Made by a program: the position numbers and the translations under genes
Part shown: one piece after another, positions 1 to 64,000 of the stretch
Layout of the letters: the number at the start of each line of letters is the position of its first letter
How positions within the stretch are numbered: position 1 is the stretch's first letter
The notes under the pieces: model-generated
Told to the model about the DNA's origin: nothing
The model's database searches: none
The model's input: only the letters and a program-made list of their open reading frames with translations
NCBI RefSeq assembly: GCF_016907535.1
Contig: NZ_JAFBCF010000001.1
Coordinates: forward strand, 2,728,001 to 2,792,000
Reading direction: 5' to 3'
Source: Microlunatus panaciterrae
GTDB lineage: Bacteria > Actinomycetota > Actinomycetes > Propionibacteriales > Propionibacteriaceae
Length of the DNA: 64,000 nt

Positions 1-179
1 CGGAGGCCCCGATCCACGTCTCGAACGTGCAGCTGGTGGTCAAGGACGGCGAAGGCAACGAGGTGGCCACCCGGGTCGGTTACGACCGGGTCGAGGTGAC
101 CAAGCGGCGCCCCGACGGCTCGGAGTACAAGGCCTTCCGCTCGGTGCGGATCGCCCGCAAGACCGGAGAGGAAATCTGA
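1..179 (+). CDS. rplX: Ribosomal protein L24, C-terminal part (5' end outside window)
   Basis: The open frame enters from the left edge and ends at a TGA that overlaps the ATG of the next gene by one base (TGATG). The visible 58 residues contain the basic C-terminal strand region of bacterial L24 ([12 protein letters not shown], then [13 protein letters not shown] and [10 protein letters not shown] at the end). L24 is an assembly-initiating protein of the 50S subunit that binds 23S rRNA. Its place directly before rplE is the normal spc-operon order. The start codon and KOW domain lie outside the window. Confidence 0.93.
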
Positions 180-748
180 TGAGCACCGCTTCCGCAGAGA
201 AGGTTCTGCCGCGGCTCAAGCAGCGCTACCGCGACGAGATCGTCGCCGCGCTGCGGGACGAGTTCAAGCACGCCAACGTGATGCAGGTGCCCGGCCTGGT
301 CAAGATCGTGGTCAACATGGGTGTCGGTGAGGCAGCCCGCGACTCGAAGCTGATCGACGGTGCCGTCAAGGACCTGGCCACCATCACCGGCCAGAAGCCG
401 CAGGTCACCAAGGCCCGCAAGTCCATCGCCCAGTTCAAGCTGCGTGAGGGAATGCCGATCGGGGCCCATGTCACGCTGCGCGGTGACCGGATGTGGGAGT
501 TCGCCGACCGGCTGCTCACCTTGGCCCTGCCGCGTATCCGTGACTTCCGTGGCCTGTCGTCGAAGCAGTTCGACGGTCGTGGCAACTACACGTTCGGTCT
601 CAACGAGCAGGTCATGTTCCACGAGATCGACCAGGACAGGATCGACCGCGTCCGCGGCATGGACATCACGTTCGTGACGTCCGCGACGAACGACGACGAG
701 GGGCGGGCGCTGCTGAAGCACCTCGGCTTCCCGTTCAAGGAGAACTGA
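179..748 (+). CDS. rplE: 50S ribosomal protein L5
   Basis: 189 residues, close to the usual 180-187 for bacterial L5. The central signature [17 protein letters not shown] and the P-site loop region ([20 protein letters not shown]) are intact, as is the C-terminal [10 protein letters not shown]...[10 protein letters not shown]5 binds 5S rRNA and contacts the P-site tRNA and S13. The start overlaps the rplX stop (TGATG), so translation is probably coupled. The short N-terminal extension (about 10 residues) is common in Actinobacteria. Confidence 0.97.
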
Positions 749-749
749 T

Positions 750-935
750 ATGGCGAAGACAGCGCTGAAGGTCAAGCAGGCTCGCAAGCCGAAGTTCGGT
801 GTCCGGGGTTACAGCCGGTGCCAGAAGTGTGGCCGCCCCAAGGCCGTGTTCCGCAAGTTCGGCCTGTGCCGGATCTGCCTGCGCGACATGGCTCACAAGG
901 GCGAGCTCCCCGGCGTCACCAAGTCCTCCTGGTAA
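750..935 (+). CDS. rpsN: 30S ribosomal protein S14, zinc-binding type
   Basis: 61 residues with the C+ signature: CQKC (C24, C27) and CRIC (C40, C43) form a zinc ribbon, and SSW ends the chain. This is the short, zinc-containing S14 (often called rpsZ/rpsN1), which needs zinc to fold and sits in the 30S head. One base separates it from rplE, so it is co-transcribed. Zinc-free paralogues elsewhere in a genome usually replace it under zinc limitation; none lies in this window. Confidence 0.96.
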
Positions 936-1013
936 CCAGGACCCATCACTTAATACACGCTGCAGGTCCAGGCACCGCCTGGAAACCACGGTGAGAAAGA
1001 GGCTAAACCGGCC

Positions 1014-1421
1014 ATGACCATGACCGATCCCATTGCAGACATGCTGACCCGTCTGCGCAACGCCAACCAGGCGTACCACGATGTCGCCACGATGCCGCAC
1101 AGCAAGATCAAGGTCGGCATCGCGGACATCCTCGCAGCCGAGGGCTACATCGCCGGCTACGAGGTCAACGAGCCCAAGGAGGGCGAGGTCGGCAAGACCT
1201 TGTCCATCACCTTGAAGTACGGCCAGAACCGAGAGCGTTCGATCGCCGGTGTGCGCCGCATCTCCAAGCCCGGCCTGCGGGTGTACGCGAAGTCGACCGG
1301 CCTGCCCAAGGTTCTGGGTGGGCTCGGCATCGCGATCATCTCCACCTCCCAGGGCCTGCTGACCGACCGGCAGGCACATTCCAACAGCGTTGGCGGGGAA
1401 GTCCTCGCCTACGTCTGGTAA
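1014..1421 (+). CDS. rpsH: 30S ribosomal protein S8
   Basis: 135 residues. The N-terminus [20 protein letters not shown] and C-terminal [12 protein letters not shown]...GGEVLAYVW are diagnostic of S8. S8 binds helix 21 of 16S rRNA and in many bacteria represses the spc operon by binding its mRNA. A 78-bp spacer after rpsN ends in GAGAAAGAGG, a purine-rich ribosome binding site before the ATG. Confidence 0.97.
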
Positions 1422-1448
1422 GCGGACGAGACAGAAAGGAACGAAGAG

Positions 1449-1991
1449 ATGTCACGCATTGGCAGACTTCCGATCCCGGTCCCGTCCGGTGTGGAGGTCA
1501 CCCTCGATGGCCGTCAGGTCTCGGTGAAGGGTCCGAAGGGCACGCTGCAGCATCAGGTTGCTGAGCCCCTGTCGGTCAGCCGCGCCGAGAGCGGCGAGAT
1601 CCAGATCGCCCGGCCCGACGACGAGCGGCTCAGCCGGTCGCTGCACGGGCTGACCCGTACCCTGGTCGCGAACATGGTGACCGGTGTGACCGAGGGCTAC
1701 GAGAAGAAGCTCGAGATCGTCGGCGTGGGTTACCGCGTCGTGTCCAAGGGGCCGACGGAGCTGGAGTTTGCGCTCGGTTACAGCCACCCGGTCACGGTGA
1801 AGGCGCCTGAGGGCATCACCTTCACTGTGGAGGCCCCGACCCGGCTGTCGGTCCAGGGGATCGACAAGCAGCAGGTGGGCGAGGTGGCTGCGAACATTCG
1901 TAAGCTGCGCAAGCCCGAGCCCTACAAGGGCAAGGGTGTCAGGTACGCGGGCGAGCAGGTCCGCCGCAAGGTCGGAAAGGCTGGTAAGTAA
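1449..1991 (+). CDS. rplF: 50S ribosomal protein L6
   Basis: 180 residues with both L6 repeats. The signature near the C-terminus ([24 protein letters not shown]) matches PS00525-type L6 sequences. L6 binds helix 97 of 23S rRNA near the sarcin-ricin loop. The ATG follows a clear AAAGGAACGAAGAG site. The stop is 2 bp from rplR. Confidence 0.97.
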
Positions 1992-1993
1992 CG

Positions 1994-2377
1994 ATGGCTG
2001 TTTCACTGTCCGCCCGCAAGGGCACATCAGCCAAGACCGCCTCGCGGCTGCGGCGGCAGATCAGGGTGCGCAAGAAGATCTTCGGCGCACCGGATCGGCC
2101 TCGCCTGGTGGTGTCCCGTTCAGCCAAGCACATCTTCGTGCAGGTAATCGACGACACCCAGGGCCGCACGCTGGCGTCGGCGTCGTCGATGGAGGCCGAG
2201 CTTCGGGGCCTGACCGGTGACAAGACGGCCAAGGCCAAGCAGGTCGGCGAGAAGATCGCCGAGCGCGCCAAGGCTGCCGGCATCGAGAACGTGGTCTTCG
2301 ACCGCGCCGGACACAAGTACCACGGACGCATCGCAGCGCTGGCAGACGGCGCCCGCGAAGGCGGACTGGGCTTCTAA
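1994..2377 (+). CDS. rplR: 50S ribosomal protein L18
   Basis: 127 residues, normal for bacterial L18. It has the basic N-terminus ([14 protein letters not shown]), then [19 protein letters not shown] and the C-terminal [25 protein letters not shown]18 delivers 5S rRNA to the large subunit together with L5. The gene starts 2 bp after rplF and belongs to the same transcript. Confidence 0.97.
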
Positions 2378-2401
2378 GACAACGACGGAAAGAGGAAAGC
2401 G

Positions 2402-2998
2402 ATGAGTGGATCACAGCGCCGCGGTGGCGGCGCAGGTGGTGAGCGTCGCGGCCGTGACGACCGTCGTGGCCAGGCGCAGGAAAAGAGCAACTACATCGAG
2501 CGCGTGGTGGCGATCAACCGCGTAGCCAAGGTGGTCAAGGGTGGTCGTCGGTTCAGTTTCACCGCGCTGGTCGTGGTGGGCGATGGTGATGGCACCGTTG
2601 GTGTGGGCTACGGAAAGGCCAAGGAGGTACCGGCGGCTATTGCCAAGGGTGTCGAGGAGGCCAAGAAGCACTTCTTCCGGGTTCCGCGGATCCAGGGCAC
2701 CATCCCGCACCCGGTCCAGGGCGAGAAGGCTGCGGGTGTCGTGATGCTGCGTCCGGCGTCGCCCGGTACCGGCGTCATCGCCGGTGGTTCGGCGCGCGCC
2801 GTACTGGAGTGCGCCGGTGTGCACGATGTGCTCGCCAAGTCCCTCGGCTCGGCCAACGCCATCAACGTCGTGCATGCGACGGTTGAGGCACTGCAGAGCC
2901 TTGAGGAGCCGGAGCAGGTGGCCAAGCGCCGCGGCATGTCGGTGGAGCACGTCACGCCGGCCGCCATCCTGCGGGCTCGCGCGGAGGTGACCTCCTGA
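2402..2998 (+). CDS. rpsE: 30S ribosomal protein S5
   Basis: 198 residues. About 28 Gly/Arg-rich residues precede the core, an actinobacterial extension. The double-stranded RNA-binding-like core ([42 protein letters not shown]) and the C-terminal domain ([22 protein letters not shown]) are complete. S5 lines the mRNA entry channel and contributes to decoding accuracy. GAAAGAGGAAAGCG provides the ribosome binding site. The TGA overlaps the rpmD ATG. Confidence 0.97.
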
Positions 2999-3180
2999 TG
3001 CCGCGCCTGAAGGTCAGCCAGGTCCGTTCGACGACCGGCTGCAAGCAGAACCAGCGGGACACCCTCCGCTCTCTCGGCCTGAAGCGCATCGGCGACGTGG
3101 CTGTGAAAGAGGACCGTCCCGAAATCCGAGGGATGATCGCAACGGTGACGCATCTCATCACCGTCGAGGAGGTCGACTGA
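2998..3180 (+). CDS. rpmD: 50S ribosomal protein L30
   Basis: 60 residues, the length of the bacterial short form. The pattern [25 protein letters not shown] and [10 protein letters not shown] is typical of L30. The start overlaps the rpsE stop by one base (TGATG), so translation is likely coupled. Its order between rpsE and rplO is the classical spc arrangement. Confidence 0.96.
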
Positions 3181-3181
3181 C

Positions 3182-3649
3182 ATGGCACTGAAGGTTCATC
3201 ACCTTCGCCCCGCACCGGGTGCGAAGACGCCGAAGACCCGCGTCGGACGCGGTGAGGGCTCGAAGGGCAAGACCGCTGGTCGCGGTACCAAGGGTTCCAA
3301 GGCACGCAACACCATGCCGCAGAACTTCGAGGGTGGCCAGATGCCGTTCCATATGCGGGTCCCGAAGCTGCGCGGCTTCAAGAACCCGTTCCGCACCGAG
3401 TACCAGGTCGTCAACCTGGACAAGCTGAGCGCTCTCTACCCAGAGGGTGGCGAGGTGACGGTCGCCGACCTGGTGACCAAGGGTGCGGTCCGTGACGGGA
3501 ACCTGGTCAAGGTGCTGGGCACCGGCGAGGTCTCGGTGGCCCTGCAGGTGAGCGCCCACGCGTTCTCCGGCAGCGCCAAGGAGAAGATCGCCGCCGCCGG
3601 CGGACAGGCCACCGAGCTTGTTCCCTCCGGCAACGGGGCGACCGACTAG
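3182..3649 (+). CDS. rplO: 50S ribosomal protein L15
   Basis: 155 residues. The glycine- and arginine-rich N-terminal tail ([21 protein letters not shown]) threads through 23S rRNA, and the signature [17 protein letters not shown] follows. L15 is a late-assembly protein. It is the last gene before a strong hairpin at 3666-3703, so the ribosomal transcript probably ends here and secY begins a new unit. Confidence 0.97.
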
Positions 3650-3665
3650 CTGGACCACGACATGG

Positions 3666-3703
3666 CGCAGGGGCGAGCTCGGGTTGGTCGAGCCGCCCCT
3701 GCG
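3666..3703 (+). terminator. Hairpin terminator after rplO
   Basis: A 10-bp outer stem (CGCAGGGGCG at 3666-3675 with CGCCCCTGCG at 3694-3703) continues, after a single bulged A, into a 5-bp inner stem (GCTCG/CGAGC) closed by a 7-nt loop. No T-run follows, only TCGTCTC. This is usual for high-G+C intrinsic terminators but makes the call less certain than in low-G+C genomes. It lies 16 bp after the L15 stop codon. Confidence 0.65.
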
Positions 3704-3800
3704 TCGTCTCAGTGCAGGCCCGGCACGGCTACGGCGGTGCCATCACCGGCCTCGTGAGCTGACGTCACCTCGGCCCGGGAACGGAGCCGGGGAAACTTGA

Positions 3801-3806
3801 TAAAGT
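3801..3806 (+). promoter_or_regulatory. Candidate -10 box (TAAAGT) upstream of secY
   Basis: TAAAGT sits 63 bp before the GTG assigned to secY, inside TTGATAAAGT. No convincing -35 hexamer is visible 16-18 bp upstream. The same TAAAGT hexamer precedes infA. The call rests on position and on the terminator upstream, which implies a new promoter. Confidence 0.35.
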
Positions 3807-3869
3807 CGAGCGGTTCCCGACCGGGGGCCGAAGCCCACCATGGGCCTCGACAGGGAGAGAGGGTTTGGG

Positions 3870-5177
3870 GTGCTCGCCGCCTTCGGAAATGCGTTCAGGA
3901 CTCCGGACCTGCGTAAGAAGATCCTGTTCACGCTGGCGATCCTTGCGATCTTCCGGCTGGGTTCGGTCATCCCCGTACCCAATGTCAACGTCAAGCAGGT
4001 CAACGTCTGCCTGACCGCGGCCCAGTCCGGTGAGAACCGGGGGCTGTACTCGCTGATCAACCTGTTCTCCGGCGGTGCCTTGCTGCACCTGGCCGTGTTC
4101 GCGCTCGGCATCATGCCGTACATCACCGCCAGCATCATCCTGCAGCTGCTCACTGTCGTGATCCCACGGCTGGAGGCGCTGAAGAAGGAGGGCCAGGCGG
4201 GTCAGACCAAGATCACCCAGTACACCCGCTATCTGACCCTGGTGTTGGCGCTGCTGAACGCGACCGCGTTCGTCACCCTGGCCGTCAACGACCAGGTCTT
4301 CACCAACTGTCCGGGGGTGGTCTACGACAAGGGCATCTTCCCGGTGGTGACGATGATCCTCACCATGGTCGCCGGGGCCAGCATCATCATGTGGCTGGGT
4401 GAGCTGATCACCGAGCGCGGTGTCGGCAACGGCATGTCGGTGATGATCTTCACCCAGATCGCCGCCACGTTCCCGACCGCGTTGTGGGGTCTCAAGACGG
4501 CCCGGCCGGGAGCCCAGGGCTGGATCGTCTTCCTGCTCGTGCTCGTGCTCGGCCTGATTGTGATGGCGGGCGTCATCTTCATCGAGCAGTCGCAGCGGCG
4601 GATCCCGGTGCAGTACGCCAAGAAGATGGTCGGCAGCAGGATGCTCGGCGGCTCGACCACCTACATCCCGATCAAGGTCAACCAGGCCGGCGTCATCCCG
4701 GTCATCTTCGCCTCGTCGCTGATCTACCTTCCGGTGCTGTACTCGCAGTTCCGACCGAACTCGCCGGTCTCGACCTGGATCCAGCAGCACTTCGTCCGCG
4801 GCGACCACCCGATCTACATGATCGCCTACTTCCTGCTCATCGTGTTCTTCACGTACTTCTACGTGGCCATCACGTTCAACCCGAACGAGGTCGCCGACAA
4901 CATGAAGAAGTACGGTGGGTTCATCCCCGGCATCCGGGCCGGCAAGCCGACCGAGGACTACCTGAGCTATGTGCTGTCCCGGCTGACCTTCCCCGGCTCG
5001 CTCTACCTCGGCCTGATCTCCCTGCTGCCGTCCGTCGCCTTCATCCTGCTGAATGCGAACCAGAACTTTCCCTTCGGCGGCACCTCGATCCTCATCATCG
5101 TCGGCGTCGGCCTGGACACGGTGAAGCAGATCGAGAGCCAGCTCCAGCAAAGAAACTACGAAGGATTCCTCCGCTGA
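3870..5177 (+). CDS. secY: Preprotein translocase subunit SecY
   Basis: 435 residues from the GTG at 3870. An upstream in-frame ATG at 3840 would add ten residues unlike any SecY I know, whereas GTG gives the expected start ([21 protein letters not shown]) with GGGAGAGAGGG just upstream. Ten hydrophobic segments are evident. Family signatures include [29 protein letters not shown], the cytosolic loop [13 protein letters not shown] and [12 protein letters not shown]...GFIPGIRAG. SecY forms the channel of the SecYEG translocon. Its TGA overlaps the adk ATG, so the two are coupled. Confidence 0.96.
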
Positions 5178-5743
5178 TGCGACTGTTGATTATGGGCCCG
5201 CCGGGTGCGGGCAAGGGCACCCAGGCCAAGAAGATCGCCGAGCACTACGGCATCCCGGCCGTCTCCACCGGTGACATCTTCCGCGCCAACGTCGCCGCCG
5301 GCACTCCGCTCGGCCTCGAGGCGAAGCGGATCATGGCCGAGGGCGGCTATGTCAGCGACGAGATCACCAACGGCATCGTCGCCAACCGGTTGGACGAGGA
5401 TGACGCCGAGCACGGCTTCCTGCTCGACGGCTACCCGCGGACGCTGCCCCAGGTGCACGCGCTGGACGCGATGCTGGGTGCCCGCGGCCACCGCCTCGAC
5501 CACGTGATCTCCCTGCAGGCCGACGTCGACGCGATCGTCGAGCGGCTGAAGAAGCGCGCCGAGCTGGAGGGCCGCGAGGACGACACCGAGGAGGCGATCC
5601 GGGTCCGGCAGGAGGTCTACGCCAAGGAGACGGCCCCCCTGCTGGCGGTGTTCTCCGAGCGTGGTCTGTTGGTCGAGGTGGACGGGCTCGGGTCGATGGA
5701 CGAGGTGTCCGAGCGGATCTTCGCCGCGCTGGATGCCGGCTGA
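5177..5743 (+). CDS. adk: Adenylate kinase, short lid-less form
   Basis: 188 residues. It catalyses ATP + AMP to 2 ADP. The P-loop [10 protein letters not shown] is at residues 7-16, the AMP-binding region [17 protein letters not shown] follows, then [10 protein letters not shown]. The zinc or hydrophilic LID insertion of long adenylate kinases is absent: [20 protein letters not shown] runs straight through, as in mycobacterial Adk. The start codon overlaps the secY stop (TGATG). Confidence 0.96.
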
Positions 5744-5750
5744 CGACGCG

Positions 5751-6578
5751 ATGTTCTGGACCCCGCGGGGCGTGGAGCTGAAGAAGCCGCACCAGCTGCA
5801 GCAGATGCGCAAGGCGGGCCTGGTCGTCGCCAGGGCACTCGAGGCGACCACCGCGGCGGCCCGACCGGGGGTGAGCACCGCCGAACTCGATGCGGTGGCA
5901 GCTGACGTGATCGCCGCTGCCGGGGCCACGCCGTCGTTCCTCGGCTACCACGGCTTTCCCGGCGTCACCTGCATCTCGGTCAACGAGGAGGTCGTGCACG
6001 GCATCCCGGGTGAGCGGGTGCTCGTCGAAGGTGACCTGGTTTCGATCGACTGCGGCGCCATCGTCGACGGCTGGCACGGTGACTCCGCCCGCACCGTCTT
6101 CGTGGGCGAGGCCTCGCCGGAGGCTCAGGCTTTGAGCGAGGCCACCCGGATGGCGTTGTGGCAGGGGATGGCGGCTGCCGCGCTCGGTGGGCACGTCACC
6201 GACATCTCCGCTGCGGTGGAGGACTACGTTCGCTCCCTCGACAACCGGTACGGCATCGTCGAGGAGTACGTCGGACACGGCATCGGCTCGGCCATGCACC
6301 AGCCGCCCGACGTACCGAACTTCGGCCGGGCGGGGCGCGGTCCGAGGATCGTGGAAGGGCTGGCCCTGGCGGTGGAGCCGATGCTCACCCTCGGCGAACC
6401 GGACAACCGGGTGCTGGCCGACGACTGGACGGTCGTCACCGCAGACGGTTCGCTGGCCTGCCACTGGGAGCACACCATGACCGTCACCAGGAACGGCATC
6501 TGGGTGCTGACGGCCGAGGACGGAGGCGAGGAGCTGCTGTCCCAGCTCGGCGTCGCGTTCGGTCCGCTCGCTGACTGA
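5751..6578 (+). CDS. map: Methionine aminopeptidase type I
   Basis: 275 residues from the ATG at 5751, 7 bp after adk; further in-frame codons lie upstream inside adk but family alignment does not need them. It removes N-terminal methionine. All five metal ligands are visible: D in VSIDCG, D in HGDSART, H in GHGIG, E in AVEPMLT and E in CHWEHT. The secY-adk-map order is the standard actinobacterial one. infA, normally next, is displaced by about 7.5 kb of accessory genes. Confidence 0.95.
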   Translation: MFWTPRGVELKKPHQLQQMRKAGLVVARALEATTAAARPGVSTAELDAVAADVIAAAGATPSFLGYHGFPGVTCISVNEEVVHGIPGERVLVEGDLVSIDCGAIVDGWHGDSARTVFVGEASPEAQALSEATRMALWQGMAAAALGGHVTDISAAVEDYVRSLDNRYGIVEEYVGHGIGSAMHQPPDVPNFGRAGRGPRIVEGLALAVEPMLTLGEPDNRVLADDWTVVTADGSLACHWEHTMTVTRNGIWVLTAEDGGEELLSQLGVAFGPLAD

Positions 6579-6678
6579 GCCGCCCGAGGATGAGACGGGG
6601 GCCGGGGGAGACGCCGACAGCCGCGACCTAGAGTGGGGGACAGTCCCTCCGCCCCACCCCCTTCTTCTGAGGATCACG

Positions 6679-8784
6679 ATGCCGCCGAGCTATCCCGAGT
6701 CCCGCCGCGCCGATGTCGTCGAGGACCTGCACGGTCTTCGGATCGCCGACCCGTACCGCTGGCTCGAGGACCCCGACGCCCCTGAGACCGCCGACTGGGT
6801 GCGGAGACAGAACGCGGTCACCGATGCCCACCTGGCCGAGCTGCAGGACCGCGACTGGTTCCGCCGCACGATGGGTGCGATCGTCCACCGACCGCGGGCC
6901 GGAGTGCCGCAGAAGAAGGGCGGCTGGTACTTCGTGTCGCGCAACGACGGCTTGCAGGCGCAGGACGTCTGGTACGTGGCCGCGACCCTGGACGAGCTGC
7001 TGGCCGGCGGTCGGGTGATCATCGACCCCAACACGCTGTCCGACCAGGGCACCGACTCCGTCAGCTCGTTCACGGTGAGCGCCGACGGGTGCTACCTCGC
7101 CTACACGGTGAGTGAGGGCGGCAGCGACTGGCAGACGTTCAGGCTGCTCGAGGTGGCCACCGGTCAGCCGGTGGACGACGTCGCCATCCAGACCAAGTTC
7201 TCCTCGCCGACGTGGCTGCCGGACAGCACCTCCTACCTGTACACCGACTTCTCCCATGCTGGCCATGCTGCCGGCACCCAGACCGCGGCACTGGGCGGAG
7301 CCAAGTTGCGCCTGCACCGGCTGGGACAGCAACAGGACCGCGACGAGCTGATCCTGGAGTTCCCGGAGAACGACCAGCTGATGTTCTGGCCGGAGCTGTC
7401 CCACGACCACAAGCTCGTGGTGGTGACCGTGGTGGAGGGCACCGAGAACCGCAACCGACTGTGGGTCTACCGCGTCGAGGACGTCGACGGCCTCAGCCGG
7501 CTGTCCGGGCCGGTCAAGCTCATCGACGAGCCGGTGGCTGAGTTCTCACTGGTCCGGGTCGACGGGTCGGTGCTCTACCTGAGCACCGATCTGGATGCCC
7601 CCCGCGGCCGGATCGTCCGCTGCGACCTGGACGCGTTCGAAGCCTCGGGCAGGCTCGAGCTCGAGCCCCTGCTGGCCGAGGGAGGGGCGACACTGCAGGC
7701 GGCGACCGCGGCCGGTGATGTGCTGGTCACCTTCGCCCTGCAGGACGCCACCCCGAAGATCGACCGGTACGCGCTGGACGGCCGGCACCTCGGCCCGGTC
7801 GAGGTGCCCGGGGGTTCCGTGGTGGCCGTCGAGAGCGAGGCAGGTGACAGCGAGGCGTTCATCGGGATGTCCTCGGTCACCTCGCCGACCCGGGCCTTCC
7901 TGCTGGACCCTGCTACCGGCACCGTACGCGGCCTGGACGGGCTGGTGCCGGCCGGCGAGTCGACGTTCAGCCCGCCCGAGGTGACGGTGCAACGCCGGTC
8001 GGCGACGAGCGCGGACGGCACCGCTGTGCCGTACTTCCTGATCGCACCGGCCGGCACGGACCTGTCCCGGCCGCGGCCCACTCTGCTGTACGGCTACGGC
8101 GGCTTCAAGATCCCGGTACTGGCCGACTACCGGCCGGGCTGGTCGGCCTGGTTGGCTGCCGGCGGGGTGCTGGCCATCGCCAACCTGCGGGGCGGTGGCG
8201 AGTTCGGCAGCGACTGGTACGACCAGGGCAGGCTCGCCAACAAGCAGAACGTCTTCGACGACTTCATCGCCGTCGGAGAGCACCTGAAGCAGACCGGCGT
8301 CACCACCACCGGACAGCTGGCGCTGCATGGCCGCAGCAACGGCGGCCTGCTCGTCGGAGCGGTGATGACCCAGCGTCCCGACCTGGCGGCGGTCGCGCTG
8401 CCCGGCGTCGGCGTGCTGGACCTGCTGCGCTTCCACAAGTTCACCATCGGCGCAGCCTGGATCTCCGACTACGGCAACCCGGATGACCCGGACCAGTTCC
8501 AGACCGCGCTGGCCTACTCCCCACTGCACAACGTCCGGCCGGGCACCAGCTATCCGGCGACACTGGTCCTCACCGGAGACCACGACGACCGGGTGGTGCC
8601 ACTGCACAGCCACAAGTTCACTGCGGCTCTGCAGCACGCACACTCGGGCCAGGCCCCGGTGCTGACCCGGGTCGAGGTGGCGACCGGGCACGGGATGGGC
8701 AAGCCCACCCAGATGGTCGCGGCCGAGTGGGCCGACCTGCTCGCCTTCGCCGCCCACCACACCGGGCTGCGGCCGGCCGGCTGA
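6679..8784 (+). CDS. Prolyl oligopeptidase family serine peptidase (S9A)
   Basis: 701 residues, the length of S9A prolyl endopeptidases. An N-terminal seven-bladed propeller opens with DPYRWLEDPDAPET. The C-terminal alpha/beta-hydrolase domain carries the nucleophile motif GRSNGG (Ser about residue 553), the acid in TGDHDDRVVP and the catalytic His in GHGMGKP. No signal peptide, so it is probably cytoplasmic and cleaves short proline-containing peptides. A TAGAGT box at 6629-6634 and a GAGGAT site before the ATG suggest its own promoter. The nucleophile elbow has N where many relatives have G (GxSNGG is the usual S9A form, so this is normal). Confidence 0.9.
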   Translation: MPPSYPESRRADVVEDLHGLRIADPYRWLEDPDAPETADWVRRQNAVTDAHLAELQDRDWFRRTMGAIVHRPRAGVPQKKGGWYFVSRNDGLQAQDVWYVAATLDELLAGGRVIIDPNTLSDQGTDSVSSFTVSADGCYLAYTVSEGGSDWQTFRLLEVATGQPVDDVAIQTKFSSPTWLPDSTSYLYTDFSHAGHAAGTQTAALGGAKLRLHRLGQQQDRDELILEFPENDQLMFWPELSHDHKLVVVTVVEGTENRNRLWVYRVEDVDGLSRLSGPVKLIDEPVAEFSLVRVDGSVLYLSTDLDAPRGRIVRCDLDAFEASGRLELEPLLAEGGATLQAATAAGDVLVTFALQDATPKIDRYALDGRHLGPVEVPGGSVVAVESEAGDSEAFIGMSSVTSPTRAFLLDPATGTVRGLDGLVPAGESTFSPPEVTVQRRSATSADGTAVPYFLIAPAGTDLSRPRPTLLYGYGGFKIPVLADYRPGWSAWLAAGGVLAIANLRGGGEFGSDWYDQGRLANKQNVFDDFIAVGEHLKQTGVTTTGQLALHGRSNGGLLVGAVMTQRPDLAAVALPGVGVLDLLRFHKFTIGAAWISDYGNPDDPDQFQTALAYSPLHNVRPGTSYPATLVLTGDHDDRVVPLHSHKFTAALQHAHSGQAPVLTRVEVATGHGMGKPTQMVAAEWADLLAFAAHHTGLRPAG

Positions 8785-9486
8785 GTGGACACCCACACCG
8801 AGGCCATCGTCCGGCTCGCCTGGGCCCACCGGCTCGGCCTGGACCCTGACACGCTGGCGCCGAGCGGGGCATCGCGGGTCCACCTGGTCCAAGCCGGCGC
8901 CGAGGCGCTCTCGGTGCTTCGACTGGGCGAACAGACCGTCGTCGTGGGTCCGCACTGGGCCGTCGAGGCCGCCGCCCGGGTCGACGATCGGGACCTGTGC
9001 CGCACCAGTACGCTGCTGCGGCTCACCGCAGACCATGGCGCCCGGGCGTTGGCCGAGGTGGTGCTGGCCTACACCGACGACTACGTCCAGCTCTCCGATC
9101 TCGACGCCGCGGTGGTCACCGACGACCCGCAGGCCGTACTCGACCTCGAACGGTCCTGCCCGCCCGATGACGTCACCGCGGTCGGGCTGACGCGCCTGGC
9201 CGCCCGGTTCGTGCTGATCGACGTCGACGACAGTCCCGTCGCCGGGGCGGGGTTCGACATCGGCGGTGGGATCCTCGCCGAGCTCGGCGTGCTGACGGCA
9301 CTGCGATCGAGGCGGTCCGGGCACGGGCTGCGGATCGCGGCGCTGGCCACCAATGCCGCCCTGGACGAGGGGCTGGTCCCGCAGTGGAGCCTCCAGGAGG
9401 GTCACGCGGCGGCCGCCGCGATCGGTCACAGGCTGGGCTTCCGCCCGTTCGGCCGCTGGGCCGGCGTGCTGCTGCCCAGTGGTTGA
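8785..9486 (+). CDS. GNAT-like acetyltransferase domain protein
   Basis: 233 residues starting with GTG directly after the oligopeptidase stop (no gap), so co-translated. The last 60 residues (LTALRSRRSGHGLRIAALATNAALDEGLVPQWS, then AAAIGHRLGFRPFGRW) look like the C-terminal half of GNAT N-acetyltransferases: helix 3, the SxxG/NxxA region and the LGF motif. The N-terminal 130 residues are not recognisable to me. Substrate unknown. A clear acetyl-CoA pyrophosphate loop (QxxGxG) is only weakly preserved (RSGHG), so activity is uncertain. Confidence 0.6.
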   Translation: MDTHTEAIVRLAWAHRLGLDPDTLAPSGASRVHLVQAGAEALSVLRLGEQTVVVGPHWAVEAAARVDDRDLCRTSTLLRLTADHGARALAEVVLAYTDDYVQLSDLDAAVVTDDPQAVLDLERSCPPDDVTAVGLTRLAARFVLIDVDDSPVAGAGFDIGGGILAELGVLTALRSRRSGHGLRIAALATNAALDEGLVPQWSLQEGHAAAAAIGHRLGFRPFGRWAGVLLPSG

Positions 9487-9519
9487 CGACCTCTCCGTGC
9501 GCTCGGCGGGTGCCGTCGG

Positions 9520-10131
9520 TCAGTCCAGGGCGAATGACCCGGTGACGATCTCGCCGGCCGGCTGATAGGTCCCGATCATCACTCCGGTGGTGGAGACCAC
9601 GCTGTCGACGAGCTTCAGTGCGGCGGGGATGGTGCCGTCGGAGAACAGGCGCTTGCCCGACCCGATGACGACCGGGAAGACCCACAGCCGATACTGGTCG
9701 ACCAGGTGGTGACGCAGCAGGGTCTGGATCAGGTGGCCGCTGCCGTGCACCTGCAGCTCCGGTCCGTCCTCCTGCTTGAGCTTGGCGATGCCCTCCGCCG
9801 CATCTCCCTCGATCAGCACCGAGTTGCTCCACTCCAGGGTGGGACGACTCCGGGACGCGACGTACTTGATGGCGTCGTTCAAGGGCTTCGCGCCCTCTTC
9901 CTCGGTGGCCCGCGGCCAGTGGGCGGCGAAGATGTCGTAGGTCCGGCGACCGAGCACCAGGGAGAACGGCGTGCTCATCGCCCTGCCCATCACCTCACCC
10001 ATCAGCTCGTCCCAGTAGTTCACCGACCACCCGCCGTAGGCGAAGCCGGCGTCGTCGTCCTCTCCCGGCCCTCCGGGGGCCTGCATGACCCCGTCGAGGG
10101 TGAGGAAGGTGCTGACGACCAGTTTTCTCAT
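9520..10131 (-). CDS. Dihydrofolate reductase family protein (RibD C-terminal fold)
   Basis: 203 residues from the ATG at 10131, preceded by AAAGGACAGGAACA. Longer in-frame sequence upstream overlaps the Nudix gene and is not protein-like. The N-terminus MRKLVVSTFLTLDGVMQAPGG, the LGRRTYDIFA segment and LQVHGSGHLIQTLL match YyaP/YwjB-type RibD_C proteins, which bind NADPH. The substrate is unknown; annotation as true DHFR would be wrong. It converges on the GNAT-like gene 33 bp away. Confidence 0.85.
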   Translation of the reverse strand: MRKLVVSTFLTLDGVMQAPGGPGEDDDAGFAYGGWSVNYWDELMGEVMGRAMSTPFSLVLGRRTYDIFAAHWPRATEEEGAKPLNDAIKYVASRSRPTLEWSNSVLIEGDAAEGIAKLKQEDGPELQVHGSGHLIQTLLRHHLVDQYRLWVFPVVIGSGKRLFSDGTIPAALKLVDSVVSTTGVMIGTYQPAGEIVTGSFALD

Positions 10132-10207
10132 TGTTCCTGTCCTTTCGATCGGATCCGAGGCCTGCACTGGGCCCGCCGCACCATCAGACCGCCGGGCCGG
10201 GCAGAAC

Positions 10208-10729
10208 TCATCGGCCCGCGGACAAGCCGGTCGGCTCCCACTCACTGCGCCGGGTGCGCGCCCAGGCGTACGCGTCGGCGAGGGCACGGTGGATCCATGG
10301 CTGCAGCGGAAGGCCGTCGAGCTGCTCGGGGGCGAACCAGCCGAGATCGAGAATGCCCTCGCCCGTCTCGAGGACGACGTCATGGTCGTCGAGTCGATCA
10401 TGGGCGAGGCTGAGCCCGAACATGGTGCTGACGAAGGCGACCTGGTCCCCGTTGGAGTAGGTGACCCGGCAGTCCTGGCCACCGTAGACGCCGACGATGC
10501 CGAGCAGCTCGGCGTCCAGGTTGGTCTCCTCCTTGATCTCGCGGACCACAGCCTGTTGCGGAGACTCGTCGGGTTCGATGAGTCCACCGATGGTGGACCA
10601 GAGATCGTCGTGCTTGGCCAGCAGCAGATCCCCACGCTCGTTGACGATGGCCGCCGAGACGGACGGCAGCAGCAGCAGATCGTGGCCGAGCTTGGCCCGG
10701 ACGTCGGCGATGTAGGGCGACAACGGCAT
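10208..10729 (-). CDS. Nudix hydrolase
   Basis: 173 residues. The Nudix box GGLIEPDESPQQAVVREIKEETNL fits GX5EX7REUXEEXGU except that the penultimate glycine is asparagine. The catalytic REIKEE core, which binds magnesium, is intact. Nudix enzymes cleave nucleoside diphosphates linked to a moiety X; the substrate cannot be read from sequence. A TAACCT box six bases before the ATG implies a leaderless transcript beginning at position 10729. Confidence 0.88.
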   Translation of the reverse strand: MPLSPYIADVRAKLGHDLLLLPSVSAAIVNERGDLLLAKHDDLWSTIGGLIEPDESPQQAVVREIKEETNLDAELLGIVGVYGGQDCRVTYSNGDQVAFVSTMFGLSLAHDRLDDHDVVLETGEGILDLGWFAPEQLDGLPLQPWIHRALADAYAWARTRRSEWEPTGLSAGR

Positions 10730-10735
10730 GGCTCG

Positions 10736-10741
10736 AGGTTA
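10736..10741 (-). promoter_or_regulatory. -10 box (TAACCT) for leaderless Nudix gene
   Basis: On the minus strand TAACCT is followed by exactly six bases (CGAGCC) and the ATG. This places the -7 thymine so that transcription starts on the A of the start codon. No Shine-Dalgarno sequence is present. Confidence 0.55.
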
Positions 10742-10808
10742 CTCGTCGCTCCTTCGACCGGCTTCCTCGACAGGCTCAGGACGCGTCAGGCCGCCGATCC
10801 ATCGAAAC

Positions 10809-10985
10809 CTCGACAGAACGCGACTTCTGCAGGTCCGAAGGCGCCGATTTGGGTGGAAAACTCGACAGAACGCGACTTCTGCAGGTCCGAAGGCGCCGAT
10901 TTGGGTGGAAAACTCGACAGAACGCGACTTCTGCAGCCTGAAAAGTGGCGGATCTCCGGCAGAACTCGACAGAACGCGACTTCTT
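10809..10985. repeat. 52-bp tandem repeat, four heads
   Basis: The 20-base head CTCGACAGAACGCGACTTCT recurs at 10809, 10861, 10913 and 10965, exactly 52 bp apart. The bodies of units 1 and 2 are identical (GCAGGTCCGAAGGCGCC...). Unit 3 has a different body of the same length, and unit 4 is truncated after the head. A related unit with the same 16-base head lies at 50057. No open frame with protein character crosses the array. Confidence 0.85.
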
Positions 10986-11059
10986 GACGTACGTCGTCGG
11001 CGATGCACCCGGTTCTGTGCCAACCTCCCGAGACCACTGGCGTTTACCGCCAACAGACG

Positions 11060-11145
11060 CCTCAGGCTCCTTCGACCCGCTCGGACAGGGTCAGGGAGCG
11101 CCCTTCGACGAGCTCAGCACAGCCTCAGGGCAACCCTTCGACAGG
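11060..11145. repeat. Degenerate TTCGAC/CTCAG palindromic repeat copies
   Basis: Several degenerate copies of the CTTCGAC-A/G-GCTCAG motif follow one another (CCTTCGACCCGCTCGGACAGGGTCAGGG, CCTTCGACGAGCTCAG, CCTTCGACAGG). One more copy lies at about 10749-10785. The same family is better preserved at 16264-16420 and 35081-35320. The last copy abuts the -10 box of the DUF1707 gene. Confidence 0.6.
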
Positions 11146-11151
11146 TACGCT
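11146..11151 (+). promoter_or_regulatory. -10 box (TACGCT) for leaderless DUF1707 gene
   Basis: TACGCT is followed by six bases (GGGGAG) and then GTG at 11158. The spacing predicts that transcription starts on the G of the start codon. GGGGAG is too close to the GTG to serve as a normal ribosome binding site. Confidence 0.55.
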
Positions 11152-11157
11152 GGGGAG

Positions 11158-11523
11158 GTGAGCAACCTACCCATCTCCTCGCCGTACCGGAGTACGCCAA
11201 GTGCGCCGGTGAGCGACGCGGAGCGCAACCAGTTGGGCTCACGGCTGAACACGGCGTTCACCGACGGCAAGCTGGAGGCCGACGACTACAAGTCGCGCCT
11301 CGACATCCTGTACGCGGCCAGGACGCTGGGTGAGCTGGTCCCGGTGGTGGAGGGGCTGCCGCCGCTGCAGACGTACACCGACCCGGCGATCGTCGCGTCG
11401 AATGGTGGCCAGCCCGGGGAGCTGACCGAAGCCCGCAGCGGCCACGGTCTGACCTTGGTGGCGGTCGGGGTGATCGCGGGCGTCGTCCTGCTGATCGCCA
11501 TCCTGCTGCTCATCCTGCTCTGA
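11158..11523 (+). CDS. DUF1707 (SHOCT-like) small membrane protein
   Basis: 121 residues from the GTG at 11158; the longer in-frame stretch upstream runs through repeats and is not coding. Residues about 19-70 (VSDAERNQLGSRLNTAFTDGKLEADDYKSRLDILYAARTLGELVPV) match the DUF1707 pattern common in actinobacterial membrane proteins. A proline-rich linker follows, then one transmembrane helix of almost only L, I, V and A at the C-terminus. Function unknown; probably a tail-anchored cytoplasmic-domain protein. Confidence 0.8.
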   Translation: MSNLPISSPYRSTPSAPVSDAERNQLGSRLNTAFTDGKLEADDYKSRLDILYAARTLGELVPVVEGLPPLQTYTDPAIVASNGGQPGELTEARSGHGLTLVAVGVIAGVVLLIAILLLILL

Positions 11524-11564
11524 CGATCTTCGACAAGCCCAGCGTGCGTCAACGTCACCGTCGC

Positions 11565-11570
11565 TACACT
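11565..11570 (+). promoter_or_regulatory. -10 box (TACACT) for leaderless leader peptide
   Basis: TACACT is followed by CATCGC and a GTG at 11577, the same 6-base spacing seen at other leaderless starts in the window. It drives the short frame at 11577-11615 and the metallopeptidase behind it. Confidence 0.5.
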
Positions 11571-11576
11571 CATCGC

Positions 11577-11615
11577 GTGCCACAGCCAGCCGTCGGACGT
11601 CAGGTCGCTGACTGA
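11577..11615 (+). CDS. Putative leaderless 12-residue leader peptide
   Basis: GTG at 11577 opens a 12-codon frame (VPQPAVGRQVAD) ending in TGA at 11613-11615, which overlaps the ATG of the metallopeptidase (TGATG). The metallopeptidase has no Shine-Dalgarno sequence of its own, so ribosomes that load on the leaderless 5' end could terminate and restart there. This is inferred from geometry alone. The peptide has no recognisable function. Confidence 0.4.
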   Translation: MPQPAVGRQVAD

Positions 11616-12772
11616 TGTCGCAGCAGCACCCGCAGTGGGCCCGGCCCCAGTGGCCGGAGCAGAGTCGGCGCCGACGCCGGGTCCTGCCAGCCGTTCTGAT
11701 CGCACTGTGGGCGGCCGTCGTTTTCGTCCTCTCCTTCGGCGCAGTGCTGATCTTCCAGCAGTACAACAGCACCCAGCTCGGCCAGCCTCAGGTGACGAGC
11801 CCCCCGTTGCCGCCCTCGAGCAGTCCCGCCGGACCGACCGATGAGCCGCGGGTGCCCACCCTGGCGCCGCCCCCGCCCACGTCGAGACCGACCCCCAGCC
11901 AGCCGCCGACCAGCAGTGCGACGAGCGCGGCGCCGACCGCCGCGAAGTCGACGAAACCTGCCACCACCACCAGGCCGCCCACCGCCAAGCCCAACAAACC
12001 CACCAAGCCCAGCAAGCCCGCCACCACGGCCGGCCCGGCGAAGCCACCCACGACCAAGCAGCCCACGGCGCAGCCCAGCAAGAAGCCTGCCAAGCTTCCC
12101 AAGGGCGGCGACGAGCCGACGCTGATCAACAACAAGCTCTACCGGCAGCAGCTCAAGGCCTCGGCCTGCAGCCGGCAACCGGGCCCCGTTCCGACCACGA
12201 CGAAGGCCTACCGGAAGTACATCGACCAGGTACTCACCTGCCTGCAGGCCGCGTACGCCGGACCGCTCAGCCGGGCCGGCTACAAGCTGGACAAGCCGCC
12301 GTTGATGATCTACACGTCCTCGGTGGAGACCCCGTGCGGTCAGAGTCCGCCCGGCTACGCGGTGTTCTACTGCGGGGCGAACGAGACCATCTATGCCACC
12401 AAGGACGCGCTCGACAGCTATACGACGATGCGGTTGGGTCTCTTCTACGTCCTGTTCCACGAGTACGCGCACCATGTCCAGGAGCGGACCGGGATCCTGA
12501 ACGCCTCGTACCTGCGCGAGGAGGACTCCCTCGTCGTCAGCCGCCGCACGGAGCTGCAGGCGGAGTGCCTGATGGGCATGACGCTGAGGTCGGTCGGGTC
12601 GGTCGGCTACAACGGCACCGACCAGCGGGAGATGGTGGTCTGGCGCAACGCCGTGCCCGACGACATCCACGGGACGTCCAAGTCGCAGCTGTTCTGGATC
12701 GACAGGGGACTGAAGACAACGGACTTCGGCCGCTGCAGCACCTGGCTGGCGAGCACCAAACGAGTGCGTTGA
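11615..12772 (+). CDS. Membrane-anchored neutral zinc metallopeptidase (YpfJ-like)
   Basis: 385 residues. After a basic N-terminus there is one transmembrane helix (residues about 25-48), then a 100-residue low-complexity linker rich in P, T, K and S (residues 50-155) suited to spanning the wall, then the catalytic domain. HEYAH at 282-286 is the HExxH zinc motif, and ELQAE near residue 313 supplies the downstream glutamate typical of this family (PF04228). Four cysteines in the extracytoplasmic domain may form disulfides. Substrate unknown. Translation is probably coupled to the short upstream frame. Confidence 0.82.
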   Translation: MSQQHPQWARPQWPEQSRRRRRVLPAVLIALWAAVVFVLSFGAVLIFQQYNSTQLGQPQVTSPPLPPSSSPAGPTDEPRVPTLAPPPPTSRPTPSQPPTSSATSAAPTAAKSTKPATTTRPPTAKPNKPTKPSKPATTAGPAKPPTTKQPTAQPSKKPAKLPKGGDEPTLINNKLYRQQLKASACSRQPGPVPTTTKAYRKYIDQVLTCLQAAYAGPLSRAGYKLDKPPLMIYTSSVETPCGQSPPGYAVFYCGANETIYATKDALDSYTTMRLGLFYVLFHEYAHHVQERTGILNASYLREEDSLVVSRRTELQAECLMGMTLRSVGSVGYNGTDQREMVVWRNAVPDDIHGTSKSQLFWIDRGLKTTDFGRCSTWLASTKRVR

Positions 12773-12845
12773 ACGCCTCGGGGGCGGCCGGCCTCGGCGA
12801 CGCACAGGCGTAACCTGAATGTGTCGTAAGAGGTGGCCAACGAGG

Positions 12846-12875
12846 TTGGTTGCCGGTTCAACCGATCGCTAGAAT
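12846..12875 (+). promoter_or_regulatory. Promoter of leaderless diiron-protein gene
   Basis: TTGGTT at 12846-12851 and TAGAAT at 12870-12875 are separated by 18 bp. TAGAAT is followed by six bases and the ATG at 12882, so the transcript should be leaderless. An inverted pair GGTTG...CAACC overlaps the -35 region. Confidence 0.55.
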
Positions 12876-12881
12876 CTGCGC

Positions 12882-13754
12882 ATGCCCAGGCAAGTGATCA
12901 CCCCGCGCAAGATCGCTGATCATGTTCAGCGGCTGGGTGAGCTCTACCCCCCGATCGACCCCAGTACGGTCGACCGGACCATTCGGCGTCCTGAGCTGGT
13001 GAAGCGACGGTTCGGCCACGTCATCGACTACCTGGCTCGGGTCGAGCTTGAGGTCGACCGGAACGTGCTCGAGCTGCTGGTGCTGCTGCCCGATGTCGAC
13101 GACACCAACCGCACCTTCTTCGCCGACGTCTGGCAGCCACAGGAGCTCCAGCACGGAGTCGTGCTCGACCAGCTGCAGCAGGACCTCGGCCGGGCACCGG
13201 CCGAGCCGCACCTCGACGTGTCGGCGAAGATCAAGGTGCTCGGTGCGCTGGCTCACCTGAAGCCGATCCAAGACGTTGCCCGGCTGCTCTACTACCTCAC
13301 CGGCGCCAGTACGGAACGGCAGGCCGTGCTCGCCTACAACCAGATCAACAGGGGCCTGCGGGAGATGGGTGAGACGGCCATCTCGGAGACGATCATCACT
13401 CCGATCAAGCAGCAGGAGCCGGGGCACTTTGCCTTCTACCAGATGTCGGCCACCTCGATGATCCAGAACAACGTCCTCCGACCCTGGCAGATCTTCCTGG
13501 CGCGGCTGCTCCGGGAGAGGTCCTACGGGCTGGTTGGGACGAACGCCATGGACAAGTACAAGGCGGACATGGGAGGGGTCGTCGTCGACCTCGGGCTCGA
13601 CAACGACCTGGAGGGCTACGCCCGCGAGGTCGGTCGGGTGGAGTCGCGGCTGCTGTGGGCACACCAGCAGGGCCTCCAGTTCCCGCCGTACATTCTCAAG
13701 GCGCTGCGGGAGAGCGTCGAGAAGTTCTACCAGCGCCAGCTGCAGACGGCGTGA
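12882..13754 (+). CDS. Acyl-ACP desaturase-like diiron protein
   Basis: 290 residues, cytoplasmic, helical. Two ExxH motifs fit soluble stearoyl-ACP desaturase: QELQHG (E88, H91; family WTAEENRHG) and QQEPGHFAFY (E179, H182; family DEKRHETAY). With family spacing the remaining carboxylate ligands would be E55 or E57 and E145, so a complete E-ExxH-E-ExxH diiron set is possible. Proteins like this may desaturate or hydroxylate acyl chains; the true substrate is unknown, and database labels for relatives are inconsistent. The S4 gene follows after 3 bp. Confidence 0.65.
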   Translation: MPRQVITPRKIADHVQRLGELYPPIDPSTVDRTIRRPELVKRRFGHVIDYLARVELEVDRNVLELLVLLPDVDDTNRTFFADVWQPQELQHGVVLDQLQQDLGRAPAEPHLDVSAKIKVLGALAHLKPIQDVARLLYYLTGASTERQAVLAYNQINRGLREMGETAISETIITPIKQQEPGHFAFYQMSATSMIQNNVLRPWQIFLARLLRERSYGLVGTNAMDKYKADMGGVVVDLGLDNDLEGYAREVGRVESRLLWAHQQGLQFPPYILKALRESVEKFYQRQLQTA

Positions 13755-13757
13755 TCG

Positions 13758-13964
13758 ATGGTGGACGTGACGATCGAGGGTGACAGCATCAGGCTCGGTC
13801 AGCTGCTCAAGCTGGCGAACCTGGTCGACCAGGGCGCCGACGCCAAGGCTCTGCTGGCCAGGGGAGCGGTGCAGGTCAACGGCGTCGTGGAGACCCGGCG
13901 GGGGCGTCAGCTTGTTCGCGGTGACCGGATCAGGCTCGGGGCTGCCGAGGTCCGGGTCAGCTGA
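13758..13964 (+). CDS. Small S4-domain RNA-binding protein
   Basis: 68 residues that are essentially one S4 domain: IRLGQLLKLANLVDQGADAKALLARGAVQVNGVVETRRGRQL. It resembles YbcJ/YaaA-like proteins that bind structured RNA. Three bases separate it from the diiron gene, so both are on one transcript. Function is not established; its position before infA may be coincidence. Confidence 0.82.
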   Translation: MVDVTIEGDSIRLGQLLKLANLVDQGADAKALLARGAVQVNGVVETRRGRQLVRGDRIRLGAAEVRVS

Positions 13965-14008
13965 GGCGTGCTCGCGCGTGCGGCCCGGCCCAGGTCGCTG
14001 GGGACAAT

Positions 14009-14037
14009 TTGGGCCGCACGGGATTCTGGCGTAAAGT
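14009..14037 (+). promoter_or_regulatory. Candidate promoter of infA
   Basis: TTGGGC (14009-14014) and TAAAGT (14032-14037) are spaced 17 bp apart. This gives a transcript start near 14044 and a leader of about 54 nt before infA. It marks the restart of the conserved infA-rplQ cluster after the accessory block. Confidence 0.5.
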
Positions 14038-14097
14038 GTCCTGTCGGTCACCTATGCCGGGTGAGTCACTGTCTGAGCAACAACAGATTGAGAGTTT

Positions 14098-14319
14098 ATG
14101 GCGAAGAAAGAGGGCGCTCTAGAGCTGGAGGGCACCGTCGTTGAGGCACTTCCGAACGCGATGTTTCGCGTGGAGCTGGCCAACGGTCACAAGGTGCTGG
14201 CCACGATCAGTGGCAAGATGCGTCAGCACTACATCCGCATTCTTCCCGCGGACCGTGTTGTCGTCGAGCTCTCGGCCTACGATCTGACCCGCGGACGGAT
14301 CGTCTACCGGCACAAGTGA
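14098..14319 (+). CDS. infA: Translation initiation factor IF-1
   Basis: 73 residues, a single OB-fold. [27 protein letters not shown], then [43 protein letters not shown] is nearly invariant in Actinobacteria. IF-1 occupies the A site of the 30S subunit during initiation. It leads the infA-rpmJ-rpsM-rpsK-rpsD-rpoA-rplQ cluster. Confidence 0.98.
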
Positions 14320-14421
14320 CCACCGTCTGCACCACCGGACGGCTGCATCAATCCACCACACGTCGAGTGTGTCCTGCACGAGTGCGGGACAGGCCCGGCG
14401 CCGATTCCAGAAAGAAGCTCG

Positions 14422-14535
14422 ATGAAGGTTCAGCCGAGCGTCAAGAAGATCTGCGACAAGTGCAAGGTGATCCGCCGGCACGGTCGCGTGATGGTGATCT
14501 GCGACAACCCGCGCCACAAGCAGCGTCAGGGCTGA
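14422..14535 (+). CDS. rpmJ: 50S ribosomal protein L36, zinc type
   Basis: 37 residues, ATG at 14422. [27 protein letters not shown], then [10 protein letters not shown] is the C+ L36 form. C11, C14, C27 and the histidine at 32 or 33 bind zinc. AGAAAGAAGCTCG precedes the start. It lies between infA and rpsM as expected. The 220 bp after it, before rpsM, contain no gene. Confidence 0.97.
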
Positions 14536-14756
14536 CTTCCTGAGTCTGTCTGCCGTCGGGCCGTAGCACCACCCGTGACGTACGCGAGCCGTACGCGACT
14601 GGGACCAACTGAAAAAGCGTGACCGCAAGGCCGGAGCAATCCGGTCCCACCCTCGGAGCGAAGGCCGAGGCCCTGTTGGCGAACCCCATGGTCCGTCTAG
14701 GCGGCAGGGACGCGTCACGCCAGACACCTTCGTCAGATGAAAGGTAGAACCGCCTG
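14536..14756 (+). other. Leader region between rpmJ and rpsM, no gene seen
   Basis: This 221-bp gap is long for this cluster. It contains a direct repeat (GTACGCGAGCC then GTACGCGAC, about 14581-14600) and G+C-rich segments able to pair, such as AGGCCGGAGCAATCCGGTCC and CCTCGGAGCGAAGGCCGAGG. It could hold a promoter or a ribosomal-protein leader RNA, but I could not recognise a known family. Confidence 0.35.
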
Positions 14757-15131
14757 ATGGCACGCCTCATTGGTGTCGACCTCCCACGCGACAAGCGTCT
14801 CGAGGTCGCACTCACCTATATCTTCGGCGTGGGTCGTACCCGCGCACTGGAGACCCTGGAGGCCACTCAGATCAGTGGCGACCTCCGTGTCCACCAACTC
14901 ACCGACGAGCATCTCGTAGCTCTGCGTGACCACATCGAAGCCCACTACCAGGTCGAGGGTGACCTCCGCCGCGAGGTGGCTTCCGATATCCGGCGCAAGG
15001 TCGAGATCGGCTCCTACCAGGGCCGTCGTCACCGCAGTGGGCTGCCCGTCCGTGGCCAGCGCACTCGCACCAACGCCCGTGGACGCAAGGGACCGAAGCG
15101 TCCGGTCGCCGGCAAGAAGAAGGCGCGGTAG
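14757..15131 (+). CDS. rpsM: 30S ribosomal protein S13
   Basis: 124 residues. [26 protein letters not shown] and the C-terminal [25 protein letters not shown] are diagnostic of S13. It is a 30S head protein that contacts L5 and the P-site tRNA. The signature [16 protein letters not shown] is intact. Confidence 0.97.
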
Positions 15132-15202
15132 TCCCTCCGGACTACCCGTCTCGACACTGAGCACCCACCTCCAGACTGAATCTCCAGGAGAAACCAAGAC
15201 TT

Positions 15203-15607
15203 ATGGCTACAGCAGGCCGCAACGCCGGCGCCAAGAAGGTGCGCCGCAAAGAGAAGAAGAACGTGGTCGCCGGCCACGCTCACATCAAGAGCACGTTCAA
15301 CAACACCGTGATCTCGATCACCGATCCCACCGGTGCCGTGATCGCCTGGGCCTCAGCCGGCACTGTCGGCTTCAAGGGCTCGCGTAAGTCCACTCCGTTC
15401 GCCGCCCAGATGGCAGCCGAGGCTGCCGGACGTCGCGCGATGGAGCACGGCATGAAGAGAGTCGACGTGTTCGTCAAGGGACCCGGCTCCGGCCGCGAGA
15501 CCGCCATCCGTTCGCTCGGTGCGATCGGCCTGGAGGTCGGCGCGATCTCGGACGTCACCCCCGTGCCACACAACGGCTGCCGCCAACCCAAGCGCCGCCG
15601 CGTCTAA
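15203..15607 (+). CDS. rpsK: 30S ribosomal protein S11
   Basis: 134 residues. [27 protein letters not shown] and the highly conserved tail [18 protein letters not shown] identify S11. It is part of the 30S platform next to the mRNA exit. TCTCCAGGAGAAACC supplies the ribosome binding site. Confidence 0.98.
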
Positions 15608-15648
15608 TCCCGACTCGATCTCTGAATACCAAAAGGACTTAACGAACT

Positions 15649-16254
15649 ATGGCCCGCTATACCGGTCCCATGACCAAGAAGTCGCGTCGGCTGGGTGTTG
15701 ACCTGGTCGGTGGCGACAAGGCGTTCGAGCGCCGTCCCTACCCGCCCGGCGTGCACGGCCGCGGCCGCACGAAGGACTCGGAGTATTCGCTCCAGCTGCG
15801 CGAGAAGCAGAAGGCGCGGTTCGCCTACGGCGTCCTGGAGAAGCAGTTCCGTCGCTACTACGAAGAGGCCAACCGGCACTCCGGCAGGACCGGTGACCGG
15901 CTGCTCCAGATCCTGGAGTCCCGCCTCGACAACGTGGTCTACCGCGCAGGCTTCGCCAACACCCGTCGCCAGGCCCGCCAGCTCGTTGTGCACGGCCACT
16001 TCCTGGTCAACGGCGAGAAGGTCAACATCCCGTCCTACCGGGTCAGCGCCCACGACGTCATCGACGTCAAGGAGAAGTCGCTGAACCTGCACCCACTGGT
16101 GGTGGCTCGCGAGACCCACTCCGAGCGGGACGTGCCGGCCTGGATGGATGCCCTGCCCAACCGCATGCGAATCCTGATCCACCAGCTGCCGATCCGGCAG
16201 CAGATCGTCATCGACGTTCAGGAACAGCTGATCGTCGAGCTCTACTCCAAGTAG
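15649..16254 (+). CDS. rpsD: 30S ribosomal protein S4, cysteine-free form
   Basis: 201 residues. The N-terminal domain lacks the four zinc cysteines (MARYTGPMTKKSRRLGVDL), so this is the C- form. The S4 domain (ESRLDNVVYRAGFANTRRQARQLVVHGHFLVNG) is complete. S4 nucleates 30S assembly and in other bacteria can repress the alpha operon. A repeat array starts 10 bp after the stop and separates it from rpoA. Confidence 0.97.
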   Translation: MARYTGPMTKKSRRLGVDLVGGDKAFERRPYPPGVHGRGRTKDSEYSLQLREKQKARFAYGVLEKQFRRYYEEANRHSGRTGDRLLQILESRLDNVVYRAGFANTRRQARQLVVHGHFLVNGEKVNIPSYRVSAHDVIDVKEKSLNLHPLVVARETHSERDVPAWMDALPNRMRILIHQLPIRQQIVIDVQEQLIVELYSK

Positions 16255-16265
16255 CAGCACACCGC

Positions 16266-16420
16266 TCTTCGACAGGCTCAGAGCGCGTTCCGCGCCCTGA
16301 GCTCGTCGAAGGGCGGAAGCAGAACGCGCCCTGAGCTTGTCGAAGGGCGAAAGCAGAACGCGCCCTGAGCTTGTCGAAGGGCGAAAGCAGAACGCGCCCT
16401 GAGCTCGTCGAAGGGCGGAC
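16266..16420. repeat. 34-bp tandem palindromic repeat between rpsD and rpoA
   Basis: Two full 34-bp direct units (16321-16354 and 16355-16388, identical: AGAACGCGCCCTGAGCTTGT...) are preceded by a partial unit at 16290-16320 and followed by a near-full one at 16389-16420. An inverted copy (CTTCGACAGGCTCAGAGCGCG, 16267-16287) faces the first unit across a 3-base gap. Together they can form a hairpin with 21-bp arms and three mismatches. Each unit also contains the small dyad CGCCCT/AGGGCG. The array lies inside an essential operon. Confidence 0.85.
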
Positions 16421-16492
16421 CGTCGGCGTCGGATACGTCGATGGTTTCCGTGTCGTCAAATAGTGGTCGTCACGGGGAAGGAAGAAGAAGAG

Positions 16493-17518
16493 ATGCTTAT
16501 CGCACAACGCCCCACCTTGACCGAGGAGGTTGTCTCCGACAACCGGTCCCGGTTCTCCATCGAGCCGCTGGAGCCGGGCTTCGGCTACACGCTCGGCAAC
16601 TCGCTGCGTCGCACGCTGCTGTCGTCGATCCCCGGCGCGGCCGTGACCAGCATCAAGATCGACGGCAACCTGCACGAGTTCTCCACCTTGGAGGGCGTCG
16701 TCGAGGATGTCACCGAGATGATCCTCAACCTCAAGGGACTGGTCGTCTCCTCCGAAGAGGACGAGCCGGTCACGATGTACCTGCGCAAGGCCGGCGCCGG
16801 CGCGGTCACCGCAGCCGACATCGCACCGCCTGCCGGTGTCGAGGTGCACAACCCCGAGCTTCACATCGCCACCCTGAATGACACCGGCAAGCTCGAGATG
16901 GAGCTGGTGGTCGAGCGCGGCCGCGGCTACGTCTCTGCCGTGCAGAACAAGATGGCTGACGCGGAGATCGGCCGGATCCCGGTCGACTCCATCTACTCGC
17001 CGGTGCTGAAGGTGACGTACAAGGTGGAGGCCACCCGGGTCGAGCAGCGGACCGACTTCGATCGGCTGATCATCGACGTCGAGACCAAGTCGGCCATCCG
17101 CCCGCGCGACGCGGTCGCGTCCGCTGGTCGGACGCTGGTCGAGCTCTTCGGCCTGGCCCGTGAGCTGAACGTCGAGGCCGAGGGCATCGAGATCGGCCCT
17201 TCGCCGATCGACGAGCAGCTGGCCGCCGATCTGGCGCTGCCGGTCGAGGATCTGAACCTGACCGTGCGCTCCTACAACTGCCTCAAGCGTGAGGGCATCC
17301 ACACTGTCAGCGAGCTCGTCTCGCGCAGCGAGCAGGATCTGCTCGACATCCGCAACTTCGGCTCCAAGTCGATCGACGAGGTCAAGCTGAAGCTGCACGA
17401 AATGGGCCTGTCGCTCAAGGACAGCGCACCTGGCTTTGACCCGCTGACCGCCATCGGTCGGTACGACGATCTCGATGAGGAAGAAGAAGGCGACTTCACC
17501 GAGACCGAGCAGTACTGA
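16493..17518 (+). CDS. rpoA: DNA-directed RNA polymerase alpha subunit
   Basis: 341 residues from ATG at 16493, preceded by GGGGAAGGAAGAAGAAGAG; upstream in-frame codons lie beyond that site. The N-terminal dimerisation domain (residues 1-230, with [25 protein letters not shown]) and the C-terminal promoter-UP/activator domain (about 250-320, [37 protein letters not shown]) are complete. An acidic tail ends the protein. Confidence 0.98.
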
Positions 17519-17547
17519 GCTGGCTGAACCTACTGGAGAGATAAGAC

Positions 17548-18234
17548 ATGCCTACACCCACCAAGGGCGCTCGACTGGGCGGAAGCCCGTCCCACGAGCG
17601 GATCATCCTGGCCAACCTGGCCAGCCAGCTGTTCGAGCACTCCCGGATCGTGACCACCGAGGCGAAGGCCCGGCGGTTGCGTCCGCTCGCGGAGAAGCTG
17701 ATCACCAAGGCCAAGCGTGGCGATCTGCACGCCCGCCGTCAGGTGATGAGCACCATCCGGGACAAGTCCGTCGTGCACGTGCTGTTCACCGAGATCGCCC
17801 CGACCTTCGAGGGACGTGACGGCGGCTACACCCGCATCACCAAGGTTGGCCCGCGCAAGGGCGACAACGCGCCGATGGCCGTGATCGAGCTGGTCACGGA
17901 GTCCGTGGAGGACAGCCGGAAGGCGAACTCCCGGCCCACCGTCGCGGCCAAGAAGGCCGCTTCGGCCACCCCGGCCGCCCCGGCCGAGCGGGTGGAGCAG
18001 CCGACCGAAGCCGTCACGGCCGAGGAGACCGAGGCGACGTCGACCGACGCCAAGGACTACGGCGAGGGGTCCTTCCGCGGCGCCGAGCCGCCGGCCGGCT
18101 TCGAGATCAAGGGCAACGAGGACTCGATGAAGTACCACACCACCGAGTCGCAGTGGTACGACCAGACGATCGCGGAGGTCTGGTTCCAGTCTGAGGAGGC
18201 GGCCGAGGCCGCCGGTTTCAGCAAGGCCGGCTGA
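17548..18234 (+). CDS. rplQ: 50S ribosomal protein L17 fused to a C-terminal sunset domain
   Basis: 228 residues, about 100 more than ordinary L17. Residues 1-120 are the L17 core ([46 protein letters not shown]). An Ala/Pro/Glu-rich linker follows (about 125-170). The last 55 residues ([37 protein letters not shown]) match the small 'sunset' domain that actinobacteria append to ribosomal and other proteins. What the extra domain binds is unknown. A terminator follows at 18256. Confidence 0.94.
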
Positions 18235-18255
18235 CCACCGATCGCAACGCCGACA

Positions 18256-18287
18256 CGGCGCCCACCCCACCGGGGCGGGCGCCGTTT
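18256..18287 (+). terminator. Terminator after rplQ
   Basis: CGGCGCCC (18256-18263) pairs with GGGCGCCG (18277-18284), with an inner CCCC/GGGG continuation after one A-C mismatch and a 3-base loop; TTT follows. It lies 22 bp after the rplQ stop and closes the infA-rplQ cluster. Confidence 0.7.
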
Positions 18288-18450
18288 CGGCGTTCCAGGG
18301 CGCTAGGGTCGAGCCGAGACGGCGCTCACAGCAATCCGTAGGGCAGCAGGACAACAGCGAAGGACAGGGATCATCAGCACGTACGAAGAGACCGCAGCCA
18401 TCCTCACCGGTGCCCGGAAGGCGGGAGCGTCCCTGGCCGGCTTCCCGGGC

Positions 18451-19173
18451 GTGCTGCCGGACGATCTCGCCGGGGCCTACGCCATCCAGGACCGGGGGAT
18501 CGACCTGTGGGCCGACCGGCTGGTGGGCTGGAAGGTGGGCTACATCCCGGTCGAGAAGCGCGAACGCTCCGGCGCGGACCGGCTGCTCGGGCCCATCTGG
18601 GCAGGTCAGACCGCCGCCCAGCAGGGCAGCGAGCCGGCGCCCTTCGAGGTCTTCGGCCAAGGCTTCGCCGCAGTTGAGGCCGAGTTCGTGCTCCGGATGG
18701 AGGCCGATCAGCCGACCGATCGGGTGGACTGGACGGCTGAGCAGGCGAGAGCCCATCCGGCCACTCTGCTGCTGGGGATGGAGGTGGCGAGCAGCCCGCT
18801 GCCCGACATCAATGACCTTGGCCCGCTGGTCATCACCGCGGACTTCGGCAACAACAACGGCCTGCTGCTCGGACCGGAGATCGCGAACTGGACCGAACTC
18901 GATGAGATCGAGTTGGTGGCGGAGACGGAGATCGACGGGTCTGTCGTCGGCCGGGCCACTGCGGCGCAGATCCCCGGCGGGCTCGGTCAGGCCTTCGCGT
19001 TCGCGCTGAGCACGCTGGCCCGTAGGGGCCGGCCGCTGCTGGCTGGCCAGCTGGTGGCCACCGGCAACATCACCGGAATCCACCCGGTGCAACCCGGATC
19101 CGTCTGCCGAGTGAGCGCGCCCGGGTGGGGCGCGCTCACCGGACAGGCGGTCCAGGCTGCACCTCGGTCTTAG
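18451..19173 (+). CDS. 2-keto-4-pentenoate hydratase-like protein (FAH superfamily)
   Basis: 240 residues from the first canonical start (GTG at 18451). YAIQDRGIDLWADRLVGWKVGYI, then FAAVEAEFVLRM and MEVASSPLPDI match MhpD/hydratase-decarboxylase proteins that bind a divalent metal and act on 2-hydroxypentadienoate-type acids. Family members have about 25-40 residues before YAIQ. In this frame good protein sequence (STYEETAAILTGARKAGASLAGFPGV) extends up to an ATC at 18373 preceded by AGGACAGGG, with no ATG, GTG or TTG. The gene may use an AUC start or may have lost its start. The last four codons fall in sequence shared with the second binding-protein locus. Confidence 0.78.
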   Translation: MLPDDLAGAYAIQDRGIDLWADRLVGWKVGYIPVEKRERSGADRLLGPIWAGQTAAQQGSEPAPFEVFGQGFAAVEAEFVLRMEADQPTDRVDWTAEQARAHPATLLLGMEVASSPLPDINDLGPLVITADFGNNNGLLLGPEIANWTELDEIELVAETEIDGSVVGRATAAQIPGGLGQAFAFALSTLARRGRPLLAGQLVATGNITGIHPVQPGSVCRVSAPGWGALTGQAVQAAPRS

Positions 19174-20939
19174 GTGCCGACCTTCTTGATCTTGAAGAGC
19201 CAGGTGATGCCGGCTCCTTGCCACATGGGTGGGGCGTAGGGGTTGGCTTCGGTGGGGAAGCCGGTCCAGTTGGATTCGTTGAACTCGTAGAACTCGAGTG
19301 GGCGGTACATGAGGGGGACGACGGGGATGGTTTGGCGGTAGATGGCGTCGAGCTTTTGGTAGATGGTTTTGCGTTCGTCGTCGGTGGTGGCTGCGCCGGC
19401 GTCGTCGAGGAGCTTGGGGACGTCGGGGTGCTTGAAGCGGGTGAAGTTGTAGAAGGTGGTTTTGCCGACGGGGGCGGCGCCGCGGTCGTCGAGGAGGTCG
19501 CGGAAGCGGCTCCAGGGGCTGGCGGGGCTGACGCCGGAGGCGCTCCAGCAGGCGAGTTGGAAGTCGCCGTTCTGCATTTTGGAGGTGACGTTGGGTGCTT
19601 GGGGGAACTCGGTTTTGACGTCGATGCCGACGGCTTGGCAGGACTTGGCGACGATTTCGCAGGCGGTGTTCCAGTCGGTCCAGCCGGTGGGGGTGATCAG
19701 GGTCCAGGGGCCGAGTCGGGTGCCGTCGGGGAGTTTGTAGATGCCGTCGGAGCCCTTCTTGGCCTTGAGCTCCTTCTCCAGGATCTCAACGGCCTTGTTC
19801 TTGTCGAACGTCCAGCCGTCCTTGGCCACGGCATCCTTGTCGTAGAACGCCTCCTCGAAGCCGGTGGGCAGGATGAGGCTGGCGTTGGCCGGTTCGGAGT
19901 AGTCCGACATGGCGGTGCTGGCGATGTTGGGGGTGTCGATGGCGTAGGCGATGGCCTGGCGGACCTTGGGGTTGTCGAGGCCCTTGACGGTCTGGTTGAT
20001 CTGCAGCAGCGGGATGTTGCCCGGCAGGTAGTAGGGCTTCTCCTTCAGCCAGGTGTGGATCGGCTTCTTCTTGTCCTCCCACATCTTCCAGATCTGCGGC
20101 GTGAACTGCTGGCTCGCGTCGATATCACCGCTCTGCAGCTTGATGTCCCCGTCATTGCCCGTCTTGAAGACCGGATGCACCACGGCAGTCATCGCCGGTG
20201 TCCCGAAGATGGCCTTGCCCCAGTAGTCGTCACGCCGCTTCAGCGTGATCTGGGTCTGGTCGTACTTGTCGAGCAGGAACGGTCCGGAGCCGACGGGTTT
20301 GGTGTTGGCCTGCTTGGCGAGGGTCTTGGCGGTGGCGAACTCTTCCCAGATGTGTTTGGGGATGATGTAGGTGCCGGCGATGGCGTTCTTGACCGGGAGC
20401 GGGTTGAACGGTTTGGCCTTGACCTTGAACTCGACGGTGCGGGGGTCGGTGGCGCTGACCGATTCCAGGTATTCCCACACGTTGGAGTAGGACAGAGACG
20501 CGTCCTTGGCGATCTCGAAGGTGAAGACGACGTCGTCGGCGGTGAGGTCCTTGCCGTCGGACCATTTGGTGCCTTCTTGGAGGGCGACGGTGAAGGACTT
20601 GCCGCCGTCGTTCTCCTTCAGCTCGGTGCCGAGGCCGGGCTGGAGTGAGCCGTCGACCATGTTGAAGCGGACCAGCGTCTCATAGATCAGCTGGATGCTT
20701 CCGCCACCCGTCGGCCAGGCTGGTGAGGGGCCGACCGGGTTGAAGTTGGTCGGCGGGCCCCACTGGAACCCGGAGACGAACAGCGTCTCCCCGGCAGCAC
20801 CGGGTCGGCCCTTGGCAGCACCGTTCACGTCGTTGCCGGTCTTGGCGGTGCCGCAGCCGGCCGCGCCGAGGCCGACCGCCGCGCCACCGAGCGCGAGGCC
20901 GCTGATGCTCAGAAACCTCCGACGGCTGGTCTCCCAGCC
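19161..20939. repeat. Repeat copy A: duplicated binding-protein tract
   Basis: From 19161 this tract matches 30960 onward (offset 11799). By eye there is no difference over the first 627 bp (19161-19787). Short divergent islands then alternate with near-identical stretches up to about 20939, just inside the Tat signal region. Divergent islands encode residues about 369-394 and 240-307. Confidence 0.9.
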
Positions 20940-20969
20940 GGTGCGGGTACCGAGTTCGGTGGCCGTCAT
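19170..20969 (-). CDS. ABC transporter substrate-binding protein, family 5 (copy A)
   Basis: 599 residues. A twin-arginine signal (TSRRRFLSISG, arginines 16-18) ends in a lipobox (GAAGC, Cys39), so it is exported folded and lipid-anchored. The mature part has the family-5 (DppA/OppA-like) features TDxxxEFKVKAKPFNP, RQAIAYAIDTPNI and PVVPLMYRP. No transporter genes adjoin it; the ATG overlaps the upstream dioxygenase stop (ATGA). It is nearly identical to the binding protein at 30969-32807 and may serve the same importer. Codons in the shared tracts use CAA, GAA, AAA and CCA more than neighbouring genes do. Confidence 0.9.
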   Translation of the reverse strand: MTATELGTRTGWETSRRRFLSISGLALGGAAVGLGAAGCGTAKTGNDVNGAAKGRPGAAGETLFVSGFQWGPPTNFNPVGPSPAWPTGGGSIQLIYETLVRFNMVDGSLQPGLGTELKENDGGKSFTVALQEGTKWSDGKDLTADDVVFTFEIAKDASLSYSNVWEYLESVSATDPRTVEFKVKAKPFNPLPVKNAIAGTYIIPKHIWEEFATAKTLAKQANTKPVGSGPFLLDKYDQTQITLKRRDDYWGKAIFGTPAMTAVVHPVFKTGNDGDIKLQSGDIDASQQFTPQIWKMWEDKKKPIHTWLKEKPYYLPGNIPLLQINQTVKGLDNPKVRQAIAYAIDTPNIASTAMSDYSEPANASLILPTGFEEAFYDKDAVAKDGWTFDKNKAVEILEKELKAKKGSDGIYKLPDGTRLGPWTLITPTGWTDWNTACEIVAKSCQAVGIDVKTEFPQAPNVTSKMQNGDFQLACWSASGVSPASPWSRFRDLLDDRGAAPVGKTTFYNFTRFKHPDVPKLLDDAGAATTDDERKTIYQKLDAIYRQTIPVVPLMYRPLEFYEFNESNWTGFPTEANPYAPPMWQGAGITWLFKIKKVGT

Positions 20970-21865
20970 CGGTCGCAGCCTCCGTCCTTGTCCGGGCGGG
21001 AGTAGGGCCGGCTGATGTCGGCCAGACCCTTGTAGGCGTACGGATCCTCGCCCGCGATCATCACGATGTCGCGGTAGTCGGTGATCGCCATGTGTTCTCC
21101 CTGCTGCGGCTGCCGCCAGGGCAGCAGCGACTCTGCGCTCATGTAGTGGTTGGCGAGCGCCCGGCGGTAACCGTGCTTGCCGGAGTTCTGCAGCGAGCGG
21201 TGCAGCAGGTAGCCGTTGAAGATGACGGCGGTCCCGGCGGGGATCTCGACCGGCACCGAGTCGGCGTCGCTGTAGGGGAAGTCGTACGCCTCGGTGGTGC
21301 AGTCGAATCGCGGGTCGTCCTGCTCACGGGCCGGGTAGATCACGCCGCGGCGATGCGATCCGGGCAGCACCCAGAGGCAGCCGTTCTCGATGGTGGCGTC
21401 GTCCAGGGCGATCCAGACAGCGGTCAGCGACCGATCGCGGGTCGGGATGAAGAACTCGTCCTGATGCCAGGCCTGGCCGGGCTTGCCCTCCGACTTGATG
21501 AACAACATCGACTGCATGGCCTTGACGTTGGGCCCGATCACACCGGTCAGCGCTGCCGCGATCCGCGGGTTCTTCAACGCCCGCAGTGCCACCTCCGACA
21601 CCTTGTGCGGGTAGTGGATGCAGAGGAAACGCCGCAGCAGGTCCTCGCTGGACTCGGTCCCGCTGACCGGACGCTGGGCGTCGATCTCGCCGAGGTCGCC
21701 GCGGCAGAGCCGCTCCGCCTCGGCGTTGATCTCGGCGACCTCGGCCGGGCTGAGGGCGTTGCCCAACAGCGCGAAGCCGTTCTCGTGGTAGTAGTCCACC
21801 AGGTCGGGGCCCGCCTGGTCGAAGATGGTGAGGGGGCGTTGCTGCTGTTCGGTCGCGGTGGTCAC
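20966..21865 (-). CDS. Phytanoyl-CoA dioxygenase family protein (1)
   Basis: 299 residues from GTG at 21865, preceded by GAAAGGAAC. It is a 2-oxoglutarate/Fe(II)-dependent oxygenase: H134 and D136 (AWHQDEFF) and the distal H222 (LLHRSLQNSG) form the iron triad, and the arginines at about 234-235 are placed for 2-oxoglutarate. The substrate is unknown; bacterial members hydroxylate many small molecules, not just phytanoyl-CoA. It forms an operon with the binding-protein gene and is divergent from an AraC regulator 128 bp away. Confidence 0.88.
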   Translation of the reverse strand: MTTATEQQQRPLTIFDQAGPDLVDYYHENGFALLGNALSPAEVAEINAEAERLCRGDLGEIDAQRPVSGTESSEDLLRRFLCIHYPHKVSEVALRALKNPRIAAALTGVIGPNVKAMQSMLFIKSEGKPGQAWHQDEFFIPTRDRSLTAVWIALDDATIENGCLWVLPGSHRRGVIYPAREQDDPRFDCTTEAYDFPYSDADSVPVEIPAGTAVIFNGYLLHRSLQNSGKHGYRRALANHYMSAESLLPWRQPQQGEHMAITDYRDIVMIAGEDPYAYKGLADISRPYSRPDKDGGCDR

Positions 21866-21981
21866 CGGAGTTCCTTTCTCGTCTTGGCACAGAAGACCGC
21901 GGGCCACAGCCGTAGCGTGCCGCGCGGTGTACTCAAACTCGCAGATTCCGGTGGCGGATCCAATGCCACTACCACGCGCAT

Positions 21982-21987
21982 TACTAT
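21982..21987 (+). promoter_or_regulatory. -10 box (TACTAT) for leaderless araC-type gene 1
   Basis: TACTAT is followed by six bases and GTG at 21994. It overlaps the palindrome at 21983-21995, so a regulator bound there would block its own transcription. Confidence 0.5.
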
Positions 21988-21995
21988 CTGATAGT
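21983..21995. promoter_or_regulatory. 13-bp palindrome over araC-type start, candidate operator
   Basis: ACTATCTGATAGT is a perfect odd-centred palindrome that covers the -10 box and the start codon of the AraC-family gene. It lies in the short region between this gene and the divergent dioxygenase. Confidence 0.4.
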
Positions 21996-22902
21996 GACAT
22001 TGCCGACCCTTCAGGTGGTGACCCGGAGCCGGGTTCTGGTTGCCGACTACCGCCCCGGTTCGAGCTATGGACCGCGGCTGTTGACGGACTTCGAGCTGGT
22101 CTGGCTGTTGGAGGGCAGCGCGGTGTGGCGATCGCAGCAGCTCGATGCCGCCGGGGCCGTGCTGGCCGAGGACAGCCAGTTGCTGCGCCCCGGCATGATC
22201 GCACTGGCCCGGGCCGGCACCCGGGACTCCTACCAGTGGGATCGGGACCGGAGCTCTCGGCATGCTTATGTTCACTTCCAGGTGCTCGAGCTGGGCGCCC
22301 TGCCACCGGCAGCCGACTGGCCGACGGTCCGTCAGCTGTCGGGCATCCCCATCCTGCAGGGTCTCAGCAGCTATCTGCTGGAGTTGGCCGGCTCGGAGTC
22401 CGAGGCGGCTCGGCGGCGCAGCGACGAGATGGTGCAGCTGCTGCTGGACATCTTCGTCACCGGCCCGCTCGGACCGGGTTTCCCCCAGTTGCCGGGTCAT
22501 GTCGCGGAGGTGGTCGAGTACGTGCGCCGGGTGTGGAGCACCAGTGGGATGCGGATCGTGACGGCCGACGAGATCGCCGAGGCGGCGAACGTCTCGGTCG
22601 GGCACCTGTTCCGGCTGTTCCGGGACAGCTATGGCTGCGGTCCGGTGCGGGCGCTGGAACTGGTCCGGCTGGCGCGGGCCGCCGTCTCGCTGCAGCGCAG
22701 CAATGCCACCATCGCCGAGATCGCCGAGCGCAGTGGCTACAGCAACCCGTACCACTTCTCGCGGCGGTTCGCCCAGGTCTATGCCACGCCTCCCGGCGCC
22801 TTCCGGAAGGGCTCATCCGGAGCGGATCCGCTGGCGCCGCTCAAGGAGTCGCGGCTGCTTCCGATGGCGCATCTGTTGCTGAACACCGCTGTGGCCGGTT
22901 GA
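21994..22902 (+). CDS. AraC family transcriptional regulator (1)
   Basis: 302 residues. The N-terminal half is a cupin-like sensing domain (WLLEGSAVWRSQQ, LRPGMIALARAGT, HAYVHFQV). The C-terminal half (about 185-285) has two helix-turn-helix motifs: ITADEIAEAANVSVGHLFRLFRDSYG-like, then IAEIAERSGYSNPYHFSRRFAQVYATPPGAFR, the classical AraC signature. It is divergent from the dioxygenase/binding-protein pair and is the likely local regulator of it. GTG start with leaderless promoter geometry. Confidence 0.9.
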   Translation: MTLPTLQVVTRSRVLVADYRPGSSYGPRLLTDFELVWLLEGSAVWRSQQLDAAGAVLAEDSQLLRPGMIALARAGTRDSYQWDRDRSSRHAYVHFQVLELGALPPAADWPTVRQLSGIPILQGLSSYLLELAGSESEAARRRSDEMVQLLLDIFVTGPLGPGFPQLPGHVAEVVEYVRRVWSTSGMRIVTADEIAEAANVSVGHLFRLFRDSYGCGPVRALELVRLARAAVSLQRSNATIAEIAERSGYSNPYHFSRRFAQVYATPPGAFRKGSSGADPLAPLKESRLLPMAHLLLNTAVAG

Positions 22903-22916
22903 CTCGCGCCAGCTGG

Positions 22917-23867
22917 TCAGCGGGTGAGCCTGCTCACCCAGTAGTGCGTCTGCGGGGTCGGGGGAGTGTTGAACCGGGCATTGGGGAGATAGAGACTCCG
23001 GCCGAACGAGGCGACAGTGGTGGGGATGTCAAAGTCCGGGCTGGTCAGCCGGTCGACCAACCTGGCTCGGGTGCCGGAGTGGTTGAGGGTGAGCACGGCC
23101 ACCGAGTTCAGCTGGTTCTGCACCACATAGAGCCGGCGGCCCTGGCGGAGAAGCCCATCGCCGTTCTGCAGCAGGGTCCCGCCGAGGTCGACCCTGGTCG
23201 CGACGCCGGTGCGCTGGTTCACGCGGAACAGGTAGCCGGTGGTCGACTGCACCACCAGCAATCCTCGTCGGTCGGGGGTGGTGACGATCCCGTTGGCGTT
23301 GAAGCCCGCCTGCTGCACCCAGTCGCCGGTCAGCGTCAGCCGGATCACCTTCGAGGAGGCGGGTAGCCGACCGTGGCGACCGAGAGGAAGCCCGTAGAGC
23401 TGAGCCTGCTGTGAGTCGGTGAACCAGACGGTGCGACCGGCGATCACGACGTCGTTGACGAAGCTGGCGCCGGTGGTGAACGAGTAGGTCCGCAGCGTCC
23501 GGCCGGTGCGGATGTCGACCACACGGCCGTTACCGGCCGGTCCGCCGGCCACGAACAGCCGGCCCCGTCGGTCGGCCTTAAGACCGACGGCCGGCGTACC
23601 CGGCCCCTGGCTGATCACCTTGCCTGCGCCGGTGCGCAGGTTGGCCGCGTAGATGTCGCCGTCGACCAGCGACCCAAGGTAGGCCACCGCGCCCTTCCCG
23701 ACGGTGATGCCTTCCGGCTGGAATCCGTCCGGCAGCGCGATCCGGGTGGGAAACACCGTCCGATGCGGGCTGCCGGGATGGGCCACAGCCGTACCCGCAA
23801 GCGCGAGGCTCAGCAGGGCGGCCAGCACTGCTGTCCACAGCAGGCGGAGGGTCGAGCGTGCTGTCAT
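22917..23867 (-). CDS. Secreted SMP-30/NHL-like beta-propeller protein
   Basis: 316 residues. A Sec signal peptide (MTARSTLRLLWTAVLAALLSLAL, cleavage near AVA-HPG) is followed by repeated propeller strands (GQPEGITV-like, GLKADRRGRLFVAGG, NDVVIAGRTVWFTDSQQ, NGIVTTPDRRGLLVVQS, GDGLLRQGRRLYVVQN). It resembles the gluconolactonase/SMP-30 and NHL folds. The function is unknown; relatives are sometimes labelled superoxide dismutase, which nothing in the sequence supports. AGGAGTTGGACA precedes the ATG. It converges on the AraC gene with a 14-bp gap. Confidence 0.78.
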   Translation of the reverse strand: MTARSTLRLLWTAVLAALLSLALAGTAVAHPGSPHRTVFPTRIALPDGFQPEGITVGKGAVAYLGSLVDGDIYAANLRTGAGKVISQGPGTPAVGLKADRRGRLFVAGGPAGNGRVVDIRTGRTLRTYSFTTGASFVNDVVIAGRTVWFTDSQQAQLYGLPLGRHGRLPASSKVIRLTLTGDWVQQAGFNANGIVTTPDRRGLLVVQSTTGYLFRVNQRTGVATRVDLGGTLLQNGDGLLRQGRRLYVVQNQLNSVAVLTLNHSGTRARLVDRLTSPDFDIPTTVASFGRSLYLPNARFNTPPTPQTHYWVSRLTR

Positions 23868-24095
23868 TGTCCAACTCCTGCCCGTACAGGCGCGCCCGGG
23901 ACTGGCGCCAGAGCCTCAGACTACGACCGGGCGTCACGCGTCCGATACCCCTGCGGGACACGGAACAATTGTTCGTTCGCCGGGCGGGATTGGTAGGCTA
24001 CCTCCGCGCGAGGTGGGGTTCTCCGTACGCCAGCCGACCTGGGGGCACTGCTGAGGTTCGGTGTGCCGGTCCGTTCGTCGAGGCTAGGAGGACGT

Positions 24096-26270
24096 GTGTC
24101 TGTCGTGCAGACGCGCCGACGCGAGCTGGCCGTCGTCTCGCCGGGCGAGTCCGAGCCGGGCCGCCGTCTCGACATCCAGGGACTGCGGGGCGTCGCGGTG
24201 ATCGCTGTGCTGCTCTTCCACGCCAAGATCCCCGGGTTCTCCGGCGGCTTCGTCGGCGTCGACGTCTTCTTCGTGATCTCCGGCTACCTGATCAGCGGCA
24301 TCCTGCTGCGTGAGCTGCGATCGACCGGCACCATCAGGCTGAGCAGCTTCTATGCCCGCAGGATCAGGCGCATCCTGCCGGCGGCCGCCACGGTCATCGT
24401 CGCCACCGTCGTCCTGACGGCCCTTCTGCTACCCGTCTCGCGCTGGTCTGACGCGGCCAGCGATGCGGTCGCCAGCTCGCTCTACTGGGTCAACTGGTCG
24501 CTGGCGGACCGGTCGGTGGACTACCTGGCTCAGGATGCGGCGGCCAGTCCGCTGCAGCACTACTGGTCGCTGGCGATCGAGGAGCAGTACTACCTGCTCT
24601 GGCCCGCGCTGCTGCTGGCCGTGACCTGGGCGGTCCGGATCGCTGCCAGGTCGGCCCCGCTCCATCCCCGACGTCGGCTGGCTGCTGTCCAACTGGCGCC
24701 GCTGGCGGCCGCGCTCGGCGTTCTGCTGCTCTCGCTGGCCTGGTCTGTCCACACGACGGCGGCGACCCCCGGGGCGGCCTACTTCCTGACCACCACCCGG
24801 GTCTGGGAGGTGGCGGTCGGTGCGACTCTTGCCCTGCTGCCGGCCCGGGCCCGACGACTGCCGCGGCCGGCCGCGGTGCTGGTCGGCTGGGTGGGTCTCG
24901 CCGCGGTGGTCTTCGCCGTACTGGCCTACTCGAGCTCCCTGGCCTATCCCGGGATGCTGGCGCTGGTCCCGACACTGGGCGCCGCCGCCATGATCCTGGC
25001 AGGGTCGACGGCCGGCCCGGCCGGCCCCGCCGCCCTGCTCAGTCTCCGGCCGCTGACCTGGGCGGGCGACCTGTCCTACTCGTTGTATCTGTGGCACTGG
25101 CCGCTGCTGGTGGTGGCGACGGCCCTGTTCGAGGGCCTGAGTCCGGCCGTCGGGCTGGCTGTGGTGATGCTTGCCGTCGCGCCGGCCTGGCTGAGCTGGA
25201 GGTACGTCGAGCGCCCCGCCCAGGTGAGCCGCAGTCTGGCGAACAGCAAGGTGCGCACCTTCAAGGTCGGCATTCTGGTGACGCTGGTCGCCCTGTTGGC
25301 CGGACTGCTGCTGCATGTGTCGCTCTTTCCGGAGGTGCCCCCACCGCCGTACTCGCCGGCATTGGTCCGCCCCGGTCAGACTGCCGCCGGCGGACCGACG
25401 CGCGAGCTGTGGGGCGCCGAGGTGCTGGCGGTCGACCCAGGCGCCGGTGACCCGACCGACGATGTCACTTTCTTCACCCCCAGCGTCCAGTCGGCCTACC
25501 AGGACAACCCCTCCGTCTACGCCCAGGGCTGCCACCTGGACAAGTTCAAGGATGAGGCGAAGCTCTGCGAGTACCGCTACGGTCGAGGGTCGTTGCGGGT
25601 CGCCATCGCCGGTGACTCGCATGCGGCGCAGTGGGTCCCCGCCCTCAGGCTGGCCGCCCGGGACCGGGGCTGGATCCTGGACTCCTACACGAAGTCGTCC
25701 TGTCCGGTGGTCAACGGTGACGTCCTGGATCAGCAGGGGAGGCCGTATGCCTCGTGCACGCGGTGGAACCGCAATCTCAGGCAAGCGCTCGCGGAGCGGA
25801 AACCCGACCTCCTCCTGGTCAGCAGCTTCGGCTACTCGATGGCGGCTGCCGGATCGGGGCGGGGGACGAGCGCCAATGCGGCTGAGCGCTACGCCAAGGC
25901 GCAGCGGGCGGCCTACCGGGGGATCGCCAGAGCCGGCATCCCGGTCGTCGTCATCCGTGACACACCGCATGTGGGGCTGGACATTCCCGAGTGCGTGGCC
26001 AGGCACCGGGGCGAGCTCACCCGGTGCGCCGTCGACCGCGCGGTCGCGCTGCGGAAGAACGGGACCTCCGGATCGGCCGTGGCAGGTCTGAGCCGGGTCT
26101 GGATGGTGGACCTCACCCCGCAGATCTGCCCGGCCCCGCGCTGCGCACCGATCATCGGCAGAGTGCTGGTGTACCGGGACGCCCACCATCTGACCGCGAC
26201 CTATGCCCGCACGTTGTCCGGCTTTCTGGTCAGTGACCTGGAGCGGATCCCCGGGTTGGGGCTGAGATGA
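24096..26270 (+). CDS. Membrane acyltransferase 3 with C-terminal SGNH domain (OafA-like)
   Basis: About 724 residues from GTG at 24096, 4 bp after AGGAGG; GTG at 24105 is an alternative. RLDIQGLRGVAVIAVLLFHAKIPGFSGGFVGVDVFFVISGYLISG is the acyltransferase-3 signature, with some ten transmembrane helices to about residue 420. The soluble C-terminal domain has the SGNH block I GDSHAAQW and the late DAHHLT catalytic pair. Such two-domain proteins O-acetylate surface polysaccharides or peptidoglycan. The neighbour encodes a Wzz-like protein, which supports a role in polysaccharide. Confidence 0.88.
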   Translation: MSVVQTRRRELAVVSPGESEPGRRLDIQGLRGVAVIAVLLFHAKIPGFSGGFVGVDVFFVISGYLISGILLRELRSTGTIRLSSFYARRIRRILPAAATVIVATVVLTALLLPVSRWSDAASDAVASSLYWVNWSLADRSVDYLAQDAAASPLQHYWSLAIEEQYYLLWPALLLAVTWAVRIAARSAPLHPRRRLAAVQLAPLAAALGVLLLSLAWSVHTTAATPGAAYFLTTTRVWEVAVGATLALLPARARRLPRPAAVLVGWVGLAAVVFAVLAYSSSLAYPGMLALVPTLGAAAMILAGSTAGPAGPAALLSLRPLTWAGDLSYSLYLWHWPLLVVATALFEGLSPAVGLAVVMLAVAPAWLSWRYVERPAQVSRSLANSKVRTFKVGILVTLVALLAGLLLHVSLFPEVPPPPYSPALVRPGQTAAGGPTRELWGAEVLAVDPGAGDPTDDVTFFTPSVQSAYQDNPSVYAQGCHLDKFKDEAKLCEYRYGRGSLRVAIAGDSHAAQWVPALRLAARDRGWILDSYTKSSCPVVNGDVLDQQGRPYASCTRWNRNLRQALAERKPDLLLVSSFGYSMAAAGSGRGTSANAAERYAKAQRAAYRGIARAGIPVVVIRDTPHVGLDIPECVARHRGELTRCAVDRAVALRKNGTSGSAVAGLSRVWMVDLTPQICPAPRCAPIIGRVLVYRDAHHLTATYARTLSGFLVSDLERIPGLGLR

Positions 26271-26929
26271 GTCCAGATCAGGTTGAGCGGCGGCGGAGGA
26301 GCGGTCGGTGGCAGCGGCTTCAGCCGGCGGTGCGGGCGCTGCGTACCGAGTGGCTGACCATGGCCATCATCGTCCTGGCGACGTTGGTGCTGGTGCTGGC
26401 GGTGACGGTGACGACGACCCCGCACTACACCTCCAGGACCCGGCTGTCGGTCGCCGACACCGCCGGGGGCCCGGTCGGTTCCAGCGTCAGCCGGCAGCGG
26501 CTTGCCGCCGAGGCCGAGGCCGCCACCTCGTCCGACGTGCTCGAGGGCGTCCGGCAGGCGCTCGAGCTGGAACTGTCGTCGCAGGCCCTGGTCGACCTGA
26601 TCCAGGTCCGGCAGCGACCCGGCTCCGGCGTGCTGGAGATCACCGTCACCGACGTGAACCCCTTCAGGGCCGCCGACATCGCCAACGCGGTCGGTGAGCA
26701 GCTGGTGAGGCAGACGTCAACGCGAGGGAGTCGGTCGCGCCGGATCGAGACGACAGTGCTGACGCCCGCCCTGGTGCCGATGACACCGACCACCCCGAGA
26801 GTCGGCCTGAATATGGCTCTCGGGACACTCGGTGGTCTCGTCATCGGGGCGGGTTCGCTGCTCCTGCAGCGCAGGTTCCGCGCCGGACGACCCAGCCGAG
26901 GTGGAACGGTGACCTCGGCCGAGCGGTGA
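26267..26929 (+). CDS. Wzz/chain-length-determinant-like membrane protein
   Basis: 220 residues, starting with an ATGA overlap on the acyltransferase gene. One transmembrane helix near residues 31-50 and another near 182-200 enclose an extracytoplasmic domain, the topology of polysaccharide co-polymerases. SRTRLSVADT and ITVTDVNPFRAADIANAVGEQLV are typical Wzz motifs (D/NP..AA.IAN). No Wzy, Wzx or glycosyltransferase lies nearby, so it may act with partners elsewhere. Confidence 0.7.
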   Translation: MSPDQVERRRRSGRWQRLQPAVRALRTEWLTMAIIVLATLVLVLAVTVTTTPHYTSRTRLSVADTAGGPVGSSVSRQRLAAEAEAATSSDVLEGVRQALELELSSQALVDLIQVRQRPGSGVLEITVTDVNPFRAADIANAVGEQLVRQTSTRGSRSRRIETTVLTPALVPMTPTTPRVGLNMALGTLGGLVIGAGSLLLQRRFRAGRPSRGGTVTSAER

Positions 26930-26936
26930 GGGTGAG

Positions 26937-27710
26937 TCAGCCCGTCTGGTGCAGCTTCGGCACGTCGGCCAACAGCTTCTGCGTGTACTCGTGCTGCGGG
27001 TTGTAGATGACGTCCTCGGTGCTGCCCTGCTCGACCATCAAGCCGTTCTCCATCACGAGCACCCGGTCGGCGACGTAGTTCGCCTGGCCGATGTCGTGGG
27101 TGATGAAGAGCACGGTCATGCCGAGCTCGTCGCGCAGGTCCTTCAGCACGTTCAGCACGTTCACCCGCAGCGAGGCGTCCAGCATCGACGTCGCCTCGTC
27201 GGCGACCAGCAGCTTGGGCTGCATCATCAACGCTCGGGCGATCATGATCCGTTGCCGCTGCCCGCCGGAGAGCTGGTGCGGGAACCGGTCGAGGACGTCC
27301 TTGCCGGTGAGCCCGACGTGGCCCAGTGCCTCCTCCAGCCGCTCCTTGCCCTTCTCCCCGGTGCCGAGCAGCCGCAGCGAGCGGTAAAGCAGACGGCGTA
27401 CGGTGAAGAACTGGTTGAAGGCGCTGAACGGGTCCTGAAAGACCGCCTGCACGTCCTGCCAGTATTGCGCCGTCTGGCGGCCCCGCGCATGGGTGACGTC
27501 CTCCCCCTGGAAGGTGAGCTTTCCGGACGTGATCGGCAGCAGCCGCAGCACCATCCGAGCCAGCGTCGACTTGCCCGACCCGCTCTCACCGACGACCGTG
27601 ACCAACTCCCGCTCCTCCAGGGAGAAGGAGACGTCCTTGACCGCCTCAACCACATTCTTGCCGTGGCCGAAGGTCTTGGTGAGGTGTTCGGCCTTCAGGA
27701 TCTCGGTCAT
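26937..27710 (-). CDS. ABC importer ATPase, OppF/DppF-like
   Basis: 257 residues. Walker A GESGSGKST (about 40-48), signature LSGGQRQR, Walker B KLLVADEATS and the switch histidine in FITHD are intact. The C-terminal zone lacks the long oligopeptide-binding extension. It is the last gene of the importer operon, overlapping the preceding ATPase by four bases (ATGA). The nucleotide-binding subunit pairs with the ATPase next to it. Confidence 0.9.
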   Translation of the reverse strand: MTEILKAEHLTKTFGHGKNVVEAVKDVSFSLEERELVTVVGESGSGKSTLARMVLRLLPITSGKLTFQGEDVTHARGRQTAQYWQDVQAVFQDPFSAFNQFFTVRRLLYRSLRLLGTGEKGKERLEEALGHVGLTGKDVLDRFPHQLSGGQRQRIMIARALMMQPKLLVADEATSMLDASLRVNVLNVLKDLRDELGMTVLFITHDIGQANYVADRVLVMENGLMVEQGSTEDVIYNPQHEYTQKLLADVPKLHQTG

Positions 27711-28822
27711 GCAGACACCTCTTCGTCTCGGGTGGGTTCATCGACGTCGGGGTCGACCAGCTCGCCCTGCTGGGTCACCACCAGCAGTGGGTCGGAGGCG
27801 GCCAGATCGGCGGTAGTGACCGCCGTCAACGGCACCGACTCTCCCGGGTGCTTGGCTGTCCAGAAGCAGGACGAGAAGCGCAGGTCGTCACCGACATGCG
27901 GCGGCTCCTGGGTGAAGCACTCATCCATCGCCAGACCGCACCTCGGATGGAAACGGCAACCTGCAGGCGGGTGCTCCAGGTTCGGCGGATGGCCCTTGAT
28001 GCCCTGCACCCGGCGGTTGCGGAAGCCCGGTTCGGGCGACAGCACGGAGTTGAGCAGCGCAGCCGAGTACGGGTGCTTGGGCGCCTCGGTGAGCTCCTCC
28101 GCATCACCGACCTCGACGATCTTGCCGGCATACATCACCGCGATCCGGTTGGAGATCGTACGCAGCACCGGTAGGTCGTGGGTGACGAAGACGACCCCGG
28201 CCATGATCTTCTGGTCCAGCATCTGCAGCAGCATGTCGATCAGCGCCTTCTGCGACGAGACGTCCAGCGCCGACGTAGGCTCGTCCGCGATCAGCAGTCG
28301 CGGGTTCAACAGCGTGGAGATGACCGTCACCACCCGCTGCTTCATGCCTCCGGACAGTTGGTGCGGATAGGCATCCAGCACCCGGACCGGGAGGTCGAGG
28401 CTGGCGATCCGGTCCCGGGCCCGGTCCATCGCCTCGGACCGCTTGATGCCGCGGTCGTGGGCCCGCATGACATCGAAGACCAGGTCGCGGACCCGCATCG
28501 TCGGGCTGATCGAGTTCATCGCACCCTGGGGCAGCATTGAGACGACCGCGCCACGCCAGGTGCGGGGAATCTTGTTCTTGCCGCCGAGCTCCTGGGCCTT
28601 GCCCTCGATCTCCAGGGTGCCGCCCTCCACGAACAGCGGGGGGCGGGCGGTGAGCGACAGGATGGCTCCGAGGGTGGACTTGCCGCAGCCGGACTCTCCG
28701 GCGATGCCGAGCACCTCGCCCTCGTCGATGTAGACCGACACGTCGTCAACGGCGGTCACCTCGCGACCGTCCGGGGTGCGGTACGACGCGCGCAGGTTCT
28801 CCGCGTTCAGCAGTCTGGTCAT
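27707..28822 (-). CDS. ABC importer ATPase, OppD/DppD-like
   Basis: 371 residues. Walker A GESGCGKST, signature LSGGMKQR, Walker B LLIADEPTSALD and H-loop FVTHD are present. The C-terminal extension with GHPPNLEHPPAGCRFHPRCGLAMDEC carries the cysteine cluster of the oligo_HPY domain, which in relatives binds an iron-sulfur cluster. It overlaps both neighbours by 4 bp. Belongs to the family-5 importer operon. Confidence 0.9.
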   Translation of the reverse strand: MTRLLNAENLRASYRTPDGREVTAVDDVSVYIDEGEVLGIAGESGCGKSTLGAILSLTARPPLFVEGGTLEIEGKAQELGGKNKIPRTWRGAVVSMLPQGAMNSISPTMRVRDLVFDVMRAHDRGIKRSEAMDRARDRIASLDLPVRVLDAYPHQLSGGMKQRVVTVISTLLNPRLLIADEPTSALDVSSQKALIDMLLQMLDQKIMAGVVFVTHDLPVLRTISNRIAVMYAGKIVEVGDAEELTEAPKHPYSAALLNSVLSPEPGFRNRRVQGIKGHPPNLEHPPAGCRFHPRCGLAMDECFTQEPPHVGDDLRFSSCFWTAKHPGESVPLTAVTTADLAASDPLLVVTQQGELVDPDVDEPTRDEEVSA

Positions 28823-29799
28823 CCGTTGCCTCCTCGGGTGTGGGTGCCTGAGGAGGTCTCGACTCCCCGGCCCACTTCGACGTCACTGTCCTCGCCACTC
28901 TCGATCGGGATGGGGACCGGCGCTCCGACGGCCGGTTCGGTGACCCCGACCACCTTCTTGCGCCGGGCCGCCCGACCACGGCGCAGCCGCGGGTTGAAGA
29001 CCTCGTCCAGGCTCGACTGCAGCAGCAGCAGCGAGAACGCGATCAGGGTGAGCATCAGGGTCGGTGGCATGAAGGCCCACCAGGCCCCGGTGCGGATGGA
29101 ACCCCAGGCAAGGGCCCAGTAGAGCATCACGCCGAGGGACACCGAACCGGACGGGCCCAGGCCCAGCATGCTCAGGGCGGCCTCGGTCAAGATGGCGCCG
29201 GCCACCTGGAGGACGAAGGCCATCACCACATAGCTGAGCAGGTAGGGCAGCACGTCCCAGGCGAGGATGCTGCCCCAACGGGCGCCGGACAACCTGGCCA
29301 CATCGATGTGCTCGCGCGTTCGGACGCTGGTGGCCTGGGCACGCACCGCGCGCGCAGTCCAGGGCCAGCCGGTGACGCCGATCACCAGCGCCAGGGTGAA
29401 CGACCCGCGGCTGGGGAGCGCGATCGAGAGCAGGATGACCACCACGATCGACGGGATCGCCAGCGCGACGTTGGTCATACCCATCAGGGCGTCGTCGAGC
29501 CAGCCGCCCTGGAAGCCAGCCACCAGGCCAATGACCAGGCCGATCGTGGTGGCGATGGTGCCGGCCAGCAGACCCACGATGAGGGAGGTCCGGGTGCCGT
29601 ACACCAGGTTGGCCAGCACGCTCTGGCCCTCGTTGTCGGTGCCCAGCCATTGCTGAGCACTCGGCGCGTCATAGAGACCACCGACGACGGCGTTGGGGTC
29701 GGTGTGCACCACCAGCGGGCCGACCAGGCCCAGCAGCAGGGTGAACAGGACGAGCCCCAGCGCTACCCAGAAGCGGGGGGTGAAATTGACGGCTTTCAT
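28819..29799 (-). CDS. ABC importer permease, OppC/DppC-like
   Basis: 326 residues from ATG at 29799; a much longer open frame upstream is the shadow of the other permease. Six transmembrane helices; LGTDNEGQSVLANLVYGTRTSL and the EAA loop EHIDVARLSGARWGSILAWDVLPYL are typical of DppC. About 45 charged residues are added at the C-terminus. Overlaps its neighbours by four and one base respectively. Confidence 0.9.
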   Translation of the reverse strand: MKAVNFTPRFWVALGLVLFTLLLGLVGPLVVHTDPNAVVGGLYDAPSAQQWLGTDNEGQSVLANLVYGTRTSLIVGLLAGTIATTIGLVIGLVAGFQGGWLDDALMGMTNVALAIPSIVVVILLSIALPSRGSFTLALVIGVTGWPWTARAVRAQATSVRTREHIDVARLSGARWGSILAWDVLPYLLSYVVMAFVLQVAGAILTEAALSMLGLGPSGSVSLGVMLYWALAWGSIRTGAWWAFMPPTLMLTLIAFSLLLLQSSLDEVFNPRLRRGRAARRKKVVGVTEPAVGAPVPIPIESGEDSDVEVGRGVETSSGTHTRGGNG

Positions 29800-30809
29800 C
29801 AGCGGTCTCCGATGCTTGCGGCGCGGATGCGTGGGTCGATCAGGCCGTAGGCGATCTCGACGGCGAAGTTCGCGGCGAGAACGGCCAGGGTGATGATCAA
29901 GGTGACTGCCTGGATGACCGGGTAGTCGTTCTGGCTGATGGCGTTGAAGAGCAGCGTGCCGATACCGGGGTAGGAGAAGACCAGCTCGGTGATCAGTGCG
30001 CCGCCGACGAGGCCACCGATGGACAGCGCCAGCCCGGTGATCTGGGGAAGCATGGCGTTGCGGAAGATGTAGCGGACGATCCGGTTGTCGCTCAGACCGA
30101 GCCCGCGGCCGTAGTTCACGTAGTCCGAACCCAGCTCGTAGATGGCCATCGAGCGCATGCCGACGGCCTGACCGCCGATGAAGATCAGCACCAGGGACCA
30201 GAACGGTAGCCAGAAGTAGGAGATCGCATCGCCGAAGAAGGCCATCGAGAGCTCCGGACTGAGCCCGAAGGAGTAGGCGCCGCCGACGGGCAGCACACCG
30301 AGGATGACCCCGAACCCGAACAGCAGCAGGATGGCCAGGCAGTAGTAGGGCATCGAGGAGAGGAACAGGCTGCTCACGAAGGCGCCGCGGTCGAACCAGC
30401 CACCCTTGAAGGCGGCGATGGCGCCGATCGTGTTGCCGACCACCCAGCCGATCAGGATGGCGGGCAGCTGGATCGCGATGCTCCAGGGCAGTGCGTTGGC
30501 CACCAGTCCGTTCACCGAGGCCGGATACTGACCGAACGAGGTGCCCAGGTTGCCCTGGAAGAGCTGGCCCATGTAGATGAAGAACTGCTGCCACAGCGGC
30601 TTGTCAAGGCCGAACTCGCGCATGTAGTTCTCGTAGATCGCCTTCATCTGCTCACCGCTGCTGCCGCCGCCGCGGGAGAGCTGGCTGACCAGGCTGTCCA
30701 CCGGGTTGCCGGGGATGAGTCTCGGCAGGAAGAAGTTGAGCATCAGGGCGACAAACAGGGCACCGATGTACCACAGCGCCTTCCGTCCCAGATACCGCGT
30801 GAAGTTCAT
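29799..30809 (-). CDS. ABC importer permease, OppB/DppB-like
   Basis: 336 residues, six transmembrane helices. FLPRLIPGNPVDSLV near the N-terminus and the EAA loop SDYVNYGRGLGLSDNRIVRYIFRNAMLPQI are diagnostic. Its stop overlaps the start of the DppC-like gene (TGATG). 159 bp separate it from the binding-protein gene upstream, and a hairpin lies in that gap. Confidence 0.9.
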   Translation of the reverse strand: MNFTRYLGRKALWYIGALFVALMLNFFLPRLIPGNPVDSLVSQLSRGGGSSGEQMKAIYENYMREFGLDKPLWQQFFIYMGQLFQGNLGTSFGQYPASVNGLVANALPWSIAIQLPAILIGWVVGNTIGAIAAFKGGWFDRGAFVSSLFLSSMPYYCLAILLLFGFGVILGVLPVGGAYSFGLSPELSMAFFGDAISYFWLPFWSLVLIFIGGQAVGMRSMAIYELGSDYVNYGRGLGLSDNRIVRYIFRNAMLPQITGLALSIGGLVGGALITELVFSYPGIGTLLFNAISQNDYPVIQAVTLIITLAVLAANFAVEIAYGLIDPRIRAASIGDR

Positions 30810-30898
30810 TGCAGACCCCAGTCCGTGTCGTTAGTCAAGGTGTATCAGGTCGTGATCGGGTTGTCTTGCAGAACGTGACGATCCGCTTGCGACGGCCG

Positions 30899-30931
30899 GG
30901 GAGCGACAAGCCGCGATGGCTTGTCGCTCCC
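30899..30931 (-). other. 14-bp hairpin between binding-protein and permease genes
   Basis: GGGAGCGACAAGCC and GGCTTGTCGCTCCC form a perfect 14-bp stem with a 5-base loop. There is no T-run on the minus strand. Such intercistronic hairpins commonly protect the binding-protein mRNA or lower read-through so the binding protein is made in excess; this is inference from position. The hairpin is not part of the sequence shared with copy A. Confidence 0.65.
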
Positions 30932-30959
30932 TAGTCGCCGTCAACAGGACCATCGGCGA

Positions 30960-32738
30960 ACCTCGGTCTTAGGTGCCGACCTTCTTGATCTTGAAGAGCC
31001 AGGTGATGCCGGCTCCTTGCCACATGGGTGGGGCGTAGGGGTTGGCTTCGGTGGGGAAGCCGGTCCAGTTGGATTCGTTGAACTCGTAGAACTCGAGTGG
31101 GCGGTACATGAGGGGGACGACGGGGATGGTTTGGCGGTAGATGGCGTCGAGCTTTTGGTAGATGGTTTTGCGTTCGTCGTCGGTGGTGGCTGCGCCGGCG
31201 TCGTCGAGGAGCTTGGGGACGTCGGGGTGCTTGAAGCGGGTGAAGTTGTAGAAGGTGGTTTTGCCGACGGGGGCGGCGCCGCGGTCGTCGAGGAGGTCGC
31301 GGAAGCGGCTCCAGGGGCTGGCGGGGCTGACGCCGGAGGCGCTCCAGCAGGCGAGTTGGAAGTCGCCGTTCTGCATTTTGGAGGTGACGTTGGGTGCTTG
31401 GGGGAACTCGGTTTTGACGTCGATGCCGACGGCTTGGCAGGACTTGGCGACGATTTCGCAGGCGGTGTTCCAGTCGGTCCAGCCGGTGGGGGTGATCAGG
31501 GTCCAGGGGCCGAGTCGGGTGCCGTCGGGGAGTTTGTAGATGCCGTCGGAGCCCTTCTTGGCCTTGAGCTCCTTCTCCAGGATCTCGACGGCCTTGTTCT
31601 TGTCGAACGTCCAGCCCTTGTCCTTCACGCCGGCCTCGTCATAGAACTTGGACTCGTACCCGGTGGGCAGGATGAGGCTGGCGTTGGCCGGTTCGGAGTA
31701 GTCCGACATGGCGGTGCTGGCGATGTTGGGGGTGTCGATGGCGTAGGCGATGGCCTGGCGGACCTTGGGGTTGTCGAGGCCCTTGACGGTCTGGTTGATC
31801 TGCAGCAGTGGGATGTTGCCCGGCAGGTAGTAGGGCTTCTCCTTCAGCCAGGTGCCAACCGGCTTCTTCTTGTCCTCCCACATCTTCCAGATCTGAGCGG
31901 TGAACTGCTGGCTTGCGTCGATCTCGCCGCTCTCCAGCTTGAGGTCGCCGTCGCTGTTGCTCTTGAAGATGGGGTGGACGACCGACTTCATGGCGGGAGT
32001 GCCGAACACACTCTTGCCCCAGTAGTTGTCGTCGCGCTTGAGCACCACCTGGGTCTGGTCGTACTTGTCGAGCAGGAACGGTCCGGAGCCGACGGGTTTG
32101 GTGTTGGCCTGCTTGGCGAGGGTCTTGGCGGTGGCGAACTCTTCCCAGATGTGTTTGGGGATGATGTAGGTGCCGGCGATGGCGTTCTTGACCGGGAGCG
32201 GGTTGAACGGTTTGGTCTTGACCTTGAACTCGACGGTGCGGGGGTCGGTGGCGCTGACCGTCTCCAGGTATTCCCACACGTTGGAGTAGGACAGGGAGGC
32301 GTCCTTGGCGATCTCGAAGGTGAAGACGACGTCGTCGGCGGTGAGGTCCTTGCCGTCGGACCATTTGGTGCCTTCTTGGAGGGCGACGGTGAAGGACTTG
32401 CCGCCGTCGTTCTCCTTCAGCTCCGTGCCGAGGCCGGGCTGGAGTGAGCCGTCGACCATGTTGAAGCGGACCAGCGTCTCATAGATCAGCTGGCTCTGGC
32501 CTCCGCCGGCGGGCCAGGCCGGTGAGGGGCCGACCGGGTTGAAGTTGGTCGGCGGGCCCCACTGGAACCCGGCGACGAACAGCGTCTCCCCGGCAGCACC
32601 GGCTCGTCCCTGGGCCTGTCCGCCCTTGTTGTCGTTGCCGGTCTTGGCGGTGCCGCAGCCGGCCGCGCCGAGGCCGATCGCCGCGCCACCGAGCGCGAGG
32701 CCGCTGATGCTCAGAAACCTCCGACGGCTGGTTTCCCA
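30960..32738. repeat. Repeat copy B: duplicated binding-protein tract
   Basis: Counterpart of 19161-20939 in the same orientation. The first 627 bp are identical by eye to copy A and later stretches are nearly so. The match starts 9 bp downstream of the binding-protein stop and ends at the Tat signal codons, and the flanking sequences on both sides differ. Confidence 0.9.
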
Positions 32739-32807
32739 GCTGCTGCCCCAGGTACGTGCCGCTGAGTCTTCGGGTGAAGCGAGATCGTGGTCCGACATGT
32801 CATTCAT
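30969..32807 (-). CDS. ABC transporter substrate-binding protein, family 5 (copy B)
   Basis: 612 residues from ATG at 32807, which follows AAGGAGGAACAG; an in-frame extension to 32882 lies before this site and is unlikely. Twin-arginine motif TSRRRFLSISG (R28-R30), lipobox Cys51. First gene of the importer operon (binding protein, DppB, DppC, DppD, DppF), so this copy is the dedicated partner. From the linker after the lipobox to the C-terminus it differs from copy A at the linker, residues about 250-320 and residues about 380-405, and is otherwise practically the same. Substrate unknown; peptides or oligosaccharides are both known for this family. Confidence 0.92.
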   Translation of the reverse strand: MNDMSDHDLASPEDSAARTWGSSWETSRRRFLSISGLALGGAAIGLGAAGCGTAKTGNDNKGGQAQGRAGAAGETLFVAGFQWGPPTNFNPVGPSPAWPAGGGQSQLIYETLVRFNMVDGSLQPGLGTELKENDGGKSFTVALQEGTKWSDGKDLTADDVVFTFEIAKDASLSYSNVWEYLETVSATDPRTVEFKVKTKPFNPLPVKNAIAGTYIIPKHIWEEFATAKTLAKQANTKPVGSGPFLLDKYDQTQVVLKRDDNYWGKSVFGTPAMKSVVHPIFKSNSDGDLKLESGEIDASQQFTAQIWKMWEDKKKPVGTWLKEKPYYLPGNIPLLQINQTVKGLDNPKVRQAIAYAIDTPNIASTAMSDYSEPANASLILPTGYESKFYDEAGVKDKGWTFDKNKAVEILEKELKAKKGSDGIYKLPDGTRLGPWTLITPTGWTDWNTACEIVAKSCQAVGIDVKTEFPQAPNVTSKMQNGDFQLACWSASGVSPASPWSRFRDLLDDRGAAPVGKTTFYNFTRFKHPDVPKLLDDAGAATTDDERKTIYQKLDAIYRQTIPVVPLMYRPLEFYEFNESNWTGFPTEANPYAPPMWQGAGITWLFKIKKVGT

Positions 32808-33186
32808 CTGTTCCTCCTTGAACGGTTGATGCCTTGCGATGCGTGGCCCGGCCGCCGAGGCGGCGCGGGGCACTTCCTGCACAGTGAAGCGGTGTCAGGT
32901 TGGTGAGATCCCCCGGATGTTGGGACAGTCCAACTGCTGCTGGGAAGCCGCGGATGCCGGTTGCACGAGCCGCTGGACTGTGTCACGTGAGCAGACATGT
33001 AGTGGTCAACCAGGAGGTTCGCCAGGAAACATGTCATCGGCCACACCGTTGCGGGACGAGGCAGCAGGCCGCGGACGGGAAGCGCACAGACGACAGGAAA
33101 TCGGCTCGGTGAGCCACCCTTTCGCCCGATCCTGCTTCACTGCATCGACCCCGCTCTCGGTGATTGGTTGTAGTCAACCCATCACT

Positions 33187-33204
33187 GAACCGGTTCGGTG
33201 TCAA
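33187..33204 (-). promoter_or_regulatory. TTGACA -35 with GAACCGGTTC palindrome (candidate operator)
   Basis: On the minus strand a consensus TTGACA (33204-33199) is followed two bases later by the palindrome GAACCGGTTC (33196-33187), which would lie in the promoter spacer. The CG-centred palindrome resembles operators of LacI-family regulators. No good -10 box is visible at 16-18 bp. No LacI gene lies in the window. Confidence 0.35.
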
Positions 33205-33340
33205 TGCTTGCGAGTCTATTGAGAGACGATTGTCACCAATTCGTGAGAGCGCGACCACGCCGTGAGCGCTAACGACAGGCAGAGGGCTCCCTCCGACCTG
33301 GCTGTGGCCCCCGACGCCCTACTGCGGCACGCTCCCGAGA

Positions 33341-33471
33341 TGACAAACGACCCGCAGGGACGCCGACGTCGTACTGGCTCAGAGCGTCCCCCGACAAAGC
33401 CTCTGGCACCAGGATGTCGGTGTAAGGAGGTGACCAGGTCACCGTTTACACCCCTGCGGGTCGTGATGTCA
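33341..33471. repeat. Nested inverted repeats upstream of DNA ligase gene
   Basis: Outer arms: ACGACCCGCAGGG (33347-33359) and CCCTGCGGGTCGT (33452-33464), 13 bp perfect, with TGACA/TGTCA beyond them. Middle arms GTGTAA (33420-33425) and TTACAC (33446-33451). Core palindrome GGTGACCAGGTCACC (33429-33443). The layout suggests a small non-autonomous element or a structured regulatory region. Confidence 0.6.
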
Positions 33472-33556
33472 GCAAGGAGCGGACCTCGCCGCTGGTGATA
33501 CATGAGTGCGCCAGAACCGCGGCGCGGCTGTCGGTGTGGTCCAGCACAATGAAGAC

Positions 33557-35086
33557 ATGCTGCTGGTTCGTATCGCCGAGACCTCTGCCGCGCTGGCCGC
33601 CACCCCGTCGCGCAACGTCAAGCGGGACCTGATCGCCGGCGTCCTGTCCGAGGCGACCGCCGAGGACATCGAGATCGTGATCAGCTATCTCTCCGGTCGA
33701 CTGCGCCAGCGCCGGACCGGGGTTGGCTGGCGTTCCCTGCTGGACCTGCCGGTCGCAGCCGCAGAGGCCACGCTCACGGTGGCCGAGGCGGACCGGGCCT
33801 TTGAGCTCATCGCCGACCTGTCCGGGGCCGGCTCGACCCGAGCCCGGGTCTCGGCGGTGGTGGAGCTGTTCGGTCGTGCCACCGACAGCGAGCAGATGCT
33901 GCTGCGGGGGTTGGTCTTCGAGGAGCTGCGTCAGGGGGCCCTGGACTCGCTGGTCCAGGAGGGGCTGGCGCTGGCTACCGACGTGCCGGTCGCCGCAGTG
34001 CGCAGGGCCGCGATGCTGCTGGGCTCGACCGCCGCCGCCGGTGTGGTGCTACGACGCGGGGGAGTCGACGCCCTGACCGCGGTAGGGCTGACCCTGGGAG
34101 TGCCGGTGCTGCCGATGCTGGCCGCCAGCGCGCCCGACACCGGAGCCGCCGTCGACAAGAGTGGTCTTCCGGTCGCGGTCGACTTCAAGCTGGACGGGAT
34201 CCGGGTGCAGGTGCACCGCGATGGAGACGTGGTGTCGATCTACACCCGCAGCCTGGAGGAGATCACCGACCGGCTGCCCGAGGTGGTCAGCGCCGTCCGC
34301 AGTCTCGCCGAGCCGCAACTCGTGCTGGACGGTGAGGTGCTCGCCTTCCGCGTCGACGGACGGCCGGAGGCGTTCCAGGTGATCGCCTCGCGGACCGCGA
34401 GCCAGGTCGACGTCGCCGCGCAGGCCGCACGGACTCCGCTGTCGGTCTTCTTCTTCGACCTGCTCCGAGCCGGCGACCGCGACCTGCTGGATGCTCCGTT
34501 GGCGCAGCGGATCGAGGTGATGGCGGAGGTGCTGCCGCCGAGCATGATCGTTCCGCGGGTCCTCGCCGAGGATGAGGCGACGGTCGGGTCGGTGTTCGCC
34601 GACGCCGTCTCTCGAGGCTATGAAGGGGTCGTGATCAAGAACGTCACCGCAGGCTATGCCGCCGGGCGGCGGGACGCCGGCTGGGTCAAGATCAAGCCAC
34701 GCCACACCTTCGACCTGGTGGTGACCGCGGCCGAGTGGGGACATGGTCGCCGGACCGGTCTGTTGTCGAACCTGCACCTGGCCGCCCGGGACCCCGGCAC
34801 CGGGGAGTTGATCATGCTGGGCAAGACTTTCAAGGGGTTGACCGACGAGCTGCTGCGCTGGCAGACCGACCGGTTCCTTGAGCTGGAGACACGGCGTACC
34901 GCAGGTACGGTGCATGTTCGGCCGCAGCTGGTGGTGGAGATCGCCTGCGACGGCATCCAGCGGTCGAGCCGCTATCCAGGTGGGATCGCACTCCGGTTCG
35001 CTCGGGTCCTCCGCTACCGCGACGACAAGTCGCCGTCCGAGGCCGACACCATCGACCAGGTGCGCCTGCTGGCGAACACCCCCTGA
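33557..35086 (+). CDS. ligB: ATP-dependent DNA ligase (LigB-like)
   Basis: 509 residues from ATG at 33557. The DNA-binding domain (residues 1-185, with SYLSGRLRQRRTGVGW) precedes the adenylation domain: motif I KLDGIRVQVHR contains the nucleophilic lysine, DGEVLAF is motif III, and VKIKPRHTFDLVV is motif V/VI region. An OB domain ends with RSSRYPGGIALRFARVLRYR. It resembles mycobacterial LigB, a non-essential nick-sealing enzyme. A CACAAT box six bases before the ATG suggests a leaderless transcript. The TGA stop is part of the first repeat unit that follows. Confidence 0.92.
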   Translation: MLLVRIAETSAALAATPSRNVKRDLIAGVLSEATAEDIEIVISYLSGRLRQRRTGVGWRSLLDLPVAAAEATLTVAEADRAFELIADLSGAGSTRARVSAVVELFGRATDSEQMLLRGLVFEELRQGALDSLVQEGLALATDVPVAAVRRAAMLLGSTAAAGVVLRRGGVDALTAVGLTLGVPVLPMLAASAPDTGAAVDKSGLPVAVDFKLDGIRVQVHRDGDVVSIYTRSLEEITDRLPEVVSAVRSLAEPQLVLDGEVLAFRVDGRPEAFQVIASRTASQVDVAAQAARTPLSVFFFDLLRAGDRDLLDAPLAQRIEVMAEVLPPSMIVPRVLAEDEATVGSVFADAVSRGYEGVVIKNVTAGYAAGRRDAGWVKIKPRHTFDLVVTAAEWGHGRRTGLLSNLHLAARDPGTGELIMLGKTFKGLTDELLRWQTDRFLELETRRTAGTVHVRPQLVVEIACDGIQRSSRYPGGIALRFARVLRYRDDKSPSEADTIDQVRLLANTP

Positions 35087-35325
35087 GCCTGTCGAACGCG
35101 CCCTGAGCCTGTCGAACGCGCCCTGAGCTTGTCGAACGCGCCCTGAGCTTGTCGAAGGGCGAAACCACGAACGCGCCCCGAGCTTGTCGAAGGGCTTCAT
35201 AGCTCTTCGACAAGCTCAGAGCGCGTAGTTCAACTCAGAGCGCGTAGTTCAACTCAGAGCGCGTGGTGCTCTTCGACAGGCTCAGAGCACGTAGCAGGCT
35301 CAGAGCACGTAGCGGGTGGCAACCC
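35081..35325. repeat. Tandem and inverted palindromic repeats between ligB and sodA
   Basis: Three 20-bp units of CCCTGAGCCTGTCGAACGCG (C to T in one position in later copies) run from 35081 to 35140, followed by longer units. At about 35206 the orientation flips to CTTCGACAAGCTCAGAGCGC and related units with about 20-bp period until 35320. The flip creates a large inverted structure between two convergent genes that could stop transcription from both sides. Same family as 16266-16420. Confidence 0.85.
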
Positions 35326-35355
35326 ACAGCGAAGTCGATCACCGCTCCGGGGCAG

Positions 35356-35979
35356 CTACAGCGTGATCAGACCGGCGGAGTTCTGCTTGGCTGCGGCGAA
35401 ACGCTGAGCGGCGTCGGCCCAGTTGACGACGTTCCACCACGCGGTCACGTAGTCGGCCTTGACGTTCTTGTACTGCAGATAGAACGCGTGCTCCCACATG
35501 TCCAGCAGCACGATCGGAATCTGTGCAGCCGGCAGGTTCCCCTGCTGGTCGAACAGCTGCATGATGTTGAGCCGCTGACCCAGGCAGTCCCAGACCAGCA
35601 TTGACCAGCCGGAGCCCTGGATGGCTGCCGCGTTCGCCTCGAACTGAGCGCGGAACTTGTCGAAGCTGCCGAAGTACTCGTCGATGGCTGCGCCGAGCTC
35701 GCCGTCCGGCTTGTCGCCGCCGTCGGGGGAGAGGTTGGGCCAGAACACCGAGTGGTTGATGTGACCACCCAGGTTGAAGGCGAGGTTCTTCTCCAGGCCG
35801 CCGATGCTGCCGAAGGAGTTGCCGTCGCGCGCCTCGGCCATCTGCTCCAGCGCGGTGTTGGCGCCCTTGACATAGGTGGCGTGGTGCTTGTCGTGATGCA
35901 GCTCCATGATCTGGCCCGAGATGTGGGGCTCGAGTGCACCGTAGTCGTAGGGGAGATCGGGAAGTTCGTAAGTCGCCAT
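35356..35979 (-). CDS. sodA: Superoxide dismutase, Mn/Fe family, probably Mn
   Basis: 207 residues from ATG at 35979, preceded by AAAAGGACACTC. It converts superoxide to hydrogen peroxide and oxygen. Metal ligands: H in [10 protein letters not shown] in [10 protein letters not shown], and D and H in [12 protein letters not shown]. At the second-sphere position where the M. tuberculosis iron enzyme has His (YDHQ), this protein has Gln (FDQQ), as manganese-type actinobacterial enzymes do. No signal peptide. Longer in-frame sequence upstream is not SOD-like. Confidence 0.95.
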
Positions 35980-36213
35980 GAGTGTCCTTTTCGAGGTCTC
36001 TAGACAGCATCCGCCGAACGCGGACGCGGTTTTCATCCTAAACCTGCCCTGTTGGACCGGGGAACAGGCCTCGGACCGCCCCTGGAGGCGCCGATGGACA
36101 GGTCCTCGTCGACTGCTTACCCATCCGACGCCGGGCGAAACGTCGCCGTTCACCCGCCACCGGCGGGACAGCCGGAGCCGATTCGCGGACCGGTCGTGGT
36201 GTTGACTGGTTGC
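35980..36213. other. Divergent region between sodA and ABC-2 exporter
   Basis: 234 bp with no convincing gene. TAGGAT on the minus strand (about 36037-36042) may be the -10 of sodA. A small dyad GGCGAAACGTCGCC lies near 36137. No repeat of the families seen elsewhere. Confidence 0.35.
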
Positions 36214-36984
36214 ATGCCCTCCGCGTTGTCTCTGATCGGTCTGCGCAAGACCTTCGGGTCGAAACGGGCCGTCGACGACCTCAACCTGGAGGTCCGCGCG
36301 GGCTGTCTGTTCGGGCTGGTCGGTCCGAACGGGGCCGGCAAGACGACGACCCTGTCGATGGCCACCGGGCTGCTGCGTCCCGACGCCGGCACGGCGATCG
36401 TGCTGGGGCACGACGTCTGGAGCGACCCGGCCAGGGCTAAGGCGTTGATGGGCGTACTGCCCGACGGACTGCGCCTGTTCGACCGGCTCAGTGGCGGCGA
36501 GCTGCTGCACTATGTCGGTCTGCTGCGGCGGGTGCCGCCGGCCGACATCGCCTCGCGGTCAGCCGAGCTGCTGGAGGCGCTCGGCCTGGCCGAGGACGCC
36601 GACACCCTGGTGGTGGAGTACTCGGCGGGCATGACCAAGAAGATCGGGCTGGCCTGTGCGCTGATCCACGCACCCCGGCTGCTGGTCCTCGACGAGCCGT
36701 TCGAGGCGGTCGACCCGGTCTCCGGGGAGGCTATCCGGTCGATCCTGCGGGGGTATGCCGACAGCGGTGGGACCGTCGTCATGTCCAGCCATGTGATGGA
36801 GCTGGTGGAGAGCCTCTGCGACGATCTCGCCGTGGTGGCCCAGGGACGGGTGCTGGCCACCGGCACGCTCGACGAGGTCCGGGCCGGCTCCTCGCTGCAG
36901 AGCCGCTTCCTCGAACTGGTGGGGTTCCATGCGTCCGGACAGGAGGCGTTGGCGTGGTTGCGCTCCTCGTCCGGCTCAAGCTGA
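36214..36984 (+). CDS. ABC-2 type exporter ATPase
   Basis: 256 residues from ATG at 36214; the in-frame extension upstream has no relation to ABC proteins. Walker [11 protein letters not shown], then the Q-loop region, signature YSAGMTKK (a divergent LSGGQ), Walker [14 protein letters not shown] and H-loop SSHVME. It pairs with the permease behind it, with which it overlaps by 31 bp. Substrate unknown; such pairs often export peptides, lipids or drugs. Confidence 0.87.
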
Positions 36985-38540
36985 CCCTGCTGCGGAACAA
37001 CCTCCGACGCAGCCTGTGGCGGACGGTCGGCCTGGTCCTCGGGATGGTCTATGCCCTGGGCCTGGTGGTCCTGGCGGTGGCCGGCCTGGTGGCGCTGCGT
37101 TACACCTCGGTGAACCTGATCGCCGACGTCACGGTTCTGGCGTTCGGACTCCTGACAGCGGGCTGGCTGGTGATGTCCCTGCTGGTGTTCGGGGTGGACG
37201 AGACAGTCGACCCTGCCCGGTTCGCGCTGCTGCCGGTGCGGGCCCGTGAGCTGCTGCCGGGCCTGCTGGTCGCCGGTCTGATCGGCAGTCCGGGCATCGC
37301 CACCGTCGTCGTCTCGCTGGCCCTCCTGGTCGCCTGGTCGGGCGGTGCGGCCAGTCTGGTCGCCGCGGTGGTCGCTGTACCGATCGGGGTGGCCACCTGC
37401 TTCCTGTTGTCCCGGTTCGCCACCTCGGCTGCGGCCAGGTTCTTGGGTTCGCGTCGCTTCCGCGATCTGGCAGCGTTGGTGTTGGTGCTGTTCGGGCTGG
37501 TGCTGGGGATCGGTGGCAACCTGTTCGGCAACCTGTACGCCGAGGGGACGCCGCAGATGCGCTTCCTGCTGGCCGAGGCGGCCCGAGCGATGGCGTGGAC
37601 ACCGTTCGGCTGGGCCTGGGCCGTTCCCGCCGACGTCGCGCGGGGAGCCTGGGGTCCGGCACTCGTGCGGCTGCTGCTCGCCGTCGCCCTGATGTTCGGG
37701 CTCTGGTTCGGCTGGGCCCATTTCCTGGCGCTGCGGCTGACCGAACCGCTCGACAGTGGCGGCGGGCAGCAGAAGGTCCGGTCCGGCTCCCTGGTCGACA
37801 AGCTGTACCCGGCGACCCCGGCCGGCGGGGTCGCCGGCCGGACGCTGCGGTACTGGCGGCGGGACCCGCGCTACCTGGCCGGCGTCGCCGGGTTCCTGAT
37901 CGCTCCGGTGTCGATCATCGTCAGCCAGCTGGCCAGCCCGAAGGGGTCCCCCGAGCTGGTCGCCTTCACCCCGGTGCTGCTGGGTCTGCTGATGGGGATG
38001 ACCATTGCGCAGGACCTCTCCTACGACGGAACGGCGATCTGGCTGCACATCTCCACCGGGATCCGCGGCGCCGACGACCGGGCCGGCAGAGTAATGTCCA
38101 CCGTCACCGTGCTTGGCCCGGTGCTGGTGGTGACGATCATCGTCACCACGTTCCTCGGCCGCCAGTGGCAGTTGGTGGTGCCGGTGCTGGGTCTCACCCT
38201 CGGCCTGACCCTGATCGGTCTCGGGGTGGGCTGCTGGGTCGGTGCGCTGTGGCAGTACCCGGCGCCGCCGCCGGGGGCGAACCCGTTCCAGAAGGGCAGC
38301 GCCGGGAGCCTACCCGCGCTGCTGTCGTTCAGTGTCTCGACGCTGGTCACGCTGCTGCTGGTGCTGCCGACCCTGGCTCTGGTGATCGGTTCGATCTGGG
38401 TCCACTGGCTGGGCTACCTCGCTGCTGTGGTGGGCGTGCTCAGCGGCGTACTGGTGCTCAAGGTCGGAATCGCCCAGGGCGGCAAGCTGCTGGACCGGCG
38501 TTGGCCCGAGGTGATGTTCGCCGTCAGTGAGAACCGTTGA
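36954..38540 (+). CDS. ABC-2 type exporter permease
   Basis: 528 residues with about 12 predicted transmembrane helices, twice the usual six, so probably two fused halves or a YhaP/ Bacteriocin-exporter-like permease. A cytosolic loop GGVAGRTLRYWRRDPRYL separates the halves, and a proline-rich PAPPPGANPFQKG loop lies near residue 440. The start overlaps the ATPase gene by 31 bp; the 3' end overlaps the convergent methyltransferase gene by 17 bp. Confidence 0.82.
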   Translation: MVALLVRLKLTLLRNNLRRSLWRTVGLVLGMVYALGLVVLAVAGLVALRYTSVNLIADVTVLAFGLLTAGWLVMSLLVFGVDETVDPARFALLPVRARELLPGLLVAGLIGSPGIATVVVSLALLVAWSGGAASLVAAVVAVPIGVATCFLLSRFATSAAARFLGSRRFRDLAALVLVLFGLVLGIGGNLFGNLYAEGTPQMRFLLAEAARAMAWTPFGWAWAVPADVARGAWGPALVRLLLAVALMFGLWFGWAHFLALRLTEPLDSGGGQQKVRSGSLVDKLYPATPAGGVAGRTLRYWRRDPRYLAGVAGFLIAPVSIIVSQLASPKGSPELVAFTPVLLGLLMGMTIAQDLSYDGTAIWLHISTGIRGADDRAGRVMSTVTVLGPVLVVTIIVTTFLGRQWQLVVPVLGLTLGLTLIGLGVGCWVGALWQYPAPPPGANPFQKGSAGSLPALLSFSVSTLVTLLLVLPTLALVIGSIWVHWLGYLAAVVGVLSGVLVLKVGIAQGGKLLDRRWPEVMFAVSENR

Positions 38541-39141
38541 CGTTGTCGGCCCGACGAACCTCGAACACCCGGAACCCCTTGGCGCTCGCCACCCGTTCGC
38601 AGGACCAGCCCTGCTCGCCCAACCAGCGCTGCAGCGAGTCGGCCCCGAGGTTGCGGCCGACGACCAGCCTGGCCACACCCTCGGGTGCCAGCCTGGGCAG
38701 CCAGGTCAGCAGCAGCTCGTGCAGGGCCTGCTTGCCGATCCTGATCGGCGGGTTGGACCAGATCTCGTCATAGCTGGCGTCCGGCGGCACCTGTTCGGGC
38801 CGCAGCACCCGCACCCGCTCGGACAGCCGCAGCGCTGCCGCGTTGTCCCGGCAGAGCGCCAGCGCCCGGTCATTGACGTCGACGGCGTCGACGACGGCGC
38901 TCGGACAGTGGTCGGCCAGTGCCAGCGCGATCGGTCCGTAGCCGCAGCCCAGGTCGAGCAGGCGCCTGGCGTTCTCGGGAATGGGGGACTCGCGCATCAG
39001 CACAGCCGTGCCCAGGTCCAGCCCTTCGAAGGAGAAGACCGCGTTGGCGGTGGTCAACTCGTACTCGGTGCCCCAGATCCGCGCGGTGACCGCCCGACGG
39101 CGCTCGACGTCGTCGGGGGTCTGGAAGTAGTGGTCGATCAT
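38524..39141 (-). CDS. RsmC-like class I SAM methyltransferase
   Basis: 205 residues. The SAM-binding motif LLDLGCGYGPIALALA, the acidic DAVDVNDRALALC and the NPP motif in WSNPPIR are those of MTS-domain N2-guanine methyltransferases (RsmC/RlmG). It lacks the N-terminal duplicate domain of E. coli RsmC. Its ATG overlaps the truA stop (ATGA), making it the fourth gene of an RNA-modification operon. The exact rRNA target is not deducible. Confidence 0.85.
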   Translation of the reverse strand: MIDHYFQTPDDVERRRAVTARIWGTEYELTTANAVFSFEGLDLGTAVLMRESPIPENARRLLDLGCGYGPIALALADHCPSAVVDAVDVNDRALALCRDNAAALRLSERVRVLRPEQVPPDASYDEIWSNPPIRIGKQALHELLLTWLPRLAPEGVARLVVGRNLGADSLQRWLGEQGWSCERVASAKGFRVFEVRRADNVNGSH

Positions 39142-39989
39142 CGCGGAAGCTCTCGTACGGAACGGGCCTGGCGCACCCGGGAGGCGAGTCGGTCATCGGC
39201 AGGATAGCCCACCTCCTCCAGGGTGAGACCATGTGCCGGCATCACCGGGACACCGCTGTCGCGCACCGCCCCGGACGCCACCCGCTGCAGCCAGTCGGCA
39301 TCGCGTCGACCGGTACCGACGGCGTCCAGCGCGCCGACCAGTGAGCGGACCATCGAGTGGCAGAACGCGTCCGCCTTGACCGTCAGCTCGATCACCCCGG
39401 CCATCGGCCCGGCGTCCAGCCTGGTCCCGGCGAGCTCGAGCAGGGTACGGATGGTGGTCGCGCCCGGGCGTCGGCGGCAGAAGGCGGCGAAGTCCCGTAG
39501 TCCCAGCAAGTGAACGGCGGCCTCGTTCATGGCCGCCACGTCAAGCCGATGCCGGACCTGCGCGATCTGGTGGCGATAGAGAGGGTCGGGCCCTGCTTCG
39601 CCGTCGCTCAGCCGGTAGACATAGCGGCGCCAGATCGCGGCGAACCTGGCATCGAAGTTCGCCGCAGCGGGGTTGACCGCACGCACCACGACATCGTCGG
39701 GCAGGACGCGGGCCAGTCGCCGAAACAGGACCACGCCGGCATCGTCGACGAGGTCAGCGGGCAGGTCGACGTGTGCCACCTGTCCGCGGGCATGGACACC
39801 GGCATCGGTGCGCCCGGCGCAGACCACCGTCGGGGCAGCGCTCAGCCGCAGCACCCTGCCGATCCAGTGCTCCAACGTGCCCTGAACCGTCCGCAGCTCC
39901 CGCTGGCTCGCCCAGCCCGAGAAGCCGGAGCCGTCATAGGCGACGTCGAGTCGCCAGCGGCGCAGCCCGGCCAGCGCGTCAGCGCTCAT
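39138..39989 (-). CDS. truA: tRNA pseudouridine synthase A (TruA)
   Basis: 283 residues from ATG at 39989. The catalytic aspartate lies in CAGRTDAGVHARGQVAHVD; RRYVYRL and FCHSMVRSLVGALDAVGTGR are further TruA motifs. It makes pseudouridine at positions 38-40 of tRNA anticodon stems. truA usually follows rplQ in Actinobacteria; here it is 21 kb away on the other strand. The start overlaps the trmB stop (ATGA). Confidence 0.94.
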   Translation of the reverse strand: MSADALAGLRRWRLDVAYDGSGFSGWASQRELRTVQGTLEHWIGRVLRLSAAPTVVCAGRTDAGVHARGQVAHVDLPADLVDDAGVVLFRRLARVLPDDVVVRAVNPAAANFDARFAAIWRRYVYRLSDGEAGPDPLYRHQIAQVRHRLDVAAMNEAAVHLLGLRDFAAFCRRRPGATTIRTLLELAGTRLDAGPMAGVIELTVKADAFCHSMVRSLVGALDAVGTGRRDADWLQRVASGAVRDSGVPVMPAHGLTLEEVGYPADDRLASRVRQARSVRELPR

Positions 39990-40717
39990 CGGCGACGGTA
40001 GGCGAGGTCGTAGATGTGCCGGCCGGCGTCGATGCCGCGCTGTTCGAACTTCGTCATCGGGCGCTGCGGCCAGCGTGGCGCCCAGCCGGCGGCGCAGTCG
40101 TTGTCGAACGCGGGATGGCTGTCCAGCACGGCCCGCATCTGCAGGGCATAGTCCTGCCAGTCGGTGGCCAGCCGCCACTGGCCACCCGGTCGCAGCCGGG
40201 ACGCCACCAGGTCGGCGAACGGGGTGGTCACCAGCCGGCGCTTGTGATGTCGGGACTTCGGCCACGGATCGGGGAAGAAGGTCCACAGCTCGTCGAGCTG
40301 TCCAGGCTGCAACAGCCGCTCCAGGCCCTCGACGGCGTTCGCCCGGATGATGCGGACGTTGCCGACCTGCTGCTCGGCGAGCTTGGCCATGATGCGGGCG
40401 ACAGCCGGCTGGTAAACCTCGAAGGCCAGCACGTTGTGGTTCGGCCGAGCCTGGGCCATCGGGACCAGGGACTCGCCCATGCCGGGCCCGATCTCGACGA
40501 TCAGCGGGGCCTCGCGCCCGAATGCTGCGGCGAGGTTGACCTGGGCGTCGGGCGCGATGGAGGTGTCGGTCGCTCCCTGCGGGAGGTTGAGCACGAAGTC
40601 GTCGTGATGGGCCTCCCAGGAGCGGCGCTGCTTCGGGGTCATCCGGGTGCTGCGGCGGACGAAGGAGACGACGTCGCGTTGCACCCGGGTGCCATTGGCC
40701 TGCGAGATGGGGGTCAC
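39986..40717 (-). CDS. trmB: tRNA (guanine-N7-)-methyltransferase
   Basis: 243 residues. LIVEIGPGMGESLVPMA is the SAM loop, VYQPAVARIMAKLAE the acidic motif II region, and FPDPWPKSRHHKRRL is the hallmark of TrmB, which makes m7G46 in tRNA. GTG start, overlapping the stop of the small membrane-protein gene (GTGA). Member of the four-gene RNA-modification operon. Confidence 0.95.
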   Translation of the reverse strand: MTPISQANGTRVQRDVVSFVRRSTRMTPKQRRSWEAHHDDFVLNLPQGATDTSIAPDAQVNLAAAFGREAPLIVEIGPGMGESLVPMAQARPNHNVLAFEVYQPAVARIMAKLAEQQVGNVRIIRANAVEGLERLLQPGQLDELWTFFPDPWPKSRHHKRRLVTTPFADLVASRLRPGGQWRLATDWQDYALQMRAVLDSHPAFDNDCAAGWAPRWPQRPMTKFEQRGIDAGRHIYDLAYRRR

Positions 40718-40911
40718 CGGCGCTGCTTCTTCTCGTACGCGTACAGAATCGGGCCCAGCACACCGAGCAGGCCGAGGAAGACCGCGACCCCGATCGCCAG
40801 CGAGTCGCTGAGGGCGACGGCGGTCGCGCCGCCGGTCGCGCAGACCAGGGCGAGCACCCAGAGCCTGGCCTCCTTCGCCACCTGCCGGCCGGCGTCTGGT
40901 TGTTGGACCAT
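40714..40911 (-). CDS. Small two-helix membrane protein
   Basis: 65 residues from ATG at 40911 (MVQQPDAGRQVAKEARLW). A TAAATT box ends seven bases upstream, inside the longer version that starts with GTG at 40944, so I prefer the ATG. Two hydrophobic segments (VLALVCATGGATAVALSD and IGVAVFLGLLGVLGPILYAY) and a basic tail EKKQRR. First gene of the trmB-truA operon. Function unknown. Confidence 0.65.
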   Translation of the reverse strand: MVQQPDAGRQVAKEARLWVLALVCATGGATAVALSDSLAIGVAVFLGLLGVLGPILYAYEKKQRR

Positions 40912-41005
40912 GGGCGGCAATTTACCGGTCAGGTCGCGGCGCACCTATTCGGCGGCTGGGCTTATTCGATTGGTCGGGCCGGTCGCAGCACCTAGGATTC
41001 CCGCC

Positions 41006-42691
41006 ATGGGTCACGTCGAACTGTCGGGTGTCTCCTACCAGCTTCCGGATGGTCGGGTGCTGCTGGACGACGTCTCCTTCCGGGTCGCCGATGGGGCCGT
41101 CGTCGCCCTGGTGGGGGCCAACGGATCCGGCAAGACGACCCTGATGCGTATCGTCGCGGGTGACCTCGCGCCGACCGCCGGATCCGTGTCACGCAGCGGG
41201 GGGTTGGGGGTGATGCGCCAGTTCATCGGCAGCATCAGAGACCGCTCGACGGTCCGCGACCTGGTGTTCTCGCTGGCGCCGGAGCGGCTCCAGCATGCCG
41301 TTGCAGCGGTCGACCGGCTGGAGCTCGCCCTGATGGAGGACGACAGCGAGGGCACCCAGATGTCCTATGCCGCAGCACTGGGCGAGTATGCCGACGCCGG
41401 TGGCTATGAGGCGGAGGTGGTCTTCGACGCGTGCTGCACGGCGGCCCTCGGGATGGCGTACGAGCAGGTTAAGTGGCGCGAGGTCAACACGCTGTCCGGC
41501 GGTGAGCAGAAGCGGCTGGCGCTCGAGGTGCTGCTGCGTGGCCCGGAGCAGGTGCTGCTGCTCGACGAGCCGGACAACTACCTCGATGTGCCGGGCAAGC
41601 GGTGGCTGGAGGATCAACTGTCGTCGACCCAGAAGACGGTCCTGCTGGTGAGCCACGACCGCGAGCTGCTGGCCGAGGCGGCCACCTCGATCGCGGCCGT
41701 TGAGCTTGGCGCCGCCGGCAACACGGTCTGGACGCATGGCGGTGGCTTCGCCACCTTTGCCGAGGCGCGTAAGGAGCGGTTCCTGCGGTTCGAGGAGCTG
41801 CGGCGTCGCTGGGACGAGGAACATGCCAAGCTCCGGGCCCTGGTGCTGATGTACAAGAACAAGGCGGCGTACAACTCCGACATGGCCAGCCGCTACCAGT
41901 CGGCCAAGACCAGGCTGGCGAAGTTCGAGGAGGCCGGTCCGCCGCAGGCCATCCCGCTCGAGCAGCAGGTCTCGATGCGGCTGCAGGGTGGCCGGACCGG
42001 CAAGCGTGCGGTGGTGGTCGAGCGGCTCGAGCTCACCGGGCTGATGAAGCCCTTCGACGTCGAGATCTGGTTCGGAGACCGGGTCGCGGTGCTCGGCTCC
42101 AACGGCTCCGGCAAGTCGCACTTCCTGAGGTTGCTGGCGCGCGGCGGCTCCGACCCCGACATCGAACACCGGCCGGTGGGCAGCCTGGACATCGCCGCCG
42201 TCGCGCACACCGGCAAGGCCAAGCTGGGAGCCCGGGTCAGGCCGGGCTGGTTCGCCCAGACCCACCACCACCCGGAGCTGGTCGGCAAGACCCTGCTCGA
42301 GATCCTGCACCGCGGTGATGAGCACCGGGACGGGATGGGCCGCGAGCTGGCGTCGCGCAAGCTGGACCGCTACGAGCTGGCCCACGCCGCCGAGCAGCGG
42401 TTCGAGTCGCTGTCCGGCGGGCAGCAGGCGCGGTTCCAGATCCTGCTGCTCGAGCTCTCCGGGGCGACGCTGCTGTTGCTGGACGAACCGACCGACAACC
42501 TGGACATCGAGTCCGCCGAGGCGCTGGAGCAGGGGCTCGACTCGTTCGAGGGCACCGTCGTCTCGGTCACGCACGACCGCTGGTTCGCGCGTCGCTTCGA
42601 CCGGTTCCTGGTCTTCGGCGCCGACGGCAGCGTGTACGAGTCCGACGAGCCGGTCTGGGACGAGAAGCGGGTCCAGCGGCTCCGGTCCTGA
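41006..42691 (+). CDS. ABC-F family ATPase
   Basis: 561 residues from ATG at 41006; the long in-frame sequence before it is the shadow of trmB and truA. Two ABC domains without transmembrane helices: GANGSGKTT...LSGGEQKR...LLDEPDNYLD and GSNGSGKS...LSGGQQAR...LLDEPTDNLD, separated by a basic helical linker (FEELRRRWDEEHAKLRALVLMYKNKA). ABC-F proteins bind the ribosomal E site and act as translation factors or antibiotic-protection factors; which applies here is not known. TAGGAT ends seven bases before the ATG, so the mRNA may be leaderless or nearly so. Confidence 0.88.
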   Translation: MGHVELSGVSYQLPDGRVLLDDVSFRVADGAVVALVGANGSGKTTLMRIVAGDLAPTAGSVSRSGGLGVMRQFIGSIRDRSTVRDLVFSLAPERLQHAVAAVDRLELALMEDDSEGTQMSYAAALGEYADAGGYEAEVVFDACCTAALGMAYEQVKWREVNTLSGGEQKRLALEVLLRGPEQVLLLDEPDNYLDVPGKRWLEDQLSSTQKTVLLVSHDRELLAEAATSIAAVELGAAGNTVWTHGGGFATFAEARKERFLRFEELRRRWDEEHAKLRALVLMYKNKAAYNSDMASRYQSAKTRLAKFEEAGPPQAIPLEQQVSMRLQGGRTGKRAVVVERLELTGLMKPFDVEIWFGDRVAVLGSNGSGKSHFLRLLARGGSDPDIEHRPVGSLDIAAVAHTGKAKLGARVRPGWFAQTHHHPELVGKTLLEILHRGDEHRDGMGRELASRKLDRYELAHAAEQRFESLSGGQQARFQILLLELSGATLLLLDEPTDNLDIESAEALEQGLDSFEGTVVSVTHDRWFARRFDRFLVFGADGSVYESDEPVWDEKRVQRLRS

Positions 42692-42742
42692 GCCTGGCTC
42701 GGCCTCGGTCGGTGCCGCCTGCTGCGCGGCGGGATCAGTGGC

Positions 42743-43525
42743 TCAGACCGCGCGGAGGGTCCGGGGAGCGGCCCCGAACTCGTGGTGGCACGCCTTGTTG
42801 AACGCCTGCAGGTCGGTGTAGCCGACCGACCTGGCCACCGCCGCGATCGGCAGGGTCGAGTTCTGCAGCAGGTGCCGCGCCTGCTGCAGTCGGCGGTGCC
42901 TGATGTAGCCCACCACCGTCTGGGCGGTCGCCTGCCGGAAGACGCGGGTCAGATGGTTGTGGGAGAGCCCGCAGAGCTCGGCGATCCGCGCCACCTCCAG
43001 CGGGTAGGCCAGGTTGGCCTCGATGTAGGAGATCGCCTGGGTGACAGCCGGGTGCGGTGCGCTGGTCTGCGGCTCGGACAGGGCGACAACCCGGTGCAGC
43101 GCCGTCCACGCCTCGGCCGACGCCTGGGCGGGGGACGAACGCAGGTTGCCCACGATGTGCATCATCAGGTCGGCGATGCCGCTGGTGGCGCTGCCGGCAT
43201 CCTGCACCGCCAGCACCGGACGCGGTGAGCCTGAGTGCTGCAGGGCCAGGTGCGCGTAGAGATGCTCGGAGACGCCGCGGTAGGCGTACTCGATGTCCAC
43301 GCCGGGGGCGACCAGGCTGACACTGCCCGGTCGGATGGTGTGCGGCACGCCGTCGAGGGTGATGGTGGCGTGGTAGCGGTAGAGGTGCAACGACCAGTGG
43401 TGCGGCAGCTGGTAGTGGTCTCGGTTGCTGTTCAGGCCGTGCACGCCGATGCCGGCACCCACAACGGTCGGCGGCTGGTCCAGGTGGACCGACTCGGTGA
43501 CCGGTGCGAGGGCGGTCGGTGTCAC
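42743..43525 (-). CDS. AraC family transcriptional regulator (2)
   Basis: 260 residues from GTG at 43525. A cupin-like domain (HHWSLHLYRYHATITLDGVPHTIRPGSVSLVAPGVDIEY) precedes two helix-turn-helix motifs (VARIAELCGLSHNHLTRVFRQATAQTVVGYIR and IAAVARSVGYTDLQAFNKACHHEFGAAPRTLR). It is divergent from dioxygenase gene 2 and very likely controls it, in parallel with the AraC/dioxygenase pair at 20966-22902. The -10 TAGATT geometry predicts a leaderless mRNA. Confidence 0.9.
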   Translation of the reverse strand: MTPTALAPVTESVHLDQPPTVVGAGIGVHGLNSNRDHYQLPHHWSLHLYRYHATITLDGVPHTIRPGSVSLVAPGVDIEYAYRGVSEHLYAHLALQHSGSPRPVLAVQDAGSATSGIADLMMHIVGNLRSSPAQASAEAWTALHRVVALSEPQTSAPHPAVTQAISYIEANLAYPLEVARIAELCGLSHNHLTRVFRQATAQTVVGYIRHRRLQQARHLLQNSTLPIAAVARSVGYTDLQAFNKACHHEFGAAPRTLRAV

Positions 43526-43531
43526 AGTGAG

Positions 43532-43537
43532 AATCTA
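43532..43537 (-). promoter_or_regulatory. -10 box (TAGATT) for leaderless araC-type gene 2
   Basis: On the minus strand TAGATT is followed by CTCACT and then the GTG at 43525, the same 6-base spacing as at other leaderless starts. Confidence 0.55.
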
Positions 43538-43588
43538 CCAGTAATGGTGAAGCAGAACCACGCGCCTGAAGCGCAGCTCGGTTTAGGG

Positions 43589-43620
43589 TTGACGTATTCG
43601 AACCAGTGCCTGGCACTGGT
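43589..43620 (+). promoter_or_regulatory. TTGACG box and 19-bp palindrome before dioxygenase gene 2
   Basis: TTGACG (43589-43594) is followed by the perfect palindrome ACCAGTGCCTGGCACTGGT (43602-43620), which covers the place where a -10 element would lie. It sits between AraC gene 2 and the dioxygenase gene and is the best candidate operator in this region. A -10 box is not evident. Confidence 0.55.
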
Positions 43621-43664
43621 GAGAGTGTCCTCCCGATCCAACCCGAAAGAGGGAAACCGACAGC

Positions 43665-44519
43665 ATGGCTGTGCAGACCCGAGAAGTTGCCCCGGCCGCC
43701 GCGCCGGAAGGCGCCAAGCTCCTGACCTCTGTCGAGGTCGCCCGCTTCGTCGCGCAGGGCTTCCTGCGCTTCGACGGCATCGTGCCCGACGAGATCAATG
43801 GCCCCGCCGTCGAGCGGCTGGCCGCAGGCCCCGGCGAGGTGGACTACGGCATGACCGTGGATGAGGCCTTCGGTCCCGGAACGCTGGCCCGCGACCTGCT
43901 CGACCTGCCCGAGGTGGCTGGTGCGCTGCACAGCCTGCTCGGGCCGAACCCCACCATCGACCATCACGCCGTCCACGTGCGCAAGCCGCACGAGGGTGAG
44001 GCGCAGCCACTGCACGGTGACGCGATCATCGACGTGCGCCCGGACGCGTTCGACGTCCAGATGATGTACTACCCGCGCGAGGTGACCCTCGAGATGGGCG
44101 GCACGCTGAGCGTGCCCGGTAGCCACCTGCGCCGCACCAACGAGTCCGACACCGGTCGCTACCAGAACCTGCGCGGCCAGACCCGACTGGTCTGCCCGGC
44201 CGGCACCATCGTGCTGCTGCACCACGGCATCTGGCACGGCGGTCGCCGCAACGACTCGGACACCGCGCGCTACATGTACAAGATCAGGTTCAACCCCAGC
44301 GTGAAGCAGCGGCTGTGGTGGGACACCTCCGACCTGGACGACCCGGCCATCGACCAGGAGCTCAGCCTGCGCAACCCGTGGACCGAGGTGGCCACGGCGC
44401 GGCTGGAGGTCTACAACCGGGTCCTGCTGTGGCGTGAGCTGAGCGGCAAGGACGACTACGACATCGACTTCTGGGTCACCCGGGTGCGCAATCGCCCGGC
44501 CGCGGACCAGAGCAACTAG
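43665..44519 (+). CDS. Phytanoyl-CoA dioxygenase family protein (2)
   Basis: 284 residues. H117 and D119 (LHGDAIID) are the first two iron ligands, and H187 or H191 (LLHHGIWHGG) the distal one; R174-type arginines follow. It belongs to the PhyH fold but shares little obvious sequence with dioxygenase 1. GAGGGAAACC precedes the ATG. The adjacent downstream small gene is 13 bp away. Substrate unknown. Confidence 0.85.
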   Translation: MAVQTREVAPAAAPEGAKLLTSVEVARFVAQGFLRFDGIVPDEINGPAVERLAAGPGEVDYGMTVDEAFGPGTLARDLLDLPEVAGALHSLLGPNPTIDHHAVHVRKPHEGEAQPLHGDAIIDVRPDAFDVQMMYYPREVTLEMGGTLSVPGSHLRRTNESDTGRYQNLRGQTRLVCPAGTIVLLHHGIWHGGRRNDSDTARYMYKIRFNPSVKQRLWWDTSDLDDPAIDQELSLRNPWTEVATARLEVYNRVLLWRELSGKDDYDIDFWVTRVRNRPAADQSN

Positions 44520-44532
44520 GAGGGGTAGCGCA

Positions 44533-44844
44533 ATGACCGCGACACAGACCCAGACCGTTCAGGGCAGCACGCTCCGGCAGCAGGTGCTGGTGCTCTACCT
44601 GGCCACCTCGGCACTCGACGCCAGGGTGGTCGGCTGGTCCCGTTACGACGGCACCGGTGCAAGCAGCCCGACCACCGGTGACAGCGACGAGCCGCCGTAC
44701 GAGTCCGGGGTGGAGGCGCTGCAGGACGGCTGGCGGCTGATCCAGGCCTCCCAGCTGATCCCGCCCTACCCGGGCCATGAGTACGACATGTCGTTCCTCA
44801 AGCACGAGTTCTTCTTCGAGAAGCTGGTCGACATCGCCGGCTGA
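44533..44844 (+). CDS. Uncharacterised 103-residue protein linked to dioxygenase 2
   Basis: Excellent ribosome site AGGAGGGG before the ATG. I do not recognise the family. No signal peptide or membrane segment. SALDARVVGWSRYDGTG in the first half and VEALQDGWRLIQASQLIPPYPGHEYDMSFLKHEFFFEKLVDIAG in the second suggest a compact alpha/beta protein; the second half looks conserved (DGWRLIQASQL, LKHEFFFEKL). Cotranscribed with dioxygenase 2, followed directly by a terminator. Confidence 0.7.
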   Translation: MTATQTQTVQGSTLRQQVLVLYLATSALDARVVGWSRYDGTGASSPTTGDSDEPPYESGVEALQDGWRLIQASQLIPPYPGHEYDMSFLKHEFFFEKLVDIAG

Positions 44845-44862
44845 CCCACGTACCGCCAAGAG

Positions 44863-44892
44863 CGCCACCCGCCATGCCGCGGGTGGCGTTCT
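44863..44892 (+). terminator. Terminator after dioxygenase-2 operon
   Basis: CGCCACCCGC (44863-44872) and GCGGGTGGCG (44879-44888) form a perfect 10-bp stem with a 6-base loop, followed by TTCTGCGTTCTG. It lies 18 bp after the small gene's stop. Confidence 0.75.
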
Positions 44893-44985
44893 GCGTTCTG
44901 TGAGGCTGGTCGCCGACTCTGCACTGATGGACCGCCGTCACCGAAGCCAGCCGCCGAAGCCGGTTCGACATGCGAGGCTGACCCT

Positions 44986-45894
44986 ATGAGGAGGCTCGCC
45001 TTTCCACGGGTCGGTGACGAACCTCAGGGCACCGCGTCTTCACTGACCAGGTACGCCTGGCTGTCGATCGCGGCGGCCGTGGTCACCATCGGCCTCAAGA
45101 CGGGTGCCTACCTGCTGACGGGCTCGGTCGGACTGCTGTCGGACGCCGCCGAGTCGCTGGTCAACCTGGTCGCCGCTGTCGTGGCCCTGGTGGCGTTGCA
45201 CGTCGCCGCGAAGCCGGCCGACGCAGGTCACCACTTCGGGCACGGCAAGGCGGAGTACCTCTCGGCCGGCATCGAGGGCTTGATGATCTTCGTCGCGGCC
45301 GGGTTCATCCTGTTCAGCGCCGTGCAGCGTCTCCTGCACCCGGTGGTGCTGGAGAGCCTGGGGCTGGGCCTGGCCATCTCCGCCGTCGCGTCGGTGGTGA
45401 ACGGCGCAGTGGGCGTGCTGCTGCTGCGGAAGGGCACGGCTCATCGTTCGGTGACCCTCACTGCCGACGGCAAGCACCTGCTGACCGACGTCTGGACGTC
45501 GGCGGGCGTCATCGTCGGCGTGCTGTTGGTCGCGCTCACCGGCTGGCAACCGCTGGACCCGATCGTCGCTGCGGTGGTGGGGGTGAACATCCTGTGGACC
45601 GGCTTCCGGCTGGTGTCAGCGTCGATGCAGTCGCTGCTGGACGCGGCCCTGCCGGCAGAGGAACTGGACCGCATCAGCACCGTGCTGGACCGGATGCGGA
45701 CAACCGAGGTCGACTTCGCCGAGTTGCGCACCCGCGCATCCGGGCAGCACCGCTTCATCACCCTGACGGTGCTCGTGCCCGGCGACTGGACCGTCGAGCG
45801 CGCCCATACCCTGACCGAACGGGTCGCCAGCGCCATCAGGGCGGCGTTGCCCGGCTCCGACGTCCAGGCCCACCTCCAGCCCCGACGAGGCTGA
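44986..45894 (+). CDS. Cation diffusion facilitator family metal transporter
   Basis: 302 residues, six transmembrane helices then a C-terminal cytoplasmic domain (about 215-302). Metal-site motifs: LSDAAESLVN on helix 2, HHFGHGKAEYLS on the loop, and DGKHLLTDVWTS on helix 5. These are the D/H positions of zinc- or iron-type CDF exporters (proton antiport). The metal cannot be assigned with certainty; HxxxD in the fifth helix favours zinc. GAGG about 12 bases before the ATG is a weak ribosome site. Confidence 0.88.
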   Translation: MRRLAFPRVGDEPQGTASSLTRYAWLSIAAAVVTIGLKTGAYLLTGSVGLLSDAAESLVNLVAAVVALVALHVAAKPADAGHHFGHGKAEYLSAGIEGLMIFVAAGFILFSAVQRLLHPVVLESLGLGLAISAVASVVNGAVGVLLLRKGTAHRSVTLTADGKHLLTDVWTSAGVIVGVLLVALTGWQPLDPIVAAVVGVNILWTGFRLVSASMQSLLDAALPAEELDRISTVLDRMRTTEVDFAELRTRASGQHRFITLTVLVPGDWTVERAHTLTERVASAIRAALPGSDVQAHLQPRRG

Positions 45895-46049
45895 GTCGAC
45901 GTATCGCGGCCCCGGGATGGGAGGGGTGGCGGCTCAGCAGCGCGTCGGGGATTCAGGGATCCAGCGGCGCGTGGGGGATCCAGCGGGTCCAGAGGGGTGC
46001 ACCGGGCGTGCCTCCACCAGGGTTCGGCCGCCGTGCGCGTACAAAGCAC

Positions 46050-46120
46050 GGGAAACTGTCACTCGGCTCGGCAAATTTGCCGAGCCGAGTGACAGTTTCC
46101 CAAGTCGACTTGGGAAACTG
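46050..46120. repeat. Overlapping perfect palindromes (52 bp and 28 bp)
   Basis: 46050-46101 is a perfect 52-bp palindrome: a 26-base arm starting GGGAAACTGTCACTCGGCTC is followed directly by its reverse complement with AAATTT at the centre. 46093-46120 is a second perfect 28-bp palindrome centred on GTCGAC, sharing the CAGTTTCCC arm. So the element GGGAAACTG occurs three times in alternating orientation. It lies between the convergent CDF and citrate synthase genes and could terminate both. Confidence 0.9.
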
Positions 46121-46144
46121 ACAGAGCGGCCCCGGAGAAAGAGG

Positions 46145-47416
<1,272 letters not shown>

Positions 47417-47422
47417 GGGCAC

Positions 47423-47428
47423 AAAGTA
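47423..47428 (-). promoter_or_regulatory. -10 box (TACTTT) for leaderless gltA
   Basis: TACTTT on the minus strand is followed by GTGCCC and the ATG at 47416. Transcription would start on the start codon. No Shine-Dalgarno sequence is present. Confidence 0.55.
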
Positions 47429-47513
47429 CGCGCCGATCCGTATCCACGGCCAGTGGGGGCCCTATGATTCGCGCCACCGGTGCGCCCGAGCGGGGGGCGC
47501 CCGTCCGGTCGTT

Positions 47514-47543
47514 TTGACCGGGGTGCTGGCCGACAGGTAATCT
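47514..47543 (+). promoter_or_regulatory. Promoter of rplM-rpsI
   Basis: TTGACC (47514-47519) and TAATCT (47538-47543) are spaced 18 bp. The transcript would begin near 47550, giving a leader of about 80 nt before rplM. It is divergent from gltA. Confidence 0.6.
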
Positions 47544-47630
47544 GGGCCGCTGTTGCGTCCTGCCGCGCCCGTCTGGCGTGGGTCGTGACGCGAAACTCTG
47601 TCAGTAACTCATGGAAGATGGTCAACGACC

Positions 47631-48074
47631 GTGTCTACGTACAGCCCCAAGCCTGGCGAGATCACCAGGGAATGGCACGTGATTGATGCCGAGGACGTCG
47701 TCTTGGGACGGCTCGCTGTCTCTGCTGCCACCCTGCTGCGCGGCAAGCACAAGCCCACGTACGCGCCGCACGTCGATGGTGGCGACTTCGTCGTGATCGT
47801 CAATGCCTCCAAGATCGCCCTGTCCGGCAACAAGCGTGACGCCAAGATGGCCTACCGTCACTCCGGTCGCCCCGGCGGTCTCAAGGCGGTCCCGTACGGT
47901 GAGCTGCTGGACTCGGACCCGCGCAAGGCGGTGGAGCTCGCGGTCTGGGGCATGCTGCCGAAGAACCGGCTGAGCCGCAAGCTCATCAAGAAGCTCAAGG
48001 TCTACTCCGGCCCGGAGCATCCCCACACTGCTCAGAAGCCGCAGCAGTACGAGATCACCCAGATTGCCCAATGA
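47631..48074 (+). CDS. rplM: 50S ribosomal protein L13
   Basis: 147 residues with GTG start. [40 protein letters not shown] and the signature [29 protein letters not shown] are those of L13. It is an early 50S assembly protein. Followed by rpsI 54 bp later, the universal L13-S9 pair. Confidence 0.97.
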
Positions 48075-48128
48075 CTGTCCTGACCAGTCACCTCATTTGC
48101 TCGCGAGCAGAAGCAAGGATTGAACCAC

Positions 48129-48650
48129 GTGTCTGAGAACGCCGTAGAGACCATCGAAGCAGACGACGTCGCCCCCTTCACCGAGGACGACAAGGAGATC
48201 GCCTACCGCTCGGAGGCGAGCGGATCCGCCCAGCACAACCCGTCGGGTCGTCCGGCTGTGGTCGCCGCTGCCGGTGCCACCGGTCGGCGCAAGGAAGCGG
48301 TCGCTCGGGTGCGGATCGTCCCGGGCAGTGGTAGCTGGACGATCAACGGTCGTCCGCTGGATGACTACTTCCCCAACAAGGTGCACCAGCAGATCGTCTC
48401 CGAGCCGTTCCTGACGGCCGCTGTCGACGGTTCCTACGACGTGATCGCCCGCATCCACGGCGGCGGTGTCACCGGCCAGGCCGGTGCGCTGCGGCTCGGC
48501 GTGGCGCGCGCCCTGAACGCGGTGGACGCTGAGGCCAGCCGCCCGGCCCTGAAGAAGGCCGGCATGCTGACCCGCGACGCCCGGATCAAGGAGCGCAAGA
48601 AGGCGGGTCTGAAGAAGGCCCGGAAGGCGCCCCAGTACAGCAAGCGCTGA
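48129..48650 (+). CDS. rpsI: 30S ribosomal protein S9
   Basis: 173 residues from GTG at 48129; TTG at 48120 is an alternative. About 50 acidic, disordered residues ([18 protein letters not shown]) precede the S9 core, which starts at [31 protein letters not shown]. The C-terminal tail [12 protein letters not shown] reaches the P-site tRNA anticodon. The N-terminal extension is typical of Actinobacteria. Confidence 0.96.
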
Positions 48651-48670
48651 TCGTCCGTTCGGCATCTCGG

Positions 48671-50023
48671 ATGGCACGACTTTTCGGTACGGACGGGGTC
48701 CGGGGCCGAGCGAACGCGTTACTCACAGCGGAGCTCGCCCTGGACCTGTCTGTTGCAGCAGCCCATGTGCTGGGCGACCCGGTCGCGTCCGGCGGCCGCC
48801 GACCGGTGGCCGTCGTCGGCCGCGACCCGCGGGCCTCGGGTGAGTTCCTGGAGGCTGCGGTGGTGGCCGGGCTCGCGAGCTCCGGCGTCGATGTGGTCAG
48901 GCTGGGCGTGGTACCCACCCCCGGTGTGGCCTTTCTGACGGGCGCGACCGGGGCCGACTTCGGCGTGATGCTGTCCGCCAGCCACAACCCGATGCCCGAC
49001 AACGGGATCAAGTTCTTCGCCCGGGGCGGCGAGAAGCTCGACGACGCGCTGGAAGACGCGATCGAGCAGCGGTTGGGAGCCTCCTGGGAGCGACCCACGG
49101 GTGCCGCCGTCGGCCGCGTCTGTGATGACCCGGCACTGGTCGAGTCCTACCTCGCCCACCTGGTCTCCAGCCTGGCCCAGCCGACCAGCCTGGAGGGCAT
49201 CAAGGTGGTGGTCGACTGTGCCAACGGCGCAGCGCACCTGACCGGTCCCGGCGCCTTCGGCGGCCAGGGTGCCGAGGTGGTCACCATCCACTCCGACCCC
49301 GACGGCATCAACATCAACGACAACTGCGGCTCGACCCATCTGGGCGACCTCAAGGCTGCGGTGGTCGAGCACGGCGCCGATCTCGGGATCGCACTGGATG
49401 GGGACGCCGACCGCTGCCTGGCGGTCGACGCGAACGGCGATGTCGTCGACGGCGACCAGATCCTGGCCATCCTCGCCCTGTCGCTGAAGGAGTCCGCTCA
49501 GCTGCACGGGGACACCGTGGTCGCGACCGTGATGAGCAATCTCGGCTTCTTCAAGGCGATGGGCGAACACGGCATCCGGGTGGCGCAGACGAAGGTCGGC
49601 GACCGCTACGTGCTGGAGGAGATGAAGGCCCACGGCTACACCCTCGGCGGCGAACAGAGCGGTCACGTGGTGATGTCGGAGTTCGCGACCACCGGCGACG
49701 GGGTGCTGACGGCGTTGCACCTGATGAACCGGATGGCGGCCACCGGCCAGAGCCTGGCCGAGCTCGCCGCCGTGATGGTCCGGCTGCCCCAGGTGCTGAT
49801 CAACGTCCCGGGCGTGGACAAGACCCGGGCGGCCAGCGACCCCACCCTCAGCGGTGCCGTCGCGGATGCGGCCCGTGAGCTCGGCAACGGCGGTCGGGTA
49901 CTGCTCCGGCCGTCCGGCACCGAGTCGCTGGTGCGGGTGATGGTCGAGGCCGAGTCCGCGGCCCAGGCGCAGACGGTGGCCGAGCGGCTGGCCGGCGTGG
50001 TCAAGTCCTCGCTGGCACTCTGA
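48671..50023 (+). CDS. glmM: Phosphoglucosamine mutase
   Basis: 450 residues. [21 protein letters not shown], the phosphoserine loop [18 protein letters not shown], the metal-binding DGDADRC and the C-terminal [16 protein letters not shown] identify GlmM. It converts glucosamine-6-phosphate to glucosamine-1-phosphate for UDP-GlcNAc, thus peptidoglycan. Together with glmS at 54041 it covers two successive steps. Confidence 0.97.
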
Positions 50024-50049
50024 CCTTCCGTACGCTCGGTCGCCTTGGT

Positions 50050-50130
50050 GCGAAAACTCGACAGAACGCGAGGAATATCGCTGAAATCGGCCATTTTGGC
50101 AGCAGAACTCCGCAGGTGTCGAGTTTTCGC
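50050..50130. repeat. 81-bp element with 14-bp terminal inverted repeats
   Basis: GCGAAAACTCGACA (50050-50063) and TGTCGAGTTTTCGC (50117-50130) are perfect inverted repeats. The left part contains the head CTCGACAGAACGCGA found in the tandem array at 10809. The interior (AGGAATATCGCTGAAATCGG...) is different. It resembles a small MITE-like or palindromic unit, 27 bp after glmM. Confidence 0.7.
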
Positions 50131-50192
50131 GGCCGCCGGGTCGCAGCCGCGTCACCGCGGGACTTCAATGGCGTCACGGCAGGGCCGCGGGG

Positions 50193-50375
50193 CTACCTCA
50201 GCTGCTGGAAGATCGAGATCCCGGCCGCAGCCAGCACCAGGGCGATGAGCCCGAGGATGATCGAGAGGATCAAGGAGAACAGCAGCGCACCGAACGCGCC
50301 GAAGAAACCGATCTTGATCGCGGTGCCCGCGCTGATCCGCACCGGCACCGGAAGGTTGGGAGTCGAAGTGCTCAT
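50193..50375 (-). CDS. Small single-pass membrane protein
   Basis: 60 residues from ATG at 50375 (MSTSTPNLPVPVRISAGTA). One long hydrophobic stretch (IGFFGAFGALLFSLILSIILGLIALVLAAAG) spans the membrane, perhaps twice. TACGCT six bases upstream fits a leaderless start, so the in-frame ATG further up is unlikely. Function unknown. It lies alone between glmM and a lipoprotein gene. Confidence 0.65.
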   Translation of the reverse strand: MSTSTPNLPVPVRISAGTAIKIGFFGAFGALLFSLILSIILGLIALVLAAAGISIFQQLR

Positions 50376-50381
50376 ACCAGC

Positions 50382-50387
50382 AGCGTA
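50382..50387 (-). promoter_or_regulatory. -10 box (TACGCT) for leaderless small membrane protein
   Basis: TACGCT on the minus strand is followed by GCTGGT and then ATG at 50375. Same hexamer as the DUF1707 gene promoter. Confidence 0.55.
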
Positions 50388-50471
50388 GGGGACCGGCAGC
50401 TGCCCGAGCCGCGCCAAGCGCCGCGGGTCGCAGGTGCGTCACACCCACCGCGATGATATCCAACCGGCCAG

Positions 50472-50491
50472 TTTGGGACCTTGGTCCCTAT
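50472..50491. promoter_or_regulatory. DosR/DevR-box-like palindrome
   Basis: TTTGGGACCTTGGTCCCTAT contains the palindrome GGGACC-TT-GGTCCC and resembles the mycobacterial DosR box TTSGGGACTWWAGTCCCSAA, with compensating changes in the two bases flanking the centre. It lies about 100 bp upstream of the small membrane-protein start. No DosR gene is in the window. Confidence 0.3.
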
Positions 50492-50631
50492 CTGGAGGTT
50501 GTGGCGGATGACAGCCTAAGGGTGTGGGTCGCGCGCCGGCCCGGTCTGCCGGGAACCGGGGGGAGTTCCGGCTGCAGGATCTTTCGGCGCGCGGCCCTTG
50601 ACTCACGTCCGGACTTGGTTTCCGGGCCAGC

Positions 50632-51810
50632 TCACCCCAGTTCCGCAAGCCAGAGCTCCGCCGGTCCGGTGCCGCGCCGGGTCAAGAGATAGAGCCGCGA
50701 CTGCTGCAGGACGGCGTCGACCAGGTCACCATCGGGCCCCGTCCTCCGGCTCCACCCCCCGGCGCCCCCGCTCGGCCCCAGCAGCACTCGGCTGTGCCCG
50801 TCCTGGCTGTAGGCCACTACGGTCCGTGCCGGACCGGACACCACCCGTGCTGCCGGTCCGCTGGGGTCGACAGCGGTGTCCGGCAGGGTGGTCCGAGCGG
50901 CGCTCGACGCCATCAGTGACCACAGGGCCAGCCGTCCGTCGACCTGGCCCGCCACCCAGCAGGCATCGCCGGAGCAGGCGACGGACTGGGCCTCGCTCCG
51001 ACCTCCCGGATCCGGCAGGTCGGTGCGCCGCCAGTCGCCATCGGGACTGTCCGCCCGCCACACGGCGGCGCCCTGTCTGACCCCGTCCGCCAGCCGGATC
51101 GTGGAACCGGCGATGACCACGGCAGCGCCGTCGGCGACCGCCGCCCGGGCCAGCACCAGCCGCGTCTTGCTGCTGGCCAGCGGGGTGCCGGTGGAGTCCC
51201 GGCGCAGCCAGGTGTCACCTCGCGGCAGCCAGACGGCCGCGTCGAGGCCACCGGCGGTCCCGGTCCAGCTGCCGACCACGACCGGGCCCCGATCGGTCAG
51301 CACGATGTCGACCAGGGCACCGGCCTGCTGCCCGCCGAACGTCTCGAACGTCTGCGGGTGCTCCCGAACCGCGGCGCGGGTGCCAGTCCAGACGGTCCAC
51401 CGGACATTGCCGTGGGCACCCCCGGAACGGCCGCCGAGGGCCACGACCCGGCTGCCGTCGGAATCCAGGGCTCTGAACTGCGCCACCCTCGCGTACGGGC
51501 TCACCGGCTCCAGCGGGATCGGAGACACCGTCTCACCGGCGGTCACCCGGAGCAGCCGTGGTGCTGGTGGGTTGGTGGTCAGCTGAGCGCCGACCAGCGT
51601 CTCGGCCGCCGCACCGCCCGACCCCGGCAACAAGGCCAGCACGGTCGGATCGAGCCCGTCGGGAAGCGCGACCCGGGACCAGTGCGGCGCCGGGACGGGA
51701 CCCGGTCCCGGCTCCGAGCGGCTGCACGCCTGGCCGGCGATGATCATCAGTGCGGACAGCAGCGACGTTGCAGCCACCCAGCGTGACCGGGCCCGACGCC
51801 GACTCGCCAT
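50632..51810 (-). CDS. Putative secreted lipoprotein, beta-propeller-like
   Basis: 392 residues. Signal peptide with a lipobox (IIAGQAC, Cys29) after a basic N-terminus. The mature part has repeated short strands (WSRVALPDGLDP, RVVALGGRSGGAHGNVRWTVWTG, GPVVVGSWTGTAGGLDAAVWLP, GAAVVIAGSTIRLADG, ACWVAGQVDGRLALWSL), suggesting a beta-propeller. I recognise no specific family. Leaderless geometry upstream. Convergence or operon partners are absent; it may be a cell-surface binding protein. Confidence 0.6.
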   Translation of the reverse strand: MASRRRARSRWVAATSLLSALMIIAGQACSRSEPGPGPVPAPHWSRVALPDGLDPTVLALLPGSGGAAAETLVGAQLTTNPPAPRLLRVTAGETVSPIPLEPVSPYARVAQFRALDSDGSRVVALGGRSGGAHGNVRWTVWTGTRAAVREHPQTFETFGGQQAGALVDIVLTDRGPVVVGSWTGTAGGLDAAVWLPRGDTWLRRDSTGTPLASSKTRLVLARAAVADGAAVVIAGSTIRLADGVRQGAAVWRADSPDGDWRRTDLPDPGGRSEAQSVACSGDACWVAGQVDGRLALWSLMASSAARTTLPDTAVDPSGPAARVVSGPARTVVAYSQDGHSRVLLGPSGGAGGWSRRTGPDGDLVDAVLQQSRLYLLTRRGTGPAELWLAELG

Positions 51811-51816
51811 GGCGCG

Positions 51817-51822
51817 ACCCTA
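51817..51822 (-). promoter_or_regulatory. -10 box (TAGGGT) for leaderless lipoprotein gene
   Basis: TAGGGT on the minus strand, then CGCGCC, then ATG at 51810. The spacing matches the other leaderless starts in the window. Confidence 0.5.
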
Positions 51823-51902
51823 TCCCCGCCGGTCCGCCCGGGCGCTGTGTGACCTACGGCCGGGGTGGGCTGTCGAGGTCGCAGCCGTGGCAGACTGGCG
51901 CC

Positions 51903-53003
51903 GTGTCCGAGCCACCCGTGATCCCGGAGAACCTTCAGCGCGGCGACCTTCCGGATGAGGAGGCGGCCTCGCGTGCCTCCCGGATCGACGATGCGATCAA
52001 CAACTTCCGTGAACGGCGGGCCCGCCGCCGCGGCCGTCGCCCCACCGTGATCGGCTATGTGGGCTACGGCTCGACCTCGTGGGTCCGGGTCCTGGGCCGG
52101 GTGCTGATCGCGTCAGAGTCCAAGCTGATCAAGATCACCGAGGACCGTGACGACTATCAGCGAATCCGCGGTTGGCGCAGCTTCACCAGTGTGCCGGTGG
52201 AGTCTGCGCGGGTCACGGTCGAGATCGCCGGCCGGACCACCGAGGTGGTGGCCGACCGCGGCGGTGTCATCGACGCCAAGGTGGACGTCCGGCTCTCGCC
52301 CGGCTGGCACACCGTCGGCCTGCGCACCGAGGATTCCGACACGGTACGCGCCTGGGTCTTCATCGTCGACCCCGAGGTCAGGTTCGGTGTCGTCTCCGAC
52401 ATCGACGACACCGTGATGGTGACGGCGTTACCCCGGCCGCTGCTGGCGGCCTGGAACACGTTCGTGCTGAACGAGCACGCCCGGACCCCGACGCCGGGCA
52501 TTGCCGTGCTGTACGAGCGGATCAGCGCCGCCAACCCCCGGTCACCGGTGATATACCTGTCGACGGGCGCCTGGAACGTCGCGCCCACTCTTACCCGGTT
52601 CCTGTCCCGGAACCTCTACCCGGCCGGTGCGCTGCTGCTCACCGACTGGGGACCGACCCGGAACCGGCTCTTCCGCAGCGGGCCCGAGCACAAGCGGGCC
52701 AACCTCGAACGTCTGGCCGAGGAGTTCCCTCAGATTCGCTGGCTGCTCATCGGGGACGACGGCCAGCACGACGAGGCGATCTACGCCGACTTCGCCCGCC
52801 ACCATCCCGACAACGTGGCCGCCGTCTGCATCCGCCAGCTCTCGCCCGGGGAGGCTGTGCTGGCCGGCAGCACCGGCCGAGCGCACGGCCCCGACCAGAC
52901 GCCGGGGGTCCGGTGGTTCTATGCCTCCGACGGTGCCGGGCTTGCTGAGCAGCTGGTCGCGGCGGACCTGATGCCGGCCGAGTCGCGGCAGCCCGAGATC
53001 TGA
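51903..53003 (+). CDS. DUF2183 / App1-like phosphatase-domain protein
   Basis: 366 residues from GTG at 51903. The C-terminal half contains the DxDxT motif (VSDIDDTVM) of the App1 phosphatidate-phosphatase domain (HAD-like), then YLSTGAWNV and LIGDDGQHDEAIYADFARHHP. The N-terminal half is a beta-rich region (VIGYVGYGSTSWVRVLGRVLI; WHTVGLRT). Bacterial members are uncharacterised; lipid phosphatase activity is inferred from yeast App1. CAGACT six bases before the GTG is a near match to the leaderless box. Confidence 0.78.
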   Translation: MSEPPVIPENLQRGDLPDEEAASRASRIDDAINNFRERRARRRGRRPTVIGYVGYGSTSWVRVLGRVLIASESKLIKITEDRDDYQRIRGWRSFTSVPVESARVTVEIAGRTTEVVADRGGVIDAKVDVRLSPGWHTVGLRTEDSDTVRAWVFIVDPEVRFGVVSDIDDTVMVTALPRPLLAAWNTFVLNEHARTPTPGIAVLYERISAANPRSPVIYLSTGAWNVAPTLTRFLSRNLYPAGALLLTDWGPTRNRLFRSGPEHKRANLERLAEEFPQIRWLLIGDDGQHDEAIYADFARHHPDNVAAVCIRQLSPGEAVLAGSTGRAHGPDQTPGVRWFYASDGAGLAEQLVAADLMPAESRQPEI

Positions 53004-53014
53004 GCCGTCTGACG

Positions 53015-53965
53015 TCAGAGCTTGCGGATCCGCACCCACTTGACCCGGTGGTCGCTGGCCTTGCGCAGGATCGCGGTGGCCCGGCCACGGGTCGTCTTGA
53101 TGTTGAGCGCCAGGTTGGGTCCGTTGATGCTGTCCCACAGATGTCTGGCCTGTCGGATGGCCTGCTCCTCGGTGAGCTGGGCGTAACGGGTGAAGTAGGA
53201 ACGCGGGTCGCGGAAGGCGGTGTCGCGCAGCGACAGGAACCGGGTGACGTACCAGTTGCGGATGTCCTCGGTTGCGGCGTCGACGAACACAGAGAAGTCA
53301 AAGAAGTCGCTGACCGCCAGCCCGGTGGTGCCGTCCGGGCGGATCCTGGCCGGCTGGAGCACGTTCAAGCCCTCGACGATCAAGATGTCGGGTCGGTGGA
53401 CGACGATCTGTTCACCCTTGAGGATGTCGTAGACCAGGTGGCTGTACACCGGCGCGACGACCTCGTCCTTGCCCGACTTCACGTCCATCACGAACCGGAG
53501 CAGGGCCCGCCGGTCGTAAGACTCGGGGAATCCCTTGCGGTGCAGGATTCCGCGCCGTTCCAGCTCGGCGTTCGGCAGCAGGAAGCCGTCGGTGGTGATC
53601 AGCTCCACCCGGGGATGCTCCGGCCAGCCCGAGAGCAGCTCGCGCAGCAGCCGGGCGGTGGTGGACTTGCCGACGGCGACCGAGCCTGCCACCCCGATCA
53701 CGAACGGTGTCCGGCCGACAGACAGGCCAAGGAAGTCATTGGTGGACTTGTGCAGCTCACCGGTGTGCAGCACGTACTGGCTCAGCAGTCGAGTCAGCGG
53801 CAGGTAGACCTCCCGCACCTCGGACAGGTTGATCGGATCGCTGAGCCCCCGCAGCCGGTCCAGGGTCGCCGCGTCCAGCGTCATCGGCGTCGAGGCGGCC
53901 AGGGCGGCCCAGTCGGCCCGGCTCCGCTCGACGTAGGGCCCGAGGCTGTTCGCTTCATGCGGCAT
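53015..53965 (-). CDS. coaA: Pantothenate kinase type I
   Basis: 316 residues. P-loop [17 protein letters not shown] (about 99-108), then [16 protein letters not shown] and the ...GKGFPESYD... region characterise CoaA, the first enzyme of coenzyme A synthesis, which is feedback-inhibited by CoA. CAGAAT lies six bases before the ATG, again a leaderless-like position. Divergent from glmS with 75 bp between them. Confidence 0.95.
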
Positions 53966-54040
53966 GGGTGCATTCTGCCGTGGCGCGGGCCGGTTGTGTC
54001 CGTGACTCGACGCAGGCCGTCCGGCGGTACCCTAGGGCGC

Positions 54041-55885
54041 ATGTGTGGAATCGTGGGTTACGTCGGCGGTCAGGCCGCCCTTGACGTCGTCGTCGAGGGG
54101 CTGCGACGGCTGGAGTACCGCGGCTACGACTCGGCCGGGGTCGCGATCGTCGCCGACGGTGGCGTGCAGGTCGCCAAGAAGGCCGGCAAGATCGCCAACC
54201 TGGACAAGCTGCTCTCCGCCGACCCGATGCCGAGAACGGGTACCGGCATCGGCCACACCCGCTGGGCCACCCATGGCGCACCGAACGACGCCAACGCGCA
54301 CCCGCACCGGTCCGCGAACGGCCGGGTGGCGCTGGTGCACAACGGGATCATCGAGAACTATGTGGCGCTGCGGACAGAGCTGGAGGCGGCCGGCATCGCG
54401 ATGACCTCGGAGACCGACACGGAGGTGGTCGCCCATCTGGTCGGCCAGCAGGTCGAAAAGGGCCTGGGGCTGACCGAGGCGCTGCGGGCCGTCTGCAACC
54501 GGCTGGAAGGAGCCTTCACCCTGGTCGCCGTCGACAGCGCCACCCCCGACATCGTGGCCGCCGCCCGGCGGAACTCACCGCTGGTGGTGGGGATCGGTGA
54601 GGGAGAGAACTTCGTCGCCTCTGACGTGGCCGCCTTCATCGAGCACACCCGGCAGGCGGTCGAGCTGGGCCAGGACCAGGTCGTCGAGATCCGCCCGGAC
54701 GGGGTCAGCGTCGTCACCTTCGACGGGAACGAGGCCGAGGTCCGGCCCTACCACGTCGACTGGGACCTGTCGGCGGCCGAGAAGGGTGGCTTCGACTGGT
54801 TCATGCGCAAAGAGATCTACGAGCAGCCGCGGGCCGTCGCCGACACCCTGCTGGGTCGCTACGACAGCGACGGCGCCCTCACCCTGGACGAGATCAGGAT
54901 CAGCGAGGCCGAGCTGCGCCAGATCGACAAGATCGTGGTGATCGCCTGCGGCACCTCCTTCTACGCCGGCCTGGTGGCGAAGTACGCCATCGAGCACTGG
55001 ACCCGGATCCCCTGCGAGGTGGAGCTGGCCAGCGAGTTCCGCTACCGCGACCCGATCGTCGGGCCGACCACCCTGGTGGTCACCATCAGCCAGTCCGGCG
55101 AGACGGCCGACACCCTGATGGCGATCCGGCATGCCCGCGAGCAGAAGGCCCGGGTGCTGGCCATCTGCAACACCAACGGTTCGACGATCCCGCGCGAGTC
55201 CGATGCGGTGATCTACACCCATGCCGGACCCGAGGTCGGGGTCGCCTCCACCAAGGGCTTCCTCACCCAGCTGGTCGCCTGCTACCTGCTCGGCCTGTAT
55301 CTGGCCCAGGTGCGTGGCACCAAGTACGGCGACGAGATCGCCACCATCATGCACGAGCTCGAGCAGATGCCGGCCCTGATCCAGCAGGTGCTGGACGGGA
55401 TCCAGCCGGTGCTCGACCTGGCCTCGGAGTTCGCCGACGAGCCGTCGGTGCTCTTCCTCGGCCGCCACGTCGGCTACCCGGTCGCGCTGGAGGGTGCCCT
55501 CAAGCTCAAGGAGCTCGCCTACATCCATGCCGAGGGGTTCGCCGCCGGCGAGTTGAAGCACGGCCCGATCGCCCTCATCGACCACCAGCTGCCGGTGTTC
55601 GTCGTCGTACCGCCGCAGGGCAGGGACATGCTGCACGACAAGGTGATCTCCAACATCCAGGAGGTCCGCGCCCGCGGCGCCAAGACGGTGATCCTGGTGG
55701 AGGAGGGTGATGAGGAGGTGACTCCGTACGCCGACGTCCTGATCAGGTTGCCTAGGGTGTCCACCCTGCTGCAGCCCTTGGTGGCAACGGTTCCACTGCA
55801 GGTGTTCGCCTGCGAGCTGGCCACCCGGAAGGGCCACGATGTCGACCAGCCGCGGAACCTGGCGAAGTCCGTCACGGTGGAATGA
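54041..55885 (+). CDS. glmS: Glutamine-fructose-6-phosphate aminotransferase
   Basis: 614 residues from ATG at 54041; longer in-frame sequence upstream is the shadow of coaA. The N-terminal glutaminase starts with the catalytic Cys (MCGIVGYVG). [14 protein letters not shown] and HTRWATHG follow, then two SIS domains with [17 protein letters not shown] and the C-terminal AKSVTVE. It makes glucosamine-6-phosphate from fructose-6-phosphate. No glmS ribozyme is expected in Actinobacteria, and the 75-bp leader is too short for one. Confidence 0.97.
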
Positions 55886-55934
55886 GCTTGTTGATCATGG
55901 GCCCGGTCAGCGCCGGTCGACCGGATCGCGCCGC

Positions 55935-56285
55935 ATGATCGTCGGAGTCGGCATCGACGTCTGTGACGTGGACCGCTTCGCCGAGACCATCCGACGCCGC
56001 CCGGGCCTGGTGCGGCGGCTGTTCACGGAGGCCGAGGCGGCGAAGCCGATCGCCTCGCAGGCCGCCAGGTTCGCCGCCAAGGAAGCCTTGGCGAAGGCGC
56101 TCGGGGCGCCGTCGGGAATGTCCTGGGTCCATGCGGAGGTGCTGACCGACGCCGACGGCAGGCCGTCGTTCAAGCTGATCGGGACCGTGGCCGAGCGGGC
56201 CGCGGCCCTCGGGGTGCAGGTGATCCACGTCTCCCTCTCCCACGACGCCGGGATCGCCTCGGCCGTCGTCGTCTGCGAGAGCTGA
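55935..56285 (+). CDS. acpS: Holo-[acyl-carrier-protein] synthase
   Basis: 116 residues from ATG at 55935. [17 protein letters not shown] contains the metal-binding Asp, and [13 protein letters not shown] the catalytic Glu-Lys motif, of AcpS. It transfers 4'-phosphopantetheine from CoA to acyl carrier protein. It sits between glmS and nnr, the usual order, and ends 2 bp before nnr. Confidence 0.95.
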
Positions 56286-56287
56286 TC

Positions 56288-57757
56288 ATGAACGGCTACT
56301 CCGTTGAGCAGGTCCGCACCCTCGAGCAGCGGGCCATGTCGGCTCTGCCGGACGGAGTGCTGATGCAGCGCGCAGCTGCCGGACTGACGGCCATCCTGGC
56401 CGCCGAGTTGGTCCGCCGCCGGGGCGGCGTCTACGGCGCCCGCGTGTTGATCATGGTCGGGCCGGGGAACAACGGCGGGGATGCGTTGTATGCGGGAGCC
56501 CGGCTGGCCCGCCGGGGCGCCTCGGTCACCGCACTGCGCTGTGTCGGCACGCCCCACGCCGCCGGCCTGGCCGCTCTGCAGGCCGCCGGAGGCGTGGTGA
56601 CGGAGCTCGCTGATCCTGGTCGTCCGGCATCGACCTCGTGGACGGTCGACCTGGCCGTCGACGGCATCTTCGGGATCGGCGGACGCCCGGGCCTGCCGGA
56701 TCCGGTGGCGGAGCTGGCAGTCTCGCTGCAGGCCTCGGGCGTCCCGGTGGTGGCGGTGGACCTGCCGTCCGGGGTGGAGTGTGATACCGGGGCGGTGCCG
56801 GCGGCGTCGTTCCACGCGGTCCGGACGGTCACCTTCGGCGCGATGAAGATCTGCCATCTGGTCGAGCCTGCACGCAGCCGGTGCGGTGAGCTTGACCTGG
56901 TCGACATCGGGCTGGACCTGTCCGGCGGTCAGCCGACCCTGACGGCTGCCGAGGAGAGCATGCTGGCCAGCAGCTGGCCCTTCCCTGACGAGCGCAGCAA
57001 CAAGTACACCCGCGGCGTGGTCGGGATCGACACCGGCTCCGATGCCTACCCCGGAGCGGGCATCCTGTCGACCCACGGCGCCGTCTACGCCGGCGCCGGT
57101 ATGGTCCGCTTCCTCGGTCCGGCGGCGGCGGCGCAGGTCATCCGAGCCGAGCTGCCCAATGTGGTCTTCGCCCCCGGCCGGGTGCAGGCCCGGCTGTTCG
57201 GCTCAGGCTGGGGCGAGCGGCCCGACGGTGCCCGGGTGATCGCCGAGGCGTTGGAGTCCGAGCTGCCGTCCGTGGTCGACGCCGACGGGCTGAGGTATCT
57301 GCCGCCACGGCTGCCGCCCAGCTGGCTGCTGACTCCGCACGCCGGCGAGCTGGCCCGGCTGCTGGACGGGGACCGGGCGGAGGTCGAGGCCGATCCGATT
57401 GGAGCGGTCCGAGCCGGAGCCGACCTGACCGGGGCGACCGTACTGCTCAAGGGCGCCACCCAACTGGTGGCCCGGCCCGGTACCAGTGAGGTGCAGGTTG
57501 CCATCCCCGGCCCGGCCTGGACCGGTCAGGCCGGTTCCGGCGACGTCCTCGCCGGAGTGTGCGCCACGCTGCTCGCGGCCGGGAAGCGGGCCGACGCTGC
57601 TGCCGTGCTGGGTGCCTCGCTGCAGGCGGTCACGGCCGCGTCGGTGCCCGGTCCGTTGCCGCCGCACGAGCTGGCCCGCCACTTCGCCCGAGTGCTCGGC
57701 GCACTCGAGAGCCGGGCACCGGATCGCTGCGGTAGAAAGGACCTGTGGACCCACTGA
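56288..57757 (+). CDS. nnr: Bifunctional NAD(P)H-hydrate epimerase/dehydratase
   Basis: 489 residues. N-terminal epimerase (residues 1-210) with VGPGNNGGDALYAGARLARRG and VAVDLPSGVECDTG. C-terminal ADP/ATP-dependent dehydratase (about 225-489) with LLTPHAGELARLL and WTGQAGSGDVLAGV. It repairs hydrated NADH and NADPH. The 3' end overlaps alr by 13 bp. Confidence 0.94.
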   Translation: MNGYSVEQVRTLEQRAMSALPDGVLMQRAAAGLTAILAAELVRRRGGVYGARVLIMVGPGNNGGDALYAGARLARRGASVTALRCVGTPHAAGLAALQAAGGVVTELADPGRPASTSWTVDLAVDGIFGIGGRPGLPDPVAELAVSLQASGVPVVAVDLPSGVECDTGAVPAASFHAVRTVTFGAMKICHLVEPARSRCGELDLVDIGLDLSGGQPTLTAAEESMLASSWPFPDERSNKYTRGVVGIDTGSDAYPGAGILSTHGAVYAGAGMVRFLGPAAAAQVIRAELPNVVFAPGRVQARLFGSGWGERPDGARVIAEALESELPSVVDADGLRYLPPRLPPSWLLTPHAGELARLLDGDRAEVEADPIGAVRAGADLTGATVLLKGATQLVARPGTSEVQVAIPGPAWTGQAGSGDVLAGVCATLLAAGKRADAAAVLGASLQAVTAASVPGPLPPHELARHFARVLGALESRAPDRCGRKDLWTH

Positions 57758-58899
57758 CCGCGAGCGCCGAGATCGACCTTGATGCCTTCGCCGCCAATGT
57801 CGACACCCTGCGTGCCCATGTCCACCCGGCAGCGATGATGATCGTGGTCAAGGCCGAGGGGTACGGGCACGGCCTGCTGCCGATCGCCGCCGCCGCCCGG
57901 GAGCGAGGCATCGAGTGGCTGGGGGCCGCCACCCCCGCCGAGGCGCTGGCGCTGCGGGAGGGCGGCGACACCGGCCGGGTGCTCACCTGGTTGTACGGTC
58001 CGGATACCGATCTCACGCCGCTGGTGGCGGCCGACATCGACGTCTCGGCGCAGTCGGAGGAGCAGATCGCACGGCTGGTGGCGGCAGCCGGCACCGTGGA
58101 GCGCGTCGCCCGGGTCCACCTCAAGGTCGACACCGGACTGTCCCGCAACGGCGCCACGGTTGACGACTGGCCCCGGGTCTGCGCCGCCGCGGTCGAGGCG
58201 GAGGAGACCGGCGCCGTCGAGGTGGTCGGCGTCTGGTCCCATTTCGCCGCGTCGGACGAGCCTGGGCATCCCTCCGTCGCGGCCCAGCTGCAGGTGTTCC
58301 GGGCCGCTTGCGAGGTGGCCGAGGAGATCGGGGTCCGCCCGAGGGTGAGACATCTCGCCAACTCTGCGGCGGCTCTGCTGCTCCCAGAGGCGCACTTCGA
58401 CCTCGTGCGGGTCGGGATCGCCGCCTACGGGGTGGAGCCCGCTCCCGGGCTGGCTACGCTCGCCGGGATTCAGCTGCAGCCGGTGATGCGGCTGCGTGCT
58501 CAGTTGGCGAACGTCAAGCAGATCGCGGCCGGCACCGGGGTTTCGTACGGCCACACCTGGGTCGCCGACCGGGCCACCACCGTCGGCCTGGTCCCGTTGG
58601 GCTACGCGGACGGGGTGCCCCGGCACGCGAGCGACCTGGCCAGCGTCGGTCTCGACGGCCGTCGCGTCCCGGTCCGGGGACGGATCTGCATGGACCAGTT
58701 CGTTGTCGAGCTGGGCCCGGAGTCGACAGCGAAGGTGGGGGACGAGGTGGTGCTGTTCGGGTCCGGCAGCGGCGGCGAACCGACAGCGCAGGACTGGGCC
58801 GCGGTCTGCGACACCATCGGCTACGAGATCGTCACGCGGATCGGTGCCCGGGTGCCTCGGGTCTATGTCGCCCGGGTTGATGTTGAAGGCGTCGGCTGA
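57745..58899 (+). CDS. alr: Alanine racemase
   Basis: 384 residues from GTG at 57745 with AGAAAGGACCT before it. The PLP lysine is in VVKAEGYGHG (usual form VKANAYGHG). HLKVDTGLSRNG, LANSAAALLLPEAHFDLVRVGIAAYG and RGRICMDQFVVEL follow; the second catalytic residue is the Tyr in VSYGHTW. It supplies D-alanine for peptidoglycan. Together with glmS, glmM and nnr it is part of a cell-wall and cofactor neighbourhood. Confidence 0.95.
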   Translation: MDPLTASAEIDLDAFAANVDTLRAHVHPAAMMIVVKAEGYGHGLLPIAAAARERGIEWLGAATPAEALALREGGDTGRVLTWLYGPDTDLTPLVAADIDVSAQSEEQIARLVAAAGTVERVARVHLKVDTGLSRNGATVDDWPRVCAAAVEAEETGAVEVVGVWSHFAASDEPGHPSVAAQLQVFRAACEVAEEIGVRPRVRHLANSAAALLLPEAHFDLVRVGIAAYGVEPAPGLATLAGIQLQPVMRLRAQLANVKQIAAGTGVSYGHTWVADRATTVGLVPLGYADGVPRHASDLASVGLDGRRVPVRGRICMDQFVVELGPESTAKVGDEVVLFGSGSGGEPTAQDWAAVCDTIGYEIVTRIGARVPRVYVARVDVEGVG

Positions 58900-59996
58900 T
58901 GGCTCGGCCTCGGGCCAACCCCGGCCGGATCGCCCAGGGCATCGGGTTGGTGGCCGGGCTGGTCGCGTTGGCCGGCGGCAGCGTGGCGGCCGGGCTGGAG
59001 CTTGAGCGGCGGATCGTCTCGCGGCGTCTGCGGCTGCGAGACGAGGACGACAACGAGGACTTCTTCTCGCTGCGGTCCTCCGGTCCGAAGGTCACCACCC
59101 CTGACGGTGTGGTTCTGCATACCGAGGTCGACGAGCTGCCCGACGGCGTCAGCGACCACGACAACCTCACCGTGGTGCTGGTGCACGGGTACGCACTGAG
59201 CCTCGACTGCTGGCACTTCCAGCGGCAGTACCTGCGCGGTCGGGTGCGGGTCGTGCTGTACGACCAGCGCTCGCACGGCCGGTCGGGACGGTCGGCGCCG
59301 GAGAACTGCCGGATCGGTCAGCTCGCTGACGACCTGGCCCAGGTCGTCGACGAGGTGGTCGGCGACGGCCCCTGCGTCCTGATCGGCCATTCGATGGGTG
59401 GCATGACGATCATGCGGCTGGCCAGGAAGCATCCGGAGTGGTTCGACACCCGGGTGGTCGGTGTCGGACTCATCTCCACCTCCGGCGGCGACATGGCGGA
59501 CTACTCGCCGATCAGAGGACTGCCCGGCCGGACCTTCGCCCGGATCGCCGAACCGCTGATGGCCACCCTCAACCGGTTGCCGGAGCTGGTGGAACGCAGC
59601 CGTAAGGCCGGCTCAGACCTCAGCTTTGTGGTGACACGCAGGATGTCCTTCGGTTCGGATGTTCCTGCGTCCTATGTCGAGTTCATGAGCGAGATGCTCG
59701 GCAGCACCCCGCTGGAGGTGGTCGCGGACTACTACCCGGCCTTCGCCGAACTGGATGAGCAGGAGGCCTTCCCGGTGCTGGCACGGGTGGAATGTGCGGT
59801 GATCGGCGGTGAGGACGACGTGATCACCCCGATCGGTCACACCGACCGGATCATCGAGCTGCTGCCGGGCGCCGAGTCGGTGAAGGTGCCCAACTGCGGC
59901 CATATGGGCATGATCGAGCACCACCGGCAGTTCAACGAGGTGCTGGCCGCGCTGATCGCGCGGGCCCGCACCCATCTGCGCCGCAACGCCGGCTGA
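58899..59996 (+). CDS. Alpha/beta hydrolase with N-terminal membrane segment
   Basis: 365 residues. A hydrophobic N-terminal segment (GIGLVAGLVALAGGSVAAGL) may anchor it. The nucleophile elbow is GHSMGG, followed by the acid in VIGGEDDVITPIGHT and the His in CGHMGMIEHH. VVLVHGYALSLDCWHFQ supplies the oxyanion hole. The alr-hydrolase pair is frequent in Actinobacteria, but the substrate is unknown. ATG overlaps the alr stop (TGATG). Confidence 0.87.
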   Translation: MARPRANPGRIAQGIGLVAGLVALAGGSVAAGLELERRIVSRRLRLRDEDDNEDFFSLRSSGPKVTTPDGVVLHTEVDELPDGVSDHDNLTVVLVHGYALSLDCWHFQRQYLRGRVRVVLYDQRSHGRSGRSAPENCRIGQLADDLAQVVDEVVGDGPCVLIGHSMGGMTIMRLARKHPEWFDTRVVGVGLISTSGGDMADYSPIRGLPGRTFARIAEPLMATLNRLPELVERSRKAGSDLSFVVTRRMSFGSDVPASYVEFMSEMLGSTPLEVVADYYPAFAELDEQEAFPVLARVECAVIGGEDDVITPIGHTDRIIELLPGAESVKVPNCGHMGMIEHHRQFNEVLAALIARARTHLRRNAG

Positions 59997-60216
59997 GCCG
60001 TCGCCGGGATTCGGCTTAACCGACTGCTGCTGGTAATCTTGACCTACTCCCGGTTGCGACGTGCAGCTTGGGCCGTGCAGCGCCAACCATCAGAACGCGC
60101 TCTGGTTCGTCTCCCTCCACTTGCTTCATCTCCTGCCCAAGGGTGGCCAGGAGTGCGTGGGCCGTTGACGTGCCTACCAACCTGACCCGAGACCTCGGGC
60201 GGAGAAGTGAGTTCAC
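59997..60216 (+). other. Long leader upstream of DEAD-box helicase gene
   Basis: 220 bp without a gene. TAATCT at 60034-60039 may be a -10 box, giving a leader of about 170 nt. A direct repeat GTGCAGC (60061-60067 and 60076-60082) and several G+C-rich complementary segments are seen. Long structured leaders are usual for RNA helicase genes; I cannot name a known RNA family here. Confidence 0.35.
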
Positions 60217-62403
60217 ATGCCAACCAACTCCGGTGCGCCTGCGCGCGCCTCGAGCAAGTCCAAGAAGAGCGGGCCGGGAGCCCCGAAGAAGGCTCGCAAG
60301 GTCCCCAAGAGCTTCAAGGTCGACGGTACGCCTAAGAAGCGGTGGTCGTCTGCCGAGCGGGCCGATCGTGGCCTCGGCCCTCGCAAGAGCGGCGGTCAGC
60401 CCAACCGGGCGCAGCGGCGTCGTGAGCAGTTCGGCGCCCCGGTGACCTCCGCCGGTGCCGAGCGTCCCCGCTTCGACCGAGAGAGTGACGACCGGCCCGC
60501 CCGGGACAAGACCCCGCGCGGCGACAACCGTTCGCGATCCGACGAGCGTCCCCGCTTCGACCGCAAAACCGACGAGCGCCCGCGGTTCGATCGGAACACC
60601 GACGAGCGTCCGCGCTTCGATCGGAACACTGACGAGCGTCCGCGCTTCGATCGGAACACTGACGAGCGTCCCCGGTTCGACCGCAAAACTGACGAGCGTC
60701 CGCGGTTCGACCGCAAAACTGACGAGCGTCCGCGGTTCGACCGCAACACCGACGAGCGTCCCCGGTTCGAGCGCAGCGGTGACGACCGCCCTCGCTATGA
60801 CCGCACCAAGCCCGAACTGTCCCGCCAGACCCGTAGCGAGCGACCGCGCCATGAGGCCGGGTCCGACCGCTGGCGGAGCACCCGGGACAGCCGTACCGGT
60901 GACAACCGCCCGGCTGACAACCGCTCCGGCGGCTGGCGCGACGACCGCGGTTCCCGGGACAACAGGTCCGCCGGTTTCAGCCGGGGAACCGATCGGCCCG
61001 CCAGGTCCGACTCCGGTGAGTCCAATGCCGACACGATGAGCTGGACCGCACGCGAACTGGCTCCGGTCGACACCGGCGCCGTGACCGCCGAGCACGGCTT
61101 CGCCCGGCTGGGCCTGCCCAAGCCGTTGGTGGCTGCCCTCATCTCGGAAGGGATCACCGACCCGTTCCCCATCCAGGCTGCCACCATCCCCGACGCCTTG
61201 GCCGGCCGTGACGTGCTGGGCCGCGGTCAGACCGGATCCGGCAAGACGCTCGGCTTCGCGCTGCCGATGCTGACCACCCTTGGCGGCCCGGCCAAGGGCA
61301 ACCGTGCTCCGCGCGGCCTGGTCCTGGTGCCGACCCGCGAGCTTGCAATGCAGGTGGCCGACGTGATCGCGCCGCTGGCCAAGACGATGGACATGTCCGT
61401 CACGCTGATCGCCGGCGGGATGGCCTACGGACCGCAGATCCGCGCCTTCGAGCGTGGCGTCGACGTCGTCGTGGCCACTCCTGGGCGGCTGATCGACCTG
61501 ATGGAGCAGGGTGCGCTCGACCTGTCCCGGGTGGAGGTTGCGGTGCTGGACGAGGCCGACCATATGGCCGATCTGGGCTTCATGCCTGCGGTCACCACGA
61601 TCATGGACCAGATGCCGGCCGGTGGTCAGCGACTGCTGTTCTCCGCGACCCTCGACCGGGCCGTCGACCGGCTGGTCAAGAAGTACCTCGACAACCCGGT
61701 GACCCACGAGGTCGACTCGGGCCAGGCGACGGTGTCGACGATGGTGCACCATGTCGTCCACATCCTGCCGCACGACAAGAACGCCCTGACGGCGGAGATC
61801 GCCGGTCGACCAGGCCGGACCGTCATCTTCGTCCGCACCCAGCGCGGCGCCGACCGGGTGGCCGAGCAGTTGCGGGCGGCAGGCGTGACAGCCGGGGCGC
61901 TGCACGGGGGTCTGACCCAGGGAGCCCGGACCCGCATCCTGGCGGCGTTCAAGGACGGCACCGTGCCGGTACTGGTGGCCACCGATGTCGCGGCCCGCGG
62001 TATCCATGTCGACGACGTGGGCCTGGTCCTCCAGGTCGATCCGCCGGCGGGCCCGAAGGAGTATCTCCACCGCGCCGGCCGGACGGCTCGGGCCGGCGGC
62101 ACCGGTGTCGTGGTCACCCTGGCTCTGCCGCACCAGCGCAAGGAGCTGCAGCGGTTGACCTCCCAGGCCGGTGTCGCCTCGGCGCCGCTCGAGGCGCGCC
62201 CGGGTGACGAGGCGCTGGCCCGCGCGACCGGCTCCCGCCAGCCGAGTGGCGCCGCCGTCAGCCAGGCGGACTTCGAGAAGCTGATCGCTCCACCGGCACG
62301 CGGCGGTGGCCGGCCGAAGAACCGCAAGGACTTCGGCCGTCGTGACGCCGGCGGTTACCGTGGCGGCAACCGCCGTGGAACCGGTGGGCGGTCGCGAGGA
62401 TAG
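60217..62403 (+). CDS. DEAD-box RNA helicase with N-terminal decapeptide repeats
   Basis: 728 residues. Residues 1-100 are basic and disordered. Residues 109-188 consist of eight tandem decapeptides DERPRFDRxT (x is K or N), and residues up to about 270 continue in a similar RDN/RSG-rich style. The helicase core (about 285-640) has Q motif, GQTGSGKT, PTRELAMQ, LDEADHMADLGF, SAT, and HRAGRTARAG. A basic Gly/Arg tail ends the chain. ATP-dependent RNA unwinding, probably ribosome assembly or mRNA turnover. GGAGAAGTGAG precedes the ATG. Confidence 0.92.
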   Translation: MPTNSGAPARASSKSKKSGPGAPKKARKVPKSFKVDGTPKKRWSSAERADRGLGPRKSGGQPNRAQRRREQFGAPVTSAGAERPRFDRESDDRPARDKTPRGDNRSRSDERPRFDRKTDERPRFDRNTDERPRFDRNTDERPRFDRNTDERPRFDRKTDERPRFDRKTDERPRFDRNTDERPRFERSGDDRPRYDRTKPELSRQTRSERPRHEAGSDRWRSTRDSRTGDNRPADNRSGGWRDDRGSRDNRSAGFSRGTDRPARSDSGESNADTMSWTARELAPVDTGAVTAEHGFARLGLPKPLVAALISEGITDPFPIQAATIPDALAGRDVLGRGQTGSGKTLGFALPMLTTLGGPAKGNRAPRGLVLVPTRELAMQVADVIAPLAKTMDMSVTLIAGGMAYGPQIRAFERGVDVVVATPGRLIDLMEQGALDLSRVEVAVLDEADHMADLGFMPAVTTIMDQMPAGGQRLLFSATLDRAVDRLVKKYLDNPVTHEVDSGQATVSTMVHHVVHILPHDKNALTAEIAGRPGRTVIFVRTQRGADRVAEQLRAAGVTAGALHGGLTQGARTRILAAFKDGTVPVLVATDVAARGIHVDDVGLVLQVDPPAGPKEYLHRAGRTARAGGTGVVVTLALPHQRKELQRLTSQAGVASAPLEARPGDEALARATGSRQPSGAAVSQADFEKLIAPPARGGGRPKNRKDFGRRDAGGYRGGNRRGTGGRSRG
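60541..60780 (+). repeat. Eight 30-bp in-frame tandem repeats in helicase gene
   Basis: Eight 30-bp units, each beginning GACGAGCG, encode DERPRFDRKT, DERPRFDRNT or (last) DERPRFERSG. Differences are mostly silent or K/N changes. A degenerate ninth unit follows at 60781-60810. Tandem DNA like this can change copy number by slippage or recombination without a frameshift. Confidence 0.95.
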
Positions 62404-62419
62404 TGCACCTAGCATTCTG

Positions 62420-63409
62420 ATGGTGAACGTCTCCGTCATCGACCTGGTGCTGTCGGTCGCGTCCCCTGCGGATGCGACCGGCATGGTTGAGGTCATCCAT
62501 GCCGCCTTCGGGGCTCGGCCGCCGCTCGACCCGCCGTCGACCGCGATAGCGGAGACGCCGGCGAGCATCCGGACTGCACTGTCGCATGGCGGTGGCGTCT
62601 TCGCCACCGTCGACGGCCGTCCGGCCGGGGTGATCCTGGTGTTGCCGGGGCCCGAGGGGGCTCGTGGTCGTACCGCCAGCCTGCAGCGTGTCTCGGTGCA
62701 CCCGGAGTTCCAGCGGCACGGCGTCGCCTCGACCATGGTGCATGGCGTCGAGGAGTACGCGGCAGAGCTCGGCTACTCCCGGCTGGAGCTCTTCGCCCGG
62801 AGCGAGTTCGCCGAGCTGATCGCCTTCTGGCAGCACCGCGGCTTCACCATCGACCGGGCCGTCGAGCACGGCGTGATCCTGGCCAAGGATCTGCCGTTGT
62901 GCGTCGCCATCCCCGACAGCGAGGCCATGCAGGCCTTCGGTGAGCGGCTGGCCGGCCTGCTGCGGCCCGGCGACCTGATCATCGCCAGTGGTGACCTCGG
63001 CGCCGGCAAGACGACCTTGACGCAAGGGATCGGCCGCGGTCTCGGCAGCGACGGGCCGATCATCTCGCCCACCTTCGTGATCTCGAGGGTGCATCGCTCA
63101 GAGGCCGGACGGCCGGCGCTGGTGCACGTCGACGCCTATCGACTCGGTGGCCCGGACGAGCTCGAGGACCTGGACCTGGATGCTTCACTCGCCGATTCCG
63201 TCACCGTCGTCGAATGGGGCGAGGGTATGGCCGAAGCGCTGTCCGACAGCCGGCTGGAGATCGACATCCGCAGGTCGCAGCACGAGGACGACGAGTGCCG
63301 CACCCTCTTCCTCCGTCCGATTGGCGACCGCTGGCACGATGTTGATCTTGAGCCGCTCCGCCACCTAGATCTGAAGGAGCTGGATGGCCATGACCGCAGC
63401 CGACACTGA
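62420..63409 (+). CDS. tsaE: Fusion of GNAT acetyltransferase and TsaE ATPase
   Basis: About 329 residues (ATG at 62420, or GTG at 62423). Residues 1-165 form a GNAT domain with VHPEFQRHGVASTMV (acetyl-CoA loop) and FWQHRGF. Residues 175-325 form TsaE: Walker A GDLGAGKTTLTQG, SPTFVISRVH, HVDAYRLGG and VEWGE. TsaE is the ATPase that supports TsaB/TsaD in making t6A37 of ANN-decoding tRNAs. A TAGCAT box at 62410-62415 suggests a (nearly) leaderless mRNA. tsaB follows and overlaps the 3' end. Confidence 0.88.
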   Translation: MVNVSVIDLVLSVASPADATGMVEVIHAAFGARPPLDPPSTAIAETPASIRTALSHGGGVFATVDGRPAGVILVLPGPEGARGRTASLQRVSVHPEFQRHGVASTMVHGVEEYAAELGYSRLELFARSEFAELIAFWQHRGFTIDRAVEHGVILAKDLPLCVAIPDSEAMQAFGERLAGLLRPGDLIIASGDLGAGKTTLTQGIGRGLGSDGPIISPTFVISRVHRSEAGRPALVHVDAYRLGGPDELEDLDLDASLADSVTVVEWGEGMAEALSDSRLEIDIRRSQHEDDECRTLFLRPIGDRWHDVDLEPLRHLDLKELDGHDRSRH

Positions 63410-64000
63410 ACAGAACCTGAGCACTGCAGAGGCTCCCAGTGCTCGGCAGATCGCCGGCACCGGGCAGACCGTGCTCGGCATCGACACCTCGACCGAGGTC
63501 TGTGTGGGCATCGCCCGAGCAGGGGTGGTGCTGGCGACAGCCATCGTCGCCGATCGGATGCAGCACGTCGAGCAACTGACCCCGCTGGTGCGTGGTGCCC
63601 TCGGCGACGCCGGTCTCACCCTGGACGAGGTCGAGCAGGTCGTCGTCGGCCTGGGCCCGGGTCCGTTCACCGGGCTGCGGGTCGGGGTCGCCACAGCGCG
63701 GATGCTGGCCTCGGTGCGGCGGCTGCCGTTGCACGGTGTGTGCAGTCTCGACGTGCTGGCCCAGCAGTGGGTCCGGGCCGGGGCAGAGGTGCCGGCGGAG
63801 TTCCTGGTGGGGACCGATGCGCGACGTAAGGAGGTCTACTGGGCTCGCTACGACGCGTCCGGTAGCCGTCTCGAAGGCCCGAAGGTCGGCGTTCCGGAGA
63901 CCCTCCCTGACCTGCCGTTGGTGGGTCCCGCCGCCGACCTGTACTCCGACAGGGTGCGGGCTTCCGAGGGCCCGCGCTCCTTCGACCCGGGTGTGCTCGC
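63384..64000 (+). CDS. tsaB: TsaB, tRNA t6A synthesis protein (3' end outside window)
   Basis: At least 205 residues, open at the right edge. ATG at 63384 (or 63390) follows AAGGAG and overlaps the tsaE stop. After about 32 variable residues comes VLGIDTSTEVCVGIA, then MQHVEQLTPLV and GLGPGPFTGLRVGVATARMLA, the ASKHA-fold signature of TsaB. It is the scaffold partner of TsaD. A longer N-terminus than usual is predicted, and a later start cannot be excluded. Confidence 0.9.
   Translation, partial: MAMTAADTEQNLSTAEAPSARQIAGTGQTVLGIDTSTEVCVGIARAGVVLATAIVADRMQHVEQLTPLVRGALGDAGLTLDEVEQVVVGLGPGPFTGLRVGVATARMLASVRRLPLHGVCSLDVLAQQWVRAGAEVPAEFLVGTDARRKEVYWARYDASGSRLEGPKVGVPETLPDLPLVGPAADLYSDRVRASEGPRSFDPGVL

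Follow-up and report, generated by a model that had tools for sequence, protein, structure and literature searches.

Gene organization around the two binding-protein copies

The window analyzed in this study is a stretch of 64,000 nucleotides from the genome of Microlunatus panaciterrae, the assembly of which consists of one 4.07 Mb contig with 99.78% completeness. Two genes for family-5 solute-binding lipoproteins, termed copies A and B, were found together with a PhyH-type dioxygenase ORF and the components of a transporter, as listed below.

19170..20969, minus strand: copy A, orphan family-5 solute-binding lipoprotein gene, 599 aa (PF00496, 3.9e-65)
20966..22306, minus strand: PhyH-type dioxygenase ORF, upstream of A (PF05721, 3.1e-40)
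26937..27710, minus strand: transporter ATPase 2 of the operon of B
27707..28822, minus strand: transporter ATPase 1 of the operon of B
28819..29829, minus strand: permease 2 of the operon of B, start approximate
29799..30809, minus strand: permease 1 of the operon of B
30969..32807, minus strand: copy B, family-5 solute-binding lipoprotein gene, first of the transporter operon (PF00496, 2.3e-66)

The PF00496 scores of both proteins (220.8 bits for A and 224.8 bits for B) exceeded the curated Pfam cut-off of 32.4 bits, and a lipoprotein-type signal was recognized in each by eye. The ORF of copy B extends to 32882, and its start at 32807 was assigned from an AGGAGG-like site. The start codon of copy A overlaps the stop codon of the PhyH gene, the real start of which probably lies further inside the ORF, with the PF05721 domain occupying residues 173-383. 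An FAA-hydrolase-like gene and the rpsD-rpoA-rplQ block are located downstream of copy A. Copy B is followed by two permease and then two ATPase genes in an Opp-type operon, which also supplied the closest permease found to copy A, about 8 kb off. Besides A and B, the best-scoring binding protein in the host genome was only 32% identical. A close copy was also present in 14 other genomes of the genus; 12 of them kept the B-type operon order, and 10 of these 12 had a divergent DNA ligase gene upstream of the operon.

Between B and permease 1, a GC-rich hairpin-like inverted sequence was noticed at 30799-30969, possibly a partial terminator as judged from the unfolded sequence. In addition, short intergenic repeat units around GCCCTGAGCTTGTCGAAGGGC, located at 16291-16417 and 35094-35195, flank the A-B region on both outer sides, adjoining rpsD/rpoA on one side and the DNA ligase gene on the other.

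Clustered divergence between copies A and B

The full homologous stretch (19161-20944 versus 30960-32746) was 94.3% identical. In the codon alignment of 588 codons, 69 differed in clusters and one was gapped, this one-codon indel shifting the A/B offset from 11799 to 11802 towards the 5' end. The resulting segments, with the residue numbers of copy A, were as follows.

19161..19787, minus strand: tract T3 in A, residues 395-599 and bases past the stop, identical to B
30960..31586, minus strand: tract T3 in B, identical to A
19788..19862, minus strand: island I2 in A, residues 370-394, 12 of 25 codons differing
19863..20054, minus strand: tract T2 in A, residues 306-369, one codon differing
20055..20249, minus strand: main island I1 in A, residues 241-305, 32 of 65 codons differing, A-type
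31854..32048, minus strand: main island I1 in B, operon type
20250..20693, minus strand: tract T1 in A, residues 93-240, six codons differing
20694..20723, minus strand: small island in A, residues 83-92, 8 of 10 codons differing
20802..20828, minus strand: small island in A, residues 48-56, seven codons differing, with the indel close by
20829..20939, minus strand: near-identical signal-peptide block in A, residues 11-47, two codons differing

Residues 57-82 of A were near identical to B, with a single codon change (S66 in A, A66 in B). The initial annotation had described a 627-bp identity at an offset of 11799, synonymous sites included, and this was borne out: 19161-19787 and 30960-31586 are the same in their final 205 codons and in the few bases that follow the stop codon, none of the 105 fourfold sites being different. 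This run of 205 codons is the longest identical one in the pair, the longest runs after shuffling (n = 20,000) having a mean of 38 and a maximum of 109. The two islands originally proposed were positioned correctly within a few residues; the small islands at 48-56 and 83-92, the block at 11-47 and the one-codon indel had been overlooked.

Silent divergence calculated per segment by the Nei-Gojobori method varied along the pair from 0 to 0.94. The dS values were 0 for residues 395-599, 0.046 for 309-370, 0.041 for 96-239 and 0.28 for 61-95; residues 371-394 gave a dS of 0.40 with a dN of 0.31, and residues 240-308 a dS of 0.94 with a dN of 0.17, 13 of their 18 fourfold sites being different. 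The contrast in fourfold sites between T3 (0/105) and I1 (13/18) indicated that the tracts are young and the islands old. Uniform divergence of A and B was excluded by the segment dS values together with the 205-codon run, as was a recent duplication followed by rapid amino-acid change, since the silent sites of I1 are old as well. The gene-conversion mosaic originally postulated for the pair was thus upheld, both by this uneven silent divergence and by the disagreement, described below, of the island tree with that of the remaining gene.

Island phylogeny and predicted ligand pocket

In a survey of 198 family genomes (E <= 1e-120, up to six candidates per genome scored; all were scored in the genus search), the binding protein was present in 35, and more than one copy occurred in three of these, namely the host, G002 and G007. 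In G002 and G007, a PhyH-binding-protein pair is located apart from the operon (L058, L061), and no relatives of the permeases of the window were found in the 16 kb around these pairs. The PhyH link rests on the A-type proteins of these three genomes, those with a known gene context, and not on P0012, P0016, P0023, P0058, P0099, P0100, P0105, P0134 and P0142. In G016 (L056, 381-2134), a PhyH gene with 80% identity lies beside rplQ and copy A is absent, no remnant of it being detected in the PhyH/rplQ gap by tblastn at E <= 1e-8. In G001 (L067, 4969-8769), a close binding-protein gene faces away from the permease genes, and its product falls together with the third copy of each of G002 and G007.

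The protein matches used were the best 120 of 632 in one search and the best 120 of 250 in another, and the trees with and without the main island were built from 57 of 140 aligned rows. The main island of A reads KTGNDGDIKLQSG...FTP, the PhyH-linked genes of G002 and G007 being identical but for one residue, and that of B, KSNSDGDLKLESG...FTA, is near operon genes. When the island was left out of the 57-protein tree, A and B were sisters with full support (100/100), and ten A-type proteins fell in six places, a single clade of them being rejected (AU p 1.1e-6). The tree of the island only (65 columns) joined A to five A-type proteins (98/94) and B to the operon types; four A-type rows were placed elsewhere, and a single clade was neither upheld nor rejected (AU p 0.17). 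As the island of A groups with the PhyH-linked copies and A and B are sisters elsewhere, the islands appear to retain an old paralogue identity, and the tracts a young conversion. The idea of the initial annotation that the islands are native relics is accordingly supported for the main island of A and is consistent with the data for B. Among the matches listed in the 140 aligned rows, the best identity over residues 395-599 besides the other copy was 80%, and the best identity to residues 240-308 of A was likewise 80%.

The tracts rejected a clade with G016 (AU 1.8e-4), and the islands of B did so weakly (0.044). For the tracts of B, a clade with G002/G007 was rejected (AU 6.2e-5), whereas the islands of B preferred G002/G007 (89/92), p being 0.051 for the islands with G008/G019. 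The permease/ATPase tree left the window unplaced (56/42), so that a conflict with the species tree is not demonstrable.

Residues of the main island recurred as a haplotype in the pocket core.

20094..20180, minus strand: pocket core in A, residues 264-292, with T270, G271, I276, Q279 and P291

Counts were made over 167 near rows among the matches listed, from which the duplicates P0001, P0027 and P0121 had been dropped. As the core motif served to select the A-type rows, there is some circularity in the counts for positions 270-291: G271, I276 and P291 occurred together in 12 of the 167 proteins and were never split among G271 rows, I276 was found in none and P291 in five of the remaining 155, and T270 was present in 11 of the 12 haplotype proteins versus 2 of the 155 others. 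S66, which is distant in sequence, was carried by 10 of the 12 versus 10 of the 155. The 12 haplotype proteins occupied six places in the rest-of-gene tree, corresponding to six state changes, either gains or losses. In ten A-type/B-type pairs of similar background, which were chosen by hand and have members in common, residues 271, 276 and 291 differed in all ten. The geometry of A and B was mimicked by P0016 and P0028, which are 97% identical over 293-599, 81% over 60-263 and 76% over 264-292.

Column 271, Gly in A and Asn in B, was Asn in 154 of the 167 near proteins listed and in 29 of 29 distant proteins. The remaining non-Asn271 protein, that of G017, carries Asp and is encoded beside rplQ, the position of A. 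All four non-Asn271 genes of known place were at PhyH or rplQ (the G017 contig ends before the PhyH position), and all 13 operon-borne copies had Asn271.

The solved structures closest to A were tmCBP (about 9.5e-91 by sequence), TM1223 and TM1226, followed by the Vibrio chitooligosaccharide binders, all of them oligosaccharide binders. A fold model of A agreed with this ranking (TM-score of 0.80 against 2o7i). Its mean pLDDT was 71.6, with values below 50 at model residues 271-287 (residues 282-298 of A); because of this low confidence, the pocket mapping rests on sequence alignments. VhCBP, the chain index of which equals the published number plus two as fixed by Trp363 and Asp365, was mapped onto A via L003 and a spacing of 18 residues, which is equal in VhCBP, tmCBP, L003, A and B. 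VhCBP has the same fold, and its contact residues Asn204 and Ser221/Phe222, as named in its report (PMC8449061), align with column 271 and with 288/289, respectively. The same report describes Asn204 as completely conserved in a five-protein alignment and as forming a hydrogen bond with the site-1 sugar; mutating it had a moderate effect (PMC8449061). This sugar-contacting Asn of the oligosaccharide-binding branch is kept in B, but not in A, which has Gly also where tmCBP has Asn215. On the other hand, Trp380, Trp383 and Trp426 of tmCBP are Trp in both A and B. As far as alignments allow, A may work like the tmCBP/VhCBP-like branch, though without the conserved Asn feature.

Residues 91/92 align with tmCBP Thr32/Asp33 beside a four-residue gap, a mapping less sure than that of 271, and residue 66 directly precedes the residue aligned with tmCBP Gly12. 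According to the tmCBP report, Asp33 contacts sugar ring 4 and Gly12 is another contact (PMC3850815). The island at 371-394 had no mapped pocket role and was variable across the whole family. The suggestion that the islands may determine the ligand is therefore supported by this mapping for residues 66, 91-92 and 270-291, but not for 371-394. The ligands are inferred to be sugars and would differ between A and B, and the PhyH enzyme may act on the ligand of A.

Codon style and origin of the mosaic

The shared tracts had been said to favor CAA, GAA, AAA, CCA and GTC/CTC. This proved correct for CAA/GAA/AAA and for CTC/GTC but not for CCA (two in the shared tracts, one in the islands of A), the proline codons being shifted towards CCC instead. 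G-ending codons made up 15% in T3, 40% in the islands of B and 49% in the islands of A; in 66 other rows, among which some genes appear twice, their share was never below 24%. As a baseline for the codon-style score, 212 ORFs of a 400-kb genome sample were cut into 65-codon chunks; T1 and T2 scored at the 99.9th percentile of these chunks, and T3 scored higher than any of them. The islands of A were ordinary (-0.55 and -0.27; mean, -0.34), and those of B were high but below the tracts (-0.10 and -0.08; 96-97th percentile). With a score trained on T3, T1 and T2 exceeded I1 and I2 by 0.61 in A (p < 1e-4) and by 0.23 in B (permutation p 0.005).

The codon style of the shared tracts was unlike that of relatives, too. 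In 18 pooled relatives, however, A-ending Gln/Glu/Lys codons numbered 7 of 455 in I1, T2 and I2 versus 52 of 988 in T1 and T3, and this weaker contrast indicated that the codon contrast is in part a property of the gene itself. Translational selection behind the tract codons was not favored: the genes of EF-Tu and two GroEL proteins, though GTC-preferring, lack most of the style, as do those of S4, RpoA and L17. The notion of B as a uniform donor was weakened, its own islands being less tract-like than its tracts (p 0.005). The simplest direction of copying, as favored by the codon style, would be from B to A.

We consider it probable, albeit by a modest degree of confidence, that B converted A and that selection preserves the pocket of A, the two being old paralogues with differing pockets and probably one transporter. 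Selection is invoked because the kept differences fall on pocket positions and the same residues recur on six backbones, which is unexpected by chance. A single transporter with two binding proteins is probable because A has no adjacent permease and its body has been kept equal to B. In the proposed course of events, A and B would be old paralogues differing in the ligand pocket, both probably feeding the permease/ATPase complex encoded after B, and homologous recombination would copy B into A; recombination between copies 12 kb apart could copy long tracts. The newest event would comprise at least the final 205 codons and a few bases of the 3' flank, T1 and T2 with their few silent differences being perhaps slightly older than T3. 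Converted stretches would persist where A and B share their job, that is, in the fold and probably in permease docking, and conversions erasing the pocket of A would presumably be purged by selection, leaving the islands. These could stem from repeated events or from one tract with patchy repair. As a tentative and rather doubtful extension, the non-contiguous pocket haplotype S66/T270/G271/I276/P291 might be held in the orphan across Propionibacteriaceae while the rest is repeatedly replaced by the transporter-bound paralogue of each lineage, such that a shared permease is retained, conversion matches docking and selection separates the pockets. In that case, the specificity residues would be directly marked by the islands.

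Conversion of A by B has to be weighed against the overwriting of both genes, directly or B first and then A, by a third, foreign binding-protein gene of odd codon style that left native islands. The extreme scores of the tracts within the 400-kb sample (99.9th percentile for T1/T2, above all chunks for T3) and the 15% of G-ending codons in T3 against at least 24% in the 66 other rows are in line with such an import, as are the less tract-like islands of B (p 0.005) and the opposing behavior of its tracts and islands towards G002/G007 (AU 6.2e-5 versus 89/92). Since the tracts of B are odder than its islands and the preferred relatives differ, an earlier import into B is possible. Nevertheless, B-to-A conversion accounts for copy A without a third gene, the 140 aligned rows contained no donor among the matches listed (best identity of 80% over 395-599), the islands of B at the 96-97th percentile are not plainly ordinary, relatives carry a weaker form of the Gln/Glu/Lys contrast (52/988 versus 7/455), and the permease/ATPase tree gives no placement of the window (56/42); foreign overwriting of both genes is thus judged unlikely.

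One core on six backbones is likewise expected from a moving cassette, in which case A would be a recent copy of B, or the reverse, and the A-type core and islands would have been imported from an A-type gene of another species. This seems improbable, however, because one copy would have to take up several separate imports (48-56, 83-92, 241-305 and 370-394), new copies would have to arrive behind PhyH more than once and in different lineages, and none of the listed proteins comes close to the island of A (best identity of 80% over 240-308). Finally, an assembly artefact that partly duplicated one locus onto the other can yield long exact identity at a constant offset. The single contig (99.78% complete), the differing flanks of the two loci and the interleaved islands with their old phylogenetic signal make this, including the collapse of two loci that the initial annotation had raised, highly improbable.

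If conversion of A by B with a selected pocket is true, conversion-protected islands between paralogous transport proteins would offer a cheap route to specificity residues and a means of predicting the orphan binding proteins with a permease in common, and the differences between A and B would form a natural map of what distinguishes the two copies. It would also call for caution, as a whole-gene tree presents A as a fresh copy of B, yet its pocket comes from an older family. The T. maritima mannoside binders TM1223 and TM1226 (PDB 4pft, 4pfu) similarly represent two related binders of the same fold in one organism. The A/B pair, or recurrent protection of a pocket in bacterial binding proteins, was not found described among the matches listed from the CC-licensed full-text literature. 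A conversion mosaic is not known for TM1223/TM1226.

Gene conversion in eukaryotic gene families has long been established. In bacteria, the nearest precedent is the conversion between RF1 and RF2 (PMC4530459), which occurred in two independent lineages. There, too, old paralogues underwent conversion in the part serving the shared job (domain 3), the specificity part staying apart; unlike in A and B, a single region was converted, and the authors deemed it neutral (PMC4530459). The A/B conversion spans most of the gene with several islands left, its last tract is free of silent differences, and the residues that escaped it reappear in six placements. Conversion between bacterial paralogues being already known from RF1/RF2, the new part would be recurrent conversion around a ligand pocket.

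Several other features were observed in the window. The ORF at 45917-47260 contains a perfect 52-bp palindrome (46050-46101) and has a GC3 of 0.62, a value much lower than in the 27 other genes of the window that were scored. Direct repeats of about 78 bp each, 104 bp apart and 81% identical, lie at 10804-10984, and a tandem array with a 30-bp unit of coding size was found at 60511-60840, where nine overlapping 90-nt copies were reported.
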